Shown piece by piece: positions 1 to 64,000 of a DNA stretch of 64,000 bases; the first letter of the stretch is position 1, and every line of letters begins with the position of its first letter. This DNA comes from Chloroflexota bacterium (GTDB lineage: Bacteria; Chloroflexota; UBA6077; JACCZL01). The notes under the pieces are model-generated. The model was not told where the DNA came from and did not search any database. It was given only the letters and a program-made list of their open reading frames with translations. The position numbers and the translations under genes were made by a program. Where the stretch lies: contig JADZEM010000123.1 of NCBI GenBank assembly GCA_020850535.1, positions 124,001-188,000 on the forward strand, given 5' to 3'.

Positions 1-1035
1 GGGCGCGGCACTGGCGACAACAAGGGCCAGTTGCTCGCGCAGTTGCTGGCCTACCGCGCCTGGAAGGAGGTCGCGGGCGGCCCACCGCTCAACATCACCT
101 TCATCTTCGAGGGCGAGGAGGAGAGCGGCAGCCCCCATCTGGCCCAGTTCTGCCGCGACAACAGGGATCGTCTGGCGGCGGACATGGTCTACCTCTCGGA
201 CGGCCCCGTCCACGAGAGCGGCAAGCAGACGATCTCGCTCGGCGTGCGCGGTGTCCTCTCCATCGAGCTGGAGGCCCACGGCACCCACCGCGACTACCAC
301 TCCGGCCACGGCGGCAACCTGATCCCCAATCCGGCCTGGGAGCTTGTCCACCTGCTGGCCTCGATGCGCGCCGCGGACGGCCGCATCCTGATCGAGGGCT
401 TCGAGGACGACGTGCGGCCCGTCGGCAAGGCCGAGCGCGACGCCGTCAACGCCCTGCCGATGGACATCCCCGCCTACCTGGAGGAACACGGCATTCCGCA
501 GCTCGCTCCGCACGGCGAGACGCCCTTCTTCGACCGGATCATGTTCCACCCCACGGTGAACATCAATGGCTTCAGCTCCGGCTACTCCGGCCAGGGCATG
601 AAGACGATCATCCCGGCGAAGGCCGTGGTCAAGATGGACCTGCGGCTCGTCGTCGATCAGCGCGCCGACGACATCTACGAGAAGGTCGTCCGGCACGTCC
701 AGAAGCACGCCCCGAACGTCACGGTGCGGCGTGGTGGCTCGATGGAGCCGTCCCGGACCCCGGTGGACGATCCGTACGTGCAGGTGGTGGCGCGGGCTGT
801 CGAGCGGACCCTCGGCGAGCGCCCGCTGATCTTCCCGGCCAGTGGCGGCAGCCTGCCGGACTACGCCTTCACGCGTGATCTTGGGCTGCCGCTGGTGAAG
901 GTGCCGTACGCCAACGCCGACGAGGCCAACCACGCCCCCAACGAGAATCTCGAATTGAGCCGCTTCTACGGCAGCATCAAGATCGCCGCCACCGTCTACG
1001 AGGAGCTTGCCAACGCCCACGCGCCTGCCCGGTAG
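1..1035 (+). CDS. M20 family metallopeptidase, 5' end outside the window
   Basis: Zinc-dependent amidohydrolase/peptidase of the M20 (ArgE/DapE/CPG2) family. The open frame runs from base 1, so the start and the first metal-binding HxD motif lie upstream. Visible family motifs are GRGTGDNKGQ (bridging Asp) at the window start, EGEEESGSP (catalytic Glu and a ligand), LSDGP, and the late ligand His in EANHAPNENL. A central dimerisation domain separates the two parts of the catalytic domain. About 345 residues are visible of a usual 430-470. The motifs are intact, so the enzyme is probably active on a small amide or dipeptide. The substrate cannot be told from the sequence. The next gene is convergent, beyond a repeat-filled gap. 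Confidence 0.9.
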   Translation, partial: GRGTGDNKGQLLAQLLAYRAWKEVAGGPPLNITFIFEGEEESGSPHLAQFCRDNRDRLAADMVYLSDGPVHESGKQTISLGVRGVLSIELEAHGTHRDYHSGHGGNLIPNPAWELVHLLASMRAADGRILIEGFEDDVRPVGKAERDAVNALPMDIPAYLEEHGIPQLAPHGETPFFDRIMFHPTVNINGFSSGYSGQGMKTIIPAKAVVKMDLRLVVDQRADDIYEKVVRHVQKHAPNVTVRRGGSMEPSRTPVDDPYVQVVARAVERTLGERPLIFPASGGSLPDYAFTRDLGLPLVKVPYANADEANHAPNENLELSRFYGSIKIAATVYEELANAHAPAR

Positions 1036-1101
1036 CCGGTAATCCTGCGTCCCGCTCGCTCCACTGGTGCTTCAGGGGCGGCCAGATTCCACAGCGCAAC
1101 A

Positions 1102-1230
1102 GGCCGCCGGGCCGGAGCACCGCACACAGGCACCGCTGTCAGAGCGCGTGGCCGCCGGGCCGGAGCGCTGCACACAGGCAACCACAGCAGCGCGTGGCCG
1201 CCGGGCCGGAGCGCTGCACACAGGCAACCA
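1102..1230. repeat. Three tandem copies of a 46-48 bp unit
   Basis: Units begin at 1102, 1150 and 1196, each with GGCCGCCGGGCCGGAGC followed by a GCACACAGGCA core. Units 2 and 3 are almost identical and unit 1 is more diverged. The array is non-coding and abuts the palindromic element that follows. Confidence 0.8.
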
Positions 1231-1338
1231 TGTCATCCTGAGTGAAGCGAGCTTGCGAGCGCAACGAAGGATCTCACCCGCTGGCGCGACACTCGACGGT
1301 CAGCGGGTGAGGTCCTTCGCTTCGCTCAGGATGACATG
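1229..1338. repeat. Long palindromic element, TGTCATCCTGAG family, copy 1
   Basis: The left arm begins CATGTCATCCTGAGTGAAGC and the right arm ends GCTTCGCTCAGGATGACATG. An inner pair CACCCGCTG / CAGCGGGTG closes around a ~17-nt loop. The left arm carries a short extra segment rich in GAGC/GCGAGC. A related element lies at 53479-53572. It could fold as a long hairpin and is probably a REP- or MITE-like element. It may also act as a bidirectional terminator between the convergent genes. Confidence 0.75.
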
Positions 1339-1479
1339 GGATGTTGCATTCTTCGCATAGAATGATGGCGGCGACCCCTGCACGCTTTGCACGGGAAGAC
1401 GGTCTCGCTCTGACTGAAACGACACGCCCCGAAACCCTTCAGTGGACGAGGCAGCGGGTGAGACGGGAGTCCTGCCCCG

Positions 1480-3612
1480 TCAGTCCGGTACCTGCACCAG
1501 CCGCACCGCGTCCGCCACGACGGCCCCATCCTCAGAGCCGGCCAGCTCCACGACGCACGGCGCCCCCGCCGCAAGCGCCGCTGTCAGCAGCGTCACCCAG
1601 CGGCCCCCGCGCTCCTGCTGGCTGACCGTCGCCTCGCCGAGTGGCTGGCCGCCCTGGCTCACGTGGTACACCGCCTCGGCCGAACGATCCTCGCCCTCGG
1701 TCCAGCTTGCTTGTACCTGATACGCACCCGCCTCGGGGACGGCCAGTTGCCAGCGGAACAGCGCCTCCTCCTGGCCGGCCTCGGCCACCTGATACCCCGA
1801 GCCGTAGTAACCCAGGACCGCCCGACTCCGCGTCCACACACCCTCATGGCGTGTCCGCAGAGCATCGGTGTCGTCCAGCACGGCGTGACGGTCCACGGCC
1901 ACGTGCCAGTGCGCCACCGTCCGCCCGATCTCGCCGCCGGCGCTCCGCGCCCGCACGAACAGGGTGTAGACGCCTCGCGCATTGGGTGGCAGCGCCACGC
2001 TCAGATCGCGTTGGCCAGTCCACGGCTCCCAGGCCGGCCGCTCGTCGTCGGTGTAGCCGCTGGCGGGGACGATCTTGTCCGAGCCGGGCATCCTGATCCA
2101 GCCGGCCAGCCGCGTGCTGACCTCGGCTGTCTCGCTGTCAGCTTCCCAGCCAAAGACCAGATCGCCAGGCCAGGCGTTGCGGTCAGCCGGGCCACGGGTG
2201 ATCCGGACGCCCGGCGTCCGCCCGCCGAGCGCCTCCTCCACCCGCTGCCGCACGCCAGCCAGCAGCGGATAGACGTTGTCGCCAGGGCACTCCGTCGGGA
2301 GGCAGTCGCGGTGCCCGGAGACCGCGTTCATGCTGTCGCGCCACATCACTGTGCCGTCGCTGCGAGCACGCGGATAGGCTGCCACCGTCGTCGGATCGAT
2401 GCCGTAGCGGAACGCCAGGAACGTCAGCGTCTCCACCAGCGTGTCGATCGTGGCCGTGCTGGGCTGGCGCACCTGATAGTTGCCCAGCAGCGCCACGCCA
2501 GCCGAGCCGTAGTTGTAGTCGAGCGCGTGCCCCGCCACGACGCCCTCACCGACGATCTCCCGCTGGCCCCGACTGCCTGGATCACGCCCGCGCCGGCCCT
2601 CGTAGACGCGCCCGCTGCTGTCGATCAGCAGGTTGTAGCCAATGTCGCCCCAGCCCTGGGTGACGGCATGGTAGGCGTAGATCGCACGGACCTCGGCCTC
2701 GGGATCGGTGATGTCATGATCGCCAGCCGTGTGATGGACCACCAGCAGCGACGGCGTCACGAAGGCCGTCGGCCAGACCTCCTCGCCATCCTTGAACCGC
2801 AGCGACTCGTCAGCGCCCCAGGCCTCCCGCGTCACCACCCGATCCAGAAAGCCCGTCAACCCCGCCCGCAGCGCCAACGGCTCCCGCTGGGAGGGGACCG
2901 GAATGAGGGCGCTCGGACGCCCCTCCGCTGCCCGGCGGCTGTCCAGGCACGTCAGCGTGATCCCGCTCACCGATGCCTGCTCTGGCCCGGCCTCCCCGAA
3001 CGTCAACCGCACCTGGAACGTCTGCGCCAGCCGCACCCCGTGTACCGCCCCAAACGTGCGCTGCCCTGGGACGTCCCCAGCCCGCTCGACGCCGTGACTC
3101 TCCGGCAGGACCGGCCGCCAGGATGTCCAGGCCTGCCCGTCACGGCTCGCGCGTAGCTCCACGCGCAAACCAGCCTGATCGCCGCCGTCTGTGCGCCAGT
3201 GAACCCCCACATGCGAGCAGGGAAACTCCGCCTGCCGCGGCGTGGTCACATAGACGCCGCCGGGCCGCTCGGCGGTCAGACTCCAGGCATCACCGCCCTG
3301 GCTCGGAAGCCGGACGCCGTCAGCCTGCCCGGCCCGCAACGCTCGCCCCTCCAGCACCAGGTCGGCCATCCGCACACGGACCGGCCCGTCAGCATCCGCC
3401 GCCGTCTCAGGTGCCGTCTCATGTCCTGTCTCGCGGGCCGCCTCTTGCACTGGCGTCCGTTCGGCGTCGGGCGCATCGCCCGGCCGGAGCCTTGCCGCCC
3501 TGGCGACGCCGGCCGTCCCCATCCCGGCGCCGAGCAGCCCGAGCGCCGCTCCGGCCGACGCACTGCGCGTCAGCCACCCCACAAAGGCGCGGCGTGTGAT
3601 CCTTGACGGCAT
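1480..3612 (-). CDS. Tat-exported PGRP-type N-acetylmuramoyl-L-alanine amidase
   Basis: Secreted peptidoglycan amidase that cleaves the bond between muramic acid and L-Ala. I chose the ATG at 3612 (710 aa) because GGAGGGAG lies 4-5 nt before it. An in-frame start 8 codons upstream lacks such a site. The N-terminus has a twin-arginine signal (RITRRAFVG, then a hydrophobic Ala/Gly stretch). The PGRP/amidase_2 domain spans about residues 262-452 with zinc ligands H293 (VVHHTAG), H434 (SGHRD) and C442 (TECPGD). The region before it looks like a beta-rich wall-binding module. The C-terminus (about 595-708) resembles the golvesin/Xly carbohydrate-binding-like domain, with WTEG and VVADAVRLV motifs. 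It is transcribed alone. Confidence 0.9.
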   Translation of the reverse strand: MPSRITRRAFVGWLTRSASAGAALGLLGAGMGTAGVARAARLRPGDAPDAERTPVQEAARETGHETAPETAADADGPVRVRMADLVLEGRALRAGQADGVRLPSQGGDAWSLTAERPGGVYVTTPRQAEFPCSHVGVHWRTDGGDQAGLRVELRASRDGQAWTSWRPVLPESHGVERAGDVPGQRTFGAVHGVRLAQTFQVRLTFGEAGPEQASVSGITLTCLDSRRAAEGRPSALIPVPSQREPLALRAGLTGFLDRVVTREAWGADESLRFKDGEEVWPTAFVTPSLLVVHHTAGDHDITDPEAEVRAIYAYHAVTQGWGDIGYNLLIDSSGRVYEGRRGRDPGSRGQREIVGEGVVAGHALDYNYGSAGVALLGNYQVRQPSTATIDTLVETLTFLAFRYGIDPTTVAAYPRARSDGTVMWRDSMNAVSGHRDCLPTECPGDNVYPLLAGVRQRVEEALGGRTPGVRITRGPADRNAWPGDLVFGWEADSETAEVSTRLAGWIRMPGSDKIVPASGYTDDERPAWEPWTGQRDLSVALPPNARGVYTLFVRARSAGGEIGRTVAHWHVAVDRHAVLDDTDALRTRHEGVWTRSRAVLGYYGSGYQVAEAGQEEALFRWQLAVPEAGAYQVQASWTEGEDRSAEAVYHVSQGGQPLGEATVSQQERGGRWVTLLTAALAAGAPCVVELAGSEDGAVVADAVRLVQVPD

Positions 3613-3760
3613 GGCACTCCCTCCGACATCGCCCACGGCGACCGGTCAACTCGGTCGGGCGGGAGGGTAGCGGGCCGCGCGATTTCCGTCAACTCGGCTG
3701 AGCGCCACGCCAGGACGATTGCACGTTCGGTGATGTTTCCGAAACGCCATGAAACGCGCA

Positions 3761-3891
3761 GTCGGGGGTTGAAACCCCCGTCTACAGTCATTCCGTCGCT
3801 GCGCGACGGACGCCGGGAGCAGCGGCAACAGGTGAGCCTGGAGCGTCGCGAAGCGACTGCAGGATGGTAGGCGGGGCTTTCAAGCCCCGAC
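3761..3891. repeat. 131-bp MITE-like palindromic element, copy 1
   Basis: The ends are ~25-bp terminal inverted repeats: GTCGGGGGTTGAAACCCCC at the left and GGCTTTCAAGCCCCGAC at the right, each also self-complementary. Inside lie GTCGCTGCGCGACG and GAGCGTCGCGAAGCGACTGCAGGATGGTAGGC. A second copy of exactly the same length is at 42262-42392. No transposase and no clear target duplication are visible. It fills most of the gap between the amidase and kinase genes. Confidence 0.85.
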
Positions 3892-3918
3892 CCGACCGCC
3901 GCGCTGTCCTGACGACTG

Positions 3919-5862
3919 TTACTCGCCTGCGATCACTGCCACGCGATCCAGCACCTCGCGCACCCGGGCGGCCAGCGCGTACGGCGTGAACGGCTTCCGC
4001 AGCAGCGACACTTCCTGCGTCTGGACGCCGTGCTGCACCACCGCGTCGTCGGTGTAGCCGCTCATGAACAGGATGCGCGCCTCTGGATGACTCTCGCGGA
4101 CATGCGTCGCCAGGTCGCTGCCGCTCATGCGTGGCATCACCACGTCGGTCAGCACGAGGTGGATCGGCCCCTCATACGCTTCGGCCAGCTTGAGCGCCTC
4201 TTCGCCGTTCGGCGCTTCCATGACGGTGTACCCGAACTGGGCCAGCACCCGGCGGCTGAGCCGCCGCAGCGCCGGCTCGTCTTCCACCAGCAGCACCGTC
4301 TCGGAGCCGCTCGCCGCTGCTGTCGGGCCGCCAGACTTGTCGCCCGAGACGCTGTCGTCGTCCGTCAGCGGCAGCACGATGGTGAACGTCGTCCCCTGCC
4401 CGAGCTGGCTTTCGACCCGGATGCGGCCCCCGCTCTGCGCCACGATGCCATCCACCGTCGCCAGCCCCAGCCCCGACCCCTTGCCGATCTCCTTCGTCGT
4501 GAAGAACGGCTCGAAGATCCGCGAGATGGTCTGCTCGTCCATCCCCTGCCCGGTGTCCGACACCGACAGCGTGACCACGGGGATGACCTCGCGATCCGAG
4601 CCGAACGCCTCCTCGGCGATGCTGGTGGCGATGGTGACGCAGCCGCCAACGGGCATCGCGTCGCGGGCGTTGATGACCAGGTTCAGCAGCGCCTGCTGGA
4701 TCTGGACCTCGTCCGCCCGCACCAGGCTGGGCGCTGCCGCTGATTGTGTCACCAGCTCCAGGTTCTCGCCGATCAGCCGCCGCAGCATCGTCTCCATGCC
4801 GCCGATGACCTCGTTCAGGTCGATGACCTTCGGCTGGAGCAACTGCCGCCGACCGAATGCCAGCAGTTGCTGCGTCAGCGAGGCGGCCTGATTCGACGCC
4901 TTCGTGATCTCGTCCAGGTACATCTGGTGGGTCTCGTCCGGCGGGATCGACTGCTGCAGCAGCTCGGTGAACCCGCTGACGATGGTCAGCAGGTTGTTGA
5001 AGTCGTGCGCCACGCTGCCGGCCAGCCGCCCGATCACTTCGAGCTTCTGGGACTGCATCCGCTCTTCGGCGATGCGCATCTGCTCGGTGATGTCCCGGCA
5101 GACCAGCGTGTAGCCGCGCAGGTCGCCGTCGCCGGTGCGGACGGCCGTCAGCAGGATGCTGGCCAGCAGCGCCGAGCCGTCCGCCCGCGTACACCAGACC
5201 TCAGACTCGTAGGAGCCAACACGGCCGGCCGCGTCGAGGATCTGGGTTGGCAGGTTCTGGGTTCCCTCGAGCACCCGGAACAGCCGCGAGAAGTGACTGC
5301 CGCAGATGTGAGCGCTTTCATATCCGAAAATGCGCTCCGCGCCGCCGTTCCAGGACGAGATCGAGCCGGCCGCGTCCACGAGGCAGATCGCGTAGTCCTG
5401 GATGCTCTCGACCAGCAGCCGGTACCGCTCCTCGCTCTCGCGTAGGGCCTGCTCGGCCGCACGATGGCGCGCCCGTTCGGCGGACTCGCGAAGCTCGCGC
5501 TCGATGGACGGCACGAGCCGGTGCAGCCGCTCCTTGGTGACGAAGTCATGGGCGCCGGCCTTGAGGGCGCTGGCCGCCTCATCCTCGCCGACACGCCCCG
5601 AGACGATGATGAACGGGATATCCAGGCCGCGTCTCTGCACCTCGCGGAGCGCGTCCATGATATCCAGGCCGGGAATAACATAGTCACACAGGACAACGTC
5701 CCACTCGGCCTCGTCCAGGGCTGCCGCCAACGCCGGCGCGTTCTCGACGCGGCGCACGGCAGTGCCGTACCCGCTGCGCTTCAGCTCCCGCTGCAGCAAC
5801 AGGACATCGTCAATGGAATCTTCGACAATCAGGACCCGGAGCGTCGCAGCGATGCTGATCAT
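3919..5862 (-). CDS. Hybrid sensor kinase: receiver-PAS-HisKA-HATPase-receiver
   Basis: Cytosolic multi-domain phosphorelay protein of 647 aa. It begins with a receiver domain (about 8-120; acceptor D60 in VVLCDYVIPG, Lys in FVTKERL). A short helix and a PAS domain follow (about 140-260, WNGGAERIFGYE). The HisKA domain has its phospho-His in GSVAHDFNN, and the HATPase domain shows DTGQGMD and GLGLATVDGI boxes. A C-terminal receiver domain (about 525-640) has LVLTDVVMP and LLRKPF. There is no membrane segment. Its ATG overlaps the stop of the upstream kinase by 4 nt, so the two are translationally coupled. The N-terminal receiver may take phosphate from that membrane kinase. No DNA-binding output is present. 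Confidence 0.92.
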   Translation of the reverse strand: MISIAATLRVLIVEDSIDDVLLLQRELKRSGYGTAVRRVENAPALAAALDEAEWDVVLCDYVIPGLDIMDALREVQRRGLDIPFIIVSGRVGEDEAASALKAGAHDFVTKERLHRLVPSIERELRESAERARHRAAEQALRESEERYRLLVESIQDYAICLVDAAGSISSWNGGAERIFGYESAHICGSHFSRLFRVLEGTQNLPTQILDAAGRVGSYESEVWCTRADGSALLASILLTAVRTGDGDLRGYTLVCRDITEQMRIAEERMQSQKLEVIGRLAGSVAHDFNNLLTIVSGFTELLQQSIPPDETHQMYLDEITKASNQAASLTQQLLAFGRRQLLQPKVIDLNEVIGGMETMLRRLIGENLELVTQSAAAPSLVRADEVQIQQALLNLVINARDAMPVGGCVTIATSIAEEAFGSDREVIPVVTLSVSDTGQGMDEQTISRIFEPFFTTKEIGKGSGLGLATVDGIVAQSGGRIRVESQLGQGTTFTIVLPLTDDDSVSGDKSGGPTAAASGSETVLLVEDEPALRRLSRRVLAQFGYTVMEAPNGEEALKLAEAYEGPIHLVLTDVVMPRMSGSDLATHVRESHPEARILFMSGYTDDAVVQHGVQTQEVSLLRKPFTPYALAARVREVLDRVAVIAGE

Positions 5863-7760
5863 CCCCCTTCGAGCCAGTCAGGGACAGTAAACCAGAAAGT
5901 TGCGCCGCTGCCAACACTACCGTCAGCCCAAACGCGCCCACCATGCCGATGTACGATGCGCTGGACCGTCGCAAGGCCAACACCGGTGCCCTCGAAGTCG
6001 TGGGCGTCGTGCAGGCGCTGGAATGCGCGGAACAGCTTGTCGGCTTTCGTGGGATCGAAGCCGACACCGTTGTCACGAACATAGCATATCTTCTGGCCAT
6101 CTTGAAGAACGGCGCCACATTCGACGCGGGGATGGGTTTTCCCCCGGGTAAACTTCCAGGCGTTGGCCAGCAGGTTTTGCAGCACGACCCGCAGCAGGCT
6201 GGGATCGCCGTGAACCGTCAGCAGTTCGGCGGCATCCTCCGCCAGGACCAGCTCGACCGGCTGCTCGGGATGGGCCTGCCGCAGCTCGGCGGCGATCTCC
6301 GTCGCGATGCTCCCCAGGTTGACCCGCTGGTAGGTCAGCTCGGTGCGGCTCACGCGCGAGAGCCGCAGCAGATCGTCGATGAGCTGGCTCATCTGCTCGC
6401 AGCCGACGGACACCCGTTCGAGCATCAGGCGGCCTTCCTCGTCCAGCCGGTCGCCGTAGTCCTCGATCAGCGCCACGCTGAACCGGTCGATGCGGCGGAG
6501 CGGCGCCCGGAGGTCGTGCGAGACGGAGAACGAGAACGACTCCAGCTCGCTGTTCAAGGCTGCCAGCTGAGCGGTGCGGTCCTTGACACGCTGCTCCAGG
6601 TGGACGTTCAGGGCGCGCAGCTCGTTCTGGGTAGCGCGCAGGCTGCTCACGAGATGCTCGATGGCCCCCGCCGTCTCGTTGAAGGCCGTCGCCAGCATGC
6701 CGATCTCGTCGTCGGTCTGCACGGCGCTGCGCCGCGACAACTGCCCGGCGCCCAGGGCCACAGCGTCCGCCGTCAACTGCCGGATCGGCGCGGTGATCCG
6801 CTCGGAGATCAGCCACGCCAGCATCAGCGCCAGCACCAGCATCACGATGCCGATGACCAGGTCACGGTAGAAGTCCGTGCGCGCGGCGATCAGCGCCACC
6901 TCGGCCGGCGCATCAACGTAGGTCACCCACGGCGCTCGGTCCGCCACTGCAAACCCGATGACGCGGTCCTCATCCGTCGAGGCGCGCTGATCCAGCTCGG
7001 CGCGGGCGTTCGTCGAACCCAGGACAGGAGTCGCGCCGACGTTTTGCGCCACCGCCGCGCCAGTAGCCGGCTCGGATGACCGGGCCAGCAGGTTGCCGCG
7101 CACATCGACAATCGAGACGGTGGTGCCGCGGGGCAGGCCGCGCACGTCGGTCAACAGCGGCATCCGGTCCGGCCGGATCGCCAGCAGCGTGACGATCTCG
7201 GCGCCGCTGCGGTCGGCCAGCAGCCGCGAGGCCAGCACAGCGTACGGCCGGTTCGGGATGCCCATCAGTGGCGGTCCGATGACGAGGCGGCGCGTCGTGG
7301 CGGCATCGATGATGGCATCGTCAATGCTTGCAGGCGGGATAAGCTGCCCCAGGTCGTCGCGCCATGCGCCGCCCAATGGCTGGCCGTCACGCATGTACGC
7401 GGCGATCCCCTCAACGTACGGCGGCACGTCCTGCAAGATCGTGCCGAGGATGGCAGTATTCGCAGCAACGCCGTCGGGCCTGGACGAGAGCACGGAGCGC
7501 AGAGCAGCAAGCTGGGTCTCGATAGAGAGCAGGTGCTGATCGACGTCGCCGGCCTTCATCATGGCCAGCCGGGCAGCATCGGCGTCGGCGCGTTGCCGAG
7601 CCGCAACGAGATGGAAATAGTCCTGAAACGCCAGCACGGCGACGAGCGGGCTGAGCGTGACGAGCGCCAGCAGGAACAGCCGCGCCCGGATACTTATGCG
7701 CCAGCCTGGCAATCGCATAGCTGGCTGCCCGAGTTGTTCCTGAACCTGCAGCAGCGCCAT
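5859..7760 (-). CDS. Membrane sensor histidine kinase (Cache-like sensor, HAMP, HisKA, HATPase)
   Basis: Membrane sensor kinase. A first hydrophobic segment (FLLALVTLSPLVAVLAF) is followed by an extracytoplasmic sensor of about 270 residues resembling dCache. A second membrane segment (VIGIVMLVLALMLAWLI) leads to HAMP, then a coiled coil, HisKA (FSVSHDLRAPLRRI) and HATPase (NLLANAWKF, DNGVGFD, GVGLATVQRI). The frame is open to 7934, but the extra 58 codons look non-coding. I place the start at the ATG at 7760. An ATG at 7718, just before the membrane segment, is also possible. Neither has a strong ribosome site. It is co-transcribed with the hybrid kinase downstream (ATGA overlap). The ligand is unknown. 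Confidence 0.88.
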   Translation of the reverse strand: MALLQVQEQLGQPAMRLPGWRISIRARLFLLALVTLSPLVAVLAFQDYFHLVAARQRADADAARLAMMKAGDVDQHLLSIETQLAALRSVLSSRPDGVAANTAILGTILQDVPPYVEGIAAYMRDGQPLGGAWRDDLGQLIPPASIDDAIIDAATTRRLVIGPPLMGIPNRPYAVLASRLLADRSGAEIVTLLAIRPDRMPLLTDVRGLPRGTTVSIVDVRGNLLARSSEPATGAAVAQNVGATPVLGSTNARAELDQRASTDEDRVIGFAVADRAPWVTYVDAPAEVALIAARTDFYRDLVIGIVMLVLALMLAWLISERITAPIRQLTADAVALGAGQLSRRSAVQTDDEIGMLATAFNETAGAIEHLVSSLRATQNELRALNVHLEQRVKDRTAQLAALNSELESFSFSVSHDLRAPLRRIDRFSVALIEDYGDRLDEEGRLMLERVSVGCEQMSQLIDDLLRLSRVSRTELTYQRVNLGSIATEIAAELRQAHPEQPVELVLAEDAAELLTVHGDPSLLRVVLQNLLANAWKFTRGKTHPRVECGAVLQDGQKICYVRDNGVGFDPTKADKLFRAFQRLHDAHDFEGTGVGLATVQRIVHRHGGRVWADGSVGSGATFWFTVPDWLEGG

Positions 7761-7942
7761 GAAGACAGTGTATCGTATTGGGCGGCTACCGCGCGATAAT
7801 GCGACGGGCATGTAACGAACATCTGACGTGCGTTCCTCGTGAACCTGGGGGTCCCCTGTCCGATATTCGCGTAGAGGAGGCTGCCCGCGGGCTGCTCGCG
7901 TGTGTCCGGGATGCGGGACGGTGCGCATCGACACATTTTCCG

Positions 7943-7972
7943 TAGTATGCTCCGTTTCACATGATGTGGAAA
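7943..7972 (+). promoter_or_regulatory. Possible promoter and operator of the AbiEi-like gene
   Basis: TAGTAT at 7943-7948 could be a -10 box. It is followed at 7955-7972 by an inverted repeat, TTTCACAT-g-ATGTGgAAA. Three TGGAAAT-like words run on to the ATG at 7989. AbiEi antitoxins are known to repress their own promoters through inverted repeats. That role here is inferred, and no convincing -35 box is seen. Confidence 0.3.
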
Positions 7973-7988
7973 TGATGGAAATCTGGAA

Positions 7989-9074
7989 ATGCCACCTGGT
8001 GCATGGCGGACGGGCACGCAGAAACTGCTCGACACACTACGGACGGCCCTGATCACACGGATACCGTCATCGTGGTCGGTTGAGGTGCTGCCCGCACCAA
8101 ACCCATCCGCTGACTTTGGGGCGGACGCGATACTGACCATTCGTGCGCCAGATCGGCGCACAGCAACTGTGCCGGTTCAGGTACGGCAGCGCCTTGATCC
8201 GAAGGATGTAGCGCCGCTCGTCGCTCAAATCCGCCAGATGATGGGACCAGATGCGACGGAACAGCCGATTGTCGTCGCGCCATACCTCTCGCCACGTACG
8301 CGAGCGTTACTCGCTGACTTCGGTGTCGGACAGACGACGATGGCTGGAGGCATACAGATCTCGCTGAGAGATCCTGCGCTCTTTATTCGAGAACCTGGAC
8401 CGGCGAATGATCCAACGTCGGCCCCGCGTGACGAGCCACTCCGAACACTCCGGGGCGCTGTTGCTGGACGTGTTGTCCGCGCACTCTGCGATTTTCGCCC
8501 GCCATACGGTGTTCAGGAACTTGCAGAGCGCTCACGTACGCCCATCGCGTCCGTTTCACGGGTGCTAGGCCTGCTCGACCGCGAGGCGCTCATCATCCGT
8601 GCTCCTGGTGGGGCCGTCACGGATGTGCAGTGGGCAGACTTGATCCAGCGATGGGTCCAGGACTACAGCTTCACGAAGGGCAACACCGTTACGACATACC
8701 TGGAACCGCGTGGCCTCAACGCTCTGCTGGCGAAGCTGCGCCAGGCTGATCAGCGGTACGCCGTCACCGGCTCCATGGCGGCATGCGTGATAGCACCGGT
8801 TGCTGCACCGCGTCTGTTGAGCATCTACGTGGAGCGACCTGATGTGGCGGCTGAGGTGCTCGCGTTGCGCCCTGCTGAGCGCGGCGCGAATATCGTCCTG
8901 GCGGAGCCATTCAATCCCGTTGTTTTTGATCGAATGCGAATCGTCGACGACATCCAGTATGCTGCACCCTCACAAGTCGCAGCCGATCTCTGGAATGGTC
9001 CCGGTCGCTCACGGGACGAGGCGGAAGCCCTGCTCGACTGGATGGCGCTACATGACGATGCCTGGCGCTCCTGA
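7989..9074 (+). CDS. AbiEi-like antitoxin / winged-helix regulator
   Basis: 361-aa protein resembling the long actinobacterial/Chloroflexi form of AbiEi-family type IV antitoxins. The first ~130 residues resemble a restriction-endonuclease-like or uncharacterised alpha/beta domain (VPVQVRQRLDP). A winged helix spans about 155-205 (GVQELAERSRTPIASVSRVL). The C-terminal part (YLEPRGLNALLAKLRQ, YAVTGSMAA, LSIYVERPDVAAE) matches the AbiEi C-terminal region as I know it. The downstream partner overlaps it by 23 nt, as in such operons. It looks intact, with no stop or frameshift. It probably represses its own promoter and neutralises the partner, though the partner is itself shortened. Confidence 0.65.
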   Translation: MPPGAWRTGTQKLLDTLRTALITRIPSSWSVEVLPAPNPSADFGADAILTIRAPDRRTATVPVQVRQRLDPKDVAPLVAQIRQMMGPDATEQPIVVAPYLSPRTRALLADFGVGQTTMAGGIQISLRDPALFIREPGPANDPTSAPRDEPLRTLRGAVAGRVVRALCDFRPPYGVQELAERSRTPIASVSRVLGLLDREALIIRAPGGAVTDVQWADLIQRWVQDYSFTKGNTVTTYLEPRGLNALLAKLRQADQRYAVTGSMAACVIAPVAAPRLLSIYVERPDVAAEVLALRPAERGANIVLAEPFNPVVFDRMRIVDDIQYAAPSQVAADLWNGPGRSRDEAEALLDWMALHDDAWRS

Positions 9075-9621
9075 CCCGCTCTATGCGATCGCCCGGCGGG
9101 TATTGCTCGAAGCACTCGCCGGCCCCGGCTCCCGAAGCGCGCATCTTGAACCGCATGGGAACAGAAGTGCCAGAAGGGCGAAAGGGCTGGAAGCAGCACT
9201 CGCCGACCATCAGGAGATGGTACTTGCTGCGCTTGATCCAGCCGACAAACGTCAACTCTCTGTCAACGTTGCTGGGCCAGCAGCCTTGCTTGTTGCGAAG
9301 TTGCACAAGCTCGCAGAACGTCTCGATGATGCTCGTCAACAGCGCCCGAAGGATGCGCTTGATATCTACCGTCTGCTTACAGCCGTTTCCACACATGATC
9401 TTGCCACAGCGCTCCGACGACTCCGCGAACCTGAGCTGAGCGCCTCCAGTACCGCTGAAGCAATGGCCTACCTCGAGTTGCTCTTCAGCACCGCCTCATC
9501 ACGTGGGTCCAGCTTGGCCGCAAGCATCATTGGACCTGGCGACGATCCAGAAACCGTGGCCGCATCGTGTGCTGCGCTCACGCAGGATCTGCTCGCTGCC
9601 CTCAACGCTCAGGATTCGTAG
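9052..9621 (+). CDS. Shortened nucleotidyltransferase-like partner of the AbiEi-like antitoxin
   Basis: 189-aa protein starting at ATG 9052 (or 9058), inside the antitoxin 3' end. The N-terminus (DPLYAIARRVLLEAL) and the later part (RRAKGLEAALADH, VAGPAALLVAKLHKLAER, KDALDIYRLL) match two separate stretches of the ~300-aa nucleotidyltransferase proteins usually paired with this antitoxin. The segment that should lie between them, with the GGxAxxxH-type pocket and the DxD metal motif, is missing in frame near residues 16-24. About 100 residues appear deleted. The product is therefore probably catalytically dead, unless it has another role. It ends 10 nt from the convergent ligA stop. Confidence 0.6.
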   Translation: MTMPGAPDPLYAIARRVLLEALAGPGSRSAHLEPHGNRSARRAKGLEAALADHQEMVLAALDPADKRQLSVNVAGPAALLVAKLHKLAERLDDARQQRPKDALDIYRLLTAVSTHDLATALRRLREPELSASSTAEAMAYLELLFSTASSRGSSLAASIIGPGDDPETVAASCAALTQDLLAALNAQDS

Positions 9622-9631
9622 ACAACGGCGG

Positions 9632-11902
<2,271 letters not shown>

Positions 11903-12084
11903 CTACGCCGCACACCTGTTCTGGGCATGCACCAGCAACTTCCAGTCCCGTCACAGGGCGGACGCGGCGTCGGCCGTCAGCGCTCAGGCGTCAGCGACGC
12001 GCGCACCCGTTCAGCGGCTGCCGACTGACGCCACGCCATGGCCCTCGGTCGACGCCCCACGACCCTCGATTCACGACCCACCTG

Positions 12085-13227
12085 TCAGGGCAGGCAGGCG
12101 ATGGTGTACGTCCACTGGTTGCTGCCCGGGCCAGTTGTCACCGTGACCTGGATGAACGTCGAGGTTCCCGCGAACGGCACGTTGGCGCTGCCGCTGTTGG
12201 AGACGAGGCCCGTATTCAGGATCTCGACGCCCTCGTAGAAGATCTGGTACTGGTCCGCGGCCGGGAACGAGTCCCAGTCGATGTGCAACGTGCCGCTGGA
12301 GCGCCCAAGGTTGTGAACCGTCGTCAAGTTCGTGCCGCCAGTGGCAACCGCCGTGTTGCAGGCCGGCCCAGGCGTCCCCGCTGGTGGGGTCGGCGTGGCT
12401 GGGGCCGACGTCGGCGTGGGAGTGCCCTGCGGCTTCTGCGCCTCGTCGTCGTCGCCCTGGTTCCGCCCGGACTTGATCCGGGTGGTGCTCGTGCCCTCAG
12501 ACTGACCGAGCCCGCCGCCCTCCGCGAGAATGTCCCAGACCGACGATCCCGGCGCACCACGGAAGTCGATGCGGTCGCCCCGGCCCGTGATGACCCGCGC
12601 CACCGCGCCAGGCAGGAAGGCCGTCTCCGCCGGGAAGGCTACGCCGCTCGGCGAGCACTTGCTGCCGCCATCGACGCACGCCACCGTGATGTTGTTCGTG
12701 GTCGGATCGACGCCGTGGCCGGCCTCACCTCGGTAGACCACCGCCACCGTGTCGTCGGACAACACCCGCACCGGCTGACCGTTATTGATCCGGATGACGG
12801 ACATGCCCGTCAGATGCTCGACGGTCACATTGGCCGAGTCGAGCAGGTCGCGGTCCAGCCGACGAATCACAATCGTCGTGTTCGACCCCAGCTCGACCTC
12901 GCTCCCCGAGAAGAACGTGACGATGGCCCGCGTCCGCTCCAGCGTACCGACGACGTCGCCAAGCGCCAGCGTCAGGCCCGTGCCGGCCGGGTAGATGGCC
13001 GTACCATCCGGCCGCGTCACCGACACCGATCCGCGCACCACCGTCAGGCTGGCGCCCGGCCCCACCTGCGAGAACACGTTGGTCGAGGGCAGCACGACGG
13101 AGAGGAGCGCCAGGGCCAGCAGCAACCGTACCCAGACACCCTGCTGCGACAGCCACGCACCGGGCGCCGCACCTCGGCTCAGTGTGTCATTCAGGATACG
13201 CCGCTCACGCATCGGCAGGCAGGTCAT
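12085..13227 (-). CDS. Secreted FecR-domain protein
   Basis: 380-aa exported protein of unknown function. One hydrophobic segment (VRLLLALALLSVVLPSTNVF, about 32-51) acts as signal or anchor. A FecR-like domain follows (about 55-210), with VVRGSVSVTRPDG, LALGDVVGT and FFSGSEVELGSNT typical of the family. A Thr/Pro-rich linker (about 262-285) leads to a fibronectin-like C-terminal module with two Cys (PACNT near 290 and TIACLP at the end) that may pair. No sigma factor or TonB receptor lies nearby, so it is unlikely to be a classical anti-sigma FecR. A structural or cell-surface role is more likely. ATG 13227 is used; an ATG five codons in (13212) is an alternative. Confidence 0.7.
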   Translation of the reverse strand: MTCLPMRERRILNDTLSRGAAPGAWLSQQGVWVRLLLALALLSVVLPSTNVFSQVGPGASLTVVRGSVSVTRPDGTAIYPAGTGLTLALGDVVGTLERTRAIVTFFSGSEVELGSNTTIVIRRLDRDLLDSANVTVEHLTGMSVIRINNGQPVRVLSDDTVAVVYRGEAGHGVDPTTNNITVACVDGGSKCSPSGVAFPAETAFLPGAVARVITGRGDRIDFRGAPGSSVWDILAEGGGLGQSEGTSTTRIKSGRNQGDDDEAQKPQGTPTPTSAPATPTPPAGTPGPACNTAVATGGTNLTTVHNLGRSSGTLHIDWDSFPAADQYQIFYEGVEILNTGLVSNSGSANVPFAGTSTFIQVTVTTGPGSNQWTYTIACLP

Positions 13228-13466
13228 GCTGCGGGGAGATCGCCATCACCGGGCCACACTCCAGCCCACGTCTCGACGACAGAGGGCATCTCACCTCGAT
13301 AGTACGCCCGCCACCCCCGTGACCGGCGCTACAGACCCATTCCACTTACGTTGCAGCCGCCAACTGCGCGGCGTTGCGCGGGCGCTGATACTTGCCCCGA
13401 ACAGTACAGTGGCCAACAACTGTCGTGGCCGTGCATGGTCGGGACGGTCTCTACACCCGGGACGGT

Positions 13467-13880
13467 CTACGCCTTCTCGTCCTCAAGCTCCTTGAGGATC
13501 TGATCCTTGCGGTACTGCTGAATCGCCCCCTTGAGCGTGCCAATGCCCACCGAGGCGCAGCGGACACGGCTGATCACGACCTCGCGCCCCATCTCGTCGA
13601 TCATATCATCCGTGCTCGACGCCTCGATCTCGTCGAGCGGCTGGCCTTCGTACTTCTCAGCCACCATCGAGGCCCCTGCCTGGCTGATGGTGCAGCCCTG
13701 CCCCTCAAAGCGCACCTGCGTCGCGATGCCATCCTTGACGGTGACATACATGGTGACCACGTCGCCGCAGCCGGGGTTGCCGCCACTCACCGAGACCGTG
13801 GCGTCATCAATGCGCCCCTTGTTGCGGGGATTCTGATAGTAGTCGAGCAGGTTCTCGATGTACGCCTGTCGGTCGAACAC
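13467..13880 (-). CDS. sufU: SufU-type Fe-S cluster scaffold / sulfur-transfer protein
   Basis: 137-aa IscU/SufU-family protein that accepts sulfur from a SufS cysteine desulfurase and aids Fe-S cluster assembly. The three conserved Cys are C38 (NPGCGD, with D40), C63 (GQGCTIS) and C108 (VRCASVG). The insertion between the second and third Cys points to the SufU branch found in Gram-positives and Chloroflexota. No sufBCDS genes are in the window. It is followed by a terminator-like hairpin and a small unknown gene. Confidence 0.9.
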   Translation of the reverse strand: MFDRQAYIENLLDYYQNPRNKGRIDDATVSVSGGNPGCGDVVTMYVTVKDGIATQVRFEGQGCTISQAGASMVAEKYEGQPLDEIEASSTDDMIDEMGREVVISRVRCASVGIGTLKGAIQQYRKDQILKELEDEKA

Positions 13881-13988
13881 GGTCTTCTCTCTCGGTGCTG
13901 GCTGCTGCCTGAATTATGCGCTGCCGCTCCCCGTACGTGGGAGAGCCTGGGGCGTTCGCCTGGCCCAGCCACGGGCGAGAACGCACAA

Positions 13989-14024
13989 CCGCCCCGGCGC
14001 ATCACCAGAGATGCGTCGGGGCGG
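13989..14024 (-). terminator. Strong GC hairpin downstream of the small unknown gene
   Basis: CCGCCCCGGCGCATC and GATGCGTCGGGGCGG form a 15-bp stem with one mismatch and a 6-nt loop. It lies 24 nt past the stop of the 78-aa gene on the minus strand. The sequence after it (TTGTGCGTTCT) is only mildly T-rich. It probably ends the AsnB operon transcript, but a read-through attenuator ahead of sufU is possible. Confidence 0.5.
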
Positions 14025-14048
14025 CGCTGTGCCCAGGGGCCGCGCTGG

Positions 14049-14285
14049 TCAGTGCGCGTTCAGATACACCCCCCGGTCGTCGCGGACCAACGCCACGGCG
14101 AAGCCGGAGCTTGCCAGCAAGTCGGCGCACCGGTAGAGGGTATCGCTCACGGGAAACCCGGTCATGCCGGCGCTCCCGCCAGCGCCGGCGTCGCGCACGA
14201 CGGCCCCGCCGTCAGCCAGGTCTTCGATCGACAGCTCGCGATACTCGTCAAGCAAGACTTTGCGGACCAGTTCAGCGCTGGACAT
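14049..14285 (-). CDS. Small unknown protein, 78 aa
   Basis: I do not recognise this family. The frame is open to 14351, but AAGGAG ends 9 nt before the ATG at 14285 and sets the start. The product is small and acidic, with an amphipathic N-terminus (AELVRKVLLDEYRELSIEDL), a Gly/Ala hinge, and a C-terminus (LYRCADLLASSGFAVALVRDDRGVYL) that looks like a helix and beta hairpin. It lies 81 nt downstream of an AsnB-like gene on the same strand and may belong to that operon. Confidence 0.6.
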   Translation of the reverse strand: MSSAELVRKVLLDEYRELSIEDLADGGAVVRDAGAGGSAGMTGFPVSDTLYRCADLLASSGFAVALVRDDRGVYLNAH

Positions 14286-14366
14286 AGCGTCATACTCCTT
14301 GCGCGCCGGCCGGGCCTCGTCGCTTCGCGGACCGTCGCCTTTCTGGGACACTGGTGCTCCAGTACG

Positions 14367-16169
14367 CTAAGGCAAGCTACGTGCCAGCACCCTGCGAAGC
14401 CACGCTTCGAGCGTCACCAGCAGCCAGATTTTCGCGCCGATGCGTGGCCGAACCCCGCCGAGCTTCCCTGCCAGCAGCGCGTCGAGATACCGTTCCTCGA
14501 ACAGCCGGTACGGGCGCAGCCCGTCCAGCAGCCGCGCGCGGGCGGCCGGCAGCAGCGGCCCCCGGAACCACGCCTCCACGGGCACCAGCATGCCGCTCTT
14601 CGGCCGCTCCACGATGCTCGGCGGCAAGAGGTCGCGGACGGCCTGCTTGAGGATCCACTTCTCGACGGCCCCGCGCAGCCGCAGTTGCGGCGGCAGGCTG
14701 GCCGCCAGCTCCACCACTGCGCGGTCGAACAGCGGCGCGCGCGGCACGATGCCGAACGGCGCACTGAGATGATCGACCTTCGGCAGGATGTGGTGCGCGC
14801 CTTTGAACGTGATGTTGATCGCCATCAGCCGGGCCACGAAGGTCGGCCAGCGGGCGTCGGTCAGGAGCGGCGTCAGCTCGCGTTCCAACGGCAACACGCG
14901 GAGATGCTGCGCGACATCCGGCGCGAGCATGGCGTCCAGGTCGTCGTAGCATTTGCCGTGCGCCCGCAGGTAGCTGCGCTCGCGGGCGAGCGGGTCGTCC
15001 GCGCCACCGGAGGCGCCGTCCCCGAACAGCTCGGCCAGCACCATCGGCAGGTTCTTCGGGCCGCCAAAGCACGGATCGCCGCCCTCGCCGTTGAGGATGA
15101 CGCCCGCGTCCTCGGCCGCCCGCCGGAACAGCAGCGCGTTCGGCACCGTCAGCGGATCGCCAATCGGCTCGCTGAGCAGCCCGATGGTCTCGTCGAGGTG
15201 GCGCAGCACCGTGTCCGGCGACAGCTCCACGATCTGGTGCTCGGTCTGGCAGTGGGCCGCCACCAGCGAGCTGAACGGCAACTCGTTGGCGTACCCTTCC
15301 CCGAACGAGACGGAGTAGGTCCGCACGGGACGGTCGTGCTGGCGACTGGCGAGCGCCACCACGAGGCTGGAGTCGAGCCCACCCGAGAGGGACGCCCCGA
15401 CCGGCTCGCCGGGCGGCGGCAACCGACGCCGGACAGCCGTTTCCAGCGCCGCCCGGAGCCGCTCGGCCATGGGCGCAGGATCGGCCAGGAGCCCGGCAGG
15501 CGGCAGGCCGGCCGGCAGCCCCCAGAACCGGCCGCGCCGCGGCGTGCCAGCCCGGTAGCGCAGGCACTCCCCGGGCAGCAGCTCGCACACGCCCAGCGCC
15601 AGCGTCTCCCGCCCGGGGACGTACGCATACGAGAGGTAGCGGGCCACCGCCACGGGGTTGACCGCCCCTGGAACCAGCCCGCTCGCCAGCACAGCCGCCA
15701 GCGTCGAGGCGAAGACCAGCCCGTCAGGCGTCGCGGCGTAGAACAGGGTCCGCTCGCCCACCGGGTCTCGCGCGAGGGTCAGGGTGCCATGCTCGTCCAT
15801 CCAGGCCAGGACATACGCGCCCTCGACAGCGGCCAGCCGCTCCGGCGCAAGGTGTGGACGCCAGTCGTCGAGCGAGGTGAGCGGCTGACCGTCCTGCCAG
15901 CAGCTGTCCCAGTCCGCGACGAGCGCCGCCGTCAGCCCGTTGGCGTCGGCACGCCGCGCCTCCCCAAGGATGTGTGCGCCCGGCAGAAGCTGCGCGCCCG
16001 ACCCGAGCGCCGCCCGCATCCGTCTCAGCACTGCCGGATCGTCGTGCCCCAGCCGCCCATCGGCGCGCACCACCCCGCCGATCCGCCCGACCGGCCGACG
16101 GCGGACCGGAAGGCCAACGTCACCCCCCAACCCGCTGCGCGGCGCAGCTATCGGCTTCGCCGACATCAT
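14367..16169 (-). CDS. Asparagine-synthetase-like protein lacking the amidotransferase cysteine (AsnB1)
   Basis: 600-aa AsnB-family protein. The C-terminal ATP pyrophosphatase domain is well kept, with PP-loop SGGLDSS at 262-268, GEGGDPCFGG, and a family C-terminus. The N-terminal Ntn-type domain is recognisable (DPVGERTLFYA, FASTLAAVLASG) but has no N-terminal Cys; the usual MCGI is replaced by VGRIGGVV near residue 27. It should not hydrolyse glutamine and may use free ammonia or another amine, or receive it from AsnB2. The start overlaps the upstream stop (ATGA). The first ~14 codons derive from a shortened dispersed repeat, so the true family N-terminus may have been lost or replaced. AsnB homologues also serve as amide-bond formers (beta-lactam synthetase, lasso cyclase), so the product is open. 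Confidence 0.85.
   Translation of the reverse strand: MMSAKPIAAPRSGLGGDVGLPVRRRPVGRIGGVVRADGRLGHDDPAVLRRMRAALGSGAQLLPGAHILGEARRADANGLTAALVADWDSCWQDGQPLTSLDDWRPHLAPERLAAVEGAYVLAWMDEHGTLTLARDPVGERTLFYAATPDGLVFASTLAAVLASGLVPGAVNPVAVARYLSYAYVPGRETLALGVCELLPGECLRYRAGTPRRGRFWGLPAGLPPAGLLADPAPMAERLRAALETAVRRRLPPPGEPVGASLSGGLDSSLVVALASRQHDRPVRTYSVSFGEGYANELPFSSLVAAHCQTEHQIVELSPDTVLRHLDETIGLLSEPIGDPLTVPNALLFRRAAEDAGVILNGEGGDPCFGGPKNLPMVLAELFGDGASGGADDPLARERSYLRAHGKCYDDLDAMLAPDVAQHLRVLPLERELTPLLTDARWPTFVARLMAINITFKGAHHILPKVDHLSAPFGIVPRAPLFDRAVVELAASLPPQLRLRGAVEKWILKQAVRDLLPPSIVERPKSGMLVPVEAWFRGPLLPAARARLLDGLRPYRLFEERYLDALLAGKLGGVRPRIGAKIWLLVTLEAWLRRVLARSLP
16119..16169. repeat. Short internally deleted copy of the 131-bp GATGTCGGCGAAG element
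   Basis: On the minus strand it reads GATGATGTCGGCGAAG, then a short joint, then TGCGCCGCGCAGCGGGTT and a GGGGTGA end. These are the two ends of the element at 54493-54623 and 60379-60509 with the middle missing. It spans the joint between the zinc-ribbon gene and AsnB1. Confidence 0.65.
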
Positions 16170-17296
16170 CCGAACGAGTCCGCGCCGCCGTCGTCCGCGT
16201 CGGCATCCGAGCCGAACGACTCCTCGTCCTCGATCACGATGCCTTCCTGCATGTCGTCTTCGTCCAGGACGATGGAGCCGCCGCCCTCATCATCGTCATC
16301 CTCGTCAGGCTGCCGGTTCATCGCGCGGAACAGCCGCTTGAGCACCTGGTCCGGCCGGATGGCTGCCAGCTCCAGGCTGTACTGGCGCAGCCACTCGGCC
16401 TCGCGCTCGCTGATGCCCTCCTGAGTCAGCACCGCCGCCTGGGGCGTCGCCAGCCAGACCCCCCGGAACGGCCCGGCCTGCCCGGGCCGCAGCCCCACGT
16501 CCACCACCGGCGCCTGCCCGAGAAACCAGGATGGATCGTTGCTGAGCCGGTGCGCCAGTTGGCACCCATCGACCGTGGCGTCGTGCAGCGCGAAGACGCG
16601 CAGCTTCGGGTTCCGCTTGAGCATGGCACGGACGGTCTCGAAGGGCGCGGGCGGGTAGCCGTCCGCCGTCAGGATGGCGCAGTTGTTCTCGAAGTGGAAG
16701 TTGTTGGCGAGCAGCAGATCCACCGTCTCCGGGCGGTCGCAGATCACGGCGCGGTCGAACGAGTAGTCGCCGATGTCCGCTTCGAGCTGACGGCGGGGCC
16801 GCGATGGCGACGGCAGGGCCGGCCGCTCGATCAGGCCGGGCGGCGTGCCGTGCGCCTGCACCCAGGTGTGCAGCATCGGTGCGAACTGCTCGCGGGTGAG
16901 CGGCGGCGTCAGGCGACGGCGTCCACGCAGCCACCTGACGCCTGAGCCGAGCGCCCCCAGGCCCGCCACCACCAGGATGAACAGCCCGGCCCAGCGCGAG
17001 AAGGCGAACACGACCCCCAGGATGACGACCAGCACCCCGACGCCGATCCACTCGCCGGGGGTCGGCATGCGGAGCGCGCGGGGCCGGAGCCGCCGGCAGA
17101 CCTCGTAGTAGAGGTGGTCGGCTGTCCAGCGGACCTTGCCCTGCCCGGACACCCGCTCGATGGCGTGCAAGAACGCCAGATCGGTCAGCTTCGCCCCATC
17201 CTGCGGCTCGAAGGCGAACCGGCCCTTGCAGGCCGGGCAGGCCTTGTTCGAGCGGTCCTTCTTCTTGCTGTCGTGCCCGCAGCGGACGCACCTCAT
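16166..17296 (-). CDS. Zinc-ribbon membrane protein with a possible TOPRIM-like domain
   Basis: 376-aa protein of no family I can name. The N-terminus is a zinc ribbon (C3, C6, C20, C23). Two adjacent hydrophobic segments (about 83-99 and 102-118) make a membrane hairpin, so both ends face the same side, probably the cytoplasm. Residues about 178-255 (RAVICDRPETVDLLLANNF, CAILTADGYP, FALHDATVDGCQLAHRL) resemble a TOPRIM fold with weakened acidic motifs; this is inference. The C-terminal 40 residues are very acidic and probably disordered. It sits between two AsnB-like genes, with 3 nt to the upstream stop and a 4-nt overlap with the downstream start, so the three products are probably made together. 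Confidence 0.75.
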   Translation of the reverse strand: MRCVRCGHDSKKKDRSNKACPACKGRFAFEPQDGAKLTDLAFLHAIERVSGQGKVRWTADHLYYEVCRRLRPRALRMPTPGEWIGVGVLVVILGVVFAFSRWAGLFILVVAGLGALGSGVRWLRGRRRLTPPLTREQFAPMLHTWVQAHGTPPGLIERPALPSPSRPRRQLEADIGDYSFDRAVICDRPETVDLLLANNFHFENNCAILTADGYPPAPFETVRAMLKRNPKLRVFALHDATVDGCQLAHRLSNDPSWFLGQAPVVDVGLRPGQAGPFRGVWLATPQAAVLTQEGISEREAEWLRQYSLELAAIRPDQVLKRLFRAMNRQPDEDDDDEGGGSIVLDEDDMQEGIVIEDEESFGSDADADDGGADSFG

Positions 17297-17299
17297 CGG

Positions 17300-19102
17300 T
17301 CAGCCCGCCCCGGGGCTGCCGGCGGACGGCATACTGCCACCGGGCGGCACGCTTCCACCGGGCGGCCGGCCGCGCCCGTCCACGAACACCCGCAGCCACC
17401 CTTCCAGCATCACCAGCGTCCAGAGCCGCTCGCCGATCCGCCGCCGGCGCGTCTCGCCCGGCTCTGGCTCACCGCGCCGCAGCCGCCCCACGTACTCGTC
17501 GCGGAACAGCCCGCGCCGCGCCAGCGCCCCCGCGCCCACCAGCTCCGCGACCAGCCCGGCCAGCGGCCCCAGCACCCAGTCGGTGATCGGCACGCTCATG
17601 CCGTACTTGCGCCGCCAGACGATCTCCTTCGGCAGCTGATTCTGGAGGATCAGCTTCAGGATGTGCTTGTCGGACGCGCCACGCAGCTTCAAGGACGGCG
17701 GCAGCGAGAACGCCATCTCGGTGAGCGCCCGGTCGAACAGCGGCGCGCGCAGATCGAGCGCCCAGGCGTTCGTCAGCCGCTCGGCCCTGGGCAGGATGCT
17801 CTGCGAGCCTTTCAAGGCCAGGTCGGCCAGCCGGATGCGGTGCAAGAACGTCGAGGCGGCCCCGCCGCTCAGGTACGGCGCGAGCAGCGCCCGACGCTGG
17901 CCCGGCCCGCCAACGCTGGCCGCGAAGGCCGGGGTGTACAGGTCGTCCTCGCGACCGTAGAAGCGGTGGTACGACTCCAGGTACCGTTCCTCCCGCGAGT
18001 CTGCGCCGAACAGATCGGCGTACAGCTCGGCGGCGATCATCGGCTTGTTCGTCCAGCCGCCGAACAACTGGTCGCCGCCCTCGCCGTTGAACACCGCCGA
18101 GAGGCCCGCGCTCCGCGCCGCCTGCCCGAGCAGGTATTGCGGCCCGGTGACAGGGTCGCCGAACGGCAGATCGAGCTTCCAGACGAGATCCCAGAACGCC
18201 GCTTCGACATCTGCCCCCTGGACCGGCACGAAGGTCAGCGGGATGCCCAGGTGATCCGCGACCGTCTGCGCCTGCTCGCGCTCGACGCTCCGCTCGCCAA
18301 AGTCCAGGCTGAACGCCTGCACGCCGACGCCGGCCTGCTTGAGCCAGACGGCCACCCCTGACGAGTCCAGCCCGCCCGAGAGGTACAGCCCGACCTCGCG
18401 CTCGCCGTTGAGGCGGCGCGCAACGGCCTGCTGGAGCCGGTCCCGGACCCGCCGTACCGCCGCCGGCTGCTCCTCCAGAGACGGCTCGATCTGCTCGCGG
18501 AGGTGGACGTAGGGCCGGCTGATAAACTGCCCCCGCTCCCAGACACCGACGTGTCCGGGCAGCAGCCGGCGGATGCCCCGGATCGGCACGTCCTCGCCCG
18601 GCACGAACGAGAAGGTCAGGTACTTGTGGACGGCCGAAGGGTCCAGCTCAATCGGCAGGCCCGGGATCTGGAGCAGTTGCTTCAGCTCGGAGGCGAAGTA
18701 GAACGCACCCCGATGCTCGACGTAGTACAGCGAGCGCACACCGAACGGATCGCGCACCAGTGTCAGGCGCGCGCGGTCAGCGTCCCACCAGGCGCCTGCG
18801 AACGCCCCGTCCACGGACTGCCGCCGGGCCTCACCCTCGGGGCCATCCGCCAGGAGCGTGGGCAGCTCGGCGGCCGGAAACGGGACTGACGGCGCCAGCG
18901 TGCCCGCGCAGGCCGCCAGATGCGGCCCCTCGCGGAAGAGGCTCGGAGACTTGCCCGGCCGGCCTCCCCACCAGCGGTACCCGAGCGCGGCCTGCGGGCT
19001 GACCTCCCGGTCCGTGCGGTCGCCACGGTACGCGATGGCCCCGAGCATGGCGTCGAGCGCAGCCGAATCGGCCGCTCCGACCCACCCACAGAGACCGCTC
19101 AT
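17300..19102 (-). CDS. Asparagine-synthetase-like protein with Cys at position 5 (AsnB2)
   Basis: 600-aa AsnB-family protein and first gene of the AsnB operon. The N-terminal Ntn domain begins MSGLCGWVG; a Cys is present, but four residues in rather than at position 2, so it would need processing to act as the glutaminase nucleophile. Other features are normal: RDPFGVRSLYY, FASELKQLL, and a PP-loop SGGLDSS at 242-248. GEGGDQLFGG and a C-terminal helical bundle follow. It is clearly paralogous to AsnB1 in length and layout. It probably adenylates a carboxylate and forms an amide. Whether the product is asparagine or a modified peptide or cell-surface molecule is not shown. The purine-like N-terminal motif could also be structural. 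Confidence 0.88.
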   Translation of the reverse strand: MSGLCGWVGAADSAALDAMLGAIAYRGDRTDREVSPQAALGYRWWGGRPGKSPSLFREGPHLAACAGTLAPSVPFPAAELPTLLADGPEGEARRQSVDGAFAGAWWDADRARLTLVRDPFGVRSLYYVEHRGAFYFASELKQLLQIPGLPIELDPSAVHKYLTFSFVPGEDVPIRGIRRLLPGHVGVWERGQFISRPYVHLREQIEPSLEEQPAAVRRVRDRLQQAVARRLNGEREVGLYLSGGLDSSGVAVWLKQAGVGVQAFSLDFGERSVEREQAQTVADHLGIPLTFVPVQGADVEAAFWDLVWKLDLPFGDPVTGPQYLLGQAARSAGLSAVFNGEGGDQLFGGWTNKPMIAAELYADLFGADSREERYLESYHRFYGREDDLYTPAFAASVGGPGQRRALLAPYLSGGAASTFLHRIRLADLALKGSQSILPRAERLTNAWALDLRAPLFDRALTEMAFSLPPSLKLRGASDKHILKLILQNQLPKEIVWRRKYGMSVPITDWVLGPLAGLVAELVGAGALARRGLFRDEYVGRLRRGEPEPGETRRRRIGERLWTLVMLEGWLRVFVDGRGRPPGGSVPPGGSMPSAGSPGAG

Positions 19103-19250
19103 CCTGCCAGCACCCCACGCGCAGGCCAGGATACCACGCGATTATCTGCGCCTCAGGCCAGCGGACCAGCGGCAGCGCCAGGCCGTGGACCTGGGGCGAG
19201 GCGTATCCCTCCTCCCCCCAGCACCACGATCTGCGATCTGCGATCCTCGG

Positions 19251-20561
19251 TTACGCCAGCTCTCGGACCTGCGGCGCGGCCACGATGGTGTACGCCACCA
19301 CCGCGACCGACACGATGCCGGCCACGATCATCACCAGCGGCACCCCGAACACGCTGCCAAGCCCGCCTTCGAGCATCACGCCCAGCGGCACCACGCCCAT
19401 CATCGTCAGCCCATGCAGGCTGATGACGCGCCCGCGCATGCGCGGGTCGGCGTGCGCCTGCAGCATCGTGTTGGTGTTGATACCCGAGAACGCCGCCACC
19501 ACCCCGACGAGTGCGGCGATGACCAGCGACAGGGTGAAACTGGTGGACATCCCGAAGACGATCAGCAGCGCGCCATAGAGGCCCGCGCTCACCAGCAGCG
19601 CGAAGCCGCGCCCGCGATACGAGCCGAGCGAAGCCGCCGCCAGCGCACCGATCAGCGCGCCTGCGCCGGTCGCCGAGTTGAGCGCCCCGAGGCCCGCCGC
19701 GCCGACGTCCAGGATGTCCCGCGCGAAGGCCGGCATCAACTGGCCGAACGGGCGCGCCAGCAGGCTCAGCAGCGCCATCGAGAGCACCAGCCAGCACAGC
19801 TCAGGCGTGCGGCGGATGTAGCGCAGGCCGTCCAGCACATTCCCGAGGATGCTGCCGTTCCCGCGTGACGGGCCACGGCCAGGGACGCGCATCGCGATGG
19901 CCGCCAGCACGACTGATGAGTAGGCGACGGCGTTCAGCAGGAAGACTGGCCCCTCGCTGATCCACTCGATCAGCAGCGCCGCGATGGCCGGCCCGATGAC
20001 CTGGGCCGTGTTGAACGCGACGGCCATCATGCTGAGCGCGCCAACCACGTCCTTCGGATCGACAATCGAGGAGATCAGGGCCTGGCGGCTCGGCACTTCG
20101 AAGGCGAAGGCCACGCCCGTGATAAACGCGATGGCGATGATGTGCCAGACATGAATCGTGCCGGTGATGCAGAGCACGCCGAGGATGAACGTGCACAGCG
20201 TCACGACGGCGTTGGCCGTGGCGACGATCACCCGGCGATTGTAGCGGTCGGCGGCGGCCCCGCCCACCAGCGTAAAGACCAGTCCGGGGATCGCGCGGGC
20301 CAGCCCGACAAGGCCGAGATAAAAGGACGATCCGGTCAGATCGTAGACCAGCCACCCGAGGGTGACCATCTGCATCCAGCTTCCGATGGCTGAGATGGCC
20401 TGACCGAAGAAGGCGAGACGGTAGTCTCGGTACGAGAGCGCCCCGAACTTGCCGCCACGCTGAAACATGGCGAAGCGAGACGTCGTCGTCGGTGCAGGGG
20501 CCGCAACTGGTGCGGCGGTGAGTGAAGCGGCCAGCGGCGCGGTTGCCGATACGGATGCCAC
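19251..20561 (-). CDS. MFS exporter, EntS/MFS_3 type
   Basis: 436-aa twelve-helix major facilitator protein of the group that includes the enterobactin exporter EntS and macrolide exporters. Visible family signs are FGQAISAIGSWMQMVTLGWLVYDLTGS at the first helices (quoted in pieces by function), the loop 2-3 motif GGAAADRYNRR, and EVPSRQALISSIVDPKD after helix 4. The GTG start at 20561 gives ~31 disordered Ala/Thr residues; an ATG at 20468 would remove them, and neither has a strong ribosome site. It reads the same way as the AsnB operon 148 nt downstream, so it might export its product, but a separate role is equally likely. Confidence 0.88.
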   Translation of the reverse strand: MASVSATAPLAASLTAAPVAAPAPTTTSRFAMFQRGGKFGALSYRDYRLAFFGQAISAIGSWMQMVTLGWLVYDLTGSSFYLGLVGLARAIPGLVFTLVGGAAADRYNRRVIVATANAVVTLCTFILGVLCITGTIHVWHIIAIAFITGVAFAFEVPSRQALISSIVDPKDVVGALSMMAVAFNTAQVIGPAIAALLIEWISEGPVFLLNAVAYSSVVLAAIAMRVPGRGPSRGNGSILGNVLDGLRYIRRTPELCWLVLSMALLSLLARPFGQLMPAFARDILDVGAAGLGALNSATGAGALIGALAAASLGSYRGRGFALLVSAGLYGALLIVFGMSTSFTLSLVIAALVGVVAAFSGINTNTMLQAHADPRMRGRVISLHGLTMMGVVPLGVMLEGGLGSVFGVPLVMIVAGIVSVAVVAYTIVAAPQVRELA

Positions 20562-20761
20562 GTGTCCCCGGGTCGTCGAAGCAGCAAGTAACTCAGCCGT
20601 CCTTGGGCCCCCCTCCGTGCGCGAATACCGAGTGCGCAGTGCGATACGACGGTGCAGTGTCGAGGGCCGACACCACCAGCAACAAGACAGTATACCTACC
20701 GCTCAAACGGTTTACCCGTCTGGCATGGGGACGGCCGGTCTCAGACGCGCCCCAGATCGGG

Positions 20762-22726
20762 TCAGGCTCGGTCGAGCCGCGCGACGGCGTACGGCAGCAA
20801 TTCGACCTCCAGCCGGCCGTTGCGCACGGCCCTGCGGACGCCCTCTTCGGCACGGAAGCGCTCTGGTTCGGCCAGGGCACGGCGGGCCGTGTGCTCGTCC
20901 AGGCGGCGAGCCAGCCACTCTCCTGAAAGGCCGCTGACGGGGATGCGCAGCCGCTCGGGGGTCAGGTTCGCCAGCAAGACGCGGGTCTGCGCGCCGCGCC
21001 GGATCGCCAGCCCCATCACGCGCAGGGCATCCGTCGTCTGGCAGCGCAGCGCCTCGCCGCCGGCCAGTTCCCCGACATCCGCCAGCACGTGATAGAGCGG
21101 GTAGACGCCGCCCGCCAGCGAGGGGAAACGGACCGGGTCCGGCGCGCCGGTCGCCCGCTCCAGCACGCCCCGCCAGCCCAGCGTCTCGTAGTAGGTGATC
21201 GTGCGGACGCCGCTCGGGGCCAGCGCCGCGAGGCTGCCGACCGTCCAGGCCGCCCCCATCAGCGACGCCTGTCGGGGATCGATGCGGGAGTTGCGCTCGC
21301 CGGGCAGCGGGTCCAGCTCCGGGGCCGTCGCCACGGCATTGAAGCGCTGGCGCAGCGTCACCGGTCCGGCGTGGAGCGGCTGCTCCCCGACGAAGCGGCG
21401 GGCGCTCTCGACGGTCCAGCCCTGCGCCACCAGCGTCTCGATCGCCGAGGTGTCGTCAAAGGCGTGGACCTGGGGCGTCATCGCGTAGGTGACGCCGTCC
21501 AGCAAGTCGAGCGGCGGCCGTCCGCGATTCAGCTCGGTGAAGTTGGCGTTCGTGCCCGAGACGATGGGCACGTCGGCGGCCAGCGCGCCGAGCACACGTC
21601 GCGCACGCTGGAGCAGCGCCCGGCCCTCGTCGCTGTCCGTCACCGCCGAGGCCGTCCGGTCGAACACGAGCCAGCGGCAGACGTTCGGACGGACCATCCG
21701 CAGCAGCCGTTCGAGCGTCGCGAACTCGCCGTCGGCATCCAGCTTCAGGTGCAGCGCGATCTCCAACGGCACACCCAGCACGTCGGCGTCGGCTGCCGCG
21801 CGCCGCAGGTGCGACGAGTGCTCGATGTCGCTCGGGTTCACGTCCACGCGCAGGTACGCGAGGTTCAGCGCCCGCAGCCGGTCCCGCTCGACCGGCGACA
21901 TCGCGGCGGCATCGTCGGCAACGGTGGCGATCAGCCCGATGGCCGGCAACGGCCCGGCGACCTCGTCCGTCACCGTGAAGCCCAGGTCCGGCGGCCACAC
22001 TCCCCGCGGCGGCATGAAGGCCGTCGTCGCCAGGGAGAGGGTCACGGCCTGCTGGACCCCATCGCCGGCCTGGAGCTGGACGGGGAACGGCAGGCGCAGC
22101 GGCGTCCCGTAGATCTTGTAGGAGGCGTCCGTCCAGTTGCGCTGATCCTCCATCTCGAAGGTGTCGCCCTCGAACTGGACGTTGGCCGTCAGCCCCGGCA
22201 GGATCTCGTGGCTGATCCGCCCGAGATCCTTGACGGGCTGGTGCGCCGAGATCTCCTTCGGGAACGCGCTCATCTCCGTGCGCCCATCGACCTTGCGAGC
22301 CTGGAACGGCCGGCCCGCGCACGACTCGATGGGGTGCAGCACGCAGATGCCGATCCGGTTCCGCTGGAAGGCCGCCTGTGCCTCGCCATCCAGCTCGAAG
22401 CGGACCGTCCCATCCTCCGAGCCGAGGATGCGGACCCGCGCCAGAAAGTCGATCTCCCGTTCGCGGAACTGCCCGACGTAGGCGACGGTGAACGCGCGCT
22501 CGGTCTGCTGCACCTGCAGATCCGAGACGGTCATCGGCGGCGTGCGCCAGTTGCGGTCGCGGACGGCGACGTAGACGCGGCGCAGCACCTCGACGTCGCC
22601 GTAGCGGACGTAGCGCAGGTCGCCACCCTCAAGGATCATGCTGAGCGGCCCGGCCCGCAACGGGATCCGGTCGGGTGGCGGCTCTGGCGCGCCGTGCAGC
22701 AGCGCCCAACGCGACGACAGACTCAC
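20762..22726 (-). CDS. D-apionate lactonase-like (ApnL family) protein
   Basis: 654-aa cytosolic protein. The GTG at 22726 is chosen because GGAGGAG lies 6 nt before it; the frame is open 18 codons further. The N-terminal beta-rich domain carries the box FEMEDQRNWTDASYK (about 195-210), which I associate with D-apionate lactonases. A TIM-barrel-like middle (RVDVNPSD, ALHLKLD, PIVSGTNANF, TPQVHAFD) and a small C-terminal beta domain follow. ApnL opens the lactone of D-apionate in plant apiose breakdown. No other apiose genes are in the window, so the true substrate may differ. It stands alone between two MFS genes. Confidence 0.55.
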   Translation of the reverse strand: MSLSSRWALLHGAPEPPPDRIPLRAGPLSMILEGGDLRYVRYGDVEVLRRVYVAVRDRNWRTPPMTVSDLQVQQTERAFTVAYVGQFREREIDFLARVRILGSEDGTVRFELDGEAQAAFQRNRIGICVLHPIESCAGRPFQARKVDGRTEMSAFPKEISAHQPVKDLGRISHEILPGLTANVQFEGDTFEMEDQRNWTDASYKIYGTPLRLPFPVQLQAGDGVQQAVTLSLATTAFMPPRGVWPPDLGFTVTDEVAGPLPAIGLIATVADDAAAMSPVERDRLRALNLAYLRVDVNPSDIEHSSHLRRAAADADVLGVPLEIALHLKLDADGEFATLERLLRMVRPNVCRWLVFDRTASAVTDSDEGRALLQRARRVLGALAADVPIVSGTNANFTELNRGRPPLDLLDGVTYAMTPQVHAFDDTSAIETLVAQGWTVESARRFVGEQPLHAGPVTLRQRFNAVATAPELDPLPGERNSRIDPRQASLMGAAWTVGSLAALAPSGVRTITYYETLGWRGVLERATGAPDPVRFPSLAGGVYPLYHVLADVGELAGGEALRCQTTDALRVMGLAIRRGAQTRVLLANLTPERLRIPVSGLSGEWLARRLDEHTARRALAEPERFRAEEGVRRAVRNGRLEVELLPYAVARLDRA

Positions 22727-22797
22727 AGCGGCTCCTCCGCGATCCTCAGGCGCGGCATGATAGCGCGCCGGGGCGCCCACGGCGATGCGCGTGGGAC

Positions 22798-23052
22798 GTG
22801 CAGGCGCGGCTCGAAGCGCTCGCCGACCTTGACGAGCGGCTCAATGAGCTGTTCGTCTCCTGGGATGCCGCGCGGGCGTGGATGCGTGAGTCGACACGCC
22901 ACCTGGGCGACATGGCGCCCATGGACGCCGTGCGCGCCGGGCGGATCGACCGCGTCGTAGCGCTCATCGAGGCTATCGACTCAGGGTTCGCCAGCCAGCG
23001 CTGCTGGTCAACGGCGAGCCGCCTTCAACCGCGGCGTTCGCCACACGGCTAG
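22798..23052 (+). pseudogene. Orphan MbcA/ParS-type antitoxin fragment
   Basis: The frame encodes a toxin-binding domain of the MbcA/ParS/Xre antitoxin type (ARAWMRESTRHLG, PMDAVRAGRIDRVVALIEA). It lacks the N-terminal helix-turn-helix, has no clear start (GTG at 22798 has a poor ribosome site), and runs past the usual end (IDSGF) into 20 unrelated residues, which suggests a frameshift near 22985. No RES-domain toxin is nearby. It is tail-to-tail with a better-kept relative and overlaps it by 4 nt. Confidence 0.45.
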
Positions 23053-23357
23053 AGGAACGCACCGGAGTCGAGCGCTTCGAGCGTCTCCTCGACGCGCTCG
23101 ACGCCCGTGGCATGTTCAGTGTCGCCTGCTCGCAAGACCTGTAGCGGGGTCAGCCCAGCCAGATAGCGACTCGGCGCTCGCAGCCAGAGGCGCGCGCCAT
23201 CGTATGACGTGAACGTCTCGCCGGAGAGCCACTTCTCGATGCTGCGCTGCTCCACGTCGAAGATGATGCGCAGATCCCGATCTTCCATTCCGAGATCGTC
23301 GATCAGGCCGCGAAGTACCTGCCAGGGAGCGAGTTGGAGCGCAGATCCGTGGGCCAT
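23049..23357 (-). CDS. Small Xre/MbcA/ParS-like antitoxin
   Basis: 102-aa protein. The N-terminal half carries a short helix-turn-helix (DLRIIFDVEQRSIEKWLSG). The C-terminal half is a ParS/MbcA-type toxin-binding domain (ARLWLRAPSRYLAGLTP, QVLRAG, ERVEETLEALDSGAFL). Family members neutralise RES-domain NAD-degrading toxins and repress their operon. No RES toxin is in this window, so this one is an orphan and may act only as a DNA-binding protein. The ribosome site is weak (CTGGAATC). It shares ARxWxRxxxRxL and RAGxxxRV motifs with the fragment it faces. Confidence 0.6.
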   Translation of the reverse strand: MAHGSALQLAPWQVLRGLIDDLGMEDRDLRIIFDVEQRSIEKWLSGETFTSYDGARLWLRAPSRYLAGLTPLQVLRAGDTEHATGVERVEETLEALDSGAFL

Positions 23358-23537
23358 GATCGATTCCAGAAACGAGTGTGCAAGCGTCTACCGTCAGCAC
23401 AGTCCTCGCCGGTTGTGCACGTCAAGCTGTGTGGCACATATAGACGCTGCACAACTTGCGTTGTGCAATCCACTTCCGAGCGTGGTCGTTGCACGATCGT
23501 GTCGCCAGAGTACTCGAGAGCTGCCCGGTACCGAGGG

Positions 23538-24941
23538 TCACGTGTGGCGAGGCGCGGCCCCGGCCGGCATCGTCGGCGTGGCCGATCCAACAGGCCGCGG
23601 CTGGGCCGGCTGGAGCCAGCCGGCCCGCTCGATGGCCGTCAGGCTCGCCGCGCAGAGCAGCCCCACCAGCACCATCAGCGCCCAGGGCAGGCCAGCCCAG
23701 CCAGACGTCGCGGCCACGCCGAGCGCCGCCCCGCCGGCCAGATTGCCGAGCGCCGCACCCACCCCCTGCACCAGCGCATACATCCCGAAGTACGTCGCCA
23801 GGAGCCGGTTGCCGGCCAGCGCGGGGATCACCCCCGAGACGAACGGCACCGCCAGCATCTGCCCGAGCGAGAGCAGCAGGCAGCAGAGCGCCAGCGGCAG
23901 CAGGCTGAGGCCGTAGGCCAGCCAGACGGCCAGGGCGCCCGGGCCAACTGGGCCAACTGGGCCAACTGGGCCGCCGTCGAGCGTGCCGGCCAGCCCGACT
24001 GAAGCCAGCCCGGCCTGCACGGTCTCCGCGCGGACTGGCGTGAGGTCTGCCGCCAGCAGCAGCGGCACGAACGCCACCGCCATCAGCACCACCCCCAGCC
24101 CGATAGCGCGCGGCGGCTTGAGTCGCCGTTCGGCCCACTGCACCACCGGCACCTGCCCGACGATCCCGATGATCGCCAGCATCGTGAACAGCAGCCCGAC
24201 GCCGCCGTCTGACTGCGTCACCCGGCGGATCTCCAGTGGCAACCCCAGGTACACCTGGTTGTAGAGGAAGAACAGCCCGAGCAGACTCAGGCAGAACAGC
24301 ACGAACGGCCGGTTCCGCAGTGGCACGCCCCAGCTCTGCAGGATCGGCTGGCGGGTGGGAGTGGGCATCGCCTCGCCGTCCGGCAGGTAGCGGAACTGCA
24401 GCAGCCCGACCGCCACGAAGATCGCCGCCGCGCCGAAGCTGATCAGGCGGAAATCCACCGCGATCAGCAACGACCCGATCAGCGGCCCCACCAGCGAGCC
24501 GACGTGCTGGGTCATCTCCAGCAGGGCGTTCGCCTGGACCCGGCGCGGCCCGGCCCCGTGCGCGAGGTAGCCCCGCACCGCCGGCATGAACAACGCCCCG
24601 CCGAGGCCGATCAACGCCGTCGCCACGATCAGCCCGGCCGCCGAATCGACCAGCCCCAACATCGCGAACGACACGACCCGCAACAGGCACCCGACGACAA
24701 TCGCCGGCTTGTAGCCGACCCAGTCCGCCAGCGAGCCGCCCACCAGCGACAGCCCCTGCTGGCTGAGCGTTCGCACGCCCAGGATCAGCCCGACGAGCCA
24801 CAGCTCCATCCCGAGGTCGCCGGCCAGGTAGCCGGCCATGAACGGGACGATCATGTAGAAGCCGACGTTCGTCAGCAGCAGGTTGAGCAGGCAGACCTGA
24901 ATCGGGCGGCCGAACGAGCGGAACGAGGCGAGGGTCTGCAT
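23538..24941 (-). CDS. MFS multidrug-type exporter
   Basis: 467-aa twelve-helix MFS protein of the drug/proton antiporter type (MdtH/YfcJ-like). Helix 1 and 2 boxes (MIVPFMAGYLAGDLGM), loop 2-3 motif GGSLADWVGYKP and the helix 5 region GSLVGPLIGSLL are clear. The loop between helices 8 and 9 holds GGPVGPVGPVGPG, encoded by a 9-bp tandem repeat near 23937-23971 whose copy number can change without shifting the frame. The C-terminal ~30 residues are Pro/Ala-rich. It is 33 nt downstream of the MutS-like gene on the same strand. The substrate is unknown. Confidence 0.88.
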   Translation of the reverse strand: MQTLASFRSFGRPIQVCLLNLLLTNVGFYMIVPFMAGYLAGDLGMELWLVGLILGVRTLSQQGLSLVGGSLADWVGYKPAIVVGCLLRVVSFAMLGLVDSAAGLIVATALIGLGGALFMPAVRGYLAHGAGPRRVQANALLEMTQHVGSLVGPLIGSLLIAVDFRLISFGAAAIFVAVGLLQFRYLPDGEAMPTPTRQPILQSWGVPLRNRPFVLFCLSLLGLFFLYNQVYLGLPLEIRRVTQSDGGVGLLFTMLAIIGIVGQVPVVQWAERRLKPPRAIGLGVVLMAVAFVPLLLAADLTPVRAETVQAGLASVGLAGTLDGGPVGPVGPVGPGALAVWLAYGLSLLPLALCCLLLSLGQMLAVPFVSGVIPALAGNRLLATYFGMYALVQGVGAALGNLAGGAALGVAATSGWAGLPWALMVLVGLLCAASLTAIERAGWLQPAQPRPVGSATPTMPAGAAPRHT

Positions 24942-24974
24942 CAGGTGATCGTCTGCATCAGGCGAGGATCTGCA

Positions 24975-26906
24975 TCAGGCCGGTGGCGGCGTCTGCTCCG
25001 GCTCGGTCAGGCCGACCATGTCGAGCAGCCGCAGGGCGTTCGTTGAGCGGGCGATGCCCTCACGCACCTGATAGTCGAAGGTCATCCGCGCGCCCTCCGG
25101 GCCGTCCACCACGATCTCGGTCAGGTGGATCGCCTGGGCGGCCGCTGCGAGGTCTGGCGCATCGGCCAGGGTCAGATCGTGGGTCGAGACGGCCCCGACC
25201 GCCTGACAGCGCAGCAGCAGCCGGATCACCCGCCGGGCCGCGATCTGCCGCTCGGCGGTGTTGGTTCCCTGGAGGATCTCGTCCAGCAGGTAGAGGATGC
25301 GCGGCGCAGCAAGCTGGCCATCGGCGCTGTAGACTGGCCCGGCCGCCCGCGCCGCCTCCACAACGTCCCGCAGCCGTTCCAGCTCGGCCATGAAGAACGA
25401 GACGCCCCGCTCCAGCGAGTCTGAGATCCGCATGGCCGTCCAGATCTCCAGCGGCGGCATCCGGAGGGCCGTCGCGCAGACCGGGCCGCCGGCCTGGGCC
25501 AGCACGGCGTTGACGCCGGCCGCTCGCAAGAGGGTGCTCTTGCCGGACATGTTGGAGCCGGTCACCAGCAGGAACGTCCCTGGCGGCCCGAGAGTGAGGT
25601 CGTTGGACACGCGGTGCTGGCCGGGCAACAGCGGATGCCCGAGCTGCGCCGCCTCATACGTGGTGGCGGACGGATCGAGCTTCGGCAGCGTCCAGGTCGG
25701 GTTGTCGTGCTGGAGGCGGGCCAGCGCCGCCAGGGCTTCGGCCTCCCCGAGCGCTTCGAGCCAGCCACGCACGCTCGGGCTGGCCTGCGCCTGCCACCGC
25801 TCCAGCATGCTGAGCACGTGCACGTTCCAGAGCGTCGTCAGCTCGATGACGGGGTAGACCATCGAGGTGGCCGGCTGGGCCAGCCGCACGATGCGGTGCA
25901 GCCGGCGGATCTCCTCGGCGGCCGGCTTGCCGTCCGCCCGCAGCGCCGCGTGCAGCTTCTGGAGGGCCGGCGCCCGGAACCGCGGCTCGTCCAGGTGGGC
26001 AAGCGCCTCGGCGTACGCGCCGAGCGCCCCGGCGAAGTACCGCACACCGTTGAGCCGACCGACCGCCGCCCCGACCAGCTGCCAGCCCAGCAGGAGGTTC
26101 ACCAGGATCGGCGCGATCCAGAGCGGCCAGGGCGTCAGCTCGGCAAGCTGGGCCAGCAGCAGCAGCCAGAACACCGGCGGCGAGATCCTGGCCGCCCAGA
26201 CGAGCGCCTGCTTGCCGTCCAGGAAGCGGTCGCCCTCGGCCCACGCCAGAAATGGCTCGGGATCGGGCGAGGGGGAGCCGGTCGCCCGGCCCCGCCAGAC
26301 CAGCTCCTCGCGCCACTCGGCCAGCGGCGCAAGCTCGGCGACGGCCGCCTGCCGGGCCTCGACGGTCGGGATGTCGGCCGGCGCGAGCAGCCAGGAGCGC
26401 AGCGTCCCCTCGCCCAGGCGAGTGCCCGTCGATTCGAGCAGGTGCAGCAGCGAGCCGTGGCCGAGGATGTCCAGGTCGGGACCGTAGGGGTGGGTCGCTT
26501 CGGCGCGGCCCTCGTGCCGCGGGGGCAGGGTCTTCCAGTCCCGCGCGATCCGCAGCAGGGCCTCCTCCGCGAGGTCGGCAAGGCCGGCCAGGTGGCGGCG
26601 GCGGCGCTCGACGCGGCGGTAGCGGCGCACCTGCGCGACAAACGCGACGAGCAGGACGGCAGCCGCTCCCCACAGACCGTAGGCGAGCGGCGGGCCGGCG
26701 AACAGCGCCCAGCCAACGGCCACCGCCAGCCCGAGGAACAGCAGCAGGCGAATGTTCGCAAGGCGAGCGGCCTGGACCGCCAGCACGGCAGCTTCGGCGC
26801 GGAAGCGGGCGCGGCGGTCCTCGTACCAGCGAGTTGGGGCGTCGGCAGCCGAGCCGAGCGCCGAGAGTGTCGAATCAGGTGGTGAGGCGTCAGGCGTGTC
26901 GATCAC
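24975..26906 (-). CDS. Membrane-anchored MutS-like ATPase
   Basis: 643-aa protein with the C-terminal MutS ATPase domain: Walker A GSNMSGKST (about 435-443), a MutS-type AMRISDSLERGVSFFMAEL box, Walker B ILYLLDEILQGTNT, and STHDLTLAD. Two hydrophobic hairpins (about 50-90 and 225-265) put part of it in the membrane. The mismatch-binding domain I (Phe-x-Glu) and clamp are absent, so it is not the MutS of mismatch repair. It matches the MutS-related group annotated as DNA mismatch repair protein MutS in Bacteroidetes and Chloroflexota, whose function is not established. It probably heads a transcript with the MFS gene downstream. Confidence 0.85.
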   Translation of the reverse strand: MIDTPDASPPDSTLSALGSAADAPTRWYEDRRARFRAEAAVLAVQAARLANIRLLLFLGLAVAVGWALFAGPPLAYGLWGAAAVLLVAFVAQVRRYRRVERRRRHLAGLADLAEEALLRIARDWKTLPPRHEGRAEATHPYGPDLDILGHGSLLHLLESTGTRLGEGTLRSWLLAPADIPTVEARQAAVAELAPLAEWREELVWRGRATGSPSPDPEPFLAWAEGDRFLDGKQALVWAARISPPVFWLLLLAQLAELTPWPLWIAPILVNLLLGWQLVGAAVGRLNGVRYFAGALGAYAEALAHLDEPRFRAPALQKLHAALRADGKPAAEEIRRLHRIVRLAQPATSMVYPVIELTTLWNVHVLSMLERWQAQASPSVRGWLEALGEAEALAALARLQHDNPTWTLPKLDPSATTYEAAQLGHPLLPGQHRVSNDLTLGPPGTFLLVTGSNMSGKSTLLRAAGVNAVLAQAGGPVCATALRMPPLEIWTAMRISDSLERGVSFFMAELERLRDVVEAARAAGPVYSADGQLAAPRILYLLDEILQGTNTAERQIAARRVIRLLLRCQAVGAVSTHDLTLADAPDLAAAAQAIHLTEIVVDGPEGARMTFDYQVREGIARSTNALRLLDMVGLTEPEQTPPPA

Positions 26907-26984
26907 GCTCGGATGGTACCGGACGCACGCCCTGTCAGGAACAGCGAATCAGTCGGCGGCCCAGAGACCGGACCGCCCGCCGCC

Positions 26985-27176
26985 TTACGCCGAGCGATCC
27001 AGCCGGCGGTTCTCCGTCGTCCCAAGCAGGAAGTCCAGCACTCGGGCAAACTGATTCACCGAGAGGGAGGCCAGCCAGTCATCCAGCGCTTCGTCGTTGT
27101 CCTGGCGGAGCGATGTGCGGCGGCCGTCGATGGCCTCGAACTGAATGCTCTGGTCGTACCAGTTGTTTGCCAGCAT
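26985..27176 (-). CDS. Small unknown protein, 63 aa
   Basis: A longer open frame exists, but AGGAG lies 9 nt before the ATG at 27176, which gives a compact acidic protein beginning MLANNWYDQSIQFEAIDG. It has QDNDEALDDWLASL and FARVLDFLLGT helices. No Cys and no membrane segment are present. I do not recognise the family. It is 78 nt upstream of the MutS-like gene and may share its transcript. Confidence 0.55.
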   Translation of the reverse strand: MLANNWYDQSIQFEAIDGRRTSLRQDNDEALDDWLASLSVNQFARVLDFLLGTTENRRLDRSA

Positions 27177-27445
27177 TGGGGTTACTCCTGGGGGATCGGT
27201 GACGCAGGGTCGTCGGCGACGGCCTGCGGTGCATCCTGCGTTGCCTGTCGCGTTACGCTGTACCCCAAGAATCGGCGGTTTCTCGCAAAAGTACAATGGA
27301 CGAAGGTCCCGGACGCCCCGGGACATTCGGATGCACAAACCGTAGCCGAACGTGCATCCCGTCAGGACGGCGTCCGTGCGCCTGGGAGCGCGCAGGCACG
27401 AGCAGCCGAAATGCGCGTCCTACCCCGCAGGCCGAGGCGCGCATC

Positions 27446-28558
27446 CTACCGGCCGAGCCGCGCGTCGTACGGGCGCAGCCGCCCCGGGTTGAACGCGCGG
27501 ATGTTGACCGTCCGCGCGGCCCCGTCCACGATCAACTCGGCCAGGGCCTCACCCGACGCCGGGCCGTTCAGCACCCCCCAGACGCTGTGCCCGGTCCCGA
27601 CGTACGCCCCGGCCACGCCGGGCACCTGCCCGACCAGCGGCAGGCCATCCGCCGCGACGGGCCGGTAGCACGCCTGCCGCGTGACGACGGCGTCGCGGCT
27701 GAAGGCCGGCGACACCACCTCGCAGAGCGCTTCCAGCCGCTCGATGGACTGGTTGTCTACCGTCACGTCGGCGGGGTCTGGCGGCAGGGCATCCTGGGTG
27801 GCGCTGTAGGCGACGTAGGTGGTGCCATCGGCGCGCGGGAAGAACTCCGGGGTCAGCACCTCGCCGGTCGGCGTCTGGTACTCCAGGAACAACGCCTCGG
27901 CCGGCACGCTCTCGCCCGTGTCGTAGATCACGCTGTGCCCCTTGTAGGCGTGGATGCCCGGCAGCGGCAGCCAGTTGGAGGCGTGGATCGACCACGGCCC
28001 CATCGCGATGACCACGGCGTCCGCCTCGATGGCGCTGCCGTCCGCCAGTGTGACGCCCCGCGCCGCCGTGCCGCGCTCGTCGAGCAGCACGCCCGTCACC
28101 TGCCCGATGCGCAGCGAGCCCCCGGCCACCTGCGCCGCCCCGATCAGCGCCTCGGTGAGCAGCCGAGGATGCACCATCGCCGTGGTCTGGTCCGAGCCGA
28201 GCTGTCCGGTCAGAGCCACCCGGTTCGAGAGCCACTTTCGCCCCGGTCGGCCACCGGCCATGCCGCGCCGCCCAAAGGCGTAGCCGCTGTAGGCGGTGAC
28301 CCGCTGATACCCCCAGTCAGCGCCGAGCGTCTCGGCCAGCTCGGCGTGCAGCGCGAAGCTGCGGCGGGTCAGGGCATCCAGCGGACTCCCCATGCACCAG
28401 TCGAGTGCCAGGAACGCGCCAGCCTTCCCAGAGGAGGCGTTGGCGACGCTCGTCCGCTCGACGACGGTGACACGCACGCCACGCCGGCTCAGGAAGTAGG
28501 CCGTGGCCGCGCCAATGATGCCAGCGCCACAGATGACGACGTGCTGCTGCTCGGCCAT
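27446..28558 (-). CDS. FAD-dependent amine/amino-acid oxidoreductase (DAO family)
   Basis: 370-aa flavoprotein of the DadA/glycine-oxidase (DAO) superfamily, which oxidises secondary amines or D-amino acids. The start is ATG 28558, with GAGGAG 9 nt before it. The dinucleotide-binding motif GAGIIGAATAYFLSRRG is at residues 10-26, followed by VVERTSVANASSGKAG. The substrate/FAD C-terminal box YVGTGHSVWGVLNGPASG is near 320-340. The close eukaryotic relative TDA3 and bacterial putative oxidoreductases share this layout. The C-terminus contains a short degenerate GCGCGTCCTACC repeat that runs into the non-coding spacer at 27400-27475. Confidence 0.85.
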   Translation of the reverse strand: MAEQQHVVICGAGIIGAATAYFLSRRGVRVTVVERTSVANASSGKAGAFLALDWCMGSPLDALTRRSFALHAELAETLGADWGYQRVTAYSGYAFGRRGMAGGRPGRKWLSNRVALTGQLGSDQTTAMVHPRLLTEALIGAAQVAGGSLRIGQVTGVLLDERGTAARGVTLADGSAIEADAVVIAMGPWSIHASNWLPLPGIHAYKGHSVIYDTGESVPAEALFLEYQTPTGEVLTPEFFPRADGTTYVAYSATQDALPPDPADVTVDNQSIERLEALCEVVSPAFSRDAVVTRQACYRPVAADGLPLVGQVPGVAGAYVGTGHSVWGVLNGPASGEALAELIVDGAARTVNIRAFNPGRLRPYDARLGR

Positions 28559-28759
28559 GAGGGCGGCTCCTCTCCAGTGTGGGTCTAAACCGGGGCCTTG
28601 CTGAAAGGTGCATGCCGCGGATCGGGAGGTGAGGTTGCTCGGAGTGGGTGGGATGGTGATTCCATCGTAGACCTGGTCGGGGTAGGAACGGTCTGCGCTT
28701 GTCCTGGCCCGAGCGCGGTCGTGGCGCCCGGACCGGATGCGATGCACCGGATGCGATGC

Positions 28760-29701
28760 TCAGGCGGGGGCGGCCTCCAGGCGGCGTGCCAGAAACTCGA
28801 CGCTCTCCAGGCAGGCCCGCGCCACGGGCGTCAGTTGCGCGGCAGGGGCCGCGAGATCGGCCTGGGTGATGCCACGGTCGAAGACGTGCGGCGCGCCGGC
28901 CAGCGTGATGAGCCGCGCCGAGACGCCGGCCGCCGTCAACGCCGCTTCCATCAGCACGGACTGCTCGAACGGCACATCCGTATCCGCCGTGCCGTGCAGC
29001 AGGAGCGTTGGCGGCCAGTCGGCATCGACGTTCCGCAGCGGGAGCCACGGCCCGAACGCAGCGGGATCGGTCAGCGGGTGCGTGCCGGCCACGTGGGTCG
29101 GCCAGACGCCGCGCTGGCGGGTCCAGAGGTAGAAGCGCATCCGACGCTGCGACGCCGACGGCTCTGGCTCGGAGACGGGCGTCTGGCCGACACCGCTCCA
29201 CGCCTCCTCATCGGAGATCCGCGGCATCCGGTTGTAGAAGGGGTCCGGGCGGGCGTACCAGTCGCCGGTGATATCCCCGTACCCGTAGTATGAGACGATG
29301 GCCTGCGGACGCGGGCGAACGGTCCAGGCGGACATCAGGCTCAGGTAGCCACCGGCCGACAGCCCGACGACGCCGACGCGGCCAGGGTCCAACGCATGCG
29401 CACCGCCGTGGGCCTGCACCCAGCCGAAGGCATCCTGCACGTCCGTCAGGATCTCGGGCAGGCGCGTCTCCGGCGCGAGCCGGTAGTCGATGGCAGCAAC
29501 GGCCATCCTACGCCCGAGCAACGCCTCCAGAATGCCGCGCCGTTCGAGGATGGCCGTGCGGCTGAAGCCGATCAGCGCACCGCCGTGCAGCCAGACCACC
29601 ACCGGGAACGGCCCAGACCCGGCCGGACGGTACAGGTCGAGCTTGATGGCGAGATCGCCAACCTGCTTGTAGACCAGGGTCGTCGGTTCGGCGACGGTCA
29701 C
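28760..29701 (-). CDS. Alpha/beta-hydrolase esterase (HSL/BD-FAE type)
   Basis: 313-aa serine hydrolase. The frame reaches 29818. At the 5' end GAGGAGG ends 1 nt before ATG 29707 but 7 nt before GTG 29701, so I take the GTG. Oxyanion hole WLHGGA, nucleophile elbow GLSAGG, acidic residue in HGTADTDVPFE and catalytic His in GAPHVFDRG are all present, in the order expected of hormone-sensitive-lipase and carbohydrate-esterase-like hydrolases. No signal peptide is seen, so it acts in the cytoplasm. It is divergent from the SDR pair. The substrate is not known. Confidence 0.85.
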   Translation of the reverse strand: MTVAEPTTLVYKQVGDLAIKLDLYRPAGSGPFPVVVWLHGGALIGFSRTAILERRGILEALLGRRMAVAAIDYRLAPETRLPEILTDVQDAFGWVQAHGGAHALDPGRVGVVGLSAGGYLSLMSAWTVRPRPQAIVSYYGYGDITGDWYARPDPFYNRMPRISDEEAWSGVGQTPVSEPEPSASQRRMRFYLWTRQRGVWPTHVAGTHPLTDPAAFGPWLPLRNVDADWPPTLLLHGTADTDVPFEQSVLMEAALTAAGVSARLITLAGAPHVFDRGITQADLAAPAAQLTPVARACLESVEFLARRLEAAPA

Positions 29702-29929
29702 GGGCATGCCTCCTCGTTGGGCCGGATCATAGCAAGGGTTGAGGGAGTCGGTGTGCCCCCGGCTGGCCTGCCGCAGCCCGATGGGCAGCCTGCCCCGGAG
29801 TGTTCCTTCGCTGACCATCCGTCTGTCATCACCCGGACGGTCCTGGCAACCCTGCCCGCGCTATCCTCAACGAGACCAAGACAGGTGGCGTGGAGAGCTG
29901 CGCCGGCTGCTTGACGATGGAGGTGCGGC

Positions 29930-30820
29930 ATGGGCGCTCCTGGGAACCGGCACGAACCGCTCTTGAGCGCCGGGCGGGTCGCCATCATCACCGGGGCCTC
30001 GTCCGGGATCGGGGAGGCGTTCGCGAAGGCGCTCGGCGCACGCGGCCTGCGCCTGATCCTGACCGGCCGGGACGCCGCGCGCCTGGCGGCCGTCGCCGAG
30101 GAGATCGTCGCGACGCACAGCGTCGAGGTCGAGCAGGTGCTGGTGGATCTTGCCGCCCCCGACGGCCCGAGCCAGCTCAAGGCCGCCGTGGATGCCCTCG
30201 GCATCGAGCCGGACATCCTCGTCAACAACGCCGGCGCTGGCTACATCGGCACGTTCATCGAGCTGCCGCTCGACGGGCAGCTTGCCGCCATCCGCCTGAA
30301 CGTCGAAGCGCTGGTGACGCTGACCGGCCTGTTCCTGCCGGGCATGCTGGAGCGGGGCCAGGGCGGCATCATCAACACCTCATCGGCGGCCGGCCTGCAG
30401 CCGCTGCCGCACTACGCCATCTACGGCGCGACGAAGGCGTTCGTGAACAGCTTCACCCAGGCGCTCTGGGCGGAGGTCCGTGGGCGCGGCGTGCAGGTGG
30501 TTGCCGTCTGCCCGGGGCCAGTCGCCGATACGCGCTTTGGAGAGCGGGCGGGCGGCTCATCGCTGGACAAGTTTCCAGGACTGGCGGAAAGCCGCAAGAT
30601 ACCGCGCGAGCGCGTGGTGGAGGAGGCGCTCGCCGGCCTGGAGCGCAACGCCCCGCTGGTGGTGCCAGGATTGGCGAACCGGCTGCTGGCTGGCATTGCG
30701 TCGTTTGTGCCGCGCCGGGTGCAGCTGGTCGCCACCGAGTGGGTCTTCCGCCCGAAACAGGCCGGCGCCCCATCGGACACCCCCGGCGCCCCATCACACA
30801 CACAGGGACGGACCGCGTGA
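29930..30820 (+). CDS. Classical short-chain dehydrogenase (SDR), first of a tandem pair
   Basis: 296-aa SDR of the DltE/fatty-acyl-reductase-like group (also called sepiapterin-like). The start has GGAGG 7 nt upstream. Cofactor motif TGASSGIGE, structural NNAGAG, catalytic Ser in NTSSAAG and YGATK (Tyr and Lys) are intact; PGPV follows. The first Arg after the glycine motif suggests NADP(H). The last ~20 residues are a Pro/Thr/Ser-rich tail with a short duplicated GAPS-T unit. Its stop overlaps the GTG of the next SDR by GTGA. Confidence 0.88.
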   Translation: MGAPGNRHEPLLSAGRVAIITGASSGIGEAFAKALGARGLRLILTGRDAARLAAVAEEIVATHSVEVEQVLVDLAAPDGPSQLKAAVDALGIEPDILVNNAGAGYIGTFIELPLDGQLAAIRLNVEALVTLTGLFLPGMLERGQGGIINTSSAAGLQPLPHYAIYGATKAFVNSFTQALWAEVRGRGVQVVAVCPGPVADTRFGERAGGSSLDKFPGLAESRKIPRERVVEEALAGLERNAPLVVPGLANRLLAGIASFVPRRVQLVATEWVFRPKQAGAPSDTPGAPSHTQGRTA

Positions 30821-31638
30821 CGCTGCACATCGGGAAGGGCACACGCGCCATCGTGACCGGCGCGTCCTGGGGGATCGGCGAGACGTTCGCGGAGACGCTG
30901 GCAGCACGCGGCGCAGACGTGCTGCTGGTGGCACGGACGGAGGATCGCCTGCGCCAGCTTGCCGAGCGCCTGCGCGAACAGTACCGCGTGCGGGTCGAGA
31001 TCGTGGCCGTCGATCTGGCGGATCCGGACGGCCCCCGTCAGCTCTGCGAGCAGGCCGCCGCACGCGGCTTCGAGCCGAACCTGCTGGTGAACAACGCCGG
31101 GCTGGGGGTGCTCGGGCCATTCGCAGAGCTGCCCGTCGAGCAGGCGCGCGACATGGTCCGTCTGAACGTCCTGGCGCTGACGGACCTGACCTACCGTGTC
31201 CTGACCGGCATGCAGGCGCGCGGCGAGGGCGCCATCATCAACGTCGGCTCGGCGTCCGGGTTCCAGCCGCTGCCGAACTACGGCGTCTACGCCGCCACCA
31301 AGGCGTTCGTCATCAGCTTCACGGCGGCGCTCTGGGCCGAGAACCGCCAGCAGGGCATCCAGGTGGTGGCCGTCTGCCCGGGGCCGGTCGATGCCGGCGC
31401 GCCGGAGGATCGTGCCGCGAAGCGCCGCCTGCGGAAAAAGGTGACCCGCGAGCAGGTCGTCCTGCGCGCGCTCGACGCCCTCGACGCCGACGTACCGTTC
31501 GTGCTGGCAGGAGCGCCGCCCTGGGTGGCGCGGATGGCGCTTGGGCTGCTGCCACGCCGTGCCCGACTGCGCTTCACCGGCATGCTGATGCAGCGCTTCC
31601 CGGCGATGCTGACCGGGACACGCAGCCGCAGCGCGTAG
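30817..31638 (+). CDS. Classical short-chain dehydrogenase (SDR), second of a tandem pair
   Basis: 273-aa SDR, paralog of the gene just upstream and translationally coupled to it (GTGA overlap). The open frame runs far upstream, but the protein match begins at GTG 30817. TGASWGIGE, NNAGLG, Ser in NVGSASG and YAATK are present; both share a QPLPxYxxY stretch before the catalytic Tyr and WAExRxxGxQVVAVCPGPV after it. The pair probably arose by tandem duplication and may form a heterodimer. The substrate is unknown. Confidence 0.88.
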   Translation: MTLHIGKGTRAIVTGASWGIGETFAETLAARGADVLLVARTEDRLRQLAERLREQYRVRVEIVAVDLADPDGPRQLCEQAAARGFEPNLLVNNAGLGVLGPFAELPVEQARDMVRLNVLALTDLTYRVLTGMQARGEGAIINVGSASGFQPLPNYGVYAATKAFVISFTAALWAENRQQGIQVVAVCPGPVDAGAPEDRAAKRRLRKKVTREQVVLRALDALDADVPFVLAGAPPWVARMALGLLPRRARLRFTGMLMQRFPAMLTGTRSRSA

Positions 31639-31672
31639 CGGTCTGCCGCCCGGGGGTCTGCCGCCCGGGGTA
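31639..31672. repeat. Two 15-bp direct repeats
   Basis: GTCTGCCGCCCGGGG occurs twice in a row just past the stop of the second SDR, before the third SDR. This is a small GC-rich tract with no clear role. Confidence 0.5.
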
Positions 31673-31728
31673 CCATCTCTCACGGCAGACGGCTGCGTGA
31701 GGACGCGCACGGCTGTGGGAGGACGCTC

Positions 31729-32529
31729 ATGGATCTGGAGCTGCGGGGCAAGGTCGCCGTCGTCACCGGGGGGAGTCGCGGCATCGGCAAGGCCATCGCG
31801 CGGGAGCTGGCGCTCGAAGGCGCGGACATCGCCCTGGTGGCGCGCAACGCCGAGGCGCTCGAAGCGACGCGCCGAGAGCTGGAAGCCGAGAGCGGTCGAA
31901 CCGTCATCGGCGTGATCGGCAACACCTCGGATGACGACAGCGTCCGCGCGATGGCCCGCACGGTGCTGGACCGGTTCGGGCACGTGGACATCCTCATCAA
32001 CGCCGCCGCCAAGCCCGGCGGCCAGCAGCCCCCGCCCCGCCTCCACGAGATCGACACGGCGGCCTTCGACGACGAGCTGCACACCAAGGTGCTGGGTTAC
32101 CTGCGCTGCGCCCGCGAGTTCGTGCCCTCGATGAAAGAACGCGGCTGGGGGCGCATCGTCAACATCAGCGGGCTGGCGGCGCGCAGCACCGGCACGATCC
32201 TGGGCAGCATCCGCAACGTCTCGGTGGTGGCGCTGACCAAGAACCTCGCGGACGAGCTGGGGCCGCACGGGATCAACGTCACGGTGGTGCACCCTGGCAC
32301 GACACGCACCGAGAAGACGGTGGACGTGGTCGCGGCGCGCGCCGAGGCGACGGGCCAGACGCCTGAAGAGGTCGAGCGGCAGCTGGCGGCCGGCAACTCG
32401 ATTCGCCACCTGGTGGATTCCCAGGAGGTGGCCTACGTGGTGACGTTCCTCTGCTCGCCAAAGTCCATCGCGATCAACGGCGACGTGATCGCGGCCGGCG
32501 GCGGCGCGCCCCGCGCCATCCACTACTGA
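31729..32529 (+). CDS. Atypical SDR without the catalytic Tyr-Lys pair
   Basis: 266-aa SDR-fold protein. Cofactor motif TGGSRGIGK and catalytic-position Ser147 (NISG) are kept. Aligning from the ALTKNLADEL helix, the positions of the catalytic Tyr and Lys are Gly159 and Asn163. I recall related actinobacterial proteins with the same GSxRN motif before VALTKNLADELGP, so this looks like a stable subgroup and not a fresh mutation. It may bind cofactor without standard reductase chemistry, or use another acid. It follows the SDR pair after 90 nt. Confidence 0.82.
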   Translation: MDLELRGKVAVVTGGSRGIGKAIARELALEGADIALVARNAEALEATRRELEAESGRTVIGVIGNTSDDDSVRAMARTVLDRFGHVDILINAAAKPGGQQPPPRLHEIDTAAFDDELHTKVLGYLRCAREFVPSMKERGWGRIVNISGLAARSTGTILGSIRNVSVVALTKNLADELGPHGINVTVVHPGTTRTEKTVDVVAARAEATGQTPEEVERQLAAGNSIRHLVDSQEVAYVVTFLCSPKSIAINGDVIAAGGGAPRAIHY

Positions 32530-32745
32530 GGCCATCCACGCCTGACCCCGGCCACCCGGGCGTGCTCGCCCGTCTGCCCCTACACCAGAACCACGGTGGA
32601 ATCCGCCCGGTGAGCATCCGGGGTAACCTCACCCCCCGCTCGTTGCCGCCGTCTCAGATGAGCCGTACACTCAGGTCACAGGGCACGGCGTGGCGCGCAC
32701 ACCGCCGCCACGCCGTTCTGCCACGCCGTTCTGGAGAGTCCCACG

Positions 32746-33909
32746 GTGGCCGATCACGGCACGCTTGATGTCCTGCTGCGGGCAGCCCGCGCACAGGTCG
32801 GCATCTCGCAGGCCGAGCTGGCGCACCGTGCCGGCGTCACCCGGCAGGCCGTGAACGCTATCGAGGCCGGCAAGGCCGCCCCGACCATGCCCGTCGCCCT
32901 GCGGCTGGCACGCGTCCTCGGCCGACGCGTGGACGACCTCTTCCGCCTCGTGGACGAGCTGCCGAGCGTCAGCGCTGAGCTGCTGGCCTCGGACGACCTT
33001 GCCGCCGGCGAGGCGGTGCGGGTCCAGGTCGCCAACATCGGCGGACGGATCGTCGCCCGGCCGCTGACCGGCCCGGCCGGCGTCGCGCTGACGCTCCCGC
33101 GCGCCAACGGCATCGCGCGGCCAGTCTCAGGCCCGCACCCAGGGGAGCCGGCCGCCACGGCTGGCCGCCACCCCGTCCGCGTCGAGCTGTTCGCCGATCC
33201 AGACCATCTCGACAGCACGCTGGTCGCCGTGGGCTGCGATCCGGCCACCAGCCTGCTGGCCGAGCATCTGCGCCGCCGCCACCCCACCATGGAGCTGGCA
33301 TGGCAGGGCGGCAACAGCCTTCAGGCCCTGGAAGCCGTCAGCAGGGGCGAGGCGCATCTCGCCGGCACGCACCTGCTCGATCCCGAGACCGGCGTCTACA
33401 ACGTGCCGTTCGCTCGGCGGCTGCTGGGCGCTGACGTGCGGCTGGTCACCTTCGCGGTCTGGCAGCAGGGGCTGATGCTGGCCCCCGGCAACCCCCTCGG
33501 CATCCAGCACGTCGGCGAGCTGGCAGCACCCGGCCGGCGCATCGCCAACCGCGAGCCGGGCAGCGGCGCGCGCGCCCTCCTCGACGCCGAGATCGCCCGC
33601 GCCGGACTTCAGCCCGCCCAGCTTCCGGGCTACGCCACCGTCGTTCGCAGCCACCTTGCCGCCGCCGAAGCGGTCGCCGCCGGCCTCGCCGATGCTGCCG
33701 TTGGCGTGCGCGCCGCCGCCCAGGCGCTCAGGTTGGCGTTCCTGCCGCTGGCCGACGAGCGCTACGACCTCGCCATCCCCGCGCGCTTCTTCGAGCTGGC
33801 CCCCGTCCAGGCCTTGCTGGAGACGCTGACCAGCCCGCTGTTCCGCCTCGAAGTCGAAGCGCTCGGCGGCTACGACGTCACCCCGATGGGCACGCTGGTC
33901 GCCGCCTGA
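32746..33909 (+). CDS. XRE-type regulator with a PBP-like (molybdate-binding type) C-terminal domain
   Basis: 387-aa transcription factor. The GTG start at 32746 has GGAGAG 8 nt upstream. The N-terminal helix-turn-helix (about 5-60) has GISQAELAHRAGVTRQAVNAIE, here given by its key residues QAELAHRAGV and RQAVNAIEAGK. The C-terminal half (about 150-375) is the periplasmic-binding-protein-like domain PF12727/COG1910 (VAVGCDPATSLLAEHL, GTHLLDPETG, NREPGSGARALLD). Family members usually sense molybdate or a small organic ligand. No molybdenum genes are adjacent, so target and ligand are unknown. Confidence 0.88.
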   Translation: MADHGTLDVLLRAARAQVGISQAELAHRAGVTRQAVNAIEAGKAAPTMPVALRLARVLGRRVDDLFRLVDELPSVSAELLASDDLAAGEAVRVQVANIGGRIVARPLTGPAGVALTLPRANGIARPVSGPHPGEPAATAGRHPVRVELFADPDHLDSTLVAVGCDPATSLLAEHLRRRHPTMELAWQGGNSLQALEAVSRGEAHLAGTHLLDPETGVYNVPFARRLLGADVRLVTFAVWQQGLMLAPGNPLGIQHVGELAAPGRRIANREPGSGARALLDAEIARAGLQPAQLPGYATVVRSHLAAAEAVAAGLADAAVGVRAAAQALRLAFLPLADERYDLAIPARFFELAPVQALLETLTSPLFRLEVEALGGYDVTPMGTLVAA

Positions 33910-34016
33910 CGCAGACGCCTGCTGGCGTTTGCCGCGGCGGGTACGTCCTCCGCATCGCAGCCCGCACGATCTCCTCCTCAACGGCATGGGGGGGCGAGGG
34001 CCTCGCTCTTGACCCA

Positions 34017-34058
34017 TTCTGTCAACATGTCAATGCTGTCGGAGGGGTATCCCCCGCC
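34017..34058. repeat. 42-bp dispersed element, copy 1
   Basis: TTCTGTCAACATGTCAATG, then CTGTCGGAGGGGTATCCCCC, then GCC. The reverse complement of 48389-48431 matches it at nearly every base. It contains repeated TGTC words, and GGGG-TAT-CCCC makes a small hairpin. It lies between the convergent HTH-PBP regulator and RND1. Confidence 0.7.
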
Positions 34059-34087
34059 CGCCGCCTCGGGCAGGGGCCATGTCGATC

Positions 34088-37000
34088 CTACGCCAGCGCC
34101 GGCCGCCGCCGTCGCCGCGCCCGCTGGAACGTTCGCAGCCGGTCGTCTACCCGTTCCTCCAGCGAGGCCGCCCCGCCAGCCACCGGCAGCGGCTGCTCGT
34201 GGCGGATCGGGTGCGGCTGCCGCCAGCCGCGCGGACGCCACCGCACCGCCCGACTCGTCACCTGCGCGAGGCTGTCGAAGTAGGTGTAGGCCACCGGCAC
34301 GTACAGCAGTGAGAGCAGCGTGCTCGTCGCCATGCCGCCCACCAGCACCGCTGCCAGCGGCGCGCGCCCGGACGAGTTCTCGCTCAGGCCAGCCGCCACC
34401 GGCAGCATGCTGAAGATCAGCACCGCCGAGGTCATCAGGATCGGGCGCAGGCGATGCGGCCCGGCCTCCTCCAGGGCTTGCTCGCGGGTGTGCCCGTCCC
34501 GCCGCAGATCGTTGGCGCGGTCCACCAGCAAGATCGCGTTCTTCCCCACCAGCCCGAACAGCGCGATGATCCCGATGAAGCTCGCCACGTTCAGCGTCTG
34601 CCCGAACAGCAGCAGGCCCAGGAACGCCCCCACCGACGCCAGCGGCAGCGCCGTCAGGATCAGGACCGGCTGCAGCCAGCTCTCGTAGAGCACCGTCAGC
34701 ACGAGGTACATCAGCACGATCGACGCCGCGATGCCCAGGATCAGCGCCGTGAACGAGTTCTGCTGCTCCTCACCCGTGCCCGCCAGCTCCCAGCGCATGC
34801 CGCTCGGCAACGGCGTCACGTTCATCACCTTCGTGGCCTCTTCGGTCGCCTGCCCCAGCGGCACGCCCAGCGGCTCCGCCCCCAGCGTTGCCACCCGCTG
34901 ACGATCCACCCGCGTGATGGTCGTCGGCTTCTGCTGGCGCTCCAGGTGTGCCACCTGTTGCAGCGTCAGCATGCGGTCACCCCGCTGGATCAGCGGCAGG
35001 TTCTCCAGCGCCCCGGCCTGGTTGCGGACGGCCGCCGGCAGCGTCACCCGGACGTCGCGCTCCTTGCCGGTCGGCTCGGCCCACTTCGCAACCGTCGCCC
35101 CCTGGTAGGCCACCCGCACCGACGTGCCGATCTGCTGCGCCGTGATCCCCAGGTCGCGCAGGCGCGGGAGATCCGGCCGAATGGTGATCTCCTCCGCCGA
35201 CGACAGGCTGTTCGTCACGTCCGCCAGCTCCGGCAACGCGCTGAGCGCGGTCTTCGCCGACTCGGCAGCCTGCCCGAGCTGATCCAGGTTATCCCCGAAG
35301 ACCCGGATCTGGACCGGCTGGCCGCTCGGCCCGCCCTCCGAGTTGCGCCGCGCCTGCATCTCGGGGACGATCTGCTCGCCGCCGGTGATGGCCGCCCGCG
35401 CGATCTCCTGACCCGTCCGCGTGCGGGTGCTCGGCTTGCCCACGTCGAGCGTCACCTGGATCTGGCGCGGGTTCCCCTGCGCCCCGATCTGCACGTAGGC
35501 CGAGTGGATCTCCGGGAACCGCTCCTTGTCGAGCAGCAGCATCTCCCAGCGGCGGGCCGCCCGGTCCGTCGCCTCGACGGCTGTGCCGGCCGGCAGCTCG
35601 CCCACCACGCTCTGGGTGTCCATGTCCCCTTCAGGCACGAACTCGCTGCCCAGGTTGGCGACGATCAGCCAGTTGGAGGCGAACACCAGCAGCGCCCCGA
35701 CGATGACGACGGGCCGGTGCCGCAGCGACCAGTGCAGAACCACCCGGTACGCTGACTCCAGCCGCCGATAGCCCGGCTCGAAGAGGCGCGCGAAGCGGCC
35801 CAGCAGGTTGGGCTTGCCGCCCTCCTGGTGCCCCGACTTCAGCCAGCGCGAGGCGATCAGCGGCGTCAGCGTGAAGCTCACCAGCAGCGAGGCCAGCGTC
35901 GCCGCCACCATCACGATGGCGAAGGCGCGCAAGAACGCCCCGGTGATGCCGCTGATGAAGATGATCGGCCCCCAGACCGCCACGTCCACCAGGGTGATCG
36001 CGATGGCTGCCATGCCGATCTCGGAGCGGCCGTCGATGGCCGCCGTCCTCGGCTCCTCGCCGCGCTCCAGGTGGCTGAAGATGTTCTCCAGCACCACGAT
36101 CGAGTCGTCCACCAGCACGCCGATAGCCGTCGTCAGGCCGATCAGCGACATACCGTTGAGCGTCTGCCCCGTCAGCTTCATCACGATCAGCGCCACCAGC
36201 AGCGAGGTCGGGATCGCCAGCATGACGATGATGGTGCTGCGGACGCTGTGCAGGAAGAAGAACAGCACGATCCCCGTGATCAGACAGGCCAGCTCCAGCT
36301 CGTGCTGGACCTCGGCCACCGTCTCGCGCACGTACTTGCTCTGGTCGATAACCAGCTCCAGCCCGAAGCCCCGCGGCATCGTGCTGTTGATCTTCTCGAC
36401 CTGCGGGATGACGGCATCGGCCACCTGGGTGATGTTCGCGCTGGACTGCTTGTAGACCAGCAAGCCGGCCGAGGCCTGCCCGTTCAGCCGCAGGATCGTG
36501 TCCGACTCCTTGCCGCCCATGAAGATGTTCGCCACGTCGCGGAGCTGGATCACGCCGCCGCCCGGGGTGTTCAACGGAACCCCCTGGAGCGTGGCGAGAT
36601 CGCCGCCGCGCGTGTCGAGCCGCAGCGAGGTGCTCTGCGTGTTGGCCCCGCTGCCCGTCTTCATCTGGCCGCCGGACGTCGCCAGATACTGCTGCTGGAC
36701 GGCCGTCGTCACGTCGGCGATAGTCAGGCCAAAGGCACGCAGGCGCTCCGGCTGCACCTCGACCTGCACCTCAGGCTCGCGCCCCCCGACGACGGTCACC
36801 CGCCCGACGCCCGGCACGCCTTCCAGGCGCGGCCGGACCACGTCGTTGGCGATCTGGTACAGCTGAACCGGGTCGGCCTCGCCCGTGCTGGTCACGGCAA
36901 GGTTCACGATGGGAATGTCGTTGAAGTCGAGCTTCGAGTAGCTCGGCTCCTCGACCTCGGAGGGGAGGTCTCGGCGGGCGCTGCTGACCTTCTGCTGCAC

Positions 37001-37321
37001 GTCCGAGGCGGCGATATCGACGTTCACGCCCTCCTCAAACTCGATGGTGATCTGCGAGAGGCTCACCTGCGAGTTGGAGGTCATCGTCTTGATGCCGCCC
37101 AGCGAGGAGATCGAGTCCTCGAGCGGGCGCGTCACCTGCTCCTCGACGGTCTGGGCGCTGGCGCCCGGGTAGACCGCCGTGACGGTCACGAACGGCAGGT
37201 TCAGCTCAGGGTTGTTCTCTAACCCCAGGCTGAAATAGCTCATCGCGCCAAAGAGCGTGAGCGCGAGCGTGACTGTCAACGCCACCACGGGGCGGTAGAC
37301 AGCCAGGCTGGTCAGTTTCAT
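34088..37321 (-). CDS. AcrB-like RND efflux transporter, RND1
   Basis: 1077-aa inner-membrane RND pump with twelve membrane helices and two large loops. N-terminal box RPVVALTVTLALTLFGAMSY and LGLENNPELNLP are typical. The helix 4 proton relay carries GVLVDDSIVVLENIF (two Asp), with AIDGRSEIGMAA and GKNAILLVD later. It is the size of AcrB/MexB but no membrane-fusion or TolC-type gene is nearby, which fits a pump working alone or with a distant partner. The C-terminal ~50 residues form a Pro/Arg-rich tail that shares PLPV-GGA with RND2. It is an obvious paralog of the pump at 42870-46205. Confidence 0.93.
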   Translation of the reverse strand: MKLTSLAVYRPVVALTVTLALTLFGAMSYFSLGLENNPELNLPFVTVTAVYPGASAQTVEEQVTRPLEDSISSLGGIKTMTSNSQVSLSQITIEFEEGVNVDIAASDVQQKVSSARRDLPSEVEEPSYSKLDFNDIPIVNLAVTSTGEADPVQLYQIANDVVRPRLEGVPGVGRVTVVGGREPEVQVEVQPERLRAFGLTIADVTTAVQQQYLATSGGQMKTGSGANTQSTSLRLDTRGGDLATLQGVPLNTPGGGVIQLRDVANIFMGGKESDTILRLNGQASAGLLVYKQSSANITQVADAVIPQVEKINSTMPRGFGLELVIDQSKYVRETVAEVQHELELACLITGIVLFFFLHSVRSTIIVMLAIPTSLLVALIVMKLTGQTLNGMSLIGLTTAIGVLVDDSIVVLENIFSHLERGEEPRTAAIDGRSEIGMAAIAITLVDVAVWGPIIFISGITGAFLRAFAIVMVAATLASLLVSFTLTPLIASRWLKSGHQEGGKPNLLGRFARLFEPGYRRLESAYRVVLHWSLRHRPVVIVGALLVFASNWLIVANLGSEFVPEGDMDTQSVVGELPAGTAVEATDRAARRWEMLLLDKERFPEIHSAYVQIGAQGNPRQIQVTLDVGKPSTRTRTGQEIARAAITGGEQIVPEMQARRNSEGGPSGQPVQIRVFGDNLDQLGQAAESAKTALSALPELADVTNSLSSAEEITIRPDLPRLRDLGITAQQIGTSVRVAYQGATVAKWAEPTGKERDVRVTLPAAVRNQAGALENLPLIQRGDRMLTLQQVAHLERQQKPTTITRVDRQRVATLGAEPLGVPLGQATEEATKVMNVTPLPSGMRWELAGTGEEQQNSFTALILGIAASIVLMYLVLTVLYESWLQPVLILTALPLASVGAFLGLLLFGQTLNVASFIGIIALFGLVGKNAILLVDRANDLRRDGHTREQALEEAGPHRLRPILMTSAVLIFSMLPVAAGLSENSSGRAPLAAVLVGGMATSTLLSLLYVPVAYTYFDSLAQVTSRAVRWRPRGWRQPHPIRHEQPLPVAGGAASLEERVDDRLRTFQRARRRRRPALA

Positions 37322-38105
37322 CTGCCCTGTCCCTCTCCCAGCGGAACGGCCCGGCCGAGCATCTCGACCGGGCCGCCCACGTCACCATCGATGTCGGGCT
37401 GCGAACGTTACGGTCTCACGATAAGACGGAGCGCGCGGCTGTTCTGTTGCACCCGAAACACCTCCGCTGCGAGGCCTCCGACACCTCTGCTACGCCAGCA
37501 TGCAACCTGGACGCCCGAACGGACAGCCGCCAACCGTCCACTGGACCTTGCCCGCTGGACCCGACCGCCCTGCGCCGTGGGCGCCCCCCCGCGATCGATC
37601 GTCCTGCGACCCGATCCTGCCCGCCAGCATGTCGCCTGCCCTCACTGACCCAGAACCGCACTGGGGCTGCCCGCGATTCCCATACGAACACGCGTTCGGG
37701 CGATCATAGTCTGAGACGGGTGGTGCATGTACACAGGCCTCGGCGCAAACGCACGAAGTCGTCGCTTTGCGCGTCGTGCGCTGCAACTGCGCCAGCCAGG
37801 CACCCGCTCCCCGTCTCGTTCTCGTGAGACGGCCGTCGCTGCGCCGCCAGCCCACCGTCATCGCCTGCGACGTGGCTCGGCAGCCGGGTACATCGGCAGG
37901 GGGACGCTGCCGCCCGCCAGCCGCGCTGCCTGCCACAGTATGGGGTACCACGGCATGGGGTACCATTGTCCAGAAGCACGTCGCCGACGCGCCCAGGAAG
38001 CCTCCACAGTATACGTTGTACGGAATTCTGGATCAAGCGCGGGCGCGGCGCGTTCATCCTGTTGACAGCCTGCTCCCTGCTGCCGTTCCTTGTGAGGCCC
38101 TGCTG
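37322..38105. other. 784-bp spacer without a convincing gene
   Basis: Open frames here have poor codon use and no family match. Two near-identical words, TATGGGGTACCA (37939-37950) and CATGGGGTACCA (37954-37965), stand 15 bp apart. CCACAGTATACGTTGTAC near 38004-38021 could be a promoter of the DUF983 gene. I see no RNA gene. Confidence 0.55.
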
Positions 38106-38561
38106 ATGCCGCCCCGCCCGATGCACCCGATTCTCAACAAGCCGCTCGAACACTCGACGCTCGAAAAGATCTGGATCCTGTTCGGGCGGGCGCTGCTGCT
38201 GCGCTGCCCGGCCTGCGGACAGTTTGGCATGTTTGCCGGGGTGTACAAGCTGAAGGAGACCTGCCCTGGCTGCGGCCTGCGGCTCCAGCGCGACGAGAGC
38301 GGCTACGAGCTGGGCGGCATGGCGATCAACCTGGTCGTCGCGGAGGGCCTGTGGGTGATCGGGTTCGTCTCGATCCTCTACCTGACCTGGCCGAACCCGC
38401 CCTGGGACGCTCTCCAGTGGGGCTCGGCGATCGTGATGGTGGCGCTGCCGCTGCTGCTGCTCCGGCATTCGCGGATGCTGGCACTGGCGCTCGATCTGCT
38501 GATCCGGCCGCCCGAGCGCAAGGAGCTGGTGCGGCCCCAGACGCCCCGCCCCGGGCAGTAG
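38106..38561 (+). CDS. DUF983 family membrane protein
   Basis: 151-aa protein of the DUF983 family. A Cys4 zinc-ribbon-like N-terminus (CPACGQFGMF, then CPGCGLRL) is followed by two or three hydrophobic segments (AINLVVAEGLWVIGF, AIVMVALPLLLL). The longer frame upstream is not credible; ATG 38106 (or ATG 38121) fits the family. DUF983 proteins often accompany cytochrome oxidase genes in proteobacteria, but none is here. The function is unknown. Confidence 0.85.
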   Translation: MPPRPMHPILNKPLEHSTLEKIWILFGRALLLRCPACGQFGMFAGVYKLKETCPGCGLRLQRDESGYELGGMAINLVVAEGLWVIGFVSILYLTWPNPPWDALQWGSAIVMVALPLLLLRHSRMLALALDLLIRPPERKELVRPQTPRPGQ

Positions 38562-38618
38562 TGACCTATACGAATCCCTCGCAGACGGGGCGAGGGAGAT
38601 CTGCGGCACCAGGTCGAT

Positions 38619-39224
38619 CTAGGGACGGTCGAGCGAATCGACCATCGTTTGCAGACGCATCTGGCAACGCAGAAGGCTGGGCGCTTCCTGGGCCGCCGCG
38701 GCCGGGCGCCAGGACGTGTTCACGAACTCGATCATGCGTCCTGTGTAGCCAGGACCGACGCTCCGTCCGCTTCCAGGCGATGGAACGAGATCCTCGCGAA
38801 CGGTTCTACGGCGAGAGCGACGCGCAAGATCAATCAGCGAGCGCTTGGGATCAGGCAATTGCTCAGGGTGCACCGGCACAATGCGAACGGAGATCCCCAG
38901 GAAGTCTGCCACGGACTCGCGGTCAGCGAGCAGCCACGCTTCCGCTTCGCAAACTGCAATCCGAAAACACATATGCTCGGACGGAGCAGGCAGCCAACAC
39001 GTTCGGACATCCCCCGGACAGGGGCCATCCTGGTCGAGATCGACGATCACGAGCCAGGGATCGAAAGCTGCCGCGCGATTGTAGCCGTCCAGGCTCGTGA
39101 GCAACGGGGCACGGCCGCGTCTACCGTAGACCGGTCCGACAGCCGCGCCGGCCTCTTCGAGGAGCCGCCGTCCGATTGCTTCATCTACCATGCCCTCAAC
39201 GGCACATGAAACTGCGACAACCAC
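38619..39224 (-). CDS. TOPRIM-like (DUF4276/RloB-like) partner of the AAA ATPase
   Basis: 201-aa protein with the sequence order of a TOPRIM nuclease-like fold: CAVEGMVDE (Glu10), VIVDLDQDG (D62, D64, D66), then EAEAWLLAD (93-101). The last third carries PKRSLIDLARRSRR and VGPGYTGRMIEFV, seen in DUF4276-type proteins next to ATPases. The GTG start is 3 nt past the stop of the ATPase gene, so the two are coupled. In OLD, PARIS (AriA/AriB) and RloA/RloB systems an ABC-type ATPase works with a TOPRIM effector that cuts nucleic acid or tRNA when triggered by phage. The same logic is inferred here. Confidence 0.65.
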   Translation of the reverse strand: MVVAVSCAVEGMVDEAIGRRLLEEAGAAVGPVYGRRGRAPLLTSLDGYNRAAAFDPWLVIVDLDQDGPCPGDVRTCWLPAPSEHMCFRIAVCEAEAWLLADRESVADFLGISVRIVPVHPEQLPDPKRSLIDLARRSRRRTVREDLVPSPGSGRSVGPGYTGRMIEFVNTSWRPAAAAQEAPSLLRCQMRLQTMVDSLDRP

Positions 39225-39227
39225 CGC

Positions 39228-40388
39228 TCACGTACCGAACAAGGCGAGTTGAATTACATCAGGGGGCTGCGTCATTGGCAGAAGCGCATCAGCGAGGCTG
39301 ACGCCACCATCGAGGAGCGGCTGGATCATCTTGAAGTCTCCAGCAGGCTGCACAACCGTGCCTTCTTCGCCGGGGCGCAGCACCAGGACTTCATCCAGGC
39401 GGATGCCGGGGTCTTCGAGCAAATCCCGAGAGTGGCTGCTGCACACAATCTGGCGGTTCGCCCGACGCTGCACCCGGTACAGCAACTGAGGCAGCACCTT
39501 GACGACTCCGGGGTGTAGTGAGAGTTCAGGTTCTTCAAGAAGCAGTGGTCCGGTCCCGTCCAGAACCGCCCAGAGCAGCCCCATCAACCGCAACGTTCCA
39601 TCCGAGAACTGATCCTCTGTTTGCCACGCGCCAGTCGGCCGCCAGTGCTTGTATTTGCCGCGCATGTGGGGCGTTCCGCGCGCATCTCGCCACAACTCGA
39701 TCTCGGAGAGTTGTGGGACGGCAATGCTCAAGGCTTGCTGTACACGTCGCAATCGGGCCTGACGGACCTTCTCAGACGTCCGCGTAACCTGCTCTAAGAA
39801 GTCTCCGCCGAACGGATCTTCGACCCGTCCGATGGAGCGATCAGGCTCGCGCACCAGCTGCGGCACCATATGGCGATACCGTACCGAATCGAAGAAGTCA
39901 GCCACATCGCGAAACTGGCGATTCTGGTTGATCTGCTCCAGATGGGTCTGGGTCAGTCGCTCGGGGTCAACCTCATCCTCAGCATCAGGGCGCTCAAGAA
40001 GGGACACGCCACGCCGAACGATTCGCTCATGCGTGATCATGGGTCTGCGCTGATTGTCCTGCGTAAACCGAAGCTCGTACTCCCAGAGATCACGCTCGTC
40101 GTTCGTGCCGAACCCGGCGCGAACAACAACCTCAGGATAGCGTCGCGCGGCGAGGCTGCGAAGGCGTGACACGCCGCCACGCTTCCCAACGGCAGCCTGG
40201 AAGCCGCCGCCAACAGCGACAACATCACGCAGGAACTTGATGGCATCCAGGAGGTTCGACTTCCCAGAAGCATTCGGACCTACCAGGAAGACACGCTGCT
40301 GCAAGGCAACATCCGCGCGCGTGAAGTTGCGCCAGTTCTCCAGATGGAGAGCCGTGAACCTTGTCGGTCGCGGGGTGGCATCTGTCAC
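39228..40388 (-). CDS. ABC-type AAA ATPase (AAA_15/21, OLD/RloA-like)
   Basis: 386-aa ATPase from GTG 40388; the frame is open to 40496 but the family N-terminus (FTALHLENWRNF) fits the GTG. Walker A GPNASGKS at residues 37-44, an ABC signature-like FSDGTLRL, Walker B LLLEEPELSLHP from about 282, and an H-loop CSSHSRDLL. The middle has no long coiled coil, unlike SMC or RecF. Proteins of this type are the sensor/ATPase half of OLD, RloA/AbiL and PARIS anti-phage systems. It heads a two-gene unit with the TOPRIM-like gene and diverges from a 165-aa unknown gene. Confidence 0.85.
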   Translation of the reverse strand: MTDATPRPTRFTALHLENWRNFTRADVALQQRVFLVGPNASGKSNLLDAIKFLRDVVAVGGGFQAAVGKRGGVSRLRSLAARRYPEVVVRAGFGTNDERDLWEYELRFTQDNQRRPMITHERIVRRGVSLLERPDAEDEVDPERLTQTHLEQINQNRQFRDVADFFDSVRYRHMVPQLVREPDRSIGRVEDPFGGDFLEQVTRTSEKVRQARLRRVQQALSIAVPQLSEIELWRDARGTPHMRGKYKHWRPTGAWQTEDQFSDGTLRLMGLLWAVLDGTGPLLLEEPELSLHPGVVKVLPQLLYRVQRRANRQIVCSSHSRDLLEDPGIRLDEVLVLRPGEEGTVVQPAGDFKMIQPLLDGGVSLADALLPMTQPPDVIQLALFGT

Positions 40389-40627
40389 GCTGACGTTCCA
40401 TCTTCTGTATGGGTAAACTGGTCGGATTGCGCCAACGAAGCATAACGGATGTGCAGGTACGAGCAGCGACCAGGGAGGGATTCTCGAGTCACTCACTAGA
40501 CTTACTTGACTTTCGTGTAACCTGCCCGGTATCCTCTCCGGTCAACGGTGCTGTCCTGGGGCATGTCTCGCTCGGCTGACGTCACGCTGCCCCATTCCCT
40601 GGCAGCATGACCTTCGGAGTGGCGTGC

Positions 40628-41125
40628 ATGGCGGATCAGACCAACGGGCAGCCCGGCGGACAGGTGGCCGTGGCCGACAGGCAGACGGTTGTGGCTGACA
40701 GGCAGACGGCCGTCTCCGACAGGCAGGCGGCCGTGGCCAGCGGACCGGTGGCGAATCCTCAGCTTGCGCTGGCGTACGGGCGTGTCCTCGGTGGTGACAC
40801 CGGCTTCGCACAGGTCTGGTTCGATCAAGCGGTGCTGGACAAGTACCGCGCGGCCACCGGGTATCGGGTCATTCGGACCAACTCGGCCGGCCGGGTGCAG
40901 ATCCGGGGCGGCTGGACGCTCGACTTCGGCATCGCGGACGACGGCCGCCTGATCCACGCGTCGGCGTCCGACCTGGCCCAGCGGCTGCCAGCCGCCGAGC
41001 GCCGGCACTGGACCGGATACCTCATCGGGCTGCCGGTCAGCCCGACGTTCCTGACGATGCGCCTGGGCGCGGGGCACTGCCTGGACGATGGCGAGATCCG
41101 GGAGTGGCGCGAGGCGGCCGACTAG
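40628..41125 (+). CDS. Unknown protein with an N-terminal 7-residue repeat
   Basis: 165-aa protein of no family I recognise. I take ATG 40628 because GGAG precedes it; ATG 40607 is possible but lacks a site. Residues about 15-40 are three copies of a 7-residue unit (VAVADRQT, VVADRQT, AVSDRQA), encoded by 21-bp repeats at ~40663-40735. The rest (VWFDQAVLDKYRAATGYRVIRTNSAG, in pieces; WTLDFGIADDGRLIHAS; RHWTGYLIGLP) is a compact hydrophilic domain without membrane segments. It lies 144 nt before the rhodanese gene on the same strand. Confidence 0.65.
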   Translation: MADQTNGQPGGQVAVADRQTVVADRQTAVSDRQAAVASGPVANPQLALAYGRVLGGDTGFAQVWFDQAVLDKYRAATGYRVIRTNSAGRVQIRGGWTLDFGIADDGRLIHASASDLAQRLPAAERRHWTGYLIGLPVSPTFLTMRLGAGHCLDDGEIREWREAAD

Positions 41126-41269
41126 CGACGGCCAACGAACGAGAGCCTGAGGGACGGTCGGCAGGTGCGAGCCGACCGTGTGGGCGCTGCGCGAGCGGTC
41201 GCGTGGCGGCAAGTGCGCCGACGGCAGTGCATGCGCTGGACGGTGCGATCTCCAGGGGGGAGCGGAAGC

Positions 41270-42127
41270 ATGGCGACGGAGTACGCGAACGGAGCGGCCC
41301 TCGTTTCGACGGACTGGGTGGCCGAGAACCTGAACAACCCGGCCGTCCGGCTGATCGAGGTCGATGTTGACACGACGGCCTACGATCAGGGGCACATCCC
41401 CGGGGCAGTCGGCTTCAACTGGGCGACGCAGCTCACGGACCAGATCCGCCGGGACATCCCGCCGAAGGCGCAGTGGGAGGCCCTGCTGAGCGAGGCGGGC
41501 GTCTGGCCGGACCTGAAGATCGTCTTCTACGGCGACAACAACAACTGGTTCGCGGCCTACGCGTACTGGGTGGCGCGGCTGTACGGCCACACCGACGTGG
41601 CATTGATGAACGGCGGGCGCAAGAAGTGGGAGCTTGAGGGGCGCTCGCTGGTCACCGACGCGCCGAGCGTCAAGCCCTCGAAGTACCAGGCGAAGGATCT
41701 GGATCTGGCGTTCCGGGCCTTCCAGCGTGAGGTGCTCGACTACGTCGGCGCGAACGGCGGCAAGGCGCTGGTGGACGTGCGCTCGCCGGCCGAGTTCAGC
41801 GGCGAGATCGTGGCGCCTCCAGGGCTGCCGGAGACGGCGCAGCGGGCCGGGCACATCCCAGGGGCCAGCAACATCCCGTGGGCGCAGACGGTCAACGAGG
41901 ACGGCACGTTCAAGTCGGCTGACGACCTGAAGACGCTGTACTCCGCGAAGGGCATCACGCCAGACAAGGACGTCGTGGCCTACTGCCGCATCGGCGAGCG
42001 GTCCTCGCACTCCTGGTTCGTGCTGTCGCAGTTGCTGGGCTTCCCGAAGGTCCGTAACTACGACGGCTCCTGGACGGAGTGGGGCAGCATCATCGGCGCG
42101 CCGATCGACAACCCGGCTGCCTCCTGA
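41270..42127 (+). CDS. Two-domain rhodanese, thiosulfate/mercaptopyruvate sulfurtransferase
   Basis: 285-aa sulfurtransferase with tandem rhodanese domains. The ATG at 41270 follows AGGGGGGAG. The first domain is inactive (GDNNNWFAA at the active-site loop). The second has catalytic Cys239 in YCRIGERSSH, a loop close to the CRxGxR of thiosulfate sulfurtransferases. EVDVDTTAYDQGHIPGAV and VDVRSPAEFSGE are typical. It moves sulfur from thiosulfate to cyanide or another thiophile. A 131-bp repeat lies downstream. Confidence 0.92.
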   Translation: MATEYANGAALVSTDWVAENLNNPAVRLIEVDVDTTAYDQGHIPGAVGFNWATQLTDQIRRDIPPKAQWEALLSEAGVWPDLKIVFYGDNNNWFAAYAYWVARLYGHTDVALMNGGRKKWELEGRSLVTDAPSVKPSKYQAKDLDLAFRAFQREVLDYVGANGGKALVDVRSPAEFSGEIVAPPGLPETAQRAGHIPGASNIPWAQTVNEDGTFKSADDLKTLYSAKGITPDKDVVAYCRIGERSSHSWFVLSQLLGFPKVRNYDGSWTEWGSIIGAPIDNPAAS

Positions 42128-42261
42128 TCTCGCCGCCGCTCCAGGCGGCTCCTGCATCTCTGCGCCGAACGACCGCATGGCGCTTGAGCCTGTGCGGTCG
42201 TTCGTCTATGAAACATCTGGTTGAGCAGGGCGATTGCATGACGAGCACGTCCTGCGGCCTC

Positions 42262-42392
42262 GTCGGGGACTGAAGTCCCCGCCTACCGTCACAGCGTCGC
42301 TGCGCGACGGCCGCCGGGAACGGCAGGCACTGGTGCGACTGGAGCGTCGCGCAGCGACTGCAGGATGGTAGGCGGGGCTTTCAAGCCCCGAC
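42262..42392. repeat. 131-bp MITE-like palindromic element, copy 2
   Basis: The left end is GTCGGGGACTGAAGTCCCCG and the right end CGGGGCTTTCAAGCCCCGAC, with the internal GTCGCTGCGCGACG and GGAGCGTCGCGCAGCGACTG blocks. The length is the same as copy 1 (3761-3891). It occupies nearly half of the 316-bp gap between the rhodanese and the small membrane protein gene; nothing else is seen in that gap. Confidence 0.85.
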
Positions 42393-42443
42393 GCGGCGGC
42401 ACAACGACGTCAACATGCGATTGGCCTGTCGCGACAAGATGGA

Positions 42444-42728
42444 CTAGAAGCGGGAGCGGCGGCCGAGCAGCTCTGAGGCCCGGGGGCGGAACCGTTCGCG
42501 GGTGAGCTGGTCGCCGGGGACGCGCGTCTCAGGCAGGTGCACGTCCATCGGCACGGGCTTCATCAGCGCCCGCCAGACCAGCCAGCCGAGGATCAGCAGG
42601 CCCATCACGACGGCCAGAATCGGGCCGGCCGTCGCCAGGAGCGAGCCGGGCGCTGGAAAGATCGTGCCGGCCGCCACGCCGGCGCTCGTGCCGCCAACCG
42701 GGGTTGCGTAGAACAGGATCTCGGTCAT
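42444..42728 (-). CDS. Small single-pass membrane protein, 94 aa
   Basis: The start is ATG 42728 with GGAG 7-8 nt upstream; the frame upstream is not coding. Residues about 29-52 form one membrane helix (PILAVVMGLLILGWLVW) between a short N-terminal Gly/Ala segment and a basic C-terminus (RERFRPRASELLGRR). I do not recognise the family. It is last in the regulator-RND2 operon, and small membrane partners of RND pumps (AcrZ-like) are known. That role here is only a possibility. Confidence 0.6.
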   Translation of the reverse strand: MTEILFYATPVGGTSAGVAAGTIFPAPGSLLATAGPILAVVMGLLILGWLVWRALMKPVPMDVHLPETRVPGDQLTRERFRPRASELLGRRSRF

Positions 42729-42869
42729 CGTGGGTGCTCCAGATGCGGCGGTTTGAGGATGCCGCCGCTGCAATTGACTCGCCAGGCAGAGTTGCAAGGG
42801 CCGGGCCAGCGTGCGCCGTCACGAGGCATGGCTCATCACGGGCGGTACCCGATCACGGGCGATACCCGA

Positions 42870-45800
42870 TCACGGCCCGTGGCCGACCACCAGCCGTGGC
42901 CGACGGTGGCCGCCGCGCGCTGGCGCCACCCGCTCCGAGGCCAGCGCAGCCCCGCCCGAGACCGGGAGCGGCGCGCTCGACGTGCGGCCGGCCGGCCGTG
43001 TCGCTGGCCGTGACGGACGCTCGCCATGGCCCTGGCCGCCTCGCCCAGGCCGTCCGCCCAGGAACGGCAGGTGCAGCTCGAAGCGCGACAGGCGGCCCAG
43101 CAGTGTGCTCAGGCTGTCGAAGTAGGTGTAGGCCACCGGCACGTACAACAGCGAGAGGAACGTGCTGGTCGCCATGCCGCCCACCAGCACCGCGCCGAGC
43201 GGCGCGCGCATCTCACCGCCGTCGCCCCACTTGAGCGCGACGGGGATCATGCTCAGGATCAACACCGCCGAGGTCATCAGGATCGGGCGGAGGCGGTGCG
43301 GCCCGGCCAGCTCCAGCGCCGAGATCCGGTCCATCCCATCACGGCGCAGGTCGTTCGTACGGTCCACCAGCAGGATCGCGTTCTTGCCGACAAGGCCGAA
43401 CAGGGCGATCAACCCGATGAAGGCCGGCACGCTGAGCGTCTGGTTGAAGGCCAGCAGGCCCAGGAACGCGCCAACCGACGCCAGCGGCAGCGCCGTCAGG
43501 ATCAGGAGCGGCTGCAGCCAGCTCTCGTAGAGGACCGTCAGCACCATGTACATCAGCACGATAGACAGGCCCAGCCCGATGCCGAGCTGTCGGAACGAGC
43601 TGGCCTGCTCGTCGCCCTGCCCCGCGAACGACCAGTGGCTGCCGGCCGGCAGCGCCATGCCGTTCAGCACCTCGGTTGCCGCTCTCGTCGCCGAACCAAG
43701 TGGCACGCCGTTTGGCTCCGCGCCGATGGTTGCCACGCGCTGACGGTTGACGCGGGTGATCTTGATCGGCTTGTTCTCGATGCTCTCGGTGGCAACCTGC
43801 CGGATGGTCAGCATGGTGGCGCCCGGCTGGGTGCCGCCAACCGCCACACCTGCACCCTGGCCGCGCCGGATCAGCGGGAGGTCAGACACGGCTTCCGTGT
43901 TGTAGCGCAGGCTGTCCGGCAGGCGAACCCGAACGTCGCGCTCCTTGCCGCTGGCCTCCGTCCACTTCCCGACCACCTGCCCCTGATAGGCGATCCGCAC
44001 GGCGTTGCCGACGGTCTGCGTCGAGAGGCCGAGGTCCATCAGGCGGTTGGCGTTCGGCTTGAGGGTCATCTCTGGGGCGGCCGACATGTTGTTCGTCACG
44101 TCGGCCAGCTCAGGGCGGGCGGCCAGCGTCCTGCTGGCCGTGTTGGCCAGCCCAGTCAGGGTGTCGAGGTCGTTGCCGAAGATGCGGACCGTCACTGGCT
44201 GGCCCTGGCCGCCCGCGCGCATCCCGCCGAGCCGCGCCTGCATGCCGGGCACGATCTGCTCGCCGACATCCGAGACGGCCTGGCCGACCTGGTTGCTGGT
44301 GCGCGCGCGGCTGCTGGTCTCGCCCACGTCCAGCGTCAGCGAGATGAAGCGAGACTCGCGGTCGAAGTCGGTATCGCCGCGCCCGACGACCACGTAGGCC
44401 GTCTGAATCTCGGGGAAGCGCTCCTTGTCGAGCAGGAGCAGCTCCCAGCGCTTGGCGGCACGGTCGGCGGCCTCCAGCGCGGTGCCAGCCGGCAGCTCGC
44501 CGATGACGGTCACGGTGTCCTTGTTGATGTCGGGCACGAACTCGGTGCCCAGGCGTGGCAACACCACGAAGTTGATCCCGAAGACGGCGGCGGCCAGCAG
44601 CATCACGACCGGACGGTGCCGCAATGACCAGTGCAGGACACGGGTGTACACGCCCTCGAAGAAGCGGTAGGCCGGCTCCCAGAAACCGCCGATCCGCGCC
44701 AGCAGGCCGTGCTCGTGGGCCGTCGTCAGCCAGCGTGAGGCGAACAGCGGGGTCAGGGTGAAGCTGACCAGCAGCGAGGCCAGCGTGGCGGCCACCATGA
44801 CGATGGCGAACGACCGCAGGAACGCCCCGGTAATGCCGGTGATGAAGATGATCGGTCCCCAGACGGCCACGTCCACCATGGTGATGGCGATCGCCGCCAG
44901 CCCGATCTCGGAGCGGCCGTCGATGGCCGCCGACTTCGGGTCTTTGCCCCGCTCCAGGTGGGTGAAGATGTTCTCCAGCACCACGATGGAGTCGTCCACG
45001 AGCACGCCGATGGCCGTCGTCAGGCCGATCAACGTCATCGTGTTGAGGGTCAGCCCGAGCACCTTCATGACGATCAGGGCGACCAGCAGTGAGCTGGGGA
45101 TCGCCACCATCACGATGATGGTGCTGCGGAGGCTGTGCAGGAAGAAGAAGAGGACGACGCCGGTGATGAGTGCGGCCAGCACCAGCTCTTCCTCGACGCC
45201 CACGACGGTCTGGCGGACCGCGTGGCTCTGGTCAACAGCCACACCCAGCGTGAACCCGGTCGGCAGCTCCTTGCCCACCTGCTCCACGACGGGCCGGACC
45301 TTGTCCACCGTCTGCGTGATGTTGGCGCTCGACTGCTTGAAGACCAGCAGGCCGGCGGCCGGCTGGCCGTTGACGCGCACGGTCTCCTCGGCTTCCTTGC
45401 CGCCGAGGTAGACCTTCGCGACGTTCCGCAGCTCGGTGCTGAAGCCGTCTGGCGAGGTGACGGGCATCGCGCCGAGGGCGTTCAGATCCGTCTCGCGGGA
45501 GTCGATGCTCAGCGTAACCTTACGAGTGTTGTCGCCGGTGCCGGTCTTGACGTCGCCACCGGACGTGCTGAGGAACTGGCCCCGCACGGCGCTCGCCACG
45601 TCGGTGATGGTCAGGCCGTAGGCGCGCAGCTTCTCAGGATCGATCTCGACCTGCACCTCGGGCGTGCGCCCGCCGACCATGACGACGCGGCCCACGCCGT
45701 CGACCGTCTCGATGCGCGGTCGCACGATGTCGTCGGCCATGCGGTAGAGCTGGACCGGATCGCCGGTGCTGGACGTGACGCTCAGGTAGAGCACGGGCAC

Positions 45801-46205
45801 GTCGTTGAGGTCGAGCTTGACGAAGCTCGGCTCCTCGGCGTCGGTCGGGAGGTCACGGCGGACGCCGCTGACGCGCCGCTCCACGTCGCTGGCGGCGGTG
45901 TCGACATCCACGCCTTCGTTGAACTCGACGGTGACGGTGGCGAGGCTGTTCCGCGAGACCGAGGTGATGGTCTTGATGTTGCCGAGGCCGGCCACGGCGT
46001 CCTCGATGCGCCGCGCCACCTGCTCCTCAACCGACCGCGCGCTGGCGCCAGGGTACACCACCTGCACCGTGACAATCGGCAGGTTGAGCTCGGGGTTCTG
46101 CTCCAGCCCCAGGCTGGTGTAGCTGACGACCCCGAACAGGACCAGGGCAAGCGTCACGGTCAGGGCCACCACGGGCCGGAACACCGCGATTCTGGTCAGA
46201 CTCAT
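42870..46205 (-). CDS. AcrB-like RND efflux transporter, RND2
   Basis: 1111-aa RND pump and paralog of RND1. The frame is open 94 codons further, but the family N-terminus (MSLTRIAVFRPVVALTVTL) fixes ATG 46205. Motifs: LGLEQNPELNLP, GVLVDDSIVVLENIF, AIDGRSEIGLAA, GKNAILLVDRTNDLRRDG. Its start overlaps the stop of the receiver-only regulator by 4 nt. No membrane-fusion or outer-membrane partner is encoded nearby. The Pro/Arg-rich C-terminal tail resembles that of RND1. Confidence 0.93.
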   Translation of the reverse strand: MSLTRIAVFRPVVALTVTLALVLFGVVSYTSLGLEQNPELNLPIVTVQVVYPGASARSVEEQVARRIEDAVAGLGNIKTITSVSRNSLATVTVEFNEGVDVDTAASDVERRVSGVRRDLPTDAEEPSFVKLDLNDVPVLYLSVTSSTGDPVQLYRMADDIVRPRIETVDGVGRVVMVGGRTPEVQVEIDPEKLRAYGLTITDVASAVRGQFLSTSGGDVKTGTGDNTRKVTLSIDSRETDLNALGAMPVTSPDGFSTELRNVAKVYLGGKEAEETVRVNGQPAAGLLVFKQSSANITQTVDKVRPVVEQVGKELPTGFTLGVAVDQSHAVRQTVVGVEEELVLAALITGVVLFFFLHSLRSTIIVMVAIPSSLLVALIVMKVLGLTLNTMTLIGLTTAIGVLVDDSIVVLENIFTHLERGKDPKSAAIDGRSEIGLAAIAITMVDVAVWGPIIFITGITGAFLRSFAIVMVAATLASLLVSFTLTPLFASRWLTTAHEHGLLARIGGFWEPAYRFFEGVYTRVLHWSLRHRPVVMLLAAAVFGINFVVLPRLGTEFVPDINKDTVTVIGELPAGTALEAADRAAKRWELLLLDKERFPEIQTAYVVVGRGDTDFDRESRFISLTLDVGETSSRARTSNQVGQAVSDVGEQIVPGMQARLGGMRAGGQGQPVTVRIFGNDLDTLTGLANTASRTLAARPELADVTNNMSAAPEMTLKPNANRLMDLGLSTQTVGNAVRIAYQGQVVGKWTEASGKERDVRVRLPDSLRYNTEAVSDLPLIRRGQGAGVAVGGTQPGATMLTIRQVATESIENKPIKITRVNRQRVATIGAEPNGVPLGSATRAATEVLNGMALPAGSHWSFAGQGDEQASSFRQLGIGLGLSIVLMYMVLTVLYESWLQPLLILTALPLASVGAFLGLLAFNQTLSVPAFIGLIALFGLVGKNAILLVDRTNDLRRDGMDRISALELAGPHRLRPILMTSAVLILSMIPVALKWGDGGEMRAPLGAVLVGGMATSTFLSLLYVPVAYTYFDSLSTLLGRLSRFELHLPFLGGRPGRGGQGHGERPSRPATRPAGRTSSAPLPVSGGAALASERVAPARGGHRRPRLVVGHGP

Positions 46206-46681
46206 GGGAGCACCCTCTCTGCGTTGCGCGTCGGCCGCCCGGGTCCAACTGGCCCGGCGACAGCGGCCGACGTTGTGTCGGTGGCGGCGTCCGGAGCATC
46301 GCTGGCAGGCCCGGCGGCCGGGCCTGCGATGGCGCTCCGGAGGGCGTCGTAGCCGGCGTCCTTCAGCACGAACTCGTGCGCGCCGGCCGTCAGGAGCGTC
46401 CACTTGCGCTCGGGGTAGATGCCCAGGGCGACGATCCTCGTCAAAGGGAGGCGCGAGCGCAGCAGCCTGATGACCGCTTCGCTGCACAGGCCCGGCAGAT
46501 CGGCGTCCACCAGCGCGACATCAGGCGTTGCTTCGGCGGCCTGGGCCAGCCCGTTCTCGCCGCGCGTCGCCAGCCCGACGACACGCAGGCCCGGCATGTT
46601 GCCGACGAGGGCCTTGAGGCCGCGCCCGACGGCCGGGTGACGGTCGATGATGAGGACGCGCTGGGGGGTTGAAGCGATCAT
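46202..46681 (-). CDS. Receiver-only response regulator (NarL-type receiver)
   Basis: 159-aa protein with one receiver domain: acidic pocket in VLIIDRHPAVG, phospho-acceptor Asp in ALVDADLPG, and Lys in VLKDAGYD. No DNA-binding domain follows; instead there are ~40 Ala/Pro/Asp-rich residues. The start is ATG 46681 with AGGA upstream, and the longer frame is not credible. It is translationally coupled to RND2 (ATGA). It may signal through protein contacts or a separate output protein. Confidence 0.82.
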   Translation of the reverse strand: MIASTPQRVLIIDRHPAVGRGLKALVGNMPGLRVVGLATRGENGLAQAAEATPDVALVDADLPGLCSEAVIRLLRSRLPLTRIVALGIYPERKWTLLTAGAHEFVLKDAGYDALRSAIAGPAAGPASDAPDAATDTTSAAVAGPVGPGRPTRNAERVLP

Positions 46682-46740
46682 GGGGCTGTCCTGGGCGAGA
46701 GCGCCTCTGATGCCATTGTCGGTCTGGGGCGAGCGGTGCG

Positions 46741-46857
46741 CCCTGGTCTGGGGGAGAGTCCAGGGGACCAGACTTCGGGCCAGACCAGGGCCAGGCATGG
46801 TCCAGGTCGGAGTCCAGGGCGGTCCTGGTCCTCGGCCTGGACCCTCCCCGGGGAGGG
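46741..46857. promoter_or_regulatory. Hairpin-rich leader between the regulator and aroE-like genes
   Basis: Three inverted repeats lie in series: CCCTGGTCTG / CAGACCAGGG (46741-46750, 46781-46790), GGTCCAGG / CCTGGACC (46799-46806, 46836-46843), and a perfect 16-bp palindrome CCCTCCCCGGGGAGGG (46842-46857). In the minus direction they form the region upstream of the RND2 operon start. They could act as an mRNA leader structure or a protein-binding site. Confidence 0.5.
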
Positions 46858-46949
46858 CAGGCATCTTGTCCCCCCTTGTCGGGAAGCGATGCCGGGGCGG
46901 CGAAGATCGCCGCGCTCCCAGCGAGTCAACAGCGTGGCACGGGCCGCGC

Positions 46950-46955
46950 TACAAT
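46950..46955 (+). promoter_or_regulatory. -10 box of the aroE-like gene, leaderless transcript likely
   Basis: TACAAT ends 8 nt before the GTG at 46964, so transcription would start at or next to the start codon. No ribosome site is present. A -35 box (TCAACA, 46926-46931) is poor. The reading as a leaderless mRNA is inferred. Confidence 0.45.
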
Positions 46956-46963
46956 CCCCCGCC

Positions 46964-48082
46964 GTGAGCCGATCCTTATCCGCGCTTCAACCGTTCGTGC
47001 AGAACCCGCTGCCGCTCAAGCCCAGCCCGTCATCGTGGATCTCGGGGCTGATCGGCGATCATCCGTCGACGTACTCGCGGAGTCCACGCATCTGGAACGC
47101 GGCCTACGCCGACCTCGGCCTGGACGCCGTCTACGCCCCCTTCGACGTGGAGCCGGCCGATCTCGCCCCACTGATCACGGCGATGCGCCAGGAGCCGCGC
47201 TTCCTTGGCTGCAACGTGACCGTCCCGTACAAGCAGGCGGTCATCCCCCTGTTGGACGTGGTGGACGCCCGCGCCGCGCAGCTCGACGCGGTCAACACGG
47301 TCGTACGCACGCCCGCTGGTGAGCTGCATGGCTACAGCACAGACGGTGAGGGGGCGGTCGGCAGCCTGACCCGCGTCCTCCCGCACCAGTCCGCGCCGTT
47401 CGTCGACGGCCTGGACCGCAAGAGCGTCCTGATGATCGGGGCCGGTGGGGCCGGCTCGGCGGTCGCGTTCGCGCTGGCCCAGGCTGTCGGGCCGGGTGGC
47501 AGGCTGTTCATCGCGAATCGGACGGCCGAGACGGCGCTGACGCTGGGGCAGCGGATCTCGGAGGTGTTCGGGAACGCCCAGGGGCTGGACGAGGCCGACG
47601 CCGAGCTGCTGGCGCCGGGCGTCGATCTGGTGGTGAACGCCTCGACGCGCGGGCAGGCCGGCGCGAAGCTCTCGCGCAACGGCAAGCTGGCGTACCTGGA
47701 GCCGTACTCGGCCCTGGCGCCGGCCACGCCGCCGTCCATCGACGAGCAGCCAGACGAGCCGGAGTCTGCCCGCCTCCAGCGCTGGCTCTCGACGGCCTCC
47801 GACAGCATCCTGGAGAACCACGCCCTCTCGATGCGATTCGTGACGCGGGTGGCGCGGCGCACGGCATTCTTCGACCTGGTCTACGCCCCGCCCGAGACGA
47901 CGACGCTCCGGCACGCGCGCTGGGCCGGCCACCCGACGCTCAACGGGCAGGGGATGATCGTGTTCCAGGCGGCAGCAGCGTTCGTGAACCACGTGGTGCG
48001 TCCGCAGCTTGAAGGGCACGGCTACGAGCCATCGGTGCTCGACCGGGTGACCGAGGTGATGGCGCTGAACTGGGGCGCATAG
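46964..48082 (+). CDS. aroE: Shikimate dehydrogenase-like protein
   Basis: 372-aa NADP-dependent dehydrogenase of the AroE/YdiB family, which reduces 3-dehydroshikimate in aromatic amino-acid synthesis. Substrate motifs YSRSPRIWNAAY and NVTVPYKQAV, the VNTVVR and STDGEG stretch, and cofactor motif GAGGAGSAVAFAL are all clear. It is ~100 residues longer than E. coli AroE, mainly by an insertion (about 250-320) rich in Pro/Ser/Glu ahead of the C-terminal helices (GQGMIVFQAAAAF). The GTG 46964 start fits a leaderless promoter. It may be a substrate-divergent paralog and not the housekeeping enzyme. Confidence 0.8.
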   Translation: MSRSLSALQPFVQNPLPLKPSPSSWISGLIGDHPSTYSRSPRIWNAAYADLGLDAVYAPFDVEPADLAPLITAMRQEPRFLGCNVTVPYKQAVIPLLDVVDARAAQLDAVNTVVRTPAGELHGYSTDGEGAVGSLTRVLPHQSAPFVDGLDRKSVLMIGAGGAGSAVAFALAQAVGPGGRLFIANRTAETALTLGQRISEVFGNAQGLDEADAELLAPGVDLVVNASTRGQAGAKLSRNGKLAYLEPYSALAPATPPSIDEQPDEPESARLQRWLSTASDSILENHALSMRFVTRVARRTAFFDLVYAPPETTTLRHARWAGHPTLNGQGMIVFQAAAAFVNHVVRPQLEGHGYEPSVLDRVTEVMALNWGA

Positions 48083-48155
48083 CGTTGCGGGGCATCGTAT
48101 AAAGATGACGCCCTGATCGTCGATTCCGTCTGCCACCTGCAAAAGGGGACGCCTC

Positions 48156-48374
48156 GTGAAGCTGCACTACTACCCGGAGACCGACTCCCTGTATATCGAG
48201 TTGCGCTCGACTCCGGGGGCTGATGTTCAAGAAATTGGTGACGGCGTCGTTGTGGATCTGGACGTGGACGGCAACCCGGTCGGTATTGACATTGATGGGG
48301 CGTCGCACCGGCTCGATCTTACGACACTGGAGCTCATCGCGATGCCGGCCGCGCCCACGCGGCTCGTTGGGTAG
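48156..48374 (+). CDS. DUF2283 family small protein
   Basis: 72-aa protein matching DUF2283 (YxPETDSLYIEL, GVVVDLDVDGNPVGIDI, here by key residues). The GTG start at 48156 follows AAAAGGGGA. DUF2283 proteins are common small orphan genes, some beside toxin genes. No partner is visible. It lies between the aroE-like gene and a dispersed repeat. Confidence 0.85.
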   Translation: MKLHYYPETDSLYIELRSTPGADVQEIGDGVVVDLDVDGNPVGIDIDGASHRLDLTTLELIAMPAAPTRLVG

Positions 48375-48388
48375 TCGGCGGCGTGGCT

Positions 48389-48431
48389 GGCGGGGGATAC
48401 CCCTTCCGACAGAATTGACATTTTGACAGAA
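48389..48431. repeat. 42-bp dispersed element, copy 2 (inverted)
   Basis: Reads GGCGGGGGATACCCCTTCCG, then ACAGAATTGACATTTTGACAGAA. It is the reverse complement of the element at 34017-34058 with one extra base. It lies just upstream of the DUF3151 gene and may overlap its promoter. Confidence 0.7.
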
Positions 48432-48470
48432 GAGGGCGGTGATGCGTGCTGCCGCCTCGGAGGATGCTTG

Positions 48471-48944
48471 ATGGCCCAGGACCGCCCGAGCTTCGTGGAT
48501 CTCTCGGCGCAGTTGACGACGCCCTCGGTGCAGCTTCCGCCCGAGCCTGACGAGGCGCTGGCCGCGCTGGCGGCTGCGCTGGAGGTGGGCCAGGACGGCT
48601 CGGAGGCGCGCTACGCGGCGCTGGCGAACGTCGTGCGACGGTGGCCGGCGTTCGTCGGAGGGTGGGCGGCGCTGGCAGGGGTTGCGCGGGGACTTGGCCG
48701 CGACGTGGAGGCCTACGCCTTCGGTCGGACGGGCTACCACCGGGCGCTGGATCGACTGCGCGGGAACGGCTGGCGTGGCACGGGGCTGGTGGTGTGGGCG
48801 CACGAGCCGAACCGGTCGGCGCTGCTGGCGTTCTACGAGCTGTTCCGAGCGGCCGAGCGCATCGGGGAGACGCCGGAGGTGGAGCGGCTGCGGAAGCTGC
48901 TGCTCGACTCGGACCCGAGCGACCCGCTGGGGGTCGGCGGCTGA
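48471..48944 (+). CDS. DUF3151 family protein
   Basis: 157-aa protein of the DUF3151 family, found mainly in Actinobacteria and Chloroflexota. The ATG at 48471 has GGAGG 7 nt before it. Typical features are LPPEPDEALAALAAAL, GRDVEAYAFGRTGYHRALD, HEPNRSALLAFYEL and the C-terminal RKLLLDSDPSD. It is mostly helical, without membrane segments or catalytic motifs. The function is unknown. Confidence 0.88.
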   Translation: MAQDRPSFVDLSAQLTTPSVQLPPEPDEALAALAAALEVGQDGSEARYAALANVVRRWPAFVGGWAALAGVARGLGRDVEAYAFGRTGYHRALDRLRGNGWRGTGLVVWAHEPNRSALLAFYELFRAAERIGETPEVERLRKLLLDSDPSDPLGVGG

Positions 48945-49018
48945 CGGACGATTCAGCGCGCTGCAATTGATGGCTGCCATCCCCCACTGCCGTTCAGATT
49001 GGGCGCCATCCGCACCGC

Positions 49019-49068
49019 GAGCGTCAGCGAGTCGGACCTGCACCATGCGGGTCCACTCGCTGACGCTC
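49019..49068. terminator. Long hairpin between DUF3151 and M20 genes
   Basis: GAGCGTCAGCGAGT and ACTCGCTGACGCTC are perfect 14-bp arms; inside, GGACC / GGTCC adds a second stem around a short loop. It lies 75 nt past the DUF3151 stop, without a T-tract. The rest of the 313-bp gap (48945-49257) shows nothing else. The GCTGACGCTCGTGG end of the right arm also occurs just past the SDR at 55480-55493. Confidence 0.45.
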
Positions 49069-49257
49069 GTGGTACGGAAGCGCGCCACGTGCGGCGTGGT
49101 TCAGTGCCGGTCGGGGCCGCGTACCGCCCCCGAGACAACCCGCGAGCTATCATCCTGGCGCCATCTCATCCCCAGGACGGCGCGCCGCGATCCTCGCCCG
49201 TGGCCGAACGCACGGCTCGGCCACGGACCGGCGGCCGTCCTCCCTGGAGGCATCTCC

Positions 49258-50577
49258 GTGAGCAGCCGACCGGCCGCCCAAGCGCCCCACCCCCTCGCAG
49301 CCCAGGTGGATTGGGACGCCATCAAAGAGGAAGCGGCGCAGACGCTCTCCGCGTACGTCAAGCTCGACAGCTCGCACCCGCTGGGGCGGACCGTCGAGAC
49401 CGCCCAACTGATCGCCGACCGCCTCGCGTCGGAGGGCATCGAGTCCAGGATCTACCCGACGCCAGACGAGAACAAGGTCAACCTCGTGGCGCGGCTGAAG
49501 GCGAAGAACCCATCTGGCAAAGCGCTGATCTTGAGCAGCCACATGGACGTGGTGCAGGCCGTCGCCTCGGATTGGACGTTCGACCCGTACTCCGGCGAGA
49601 TCTCCGAGGGGTACATCTACGGGCGCGGCACGCTGGATGACAAGGGCATGGGGATCATGAACCTGATCGCCATGCTGCTGCTGAAGCGCAACAACATCGA
49701 GCTGGACCGCGACGTCGTGGCGCTGTACACCTGCGACGAGGAGATCGGCAGTCCGCTCGGCGCGCAGTTCATGGTGCAGAACCACTTCGCAGACCTGGAC
49801 CCGGCCTTCGTGCTGGACGAGGGCGGCTCGGGGGCGACGGGCTTCTTCAGCGTGGGCGACGTGTTCCAGATCTCGGTGGGAGAGAAGAAGATCTGCCGCG
49901 TCACGCTGATCGCGCGGGCCGAGCCGGGCCACGGCTCGCAGCCCTGGGAAGAGGCAGCGACCCACCGGCTGATCAAGGCGGCGGCGCGGGTGCTGGCCCA
50001 GGCCCCCGAGGACCGCGAGTGCGAGCCGGTGGCCGAGATGATCCGCCGGCTGGGCGAGGGGGCGCGCGAGGAGATCGCACGGTTCCGCGCCACCAAGCCG
50101 CTGCTCCACGACACCATCGCGCTGACGATGATGAACGCCGGCTACAAGATCAACATCATCCCGGAAAAGGCGCAGATGAGCTTCGACTGCCGCCTGCTCC
50201 CCGACACCGACGCCCAGGCGTTCGTCTCGAACTTCCAGCAACTGGTCAACGATCCGGGCATCACCTTCGAGGTGGAGTGGCCGGACGCCGCGCCCTCGAT
50301 GGCGCCGGTGGCGAACCCGCTGTTCTCAGCCATCGAGCAGGCGTGTCTGGCCCACCTGCCGACCGCCCTGCCGGTCCCGACGATCTGTGTGGGCGGCACG
50401 GATGCCCGCTTCTTCCGCCAGATGGGTATTCCGTCGTACGGGCTGGTGCCGGGCATGTTCACCGGCGAGGACATGAAGGGGTACCACGGCATCGACGAGC
50501 GGCTGGCGGTTGAGAACCTGCTGCTCGGGACGAAGATCGTCTACGACCTGACGCTGCGAGCGGCGGCCCGAGGGTAG
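49258..50577 (+). CDS. M20 family metallopeptidase (ArgE/DapE/dipeptidase-like)
   Basis: 439-aa zinc hydrolase. GTG 49258 has GGAGG 8 nt before it; the frame upstream is non-coding. Ligands and catalytic residues are complete: HMD (SSHMDVV), YGRGTLDDKG (Asp), CDEEIG (Glu pair), LDEGG, and late His in GYHGIDERL. A dimerisation domain lies at about 190-320 (PGHGSQPW). The length and YHGIDERL ending suit aminoacylases/dipeptidases (ArgE/DapE/CNDP group). It is a separate gene from the one at the window start. Gfo/Idh/MocA follows after 58 nt and may share its transcript. Confidence 0.92.
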   Translation: MSSRPAAQAPHPLAAQVDWDAIKEEAAQTLSAYVKLDSSHPLGRTVETAQLIADRLASEGIESRIYPTPDENKVNLVARLKAKNPSGKALILSSHMDVVQAVASDWTFDPYSGEISEGYIYGRGTLDDKGMGIMNLIAMLLLKRNNIELDRDVVALYTCDEEIGSPLGAQFMVQNHFADLDPAFVLDEGGSGATGFFSVGDVFQISVGEKKICRVTLIARAEPGHGSQPWEEAATHRLIKAAARVLAQAPEDRECEPVAEMIRRLGEGAREEIARFRATKPLLHDTIALTMMNAGYKINIIPEKAQMSFDCRLLPDTDAQAFVSNFQQLVNDPGITFEVEWPDAAPSMAPVANPLFSAIEQACLAHLPTALPVPTICVGGTDARFFRQMGIPSYGLVPGMFTGEDMKGYHGIDERLAVENLLLGTKIVYDLTLRAAARG

Positions 50578-50635
50578 TCGGCGAGGCTCACACCCCCGGG
50601 TATGCCCCACATTCTTCAATGACGAAGGAGTTCCG

Positions 50636-51790
50636 ATGGCACGGACCATTGGCGTCGCCATCATTGGCACCGGTTTCATGGGCAGCATCCACGCGCGCGC
50701 CCACACCCTCGTGCGGCAGGTCTTCCCGGACCTGCCGGCCCACCCCGAGCTGCGCGTGGTCGCGGACATCGACGGCCCGGCCGCCGAGCGCGCCGCCTTC
50801 AAGCACGGCATCCCCCGCTGGACGACGGACTGGCGCGACGCCATCGCCGATCCGGGCGTCGAGCTGGTGGACATCAGCGCCCCGCCGTTCCTGCACCGCG
50901 AGATCGCGATGGCGGCGGCGGCGCTCGGCAAGCACATCTACTGCGAGAAGCCAGTCGGGCGGACCCTGGACGAGGGATTGGCGATCCAGGACGCGATCCA
51001 CAAGGCGGGCGTTCAGAGCTTCATCGGGCTGAACTACCGCTGGGCGCCGGCCGTCATGTACGCCCGCGAGCTGATCCAGGCGGGCCGCCTGGGGGAGATC
51101 CGCGACGTGCGGATCTCGTTCCGCACCGACAGCGGCGCCGGGCCGATTGGCGCGGGTTTCACCTGGCGCTTCAGCCGCGAGGCGGCCGGGGCCGGCGCGC
51201 TGGCCGATCTCGGCGCGCACGTCTTCGACATGGCCCGCTACCTGGCGGGGGACATCGCCGAGGTCTGCGGGATGACGACGACCTCGGTGGCGACGCGCCT
51301 CGACCTGAAGCGGCCAGAGGGCCAGCAGGAGCGCACCGTCGACAACGACGACAGCTTCGCGGCGCTGGTGACGTTCGAGAGCGGGGCGACGGGCGTCCTC
51401 GACGCGAGCCGCATCGCCGTGGGCACGCGCGCCGACTTCGAGTTCACGGTGACCGGCTCGCTCGGGGCCTTGAAATGGTACTTCCCGCGCCTCAACGAGC
51501 TGGAGCTGTACCTGCCGCAGGAGGACCGGCGGCTGAACGGCTTCAGCCGGCTGCGGATGGCCGCCGAGCACCCGATGCAGGGCAACTTCATCCCCAGCCC
51601 GGGCCAGCCGCTCGGGTACCCGGACACGAAGGTCATCGAGCTGCGACACTTGATGGAGGCGCTGGCAAAGGGCGAGCCGGCCTCGCCGAACATCGACGAC
51701 TGGGTCATGACGGCACGGGCGCTGCACGTGGTGCCGGACCGCCGCTGGGTGCGCCTCGACGCCATCCCGGCAACCGTCCCGGCAACGTAG
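50636..51790 (+). CDS. Gfo/Idh/MocA family oxidoreductase
   Basis: 384-aa NAD(P)-dependent dehydrogenase on a sugar or inositol-like substrate. AAGGAG lies 5 nt before the ATG. Rossmann motif GTGFMGSIHA (11-20), EKPVGRT with the family Lys (104-110), and substrate-side residues in DLGAHVFDMARYL (the family His in GAHVFD) are present. It is of normal length and intact. The surrounding M20 and glutamine-synthetase-family genes suggest a shared catabolic unit, but no substrate is evident. Confidence 0.92.
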   Translation: MARTIGVAIIGTGFMGSIHARAHTLVRQVFPDLPAHPELRVVADIDGPAAERAAFKHGIPRWTTDWRDAIADPGVELVDISAPPFLHREIAMAAAALGKHIYCEKPVGRTLDEGLAIQDAIHKAGVQSFIGLNYRWAPAVMYARELIQAGRLGEIRDVRISFRTDSGAGPIGAGFTWRFSREAAGAGALADLGAHVFDMARYLAGDIAEVCGMTTTSVATRLDLKRPEGQQERTVDNDDSFAALVTFESGATGVLDASRIAVGTRADFEFTVTGSLGALKWYFPRLNELELYLPQEDRRLNGFSRLRMAAEHPMQGNFIPSPGQPLGYPDTKVIELRHLMEALAKGEPASPNIDDWVMTARALHVVPDRRWVRLDAIPATVPAT

Positions 51791-51955
51791 CGGCTGCCGA
51801 CATCCGTCCTGGGCCTGCCTCGTGTCACAGGTGAGAATCGAGTCCGTCACGCACGGCGGCATCAGGAGACGGCGGCAGTAGAATGCGCCCAACTCGGCCG
51901 GACGCGGGCCACCATGGCCCCCGTCCAGGCTGATTCCCTGCCGCCTGAGGTGACG

Positions 51956-53359
51956 ATGCGCGACGCTCCCCACCAGCCGCCCGATCCCCGGCGGCTGACG
52001 CTCGACGCCATAGCCCAGCTTGTCGATGAGGGCACTGTCGACACCATCGTGGCCGCCATCCCGGACATGTATGGCCGGCTGATGGGGAAGCGGTTCACCG
52101 CGCGCTTCTTCCTGGACGAGATCGCGGCGCACGGCATGGAAGCCTGCAACTACCTGCTCGGCTGCGACATCGAGATGGACCCGCAGCCAGGGTACCGCCT
52201 GACCTCCTGGGAGTCCGGGTACGGCGACTTCGTGGCCCGGCCCGATCTCTCGACCCTCCGGCCGATCCCCTGGCTGGAGAAGACCGTCCTGCTGCTCTGC
52301 GATCTGACCACCCAGGACGGCCAGCCGGTCGAGGAGTCACCGCGCCGCATCCTGCAGCGGCAGGTGGAGCGCGCCCGCGCCCTCGGCTACGAGCCGTACA
52401 TGGGCTCGGAGCTGGAGTTGTACCTCTTCAAGGAGTCGTACACGTCGGCGCGCGGCAAGCACCACCACAACCTGGCCCTGGACGGCTCCTTCCCCCAGGA
52501 CTACCACATCCTCCAGACCACCCGCGACGAGTGGCTGATCCGCCAGATCCGCCTCGGGATGGAGGCGGCCGGCATCCCCGTCGAGTGCAGCAAGGGCGAG
52601 TGGAGCGCCGGCCAGCACGAGATCAACCTGCGCTTCGCCAGCGCCGTCGAGATGGCCGACCGGCACGTCGTCTACAAGAACGGCGCGAAGGAGATCGCCG
52701 CCCTCAACGACGTCAGCGTGACGTTCATGGCGAAGTGGCAGGGCGACGCGGCCGGCTCGTCCTGCCACGTCCACTCCAGCCTGCGTTCGGCGGATGGGCA
52801 GGGCCGCCCGGTCTTCTGGGAGCAGGACGGCCAGCCGTTCAACGCCTCGCCCGTGATGCGGCACTATGTGGCCGGGCAGTTGGCCCTGGCGCGCGACTTC
52901 AGCTACTTCTTCGCCCCGACCATCAACTCGTACAAGCGGTACCAGTCGGCCACGTTCGCGCCGACGGTCATCGCCTGGGGCAGAGATAACCGCACCTGCG
53001 GCTTTCGGGTGGTGGGCGGCTCGCCGTCGAGCCTCCGCATTGAGAACCGCATCCCTGGCGCCGACGTGAACCCGTACCTGACCTTCGCCGCCACCATCGC
53101 GGCGGGCCTCTATGGCATCGAGCAGAAGCTGGAGCCGCCCGCGCCGTACGTCGGAGACGCCTACCAGGACGGCGCGCTGCCGCGCATCCCCGGCAGCCTC
53201 CGCGAGGCGATCTCGGCGCTGGAGGGGAGCACGGCGGCCCGGGCAGCCTTCGGCGCTGGCGTGATCGAGCACTACTTGAACGCCGCCCGCCTGGAGCAGG
53301 CCCTCTACGACCGCACGGTCACCTGCTGGGAGCTGGACCGCTACTTCGAACGAATCTAG
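51956..53359 (+). CDS. Glutamine synthetase family protein (GlnA3/PuuA-like)
   Basis: 467-aa ATP-dependent gamma-glutamyl ligase. I take ATG 51956 because GAGGTGA lies 3 nt before it; ATG 51914 has no site. The beta-grasp N-domain is followed by the catalytic domain with metal/Glu boxes ELELYLF, GEWSAGQHEINL, the HVHSSL (His) box, and NRIPGADVNPYLTFAA with the FRVVGGSPSSLRIE Arg region. It lacks the adenylylation loop of GlnA I, and its length fits gamma-glutamylpolyamine or glutamylmethylamide synthetases. It probably glutamylates an amine and not ammonia. It follows the Gfo/Idh gene. Confidence 0.88.
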   Translation: MRDAPHQPPDPRRLTLDAIAQLVDEGTVDTIVAAIPDMYGRLMGKRFTARFFLDEIAAHGMEACNYLLGCDIEMDPQPGYRLTSWESGYGDFVARPDLSTLRPIPWLEKTVLLLCDLTTQDGQPVEESPRRILQRQVERARALGYEPYMGSELELYLFKESYTSARGKHHHNLALDGSFPQDYHILQTTRDEWLIRQIRLGMEAAGIPVECSKGEWSAGQHEINLRFASAVEMADRHVVYKNGAKEIAALNDVSVTFMAKWQGDAAGSSCHVHSSLRSADGQGRPVFWEQDGQPFNASPVMRHYVAGQLALARDFSYFFAPTINSYKRYQSATFAPTVIAWGRDNRTCGFRVVGGSPSSLRIENRIPGADVNPYLTFAATIAAGLYGIEQKLEPPAPYVGDAYQDGALPRIPGSLREAISALEGSTAARAAFGAGVIEHYLNAARLEQALYDRTVTCWELDRYFERI

Positions 53360-53478
53360 CGCGGGGGCGTAGGTCGTGGGGCGCAGGTCGTGGATCGTGG
53401 GCTGTGGGGAGGAGCACGGGCGAAGGACTCTGGGGTCTGACCGAAGCAGCGTGTCGGTGAAAGCATGCAAGTACACAT

Positions 53479-53572
53479 TGTCATCCTGAGCGTAGCGAAG
53501 GACCTCAGCCGCGGAACGTCATGGTTGGGAGATCCTTCACGTCGCTCGCAAGCTCGCTCGTTCAGGATGACA
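53479..53572. repeat. Long palindromic element, TGTCATCCTGAG family, copy 2
   Basis: The ends are TGTCATCCTGAGCGTAGCGAAGG and CTCGTTCAGGATGACA, and the GAAGGACCT / AGATCCTTC inner arms match copy 1 (1229-1338). Here the extra GCGAGC-rich segment sits in the right arm instead of the left, so the two copies are inverted relative to each other. Confidence 0.75.
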
Positions 53573-53579
53573 TACTCTG

Positions 53580-53680
53580 CCCACGGCCCACGTCCACGGT
53601 CCACGGCCCACGGTCCACGGCCCACGGCCCACGGCCCACGTCCACGGCCCACGGCCACGGCCACGGCCCACGATCCATGA
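53580..53680. repeat. CCACGGCCCACG simple-sequence tract
   Basis: Roughly 100 bp of CCACGG and CCCACG words in irregular alternation. Similar CGACCCACGACC-like words occur near 12045-12090, 53370-53410 and 57400-57425, so this motif recurs in several gaps. Confidence 0.75.
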
Positions 53681-53704
53681 CCTACGACCCTGCCTGGATG
53701 TCCG

Positions 53705-54445
53705 GTGACTGACGATGGACGGCGCGAGCGCCGGCAGCAGCTCACCGAGCGCGTCGAGCGGGCCTCGCGCCTGCCGATGGTGCTGCTCTCGATTGTGTTC
53801 CTGGCGGCCGTCGCCCTGCCCGAGCTGGTCGAGCTGACGCCGGAGCTGCACGAGACCCTCGAAGGCGTCAACTGGCTGATCTGGGCCGTGTTCGCCTTTG
53901 AGCTGGGCCTGATGACCTACCTTGCCCCCGACCGGCGGCGCTACCTGCTCGAACACTGGGTTGACGTGCTGACGGTGCTGGTGCCGTTCCTGCTCTCGGT
54001 GCGGCTGCTGCGGATCGCGATTGTGAGCGCGCGCCTCTGGACCGAGGTCCGCGTGCTGATCTACCAGCGGACCTTCAGCACGGTGGCGATGACCAGCCTC
54101 GTCTCGGCCATCTGCGCCGCGACGCTGGTGTACGCCGTCGAGCGGGGCGGCGAGGGGCCGATCCAGACCTATCCTGACGCGCTCTGGTGGGCGGCGGCGA
54201 CGGTGACCACGGTCGGGTACGGGGACGTCTTCCCGAAGACGGCTGCCGGGCGCGGCATCGCGTTCCTGCTGATGCTGGTCGGCATCAGCGTGTTCGGCCT
54301 GCTGACGGCGCGGGTGGCCGCCTTCTTCGTGCAGGAGAACGAGCACGAGGTGGATCATCACGGCCAGAAGCTGGACGAGGTGCTGACCCGGCTGGAGCGC
54401 CTCGAAGCAGCCCTGAAAGACCTCACCGCCCAGCCCCCGGGGTAA
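53705..54445 (+). CDS. Potassium-channel-like ion transport protein
   Basis: 246-aa membrane protein. Hydrophobic segments at about 24-44, 55-73, 84-106, 125-146 and 183-208 surround a pore loop with the K+ selectivity filter TTVGYGD (168-174). Segment 3-4 carries RLLRIAIVSAR, a weak voltage-sensor-like helix. The C-terminus is a coiled coil (KLDEVLTRLERLEAAL). The start is GTG 53705. Its last codons and stop lie in a ~25-bp tandem repeat (54419-54505). It is probably a homotetrameric cation channel. Confidence 0.88.
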   Translation: MTDDGRRERRQQLTERVERASRLPMVLLSIVFLAAVALPELVELTPELHETLEGVNWLIWAVFAFELGLMTYLAPDRRRYLLEHWVDVLTVLVPFLLSVRLLRIAIVSARLWTEVRVLIYQRTFSTVAMTSLVSAICAATLVYAVERGGEGPIQTYPDALWWAAATVTTVGYGDVFPKTAAGRGIAFLLMLVGISVFGLLTARVAAFFVQENEHEVDHHGQKLDEVLTRLERLEAALKDLTAQPPG

Positions 54446-54505
54446 CCTCACCGCCGGCCCCCGGGGTAACCTCACCGCCGGCCCGGGGGAGACCTCACCC
54501 CTCGA
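54419..54505. repeat. Four degenerate ~25-bp tandem units at the channel gene 3' end
   Basis: ACCTCACCGCC followed by GCCCCCGGGGTA-like sequence repeats from 54419, with the last unit degenerate. The first unit overlaps the stop codon of the channel gene. The array runs into the 131-bp element at 54493. Confidence 0.75.
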
Positions 54506-54623
54506 CCCGCTGCGCGGCGCAACTATCCTTCGGCTCGCAAGCTCCCGCGGAGCGCGACTATCGTTCCGCGGAACGACATCGCTCAGGACCTTCGCCGACA
54601 TCGTCTCCGATGCGGAGAGGGGG
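54493..54623. repeat. 131-bp GATGTCGGCGAAG element, copy B (minus orientation)
   Basis: Read on the minus strand it starts CCCCCTCTCCGC, passes GATGTCGGCGAAGGTCCTGA and the palindromes GTTCCGCGGAAC and GCTCCGCGGGAGC, and ends CAGCGGGTCGAGGGGTGAGG. It matches 60379-60509 over the whole length. It is non-coding here. Confidence 0.88.
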
Positions 54624-54696
54624 AGACGGCGGCACAGCCCATCCCCGAAACCTGAAACCAAGAATCCAGAACCTGACGGACACGAGGAGCTGACAC

Positions 54697-55464
54697 ATGC
54701 GGTTGGATGGCAAGGTCGCGCTGATCACCGGCGCGGGATCGGGCATGGGGCGCGTCGCCTCGCTGCTCTTCGCCCGCGAGGGCGCGAAGATCGTCGGGAC
54801 GGACGTAGACGAGGCGGCCGGCCGCGAGACCGAGGCGATGGCCCGGGCCGAGGGGCTGGACGTCCGCTTCTTCAAGGCCGACGTCAGCAAGGAGGCCGAC
54901 TGCCGGGCGATGGTCGCCTTCGCGGAGGAGACGTTCGGCAAGCTGAACGTCCTCTACAACAACGCCGGCATCTTCCCCGAGGCCGACCACTCGGTGACCG
55001 ACACCGACGAGGCCGTCTGGGATCGCGTCCTGGCCGTCAACGTCAAGGGCGTCTACCTGGGCTGCAAGTACGCTATCCCGGCTATGCAGCGCGCTGGCGG
55101 CGGCTCGATCGTCAACATCGCGTCGTTCGTGGCGCTGGTGGGCTGCACCGTGCCGCAGGACGCCTACACGGCCTCGAAGGGGGCGGTGATCGCAATGACG
55201 CGCTCGCTGGCGGTGCAGTTCGCGCCGGAGGGCATCCGCACGAACGCCATCTGCCCTGGCCCCATCGAGACGCCGCTGCTGATGAGCTGGCTGCTCACCG
55301 ATCCCGAGGCGAAGGCGAAGCGGCTGGCGCGCAACCCGACGGGGCGCTTCGGCAAGCCGGAGGACATCGTCTACCTGGCGCTGTACCTGGCGTCAGACGA
55401 ATCGACCTGGACGAACGGCGCGATCATCAGCGCGGACGGCGGCATCACCGCCAACTACTTCTGA
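54697..55464 (+). CDS. Classical short-chain dehydrogenase (SDR) with a downstream duplicated tail
   Basis: 255-aa SDR with GAGGAG 8 nt before the ATG. Motifs TGAGSGMGR, NNAGIF, Ser in NIASF, YTASK and PGPIET are complete, and the C-terminal DGG box (SADGGITANYF) is that of glucose/3-oxoacyl-reductase-like SDRs. The Asp after the glycine motif (TDVD) favours NAD(H). The last ~48 bp of the gene plus 10 bp beyond are copied at 56279-56336. Confidence 0.92.
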   Translation: MRLDGKVALITGAGSGMGRVASLLFAREGAKIVGTDVDEAAGRETEAMARAEGLDVRFFKADVSKEADCRAMVAFAEETFGKLNVLYNNAGIFPEADHSVTDTDEAVWDRVLAVNVKGVYLGCKYAIPAMQRAGGGSIVNIASFVALVGCTVPQDAYTASKGAVIAMTRSLAVQFAPEGIRTNAICPGPIETPLLMSWLLTDPEAKAKRLARNPTGRFGKPEDIVYLALYLASDESTWTNGAIISADGGITANYF

Positions 55465-55474
55465 AGAGGCGCGC
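55417..55474. repeat. 58-bp direct repeat, left copy (3' end of SDR)
   Basis: Starts GGCGCGATCATCAGCGCGGA and ends in TGAAGAGGCGCGC, covering the SDR C-terminus and stop. It matches 56279-56336 at 56 of 58 bases. The two copies bound an 800-bp insert with two small genes. Confidence 0.88.
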
Positions 55475-55505
55475 GGACGGCTGACGCTCGTGGCGGCGCC
55501 AGCCG

Positions 55506-55760
55506 CTATGCGTGCGCGATGGTCGAAGCCATGCGTCGGACCTCGGAGACGAAATCGGCGCCTTCGACGATGGTCCGAGCCTGCACCTGGCCTGCCTCGT
55601 CTGGCTCAAATGCGATGATGGCCATGTCAGCAGCGACATCCTCGCCGTTGAGTCGCAAGATGTCGAGCAGGAGTGCGCGTGCCTCTTCCAGGGAGTCGAA
55701 CGCGCCGCCTGCGCGATTCCCCGTGGCGTCATCCCAGACTTCGTAGTACGTCGCGATCAT
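55506..55760 (-). CDS. Small unknown protein, 84 aa
   Basis: Acidic protein with AAGGAG 9 nt before the ATG. It shows a strand-helix pattern (YYEVWDDATGNRAGG, SLEEARALLLDIL, MAIIAFEPDEAGQ) that I have seen in small Chloroflexota/Actinobacteria orphans but cannot name. It lies in the insert between the 58-bp repeats, on the same strand as the next small gene and 54 nt downstream of it (different frame). Confidence 0.65.
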   Translation of the reverse strand: MIATYYEVWDDATGNRAGGAFDSLEEARALLLDILRLNGEDVAADMAIIAFEPDEAGQVQARTIVEGADFVSEVRRMASTIAHA

Positions 55761-55814
55761 GCCGCTGACTCCTTCTTCTCACTCTACCACGTGGCCATGG
55801 CCGGGGTCCGATTC

Positions 55815-56234
55815 CTACTCGCCCGTGAGTCCATGCACAATGCGCACGACATAGCCGATCAGGTCAGGAGCTGAACTCTCGTCGAGCATCGCGCGTTGGC
55901 TGTCGTACAGCAGCCAGTGACCGCTTCCTGGTCGATCTGGTGGCTCGCACCAGATCGGCGCATCATCGGGAATTTCGATGGTGGCGATATAGATGCCCGG
56001 CTTCCAGTTACGCGCAAGCCCGAGACTGCGTACTTCAGCCTCACTGTCGAAGACCGAAAGTCCAGCCCATTTCCTCACAAAGTCAGCATCGTGTGGGCGC
56101 GGGCATGGCTGACGGAGAGCCGCTTGAGAAAGGAAGTCCTGAATCGTCAGCAGCCGGTGCTTCACGAGCCGGTAGAAGATGCGAGACAGGGGCTGCCTCC
56201 TCGTGCGCCACCTGAATGGCTTGTGCCGCCGCAT
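55815..56234 (-). CDS. Small unknown basic protein, 139 aa
   Basis: No family recognised. I take ATG 56234 (MRRHKPFRW) as the start because the Arg-rich N-terminus looks native; GTG 56273 is open but lies at the repeat border. The N-terminus is basic (RWRTRRQPLSRIFYRL), followed by LTIQDFLSQAA, a helical middle and a beta-rich C-terminus (GIYIATIEIPDDAPIWCEP, HWLLYDS). It lies inside the direct-repeat insert, upstream of the 84-aa gene. The pair could be a toxin-antitoxin-like unit, which is only a guess. Confidence 0.55.
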   Translation of the reverse strand: MRRHKPFRWRTRRQPLSRIFYRLVKHRLLTIQDFLSQAALRQPCPRPHDADFVRKWAGLSVFDSEAEVRSLGLARNWKPGIYIATIEIPDDAPIWCEPPDRPGSGHWLLYDSQRAMLDESSAPDLIGYVVRIVHGLTGE

Positions 56235-56278
56235 GGTAGCGGAACGTTCGGCATATCGTGCCAGGAAGGCCACTCCAT

Positions 56279-56336
56279 GGCGCGATCATCAGCGCGGACG
56301 GCGGCATCACCGCCAACTATTTCTGAGGAGGCGCGC
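56279..56336. repeat. 58-bp direct repeat, right copy
   Basis: Begins GGCGCGATCATCAGCGCGGA and includes the TTCTGA stop of the SDR frame. It differs from the left copy at two positions. It is not part of an intact SDR gene here. Confidence 0.88.
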
Positions 56337-56377
56337 AGCAGTGGCATCGAGGGGCATCTGGGCGGCGGCTCGGCCGG

Positions 56378-56671
56378 TCACGTGTCGACGACGTACCGCC
56401 AGACGTTCGTCTCGAACTTCGTGAAGCCGACCCGCTGGTGGAGCCGGATCGCAGGCTGGCGGTGGTTGCCTGAGTGCAATTCGATGCGGCAGGCCCGCTG
56501 CTCGGCGGCCAGCCGCTGGCACTCCCGCACCAACGCCTCGCCGATACCTTTGCCCCGCACTGGCTCGTCTACGACCACGTCCTCGACGAACCCGAACGTC
56601 GCCCCTGGGGTGGCGAGCAGCAGCAGCGTGAGCGTCCCGACGATCCGGCCATCGCCGCCACGAGCGGCCAG
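56378..56671 (-). pseudogene. GNAT acetyltransferase, N-terminally truncated
   Basis: The frame carries the acetyl-CoA part of a GNAT domain: DGRIVGTLTLLLL, VVVDEPVRGKGIGEALV (motif A, Q/R-x-x-G-x-G/A) and AIRLHQRVGF. The first strand and helices that should precede residue DGRIVG are missing, and no start codon fits; upstream codons look non-coding. Another reading frame there has a weak helical stretch (RQRSFRAAAAAHERL), which hints at a frameshift. It is probably a dead remnant, near the right repeat copy. Confidence 0.55.
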
Positions 56672-56787
56672 CCTGCACGGCGCGATGCTCGCCGCAGGAT
56701 AGCCGCTCGTGGGCCGCAGCCGCGGCGCGGAACGAGCGCTGACGCGTGAGGCCGCTCCGCGCTCCGGTGGTGCGTGGACTCTCGACC

Positions 56788-57198
56788 TTATGCCGCCAGC
56801 ACCACCGCCTGCTGCCGACGCCGGGCTGGCCGCCCCAGTGGCCGAAGCTGCCACCGACCATACGCGATGGTCGCCGTCAGCAGGCCCGTCACCAGCGGGA
56901 AGAGTGGCGCGAGCACGTCGCCGCTGAGGCTACACACGACAACCGCGCCCACCATGATGATCGTCAGAGCAGCGGCGGCCAGCGCGGTCAGCCCCACGCG
57001 GATCCGCACCAGTCCCGGCAAGATCAGGCCCAGGCCTCCCACGACCTCCGCCACCGAGATGAACTGCATCAGCAGCCCGGGCAGCGCAATCGGCATCTGA
57101 GCCAGCAACTCGTCGAGCGGCATCGCGAGCTTGGCAGACCCGCCGAAGATGAAGAGCGCGCCAACCAGTACCTGCAGCGTCCACAGTGCGATGTTCAC
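56788..57198 (-). CDS. DoxX family membrane protein
   Basis: 136-aa four-helix membrane protein (WTLQVLVGALFIFGG, LMQFISVAEVVGGLGLIL, LTALAAAALTIIMVGAVVV, LVTGLLTATIAYG). The frame is longer upstream, but AGGAGG lies 7 nt before GTG 57198, which sets the start. The FIFGGSAKL and EVVGGLGLILPG motifs are those of DoxX/DoxD proteins, which act in thiosulfate/quinone or oxidative-stress contexts in some species. The role here is unknown. Confidence 0.85.
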   Translation of the reverse strand: MNIALWTLQVLVGALFIFGGSAKLAMPLDELLAQMPIALPGLLMQFISVAEVVGGLGLILPGLVRIRVGLTALAAAALTIIMVGAVVVCSLSGDVLAPLFPLVTGLLTATIAYGRWQLRPLGRPARRRQQAVVLAA

Positions 57199-57577
57199 GA
57201 TCTGCCTCCTGCGCGTGTTGGGTGGGGTGTCAGCTGGGCGGCGGGTCGCCGGGAGTTCGCTCCTCGCTGTCCCCGTTGCCCTGTCGTGCATCAGGCGTTC
57301 ACCGAGGCTGTACCGTCGTTCAGCCCGGCCCGCGCACCGCGTTCAGCCAGACCGCCCGCCCGCCACGACGCCGCGCCTGCCCTCGCCCCTCGGCCCATAC
57401 CCCTCGACCTACGACCCACCTCTGAAACCCGAAACCCAGAACCCGACACCCGCTCACGACCCACCTCTGAAACCCGAAACCCAGAACCCGACACCCCCTC
57501 ATCACAATCCCATCTCGCGCACCTGAAATCTCGTTCAGGGTGCCGTATCCTTAGAACATGCGATCGGGGGCAGGGCG
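57199..57577. other. Divergent promoter region with tandem repeats
   Basis: No gene is seen between DoxX (minus) and the AAA regulator (plus). It contains two copies of a 39-bp unit (57413-57451 and 57458-57496) built from CTGAAACCCGAAACCCAGAACC. A related sequence with CTGAAACCAAGAATCCAGAACCTGA lies at 54645-54680. Confidence 0.7.
57413..57496. repeat. Two 39-bp direct repeats (GAAACCCGAAACCCAGAACC type)
   Basis: GACCCACCTCTGAAACCCGA then AACCCAGAACCCGACACCC occurs twice with 6 nt between. It is low-complexity and non-coding in the plus direction. The related word at 54645 shows that the motif is dispersed. Confidence 0.75.
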
Positions 57578-60500
57578 GTGCGCGCGGGCGGCTCGGTGGT
57601 GACCGAGATGCCACGCCTGCCGGCCCTCCGGGGGTTCGTGGGGCGGGACCGCGAGCTGGCCGAGCTGACGGCCGGCCTGGATGATGCCCTCGCCGGACTG
57701 GGCCGTCTCTTCCTGCTGGCCGGCGAGCCCGGCATCGGCAAGACCGGCCTGACCGAGCAACTGGCTGCACAGGCTGCTGCGCGAGGCGCGGTCGCCGCCT
57801 GGGGCCGCTGCTGGGAAGGCGGCGGTGCGCCACCCTTCTGGCCGTGGGCACAGATCGTGGAGTCCGTCGCCGCTGATTGCGACGACGACACGCTGCGAGC
57901 GTGGCTCGGGCCGGGCGCGGCGGCCGTCGTCGGGATGGCGCCCGGCTTGGCGTTCCGGCTCGGTCAGGATGCCGCCAGCCCCGCTGCGCTGCCCGGCATC
58001 GCCTCCGATGCTGCCCGCTTCTCCCTCTTCCTGAGCGTCGCCGCCTTCCTCAAGCGCGCAGCCGCCGCCCAGCCATGCGTCCTGATCTTCGAGGATCTGC
58101 ACGCCGCCGACGATGCCTCACTGCTGCTCCTGCGCTACCTCGCACGAGACCTGCGTGGAACCCGCCTCTTCCTGCTGGGCACCTACCGCGACGCCGAGAT
58201 CGCCCGCTTGCCGGACGTTGGCGACGCCATCGGCGCGCTGGTGCGCGAGGGACACCTGACCACCCTCCACGGCCTGCCTCAGGACGACGTGCGCGACCTG
58301 ATCGCCGAGCTTGGCGGCGTCGCGCCGTCGGCTGCGACCGTCGCCGCCATCCACGAGACGACCGAGGGGAACCCGCTGTTCGTGCGGGAGGCCGTCCGCC
58401 TGCTGGCCTCGTCGGGCGCGCTCGCCAGCCCCGAGCGGCCAGCCGTCCCGATCCCCAGCAGTGTGCGCGCGCTGATCCAGCAGCGGCTCGCCCCGCTCTC
58501 GGTCGGCGCGGTCCAGGTGCTGTCCGCCGCCGCCGTCGTCGGGCGGGACTTCGATGTGGCGCTCGTCGGGCCGGCCTGCGAGCTGCCGCCGTCAGACGTG
58601 CTGGCCGCCGTCTCCGAGGCTGTCGCGCTCGGCGTCGTGGCCGAGGAGTCGGTCGCCCTGGGCCGCTACCGGTTCTCGCACTCGCTGATGCGCGAGGTCG
58701 TCTACGAGAGCCTGCCGATCCCCGTCCGCGCCAGCCTGCACCGCGCCGTGGGCGAGGCCATCGAGCGGCTGTACGGCCCCGACTCGGACACGCACATGGC
58801 CGAGCTGGCCCGCCACTTCTCGGAGCTGACCAGCGCCGGCGAGCGCGAGCGCGCCCTCCAGTACACCCGCCGGGCCGGCGACCTCGCCATGCGGACCCAC
58901 GCCTACGAGGACGCCGTGGCCGAGTATGGCCGCGCCCTCCGGACCCTCGACCTCGCCAGCCCCAGCGGCGCGGATGACGCCCTGCGCTGCGACCTCCTGC
59001 TGAGCCTCGGAGCGGCCCAGGTGCGGGCCGGGCGTTATCCCGCCGCCAAGGAGACCCATCTCCAGGCCGCCGAGCTTGCCCGCCAGTTGACCGACCCGGA
59101 GCGCTTCACCCGGGCGGCGCTCGGGTACGGCGAGCCGTACGTCGAAGGTGGGCTGGTCAACCGCCAGCTTGTCGGGCTGCTCCGCGAGGGGCTGGAGCAG
59201 TTGCCGGCCGAGGACAGCCCGCTGCGAGCGCGGACGCTGGCCCGCCTGTCGGTCGAGCTGACCTTCTCGGATGAGATCCACTTGACGGACGGCTTGAGCC
59301 GGCAGGCAGTCGGGATGGCCCGGCGGCTGGGCGAGGCGCAGTCGCTCGGAGCCGCGCTCGACGCCCGCTGGATGGCCGTCTGGGGGCCGGACGGCCTCTC
59401 CGAGCGGACGGCGCTCGCCCACGAGATCCTCCAGCTTGCCCGCCAGACCGGTCAGCGCGATCTGGAGCTGATGGGGCGCGGGCAGCGGGCGACCTCCGCC
59501 CTGGAATCTGGCGATCTGTTGGCGTTCGAGTCCGAGGTGGCCCTTCACGGGCGGCTGGCCGACGAGCTACGGATGCCCGTGCGCCAGTGGACCACCACCA
59601 CGATGCGGGCAACGCGGGCCCTGTTGCTGGGCCACTTCTCCGAGGCCGAAGCGCTGGCCGAGGAGGGCCTGGCGCTCCAGCCTGAGCTGCCGAACGCGCG
59701 CTGGGCGCACGTCAACGAGATGGCGATGCTCGCCTGGGAACGCGGGCAGATCGGGGAGCAGCGCGAGCGCTGGCAGGGAATCGTCACGCGGTTTCCGCGC
59801 GCCGCGTTCGCGCGGGGCTGGCTCGGGCTGGCCGACCTCGCCGCCGGCGACCGAGCAGCCGCGCAGCGCACGCTGACGCTCCTGGCCGAGCAGATCCCGC
59901 TGCGACCCCGCAGCGGCCTCTGGCTGCCAGGCTTCGCGCTGGCCGCGATGCTCGCCGCACAGCTCGACGACGCTGCCGCCTCGGCCGCCCTCTACACGGT
60001 GCTCGCGCCGTACGCCGGGCACGTCGTCGTGATGCCCATCGAGCACCCGGTGGTCTGCTTCGGCTCGACCTCCCTGCACCTGGGTACGCTGGCGCACGGG
60101 GCCGGCCGCCTGGACGCCGCCGCCGAGCACTTCGCGGCGGCCCTTCGCGAGCACGAGCGGCTGGGCGCTGCGCCCCTGCTGGCGCGCACACGGGTGGCCT
60201 ACGGCCGGCTGCTGCTCCTGCGTGAGCGGCCAGAAGACCAGGCCCAGGCGGCCGACCTGCTGGACCGGGCCGAGGAAGCGGCGACGGCGCTCGGCATGCC
60301 CGGCCTGCGCGCCGAGATCGCCGCCCTCCGCGCTGATCCTCGCCCCGCCGCGCAGGAGGTGCGCCGCGATGCCGCCCGCCCCCTCTCCGCGCCGGAGATG
60401 ATGTCGGCGAAGGTCCTGAGCGATGTCGTTCCGCGGAACGATAGTCGCGCTCCGCGGGAGCTTGCGAGCCGAAGGATAGTTGCGCCGCGCAGCGGGTCAG

Positions 60501-61186
60501 ACGGTGAGGTTGCTCCGGCGCAGAGCGGGGGAGATATGGCCCCGCCTCCTACCAATCCCGCACCCCCGCCTACATCGCCCTCTCCGACTGAGCGCTTCCA
60601 GCGTGAGGGCGAGTACTGGACCATCGCCTTCAACGGCGAGACGGTCCGGCTCAAGGACTCGAAGGGGCTGCGACAGATCGCCGTGCTGCTGGGGCAGCCG
60701 GGCCGTGAGCTGCCCGTCACCGAGCTGGAAGCGCTCGTCAGCGGGCCAGCCGACACGGGCGCCACAGCCGCCGGCCGCGCGGCTGACCGGGGCGAGCTGG
60801 AGGCCCGCAGCGACACCGGCGACGCCGGCGAGCTGCTCGACGCCGAGGCGAAGGCCGCCTACAAGACTCGCCTGGACGACTTGCAGGAGGAGATCGACGA
60901 GGCCGAGGCGTTCAACGACGCCGAGCGCGCCGAGCAGGCCCGCGCCGAGCGCGAGTTCCTGATCCGCGAGCTGGCCCGCGCGGTGGGGCTGGGCGGCCGG
61001 GACCGCAAGGCCGCCTCCCATGCCGAGCGCGCCCGCCTGAACGCCACCCGCGCCATCCGCTCCGCCATGGCGAACGTCGCCCGCGAGCATCCGCTGCTGG
61101 GGCAGCATCTCGCCGCGACCATCCGCACCGGCCGCTACTGCTCGTACACACCGGACCCGCGCACGCCGGTGGCCTGGTCGCTCTGA
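57578..61186 (+). CDS. Large AAA ATPase / TPR regulator with an actinobacterial C-terminal domain
   Basis: 1202-aa cytosolic protein of the MalT/LuxR-like AAA group, without a LuxR helix-turn-helix. The ATPase domain has VGRDRELAEL, Walker A GEPGIGKT (49-56) and Walker B VLIFEDLHAADDAS near 170. A long TPR-like helical region spans about 400-930. Residues 935-978 are translated from a 131-bp dispersed repeat (copy A) and form a Ser/Arg-rich linker. The C-terminal domain (about 1005-1200; YWTIAFNGETVRLKDSKGL, LLDAEAKAAYKTRL, RTGRYCSYTPDP) is the one found at the end of many actinobacterial AAA regulators. GTG 57578 is used; GTG 57596 and ATG 57608 are alternatives. Confidence 0.85.
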   Translation: MRAGGSVVTEMPRLPALRGFVGRDRELAELTAGLDDALAGLGRLFLLAGEPGIGKTGLTEQLAAQAAARGAVAAWGRCWEGGGAPPFWPWAQIVESVAADCDDDTLRAWLGPGAAAVVGMAPGLAFRLGQDAASPAALPGIASDAARFSLFLSVAAFLKRAAAAQPCVLIFEDLHAADDASLLLLRYLARDLRGTRLFLLGTYRDAEIARLPDVGDAIGALVREGHLTTLHGLPQDDVRDLIAELGGVAPSAATVAAIHETTEGNPLFVREAVRLLASSGALASPERPAVPIPSSVRALIQQRLAPLSVGAVQVLSAAAVVGRDFDVALVGPACELPPSDVLAAVSEAVALGVVAEESVALGRYRFSHSLMREVVYESLPIPVRASLHRAVGEAIERLYGPDSDTHMAELARHFSELTSAGERERALQYTRRAGDLAMRTHAYEDAVAEYGRALRTLDLASPSGADDALRCDLLLSLGAAQVRAGRYPAAKETHLQAAELARQLTDPERFTRAALGYGEPYVEGGLVNRQLVGLLREGLEQLPAEDSPLRARTLARLSVELTFSDEIHLTDGLSRQAVGMARRLGEAQSLGAALDARWMAVWGPDGLSERTALAHEILQLARQTGQRDLELMGRGQRATSALESGDLLAFESEVALHGRLADELRMPVRQWTTTTMRATRALLLGHFSEAEALAEEGLALQPELPNARWAHVNEMAMLAWERGQIGEQRERWQGIVTRFPRAAFARGWLGLADLAAGDRAAAQRTLTLLAEQIPLRPRSGLWLPGFALAAMLAAQLDDAAASAALYTVLAPYAGHVVVMPIEHPVVCFGSTSLHLGTLAHGAGRLDAAAEHFAAALREHERLGAAPLLARTRVAYGRLLLLRERPEDQAQAADLLDRAEEAATALGMPGLRAEIAALRADPRPAAQEVRRDAARPLSAPEMMSAKVLSDVVPRNDSRAPRELASRRIVAPRSGSDGEVAPAQSGGDMAPPPTNPAPPPTSPSPTERFQREGEYWTIAFNGETVRLKDSKGLRQIAVLLGQPGRELPVTELEALVSGPADTGATAAGRAADRGELEARSDTGDAGELLDAEAKAAYKTRLDDLQEEIDEAEAFNDAERAEQARAEREFLIRELARAVGLGGRDRKAASHAERARLNATRAIRSAMANVAREHPLLGQHLAATIRTGRYCSYTPDPRTPVAWSL
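60379..60509. repeat. 131-bp GATGTCGGCGAAG element, copy A, inside a coding gene
   Basis: Same sequence as 54493-54623 in inverse orientation, read in frame as residues 935-978 of the AAA/TPR regulator without a stop codon. The residues it adds (SAKVLSDVVPRNDSRAP in the middle) do not belong to any domain. Confidence 0.9.
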
Positions 61187-61248
61187 CGCACAGCGCACGC
61201 GGCACGGCTCCCGCGGAGTCGGCTACGCTCTCTCCCGCCGGAGGAGTC

Positions 61249-61734
61249 ATGACCGACGAACCGACCGCCGCGCTCGGGTTTCCGTTGCCCGCACCATCCT
61301 TCGCCGTGCGGATCTTCACCCTCTGTGACCATGCCGAGGCGGTCGCCGCGAACTCCAAGCTGTACATCAACGGCGCGGGCGTCAGCGCGATCTGGACGGC
61401 CAACGTCCCCGGCCCGCTGACGCCGCTCTACCTCGCGCTCCGGCTGGCCGTCCCCTGGCAGCACACCACCGAGCCGTTCAACATCAAGATTCGGGCGCTC
61501 AACGCGGACCGCTCGCCGGTTGGCCGCGATCCCCTGTTCGAGCTGGACCCGGAGATCGGCCGGCCGCCCGGCCTGCGTCCCTGGGATGAGAGCGCCATCA
61601 ACGGCGCGTTCGGCATCGGCGGCCTGCCGATCCAGGAGTACGGGACGATCTACTTCCACCTGGAAGTGGCCGGCGAGACGCTGGCCGTCCACCCGCTGAA
61701 GATCACGCCGATGCCGGCCGGCCACCCCCGCTGA
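61249..61734 (+). CDS. DUF6941 family protein
   Basis: 161-aa beta-rich protein with GGAGGAG 3 nt before the ATG. It matches DUF6941 by LCDHAEAVAANSKLYINGAG (given by its key CDHAE and KLYINGAG), a central Thr/Pro beta stretch and the LEVAGETLAVHPLKI ending. Family members are of unknown function and are common in actinobacteria and Chloroflexota. It follows the AAA regulator after 62 nt. Confidence 0.82.
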   Translation: MTDEPTAALGFPLPAPSFAVRIFTLCDHAEAVAANSKLYINGAGVSAIWTANVPGPLTPLYLALRLAVPWQHTTEPFNIKIRALNADRSPVGRDPLFELDPEIGRPPGLRPWDESAINGAFGIGGLPIQEYGTIYFHLEVAGETLAVHPLKITPMPAGHPR

Positions 61735-61795
61735 TACCGCCCACCCCAGACTCGCAGACGGGTCGGGGCAAGGTTACTTAGGCACTTCCTTCGCA

Positions 61796-61819
61796 GGGTA
61801 CCGGATGCGGCCGGTACCC
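61796..61819. terminator. GGTACCGG hairpin between DUF6941 and OGT genes
   Basis: GGGTACCGG and CCGGTACCC form 9-bp arms around a 6-nt loop, 61 nt past the DUF6941 stop. No T-tract follows. The rest of the 229-bp spacer (61735-61963) shows no clear promoter box. Confidence 0.4.
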
Positions 61820-61963
61820 CTGGCTCGCCGCGCCGGTACTTCTGGGACATCACGCTCGCCCGTCCCGCCGCGTTTCCCATCACAGACGGCGGAGATCCGT
61901 CCTTCGCGGCGAGGCGCCTCGGGTGCATCGCGGGAGCTTTCCAGGGATGGAGCGTGTATCCTC

Positions 61964-64000
61964 ATGAAGCGTCAGCCGGGCGCGCGCCGGCAGACGCCGG
62001 CCACGCGCGCCCCGCTCCGTCTGCCGAATCTGCGTCGGCCAGACGGAGCGGGGCGTCTGCATCTCCCAGCCACCACCCCCGCAGCGAACCTGGTCGCTGC
62101 CGACCGGGCCGTCGCGCAGGGCGTCCCGCTGCACCAGGCCGGCCGCCTCGCCGAGGCTGAAGCCTGCTACCGCCAGGCCCTCGCCGTGGCCCCGGACCAC
62201 CCCGACGCCCTGCACCTGCTCGGGTTGCTGGCGCACCAGGTCGGGCGGCCAGAGATCGCCGTGGCGCTGATCCGGCAGGCCATCGCCGTGACAGCGGACC
62301 GGCCAGCCTTCTACCTGAACCTTGGAGCAGCCCTCCAGGCGCAGGGACAGCTCGCAGAAGCGGTCATCGTCTGCCGACAGGCTCTCGCGCTGCGGCCAGC
62401 CTACCCCGAAGCCTTGAACAACCTCGGCGTCATGCTCCAGGCGCTCGGGCGCGTGGACGAAGCGATCCCCTGCTTCGAGCGTGCTATCGCCCTGCTGCCA
62501 GCCTACGCCGACGCCCACTTCAACCTCGGCGCGGCCTTCCAGGCCGACCGTCAGCCCGAGCGCGCCGTCGAGGCGTACCGGGCTGCTCTGGCGCTCCGGC
62601 CGGCCTATCCCGCCGCCCTCTACAACCTCGGCAACACCCTCTGCCTGCTGGAGCAGTACGCTCCCGCCGCCGACGCCTACGAGGCCGTGCTGGCGCTCGA
62701 ACCGGACCACGTCCAGGCCCACAACAACCTCGGCGTGGCCCTCCAGGCCCTCGGGGAGCGCGACCGCGCCCTGGTCTGCTTCGAGCGGACGCTGCAGCTT
62801 GACCCTGCCTATACCCAGGCCGACACCAACCGCGCCCACCTCTGGCGGGATCGCGGGCGGCTCGACGAGGCCAGCGCGGTCTACCGGCGCGTGCTGGCCG
62901 CCGACCCAACCGACGCCCAGGCCCACAGCTGCCTGCTCCTCGTGCTCGACCACCAGGAGAGCGTCAGCGCCGAGCAGGCGCTGGCCGAGCGCCGGGCCTG
63001 GAACCTGCAGCACGCCCGCGCCCTGACGCTGGCCGCGCCGCCCCACCCCAATGACCGCACCCCCGCCCGGCGGCTGCGCGTCGGCTACGTCTCCGGCGAC
63101 TTCTACTACCACTCGGCCTCGACGGCGTTCCTGGAGATCATCCTCAACCACGATCCGTCCGTGGTCGAGGCCGTCTGCTACGCCACCGTCGCGAAGTCGG
63201 ATGCCCAGACCGAGCGCATCAAGTCGCTGGTCCCGCGCTGGCGCGACATCACCCACCTGACCGACGCCGAGGCCGCCGAGCAGATCCGCGCCGACGAGAT
63301 CGACATCCTGGTGGACCTTGGCGGGCACTCGGCCAGCGGCCGGCTGCTGATCTTCGCGCACAAACCGGCCCCCGTCCAGGTCACCGCCTGGGGCTACGTC
63401 ACCGGCACCGGCCTCGACGCGATGGACTACGTGCTGGCCGACCCGGTCGTCGTGCCGCCGGACGCCGAGCGCTGGTACCAGGAGCAGGTCGTCCATCTGC
63501 CGTGCTTCGTGACCTATGGGACGGTCCCACATACGCCGGACATCGTGCCGCCGCCGGTCCTCTCGCGCGGCACGGTCACCCTGGGCTCGTTCAACCGCTC
63601 GATCAAGATCACCGAGCTGACGCTCGATCTCTGGGGGCGCGTCCTCGCGGCCATGCCCGAGGCCCGGCTGCTCCTCAAGAGCCCCGGCCTGGACGACGAC
63701 GACAACCGCACCCGCATCCTGGCCGGCCTCGGGCGGCAGGGCGTTGCGCCGGCCCGCGTCGAGATCCTCGGCCGCACGCCCCAGAGCGAGCACCTCGCCG
63801 CCTACGGGCAGATCGACATCCAGTTGGACCCGTTTCCGCACGGCGGCGGCGCGACCACCTTCGAAGGGCTGATGCAGGGCGTCCCCTGCGTCACCCTGCT
63901 CGGAGATCGAATCTCGGGGCGCGTGTCGGCCTCCCTGCTGGGGCAGGTCGGCCTTGAGGATCTGGTGGCAGGGACGCCCGAGCAGTACGTCGAGATCGTG
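61964..64000 (+). CDS. TPR-containing O-GlcNAc transferase-like (SPINDLY family) glycosyltransferase, 3' end outside the window
   Basis: Open frame of 679 codons from ATG 61964 that runs off the window. The N-terminal ~45 residues are Arg/Pro-rich and disordered. About eight TPR units follow (residues ~55-345; repeated NLG-x-LQ-LG and LRPAYPEAL patterns). The GT41 catalytic part begins near 365 (RRLRVGYVSGDFYYHSAS, LVDLGGHSASGRL, FAHKPAPVQVTAWGY; then GSFNRSIKIT and LDPFPHGGGATTFEGLMQGVP). Bacterial homologues glycosylate proteins on Ser/Thr. No ribosome site is strong (GGATGGAG is 13 nt away). The gene's end and partners are not visible. Confidence 0.92.
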   Translation, partial: MKRQPGARRQTPATRAPLRLPNLRRPDGAGRLHLPATTPAANLVAADRAVAQGVPLHQAGRLAEAEACYRQALAVAPDHPDALHLLGLLAHQVGRPEIAVALIRQAIAVTADRPAFYLNLGAALQAQGQLAEAVIVCRQALALRPAYPEALNNLGVMLQALGRVDEAIPCFERAIALLPAYADAHFNLGAAFQADRQPERAVEAYRAALALRPAYPAALYNLGNTLCLLEQYAPAADAYEAVLALEPDHVQAHNNLGVALQALGERDRALVCFERTLQLDPAYTQADTNRAHLWRDRGRLDEASAVYRRVLAADPTDAQAHSCLLLVLDHQESVSAEQALAERRAWNLQHARALTLAAPPHPNDRTPARRLRVGYVSGDFYYHSASTAFLEIILNHDPSVVEAVCYATVAKSDAQTERIKSLVPRWRDITHLTDAEAAEQIRADEIDILVDLGGHSASGRLLIFAHKPAPVQVTAWGYVTGTGLDAMDYVLADPVVVPPDAERWYQEQVVHLPCFVTYGTVPHTPDIVPPPVLSRGTVTLGSFNRSIKITELTLDLWGRVLAAMPEARLLLKSPGLDDDDNRTRILAGLGRQGVAPARVEILGRTPQSEHLAAYGQIDIQLDPFPHGGGATTFEGLMQGVPCVTLLGDRISGRVSASLLGQVGLEDLVAGTPEQYVEIV

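Follow-up and report, generated by a model that had tools for sequence, protein, structure and literature searches.

Two remodelled asparagine synthetase-like proteins and a membrane protein with a near-invariant Phe-Gly terminus form a conserved module

What might two full-length asparagine synthetase-like proteins do on either side of a membrane protein? The question is raised by a three-gene locus in a Chloroflexota bacterium (assembly GCA_020850535.1), found in a 64,000-nucleotide stretch of contig JADZEM010000123.1 (positions 124,001 to 188,000), here called the window (Table 1). AsnB2 and the middle gene, MID, are separated by 3 nt, and MID overlaps AsnB1 by 4 nt (ATGA), which confirms the translational coupling reported in the first-pass annotation of this DNA. 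Its description of the outer proteins as full-length relatives of asparagine synthetase also holds, with both matching the Pfam family Asn_synthase (PF00733), at 225 and 233 bits. MID has no significant match in Pfam or NCBIfam, and a 100-aa open reading frame (ORF) downstream of the trio, P0004, has no homologue in related loci.

Table 1. Features of the three-gene locus, in window coordinates
Feature	Position	Strand	Description
AsnB2	17300..19102	(-)	600 aa; AsnB-like
MID (middle protein)	16166..17296	(-)	376 aa; membrane protein, zinc ribbon, TOPRIM-like domain, FG-ending tail
AsnB1	14367..16169	(-)	600 aa; AsnB-like
MID zinc ribbon, N-terminal	17228..17290	(-)	C3, C6, C20 and C23 invariant
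MID two-helix membrane hairpin, residues 80-126	16919..17059	(-)	AF2 model
MID TOPRIM-like core	16523..16765	(-)	YSFDRxVxCD...NNFHFENNCA...GYP...HDxxxxG; third triad acid lost
MID tail	16169..16309	(-)	D/S/G-rich linker without Lys, ending D-S-F-G-COOH

MID and its flanking AsnB genes are a genuine unit, as had been supposed. The order AsnB2-MID-AsnB1 is retained in all 17 of the closest MID relatives, from at least six phyla, and across 146 cyanobacterial genomes MID co-occurs with both AsnB2 (p=3e-21) and AsnB1 (p=2e-16). We looked for a predominance of MID homologues without AsnB genes and saw the opposite. The gene set is present in at least eight phyla with a patchy distribution, including a conjugative cyanobacterial plasmid. 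The smallest set seen comprises AsnB1 and a protein with a C-terminal Phe-Gly (FG) tail, and one locus (L118) has MID and AsnB1 alone. A search of the open-access literature with limited terms found no described system of this layout, in agreement with the first-pass annotation, and no named family or described system for the module. A known defence system was rejected because PADLOC matches only a QueC-like loop within AsnB2, as was a phage origin because PHROG matches only AsnB/QueC/GlmS-like families.

Relatives of the module carry accessory genes that the first-pass annotation overlooked. A LysA-like pseudo-decarboxylase co-occurs with MID in the same 146 cyanobacterial genomes (p=2e-19), and its PLP-binding Lys is replaced by Val in all 63 copies; we therefore rejected PLP-dependent decarboxylation by this partner as the amine source in relatives. 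No such protein was found in the genome from which the window derives, which showed only an ordinary LysA with the motif YAMKAN (match from query residue 19). Relatives also encode an Ig-like-domain membrane protein.

The Cys2 nucleophile of glutamine-dependent AsnB is missing in both outer proteins. AsnB1 has no glutaminase nucleophile at all, as first noted, and AsnB2 has Ser in its place (MSGLCGW). The Cys previously reported at position 5 of AsnB2 is present, but it is not a displaced nucleophile: it aligns with the second Cys of the canonical MCGICG start, so that the nucleophile position is Ser. Cyanobacterial AsnB2 proteins are likewise without any MCG start. A canonical AsnB, with the start MCGICG and the motif GGDELFAGY, is encoded elsewhere in the window's own genome. 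The ATP pyrophosphatase loop is SGGLDSS in both proteins of the window and is conserved in their relatives, as SGGxDSS in 25 of 25 AsnB1 and as SGGxDS in 33 of 33 AsnB2 sequences, with the final Ser in 29 of the latter. Both types also keep the catalytic-type Lys, GEGGD and EK..LK residues. AsnB1 has the invariant signature NGEGGDPxFGGPKNxPM; that of AsnB2, which is 59-69% identical to its non-cyanobacterial relatives, is NGEGGDQLFGGWTNKP.

The site that would engage a carboxylate has been rebuilt. The Glu-Tyr dyad of this site (E352/Y357 in E. coli) is P366/P371 in all 25 AsnB1 and Q345/W350 in all 33 AsnB2 sequences. The dyad is common to the nitrile synthetase PesC, TsrC, ScdTA, AsnO and E. 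coli asparagine synthetase (AS), and the substitution Y368F abolishes the activity of PesC (PMC13060819); equivalence to PesC E363/Y368 was deduced from motif spacing. The two proteins score 240 and 196 bits against the NCBIfam asparagine synthetase model TIGR01536, below its cut-off of 267, and lie far under the curated cut-offs for lasso peptide cyclase, N-acetylglutaminylglutamine amidotransferase and XrtA amidotransferase.

Sequence conservation, an AF2 model (pLDDT 87, pTM 0.85) and Foldseek lend support to the zinc ribbon, membrane hairpin and TOPRIM-like segment recognized earlier in MID. The TOPRIM fold is a tentative assignment: the top Foldseek match is topoisomerase VI A with a probability of 1.00, but with an E value of only 0.018 and TM scores of 0.28-0.30. 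One cyanobacterial MID sequence also gives a weak profile match to the TopoVI A/Spo11 TOPRIM (0.00083). Unlike those proteins, MID appears membrane-anchored and its metal site is degraded: the TOPRIM Glu is Asp (D187) in 87 of 93 sequences, the second acid (D239) is retained in 76 and is sometimes Asn, and the third position is mostly Ser, Thr or Asn. The full triad (Glu plus DxD) is thus absent, and we rejected an active TOPRIM nuclease on this ground.

The first-pass annotation described an acidic tail on MID and overlooked its C-terminal FG motif. A tail exists, but most of it is a hypervariable, D/S/G-rich linker of 8-65 residues, and conservation is confined to the four C-terminal residues, DSFG. 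Nearly all 93 sequences end in [D/E/Q]-[S/G/N/T]-F-G, with F-G in 92. Gln precedes S-F-G in 17 of them, indicating that a second carboxylate at this point is not essential. Lys is absent from 89 of the 93 tails, and residues 369-376 have a pLDDT below 50 in the AF2 model. The motif is largely confined to MID: the loci examined hold 12,254 stop-terminated ORFs, of which 95 carry it at their end, and 91 of these are MID, the other four being a MID fragment, a separate tail protein (counted twice) and one LysA-like ORF. In the window genome, a pattern search for other DxFG-ending proteins (covering Asp and TGA forms) returned MID and, besides it, stretches without a convincing gene. The tail has also moved between proteins. 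At loci L093-L098 and in Streptomyces (L125), MID is tailless and a membrane-type protein of about 200 aa adjoining AsnB1 ends in DFG or DSFG. Distant MID-like proteins occur without AsnB1 in six genomes, and the C-terminal FG is absent from all five of these loci that were read.

We tentatively propose, at rather less than an even chance, that AsnB1, together with AsnB2, acts on the C-terminal tail of MID within a membrane-anchored module. A role in modifying peptides or proteins, suggested in part before, is plausible. This reading of the tail draws on AsnB1 plus an FG-tailed protein being the smallest set, on the fixed FG end beside a variable linker, on the FG-ended protein next to AsnB1 where MID is tailless, on the missing FG where AsnB1 is absent, and on the ATP loop and catalytic-type Lys kept in both AsnBs. 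MID would be anchored by its hairpin with both termini in the cytoplasm, and the disordered, Lys-poor linker would let the -FG-COOH end reach the ATP site of AsnB1. AsnB1 could then activate the tail carboxylate with ATP and join it to nitrogen not derived from its own glutamine hydrolysis, either free ammonia or an amine, small or borne by another protein. MID would serve as a carrier or tag and not as an enzyme, AsnB2 may perform a second or partner step, and in relatives the pseudo-decarboxylase and the Ig-like-domain membrane protein may contribute further. Two cyanobacterial genomes (G410 and G439) argue against tail modification, as their intact-looking AsnB1 has neither a MID match nor an FG-tailed neighbour. 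Carboxylate adenylation is also not assured, because the dyad needed by PesC is replaced in both AsnBs (PMC13060819). The Gln that precedes S-F-G in 17 MID sequences counts against the proposal as well.

The main rival explanation, which we consider somewhat unlikely, is that the unmodified FG end is a docking tip recruiting AsnB1, together with AsnB2, to the membrane to act on another substrate. SSB is built in a similar way, its partners being recruited by the conserved acidic tip of a disordered linker (PMC7145534), and in MID too a variable linker leads to conserved residues, one of them aromatic, at the very C-terminus. Docking would account for relocation of the tail and, requiring no carboxylate chemistry, fits the lost dyad. 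However, a terminal Gly that is almost strict and never extended is more than docking motifs usually require, and the neighbouring genes point to no alternative substrate. Unlike SSB, MID combines a zinc ribbon, membrane hairpin and TOPRIM-like domain and has no OB fold, and a DNA-binding role is not supported. A sensory or regulatory complex of pseudo-enzymes, in which the AsnBs sense ATP or an amino acid by binding but do not turn it over, MID relays the signal at the membrane and the LysA-like protein binds a ligand, would explain why every recognizable enzyme domain has lost its hallmarks (glutaminase Cys, Glu-Tyr dyad, PLP Lys and TOPRIM triad). We judge it quite improbable, since the retained ATP-site residues are what turnover would predict and the neighbourhoods of related loci hold no conserved output domain or regulator.

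Very improbable is a RiPP-like pathway, in which the tail would be a core peptide modified by AsnB, cleaved and exported. RiPP clusters do contain AS-like enzymes (PMC13060819), the tail varies before a conserved end, and MID copies stand in tandem at three loci (L038, L065 and L066), but the tail is borne by large membrane proteins and no conserved protease or exporter belongs to the module in related neighbourhoods. The first-pass scheme of one enzyme supplying ammonia and the other forming an amide, read here as ammonia from glutamine and an amide on a lipid or peptide, fits the presence of two full-length AsnB homologues in one operon; with no glutaminase nucleophile in either and an ordinary AsnB in the same genome, this is barely credible. 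Judged from active-site residues, ammonia supply plus asparagine synthesis by the pair is also unlikely, because both lack the glutaminase Cys and have the dyad replaced, and we rejected this role on those grounds and on the ordinary AsnB elsewhere in the genome. Amide formation by the usual AsnB chemistry is also in doubt, because the dyad that activates the carboxylate is replaced in every sequence of both types (PMC13060819).

The module can be compared with several known systems, none of them identical. Beta-lactam synthetase, CarA and lasso cyclase are AsnB relatives that function without glutamine. AsnB1 shares their fold and non-functional glutaminase domain and matches 1jgt and 1q15 in sequence; its acceptor-site signature differs, its scores are far below the lasso cut-offs, and MID tails mostly lack a Lys for an internal lactam. 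PesC, TsrC and ScdTA are AS-like proteins whose target is the C-terminal carboxylate of peptides made on the ribosome. They provide a precedent, since here too the gene of an AsnB family member is linked to that of a ribosomally made partner whose C-terminal end is conserved (PMC13060819). In contrast to these systems, the module has two AsnB types without glutaminase Cys or Glu-Tyr dyad, and their partner is a membrane protein, not a short precursor. LysW, a small amino-group carrier protein with its last Glu as attachment site and LysX/ArgX as its ligases, resembles MID in its four-Cys zinc site and in ending with a short conserved motif that combines acidic and aromatic residues with Gly (EDWGE in LysW, DSFG in MID) (PMC10433800). 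Unlike LysW, MID ends in Gly, lacks the attachment Glu, is a membrane protein and pairs with AsnB-like proteins.

The most specific form of the proposal, which we regard as unlikely as stated, is a new C-terminal modification or carrier system of bacteria in which a ligase of AsnB type, its acceptor site remodelled, would activate the C-terminal glycine of the membrane-anchored -FG-COOH tail and conjugate it to an amine, the tail being a mobile module on either of two unrelated membrane proteins. Asparagine synthetase-like proteins are routinely annotated as amino acid enzymes; here their active sites are invariantly rebuilt, they have a dedicated tail-bearing membrane partner, and the module often adjoins a LysA-like protein uniformly without its cofactor lysine. 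Were the tail a substrate, the module would represent a carrier system or post-translational modification of a new kind; were it a docking tip, a new way of recruiting AsnB-type ligases to the membrane. Under both readings, several hypothetical and misannotated families become one testable unit.

The three open reading frames of the operon lie on the minus strand, where the first-pass annotation had placed them. AsnB2 and MID, the middle zinc-ribbon membrane protein, are separated by 3 nt, and MID overlaps AsnB1 by 4 nt (ATGA). The genome also carries an ordinary AsnB on contig 156, with the start MCGICG and the motif GGDELFAGY, and we therefore regard AsnB1 and AsnB2 as specialized paralogues.

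Features of the operon in the window and of related loci (L numbers)
Feature	Sequence	Positions	Strand	Remark
AsnB2	window	19102-17300	minus	PF00733 match across whole synthetase domain
MID	window	17296-16166	minus	no significant family match
AsnB1	window	16169-14367	minus	PF00733 match across whole synthetase domain
100-aa ORF	window	14049-14351	minus	directly downstream of AsnB1; no family match, no homologue among related loci
LysA-like	L003	6605-7789		Val at PLP Lys
LysA-like	L036	8738-9982		Val at PLP Lys
TrkA/ion-channel (RCK type)	L003	12836-14515
Cupin	L006	13761-14495

A species-genome scan with MID as query identified at least 138 relatives; the 80 loci fetched from these came from Beta- and Gammaproteobacteria, Myxococcota/Deltaproteobacteria, Acidobacteria, Planctomycetes, Armatimonadetes, and many Cyanobacteria. 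AsnB2, MID, and AsnB1 are adjacent and co-directional in all 17 of the closest loci (L001-L017), the L016 contig ending within AsnB1. L001 and L005 belong to metagenome bins labelled Bordetella parapertussis, a label that may be wrong because their genes closely resemble those in loci labelled Betaproteobacteria. The cyanobacterial order is a small membrane protein with an Ig-like domain, AsnB2, a LysA-like protein, and MID, with AsnB1 convergent or elsewhere; one clear AsnB1 copy was present in 20/20 cyanobacterial genomes tested, the majority of which lack it in the fetched locus. Gloeothece verrucosa PCC 7822 has the entire cluster on a conjugative plasmid (NC_014534, L124), near a gene annotated as protelomerase, under the RefSeq names “asparagine synthetase B family protein”, “decarboxylase”, “hypothetical protein”, and “asparagine synthase-related protein”. 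Tandem MID copies, at most three intact and further ones as fragments, occur in cyanobacterial L038, L065, and L066. In several phyla an RCK-type protein is repeatedly encoded close to the cluster (L003, L010, L030, L038, L047, and L070). A cupin likewise recurs beside it in Myxococcota and Planctomycetes (L006, L008, L009, and L010), in genomes without the LysA-like partner.

Among 146 cyanobacterial genomes at least 95% complete, MID was found in 18, AsnB1 in 19, AsnB2 in 17 (that of G336 being a cross-hit on its AsnB1 ORF), and the LysA-like gene in 16, with all four together in 15. Neither the LysA-like gene nor AsnB2 was seen without MID in this sample. Association with MID was strong (Fisher p = 2e-19 for LysA-like, 3e-21 for AsnB2, and 2e-16 for AsnB1), although these genomes are related and the events therefore not independent. 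The cluster is damaged in G446 and reduced to remnants in G444. Exceptions were AsnB1 without MID (G410 and G439) and a broken AsnB1 (G343). Correlations between the pairwise-distance sets of the four families range from 0.88 to 0.96, uncorrected for the species tree. The window proteins share 50-69% with other phyla and only 23-46% with their own, in which 16/301 genomes have MID-profile matches; this pattern suggests horizontal transfer.

The LysA-like family is, judging by its residues, a conserved pseudo-decarboxylase despite its RefSeq name: the PLP Lys is replaced by Val in 63/63 proteins from the fetched loci, HxY stands in place of HxH, and the Cys-Glu pair is missing, with EPGR and GAYG kept. 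This partner was not found in eleven of the non-cyanobacterial genomes tested, nor in the window genome.

In MID, C3, C6, C20, and C23 of the zinc ribbon are invariant, two helices span residues 80-126, and the core YSFDR..CD..NNFHFENNCA..GYP is nearly invariant. The AF2 model is confident, its best fold match being Topo VI A at low significance; the Spo11 TOPRIM profile matched one cyanobacterial MID at 0.00083, below the profile's cut-off, and the third acidic residue of the TOPRIM-like site is not conserved. Distant MID-like proteins in L099-L102 have the hairpin and TOPRIM-like core without an obvious zinc ribbon or FG tail, and adjoin a gene that by eye resembles methylmalonyl-CoA mutase.

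The tail of MID (D 16%, S 17%, G 17%, K 0.2%) ends in F-G in 92/93 proteins, preceded by S/G/N/T at the third-from-end position (89/93) and D/E/Q at the fourth (92/93). This motif closes 95 of 12,254 ORFs in the fetched loci, 91 of them MID. In G287, from the window's phylum, the order is AsnB2-MID-X-AsnB1; MID is tailless, and X is a separate 200-aa protein with the C-terminus ...GSGGDFGTDSFG. A second variant (family f26 and a relative) lacks AsnB2; at least two paralogues of MID are followed by an X-type protein with the C-terminus DFG and then by AsnB1. It also occurs on a Streptomyces plasmid, with X ending DDDFG. MID paralogues of this variant (L094-L098 and L125) carry another conserved motif, G[FY][ML][ST]W or a near-match, close to their C-termini. 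X is confined to MID-bearing genomes among 201 of the window's phylum. The smallest set observed, in one genome of the cyanobacterial sample, is MID (ending GGDFG) and AsnB1. Six genomes have distant MID-like proteins without AsnB1, and the FG ending was absent in all five of these loci that were read. The FG tail thus follows AsnB1 rather than the MID body.

We favor a reading in which the tail end would be the substrate of AsnB1, because AS-like enzymes act on carboxylates, peptide C-termini included (PMC13060819), the tail nearly always lacks a Lys for an internal lactam, and its final residue is fixed. Compared with E. coli AsnB, AsnB1 and AsnB2 retain the ATP loop, GEG(G)D, and the EK..LK lysine. 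The strongest argument against a tail substrate is that the Glu-Tyr dyad used for carboxylate activation (E352/Y357) is replaced in both proteins: AsnB1 has P at each of the two positions (25/25), and AsnB2 has Q and W there (33/33). The pair that motif spacing places at this site in PesC is important for carboxylate chemistry, its Y368F mutant being inactive (PMC13060819). With the dyad replaced, it is nearly as likely that the FG end is a docking tip, as in the comparison with SSB (PMC7145534). LysW is an example of a zinc-site protein with a short C-terminal motif that acts as an amine carrier (PMC10433800); MID is similar in design but not a member.

No description of the gene set was found in family libraries or in the one library of open-access papers searched. 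The individual parts belong to known superfamilies; neither their combination nor the tail nor the invariant changes in the active sites match a known system. The data support AsnB1 and an FG-tailed membrane protein as a working unit.
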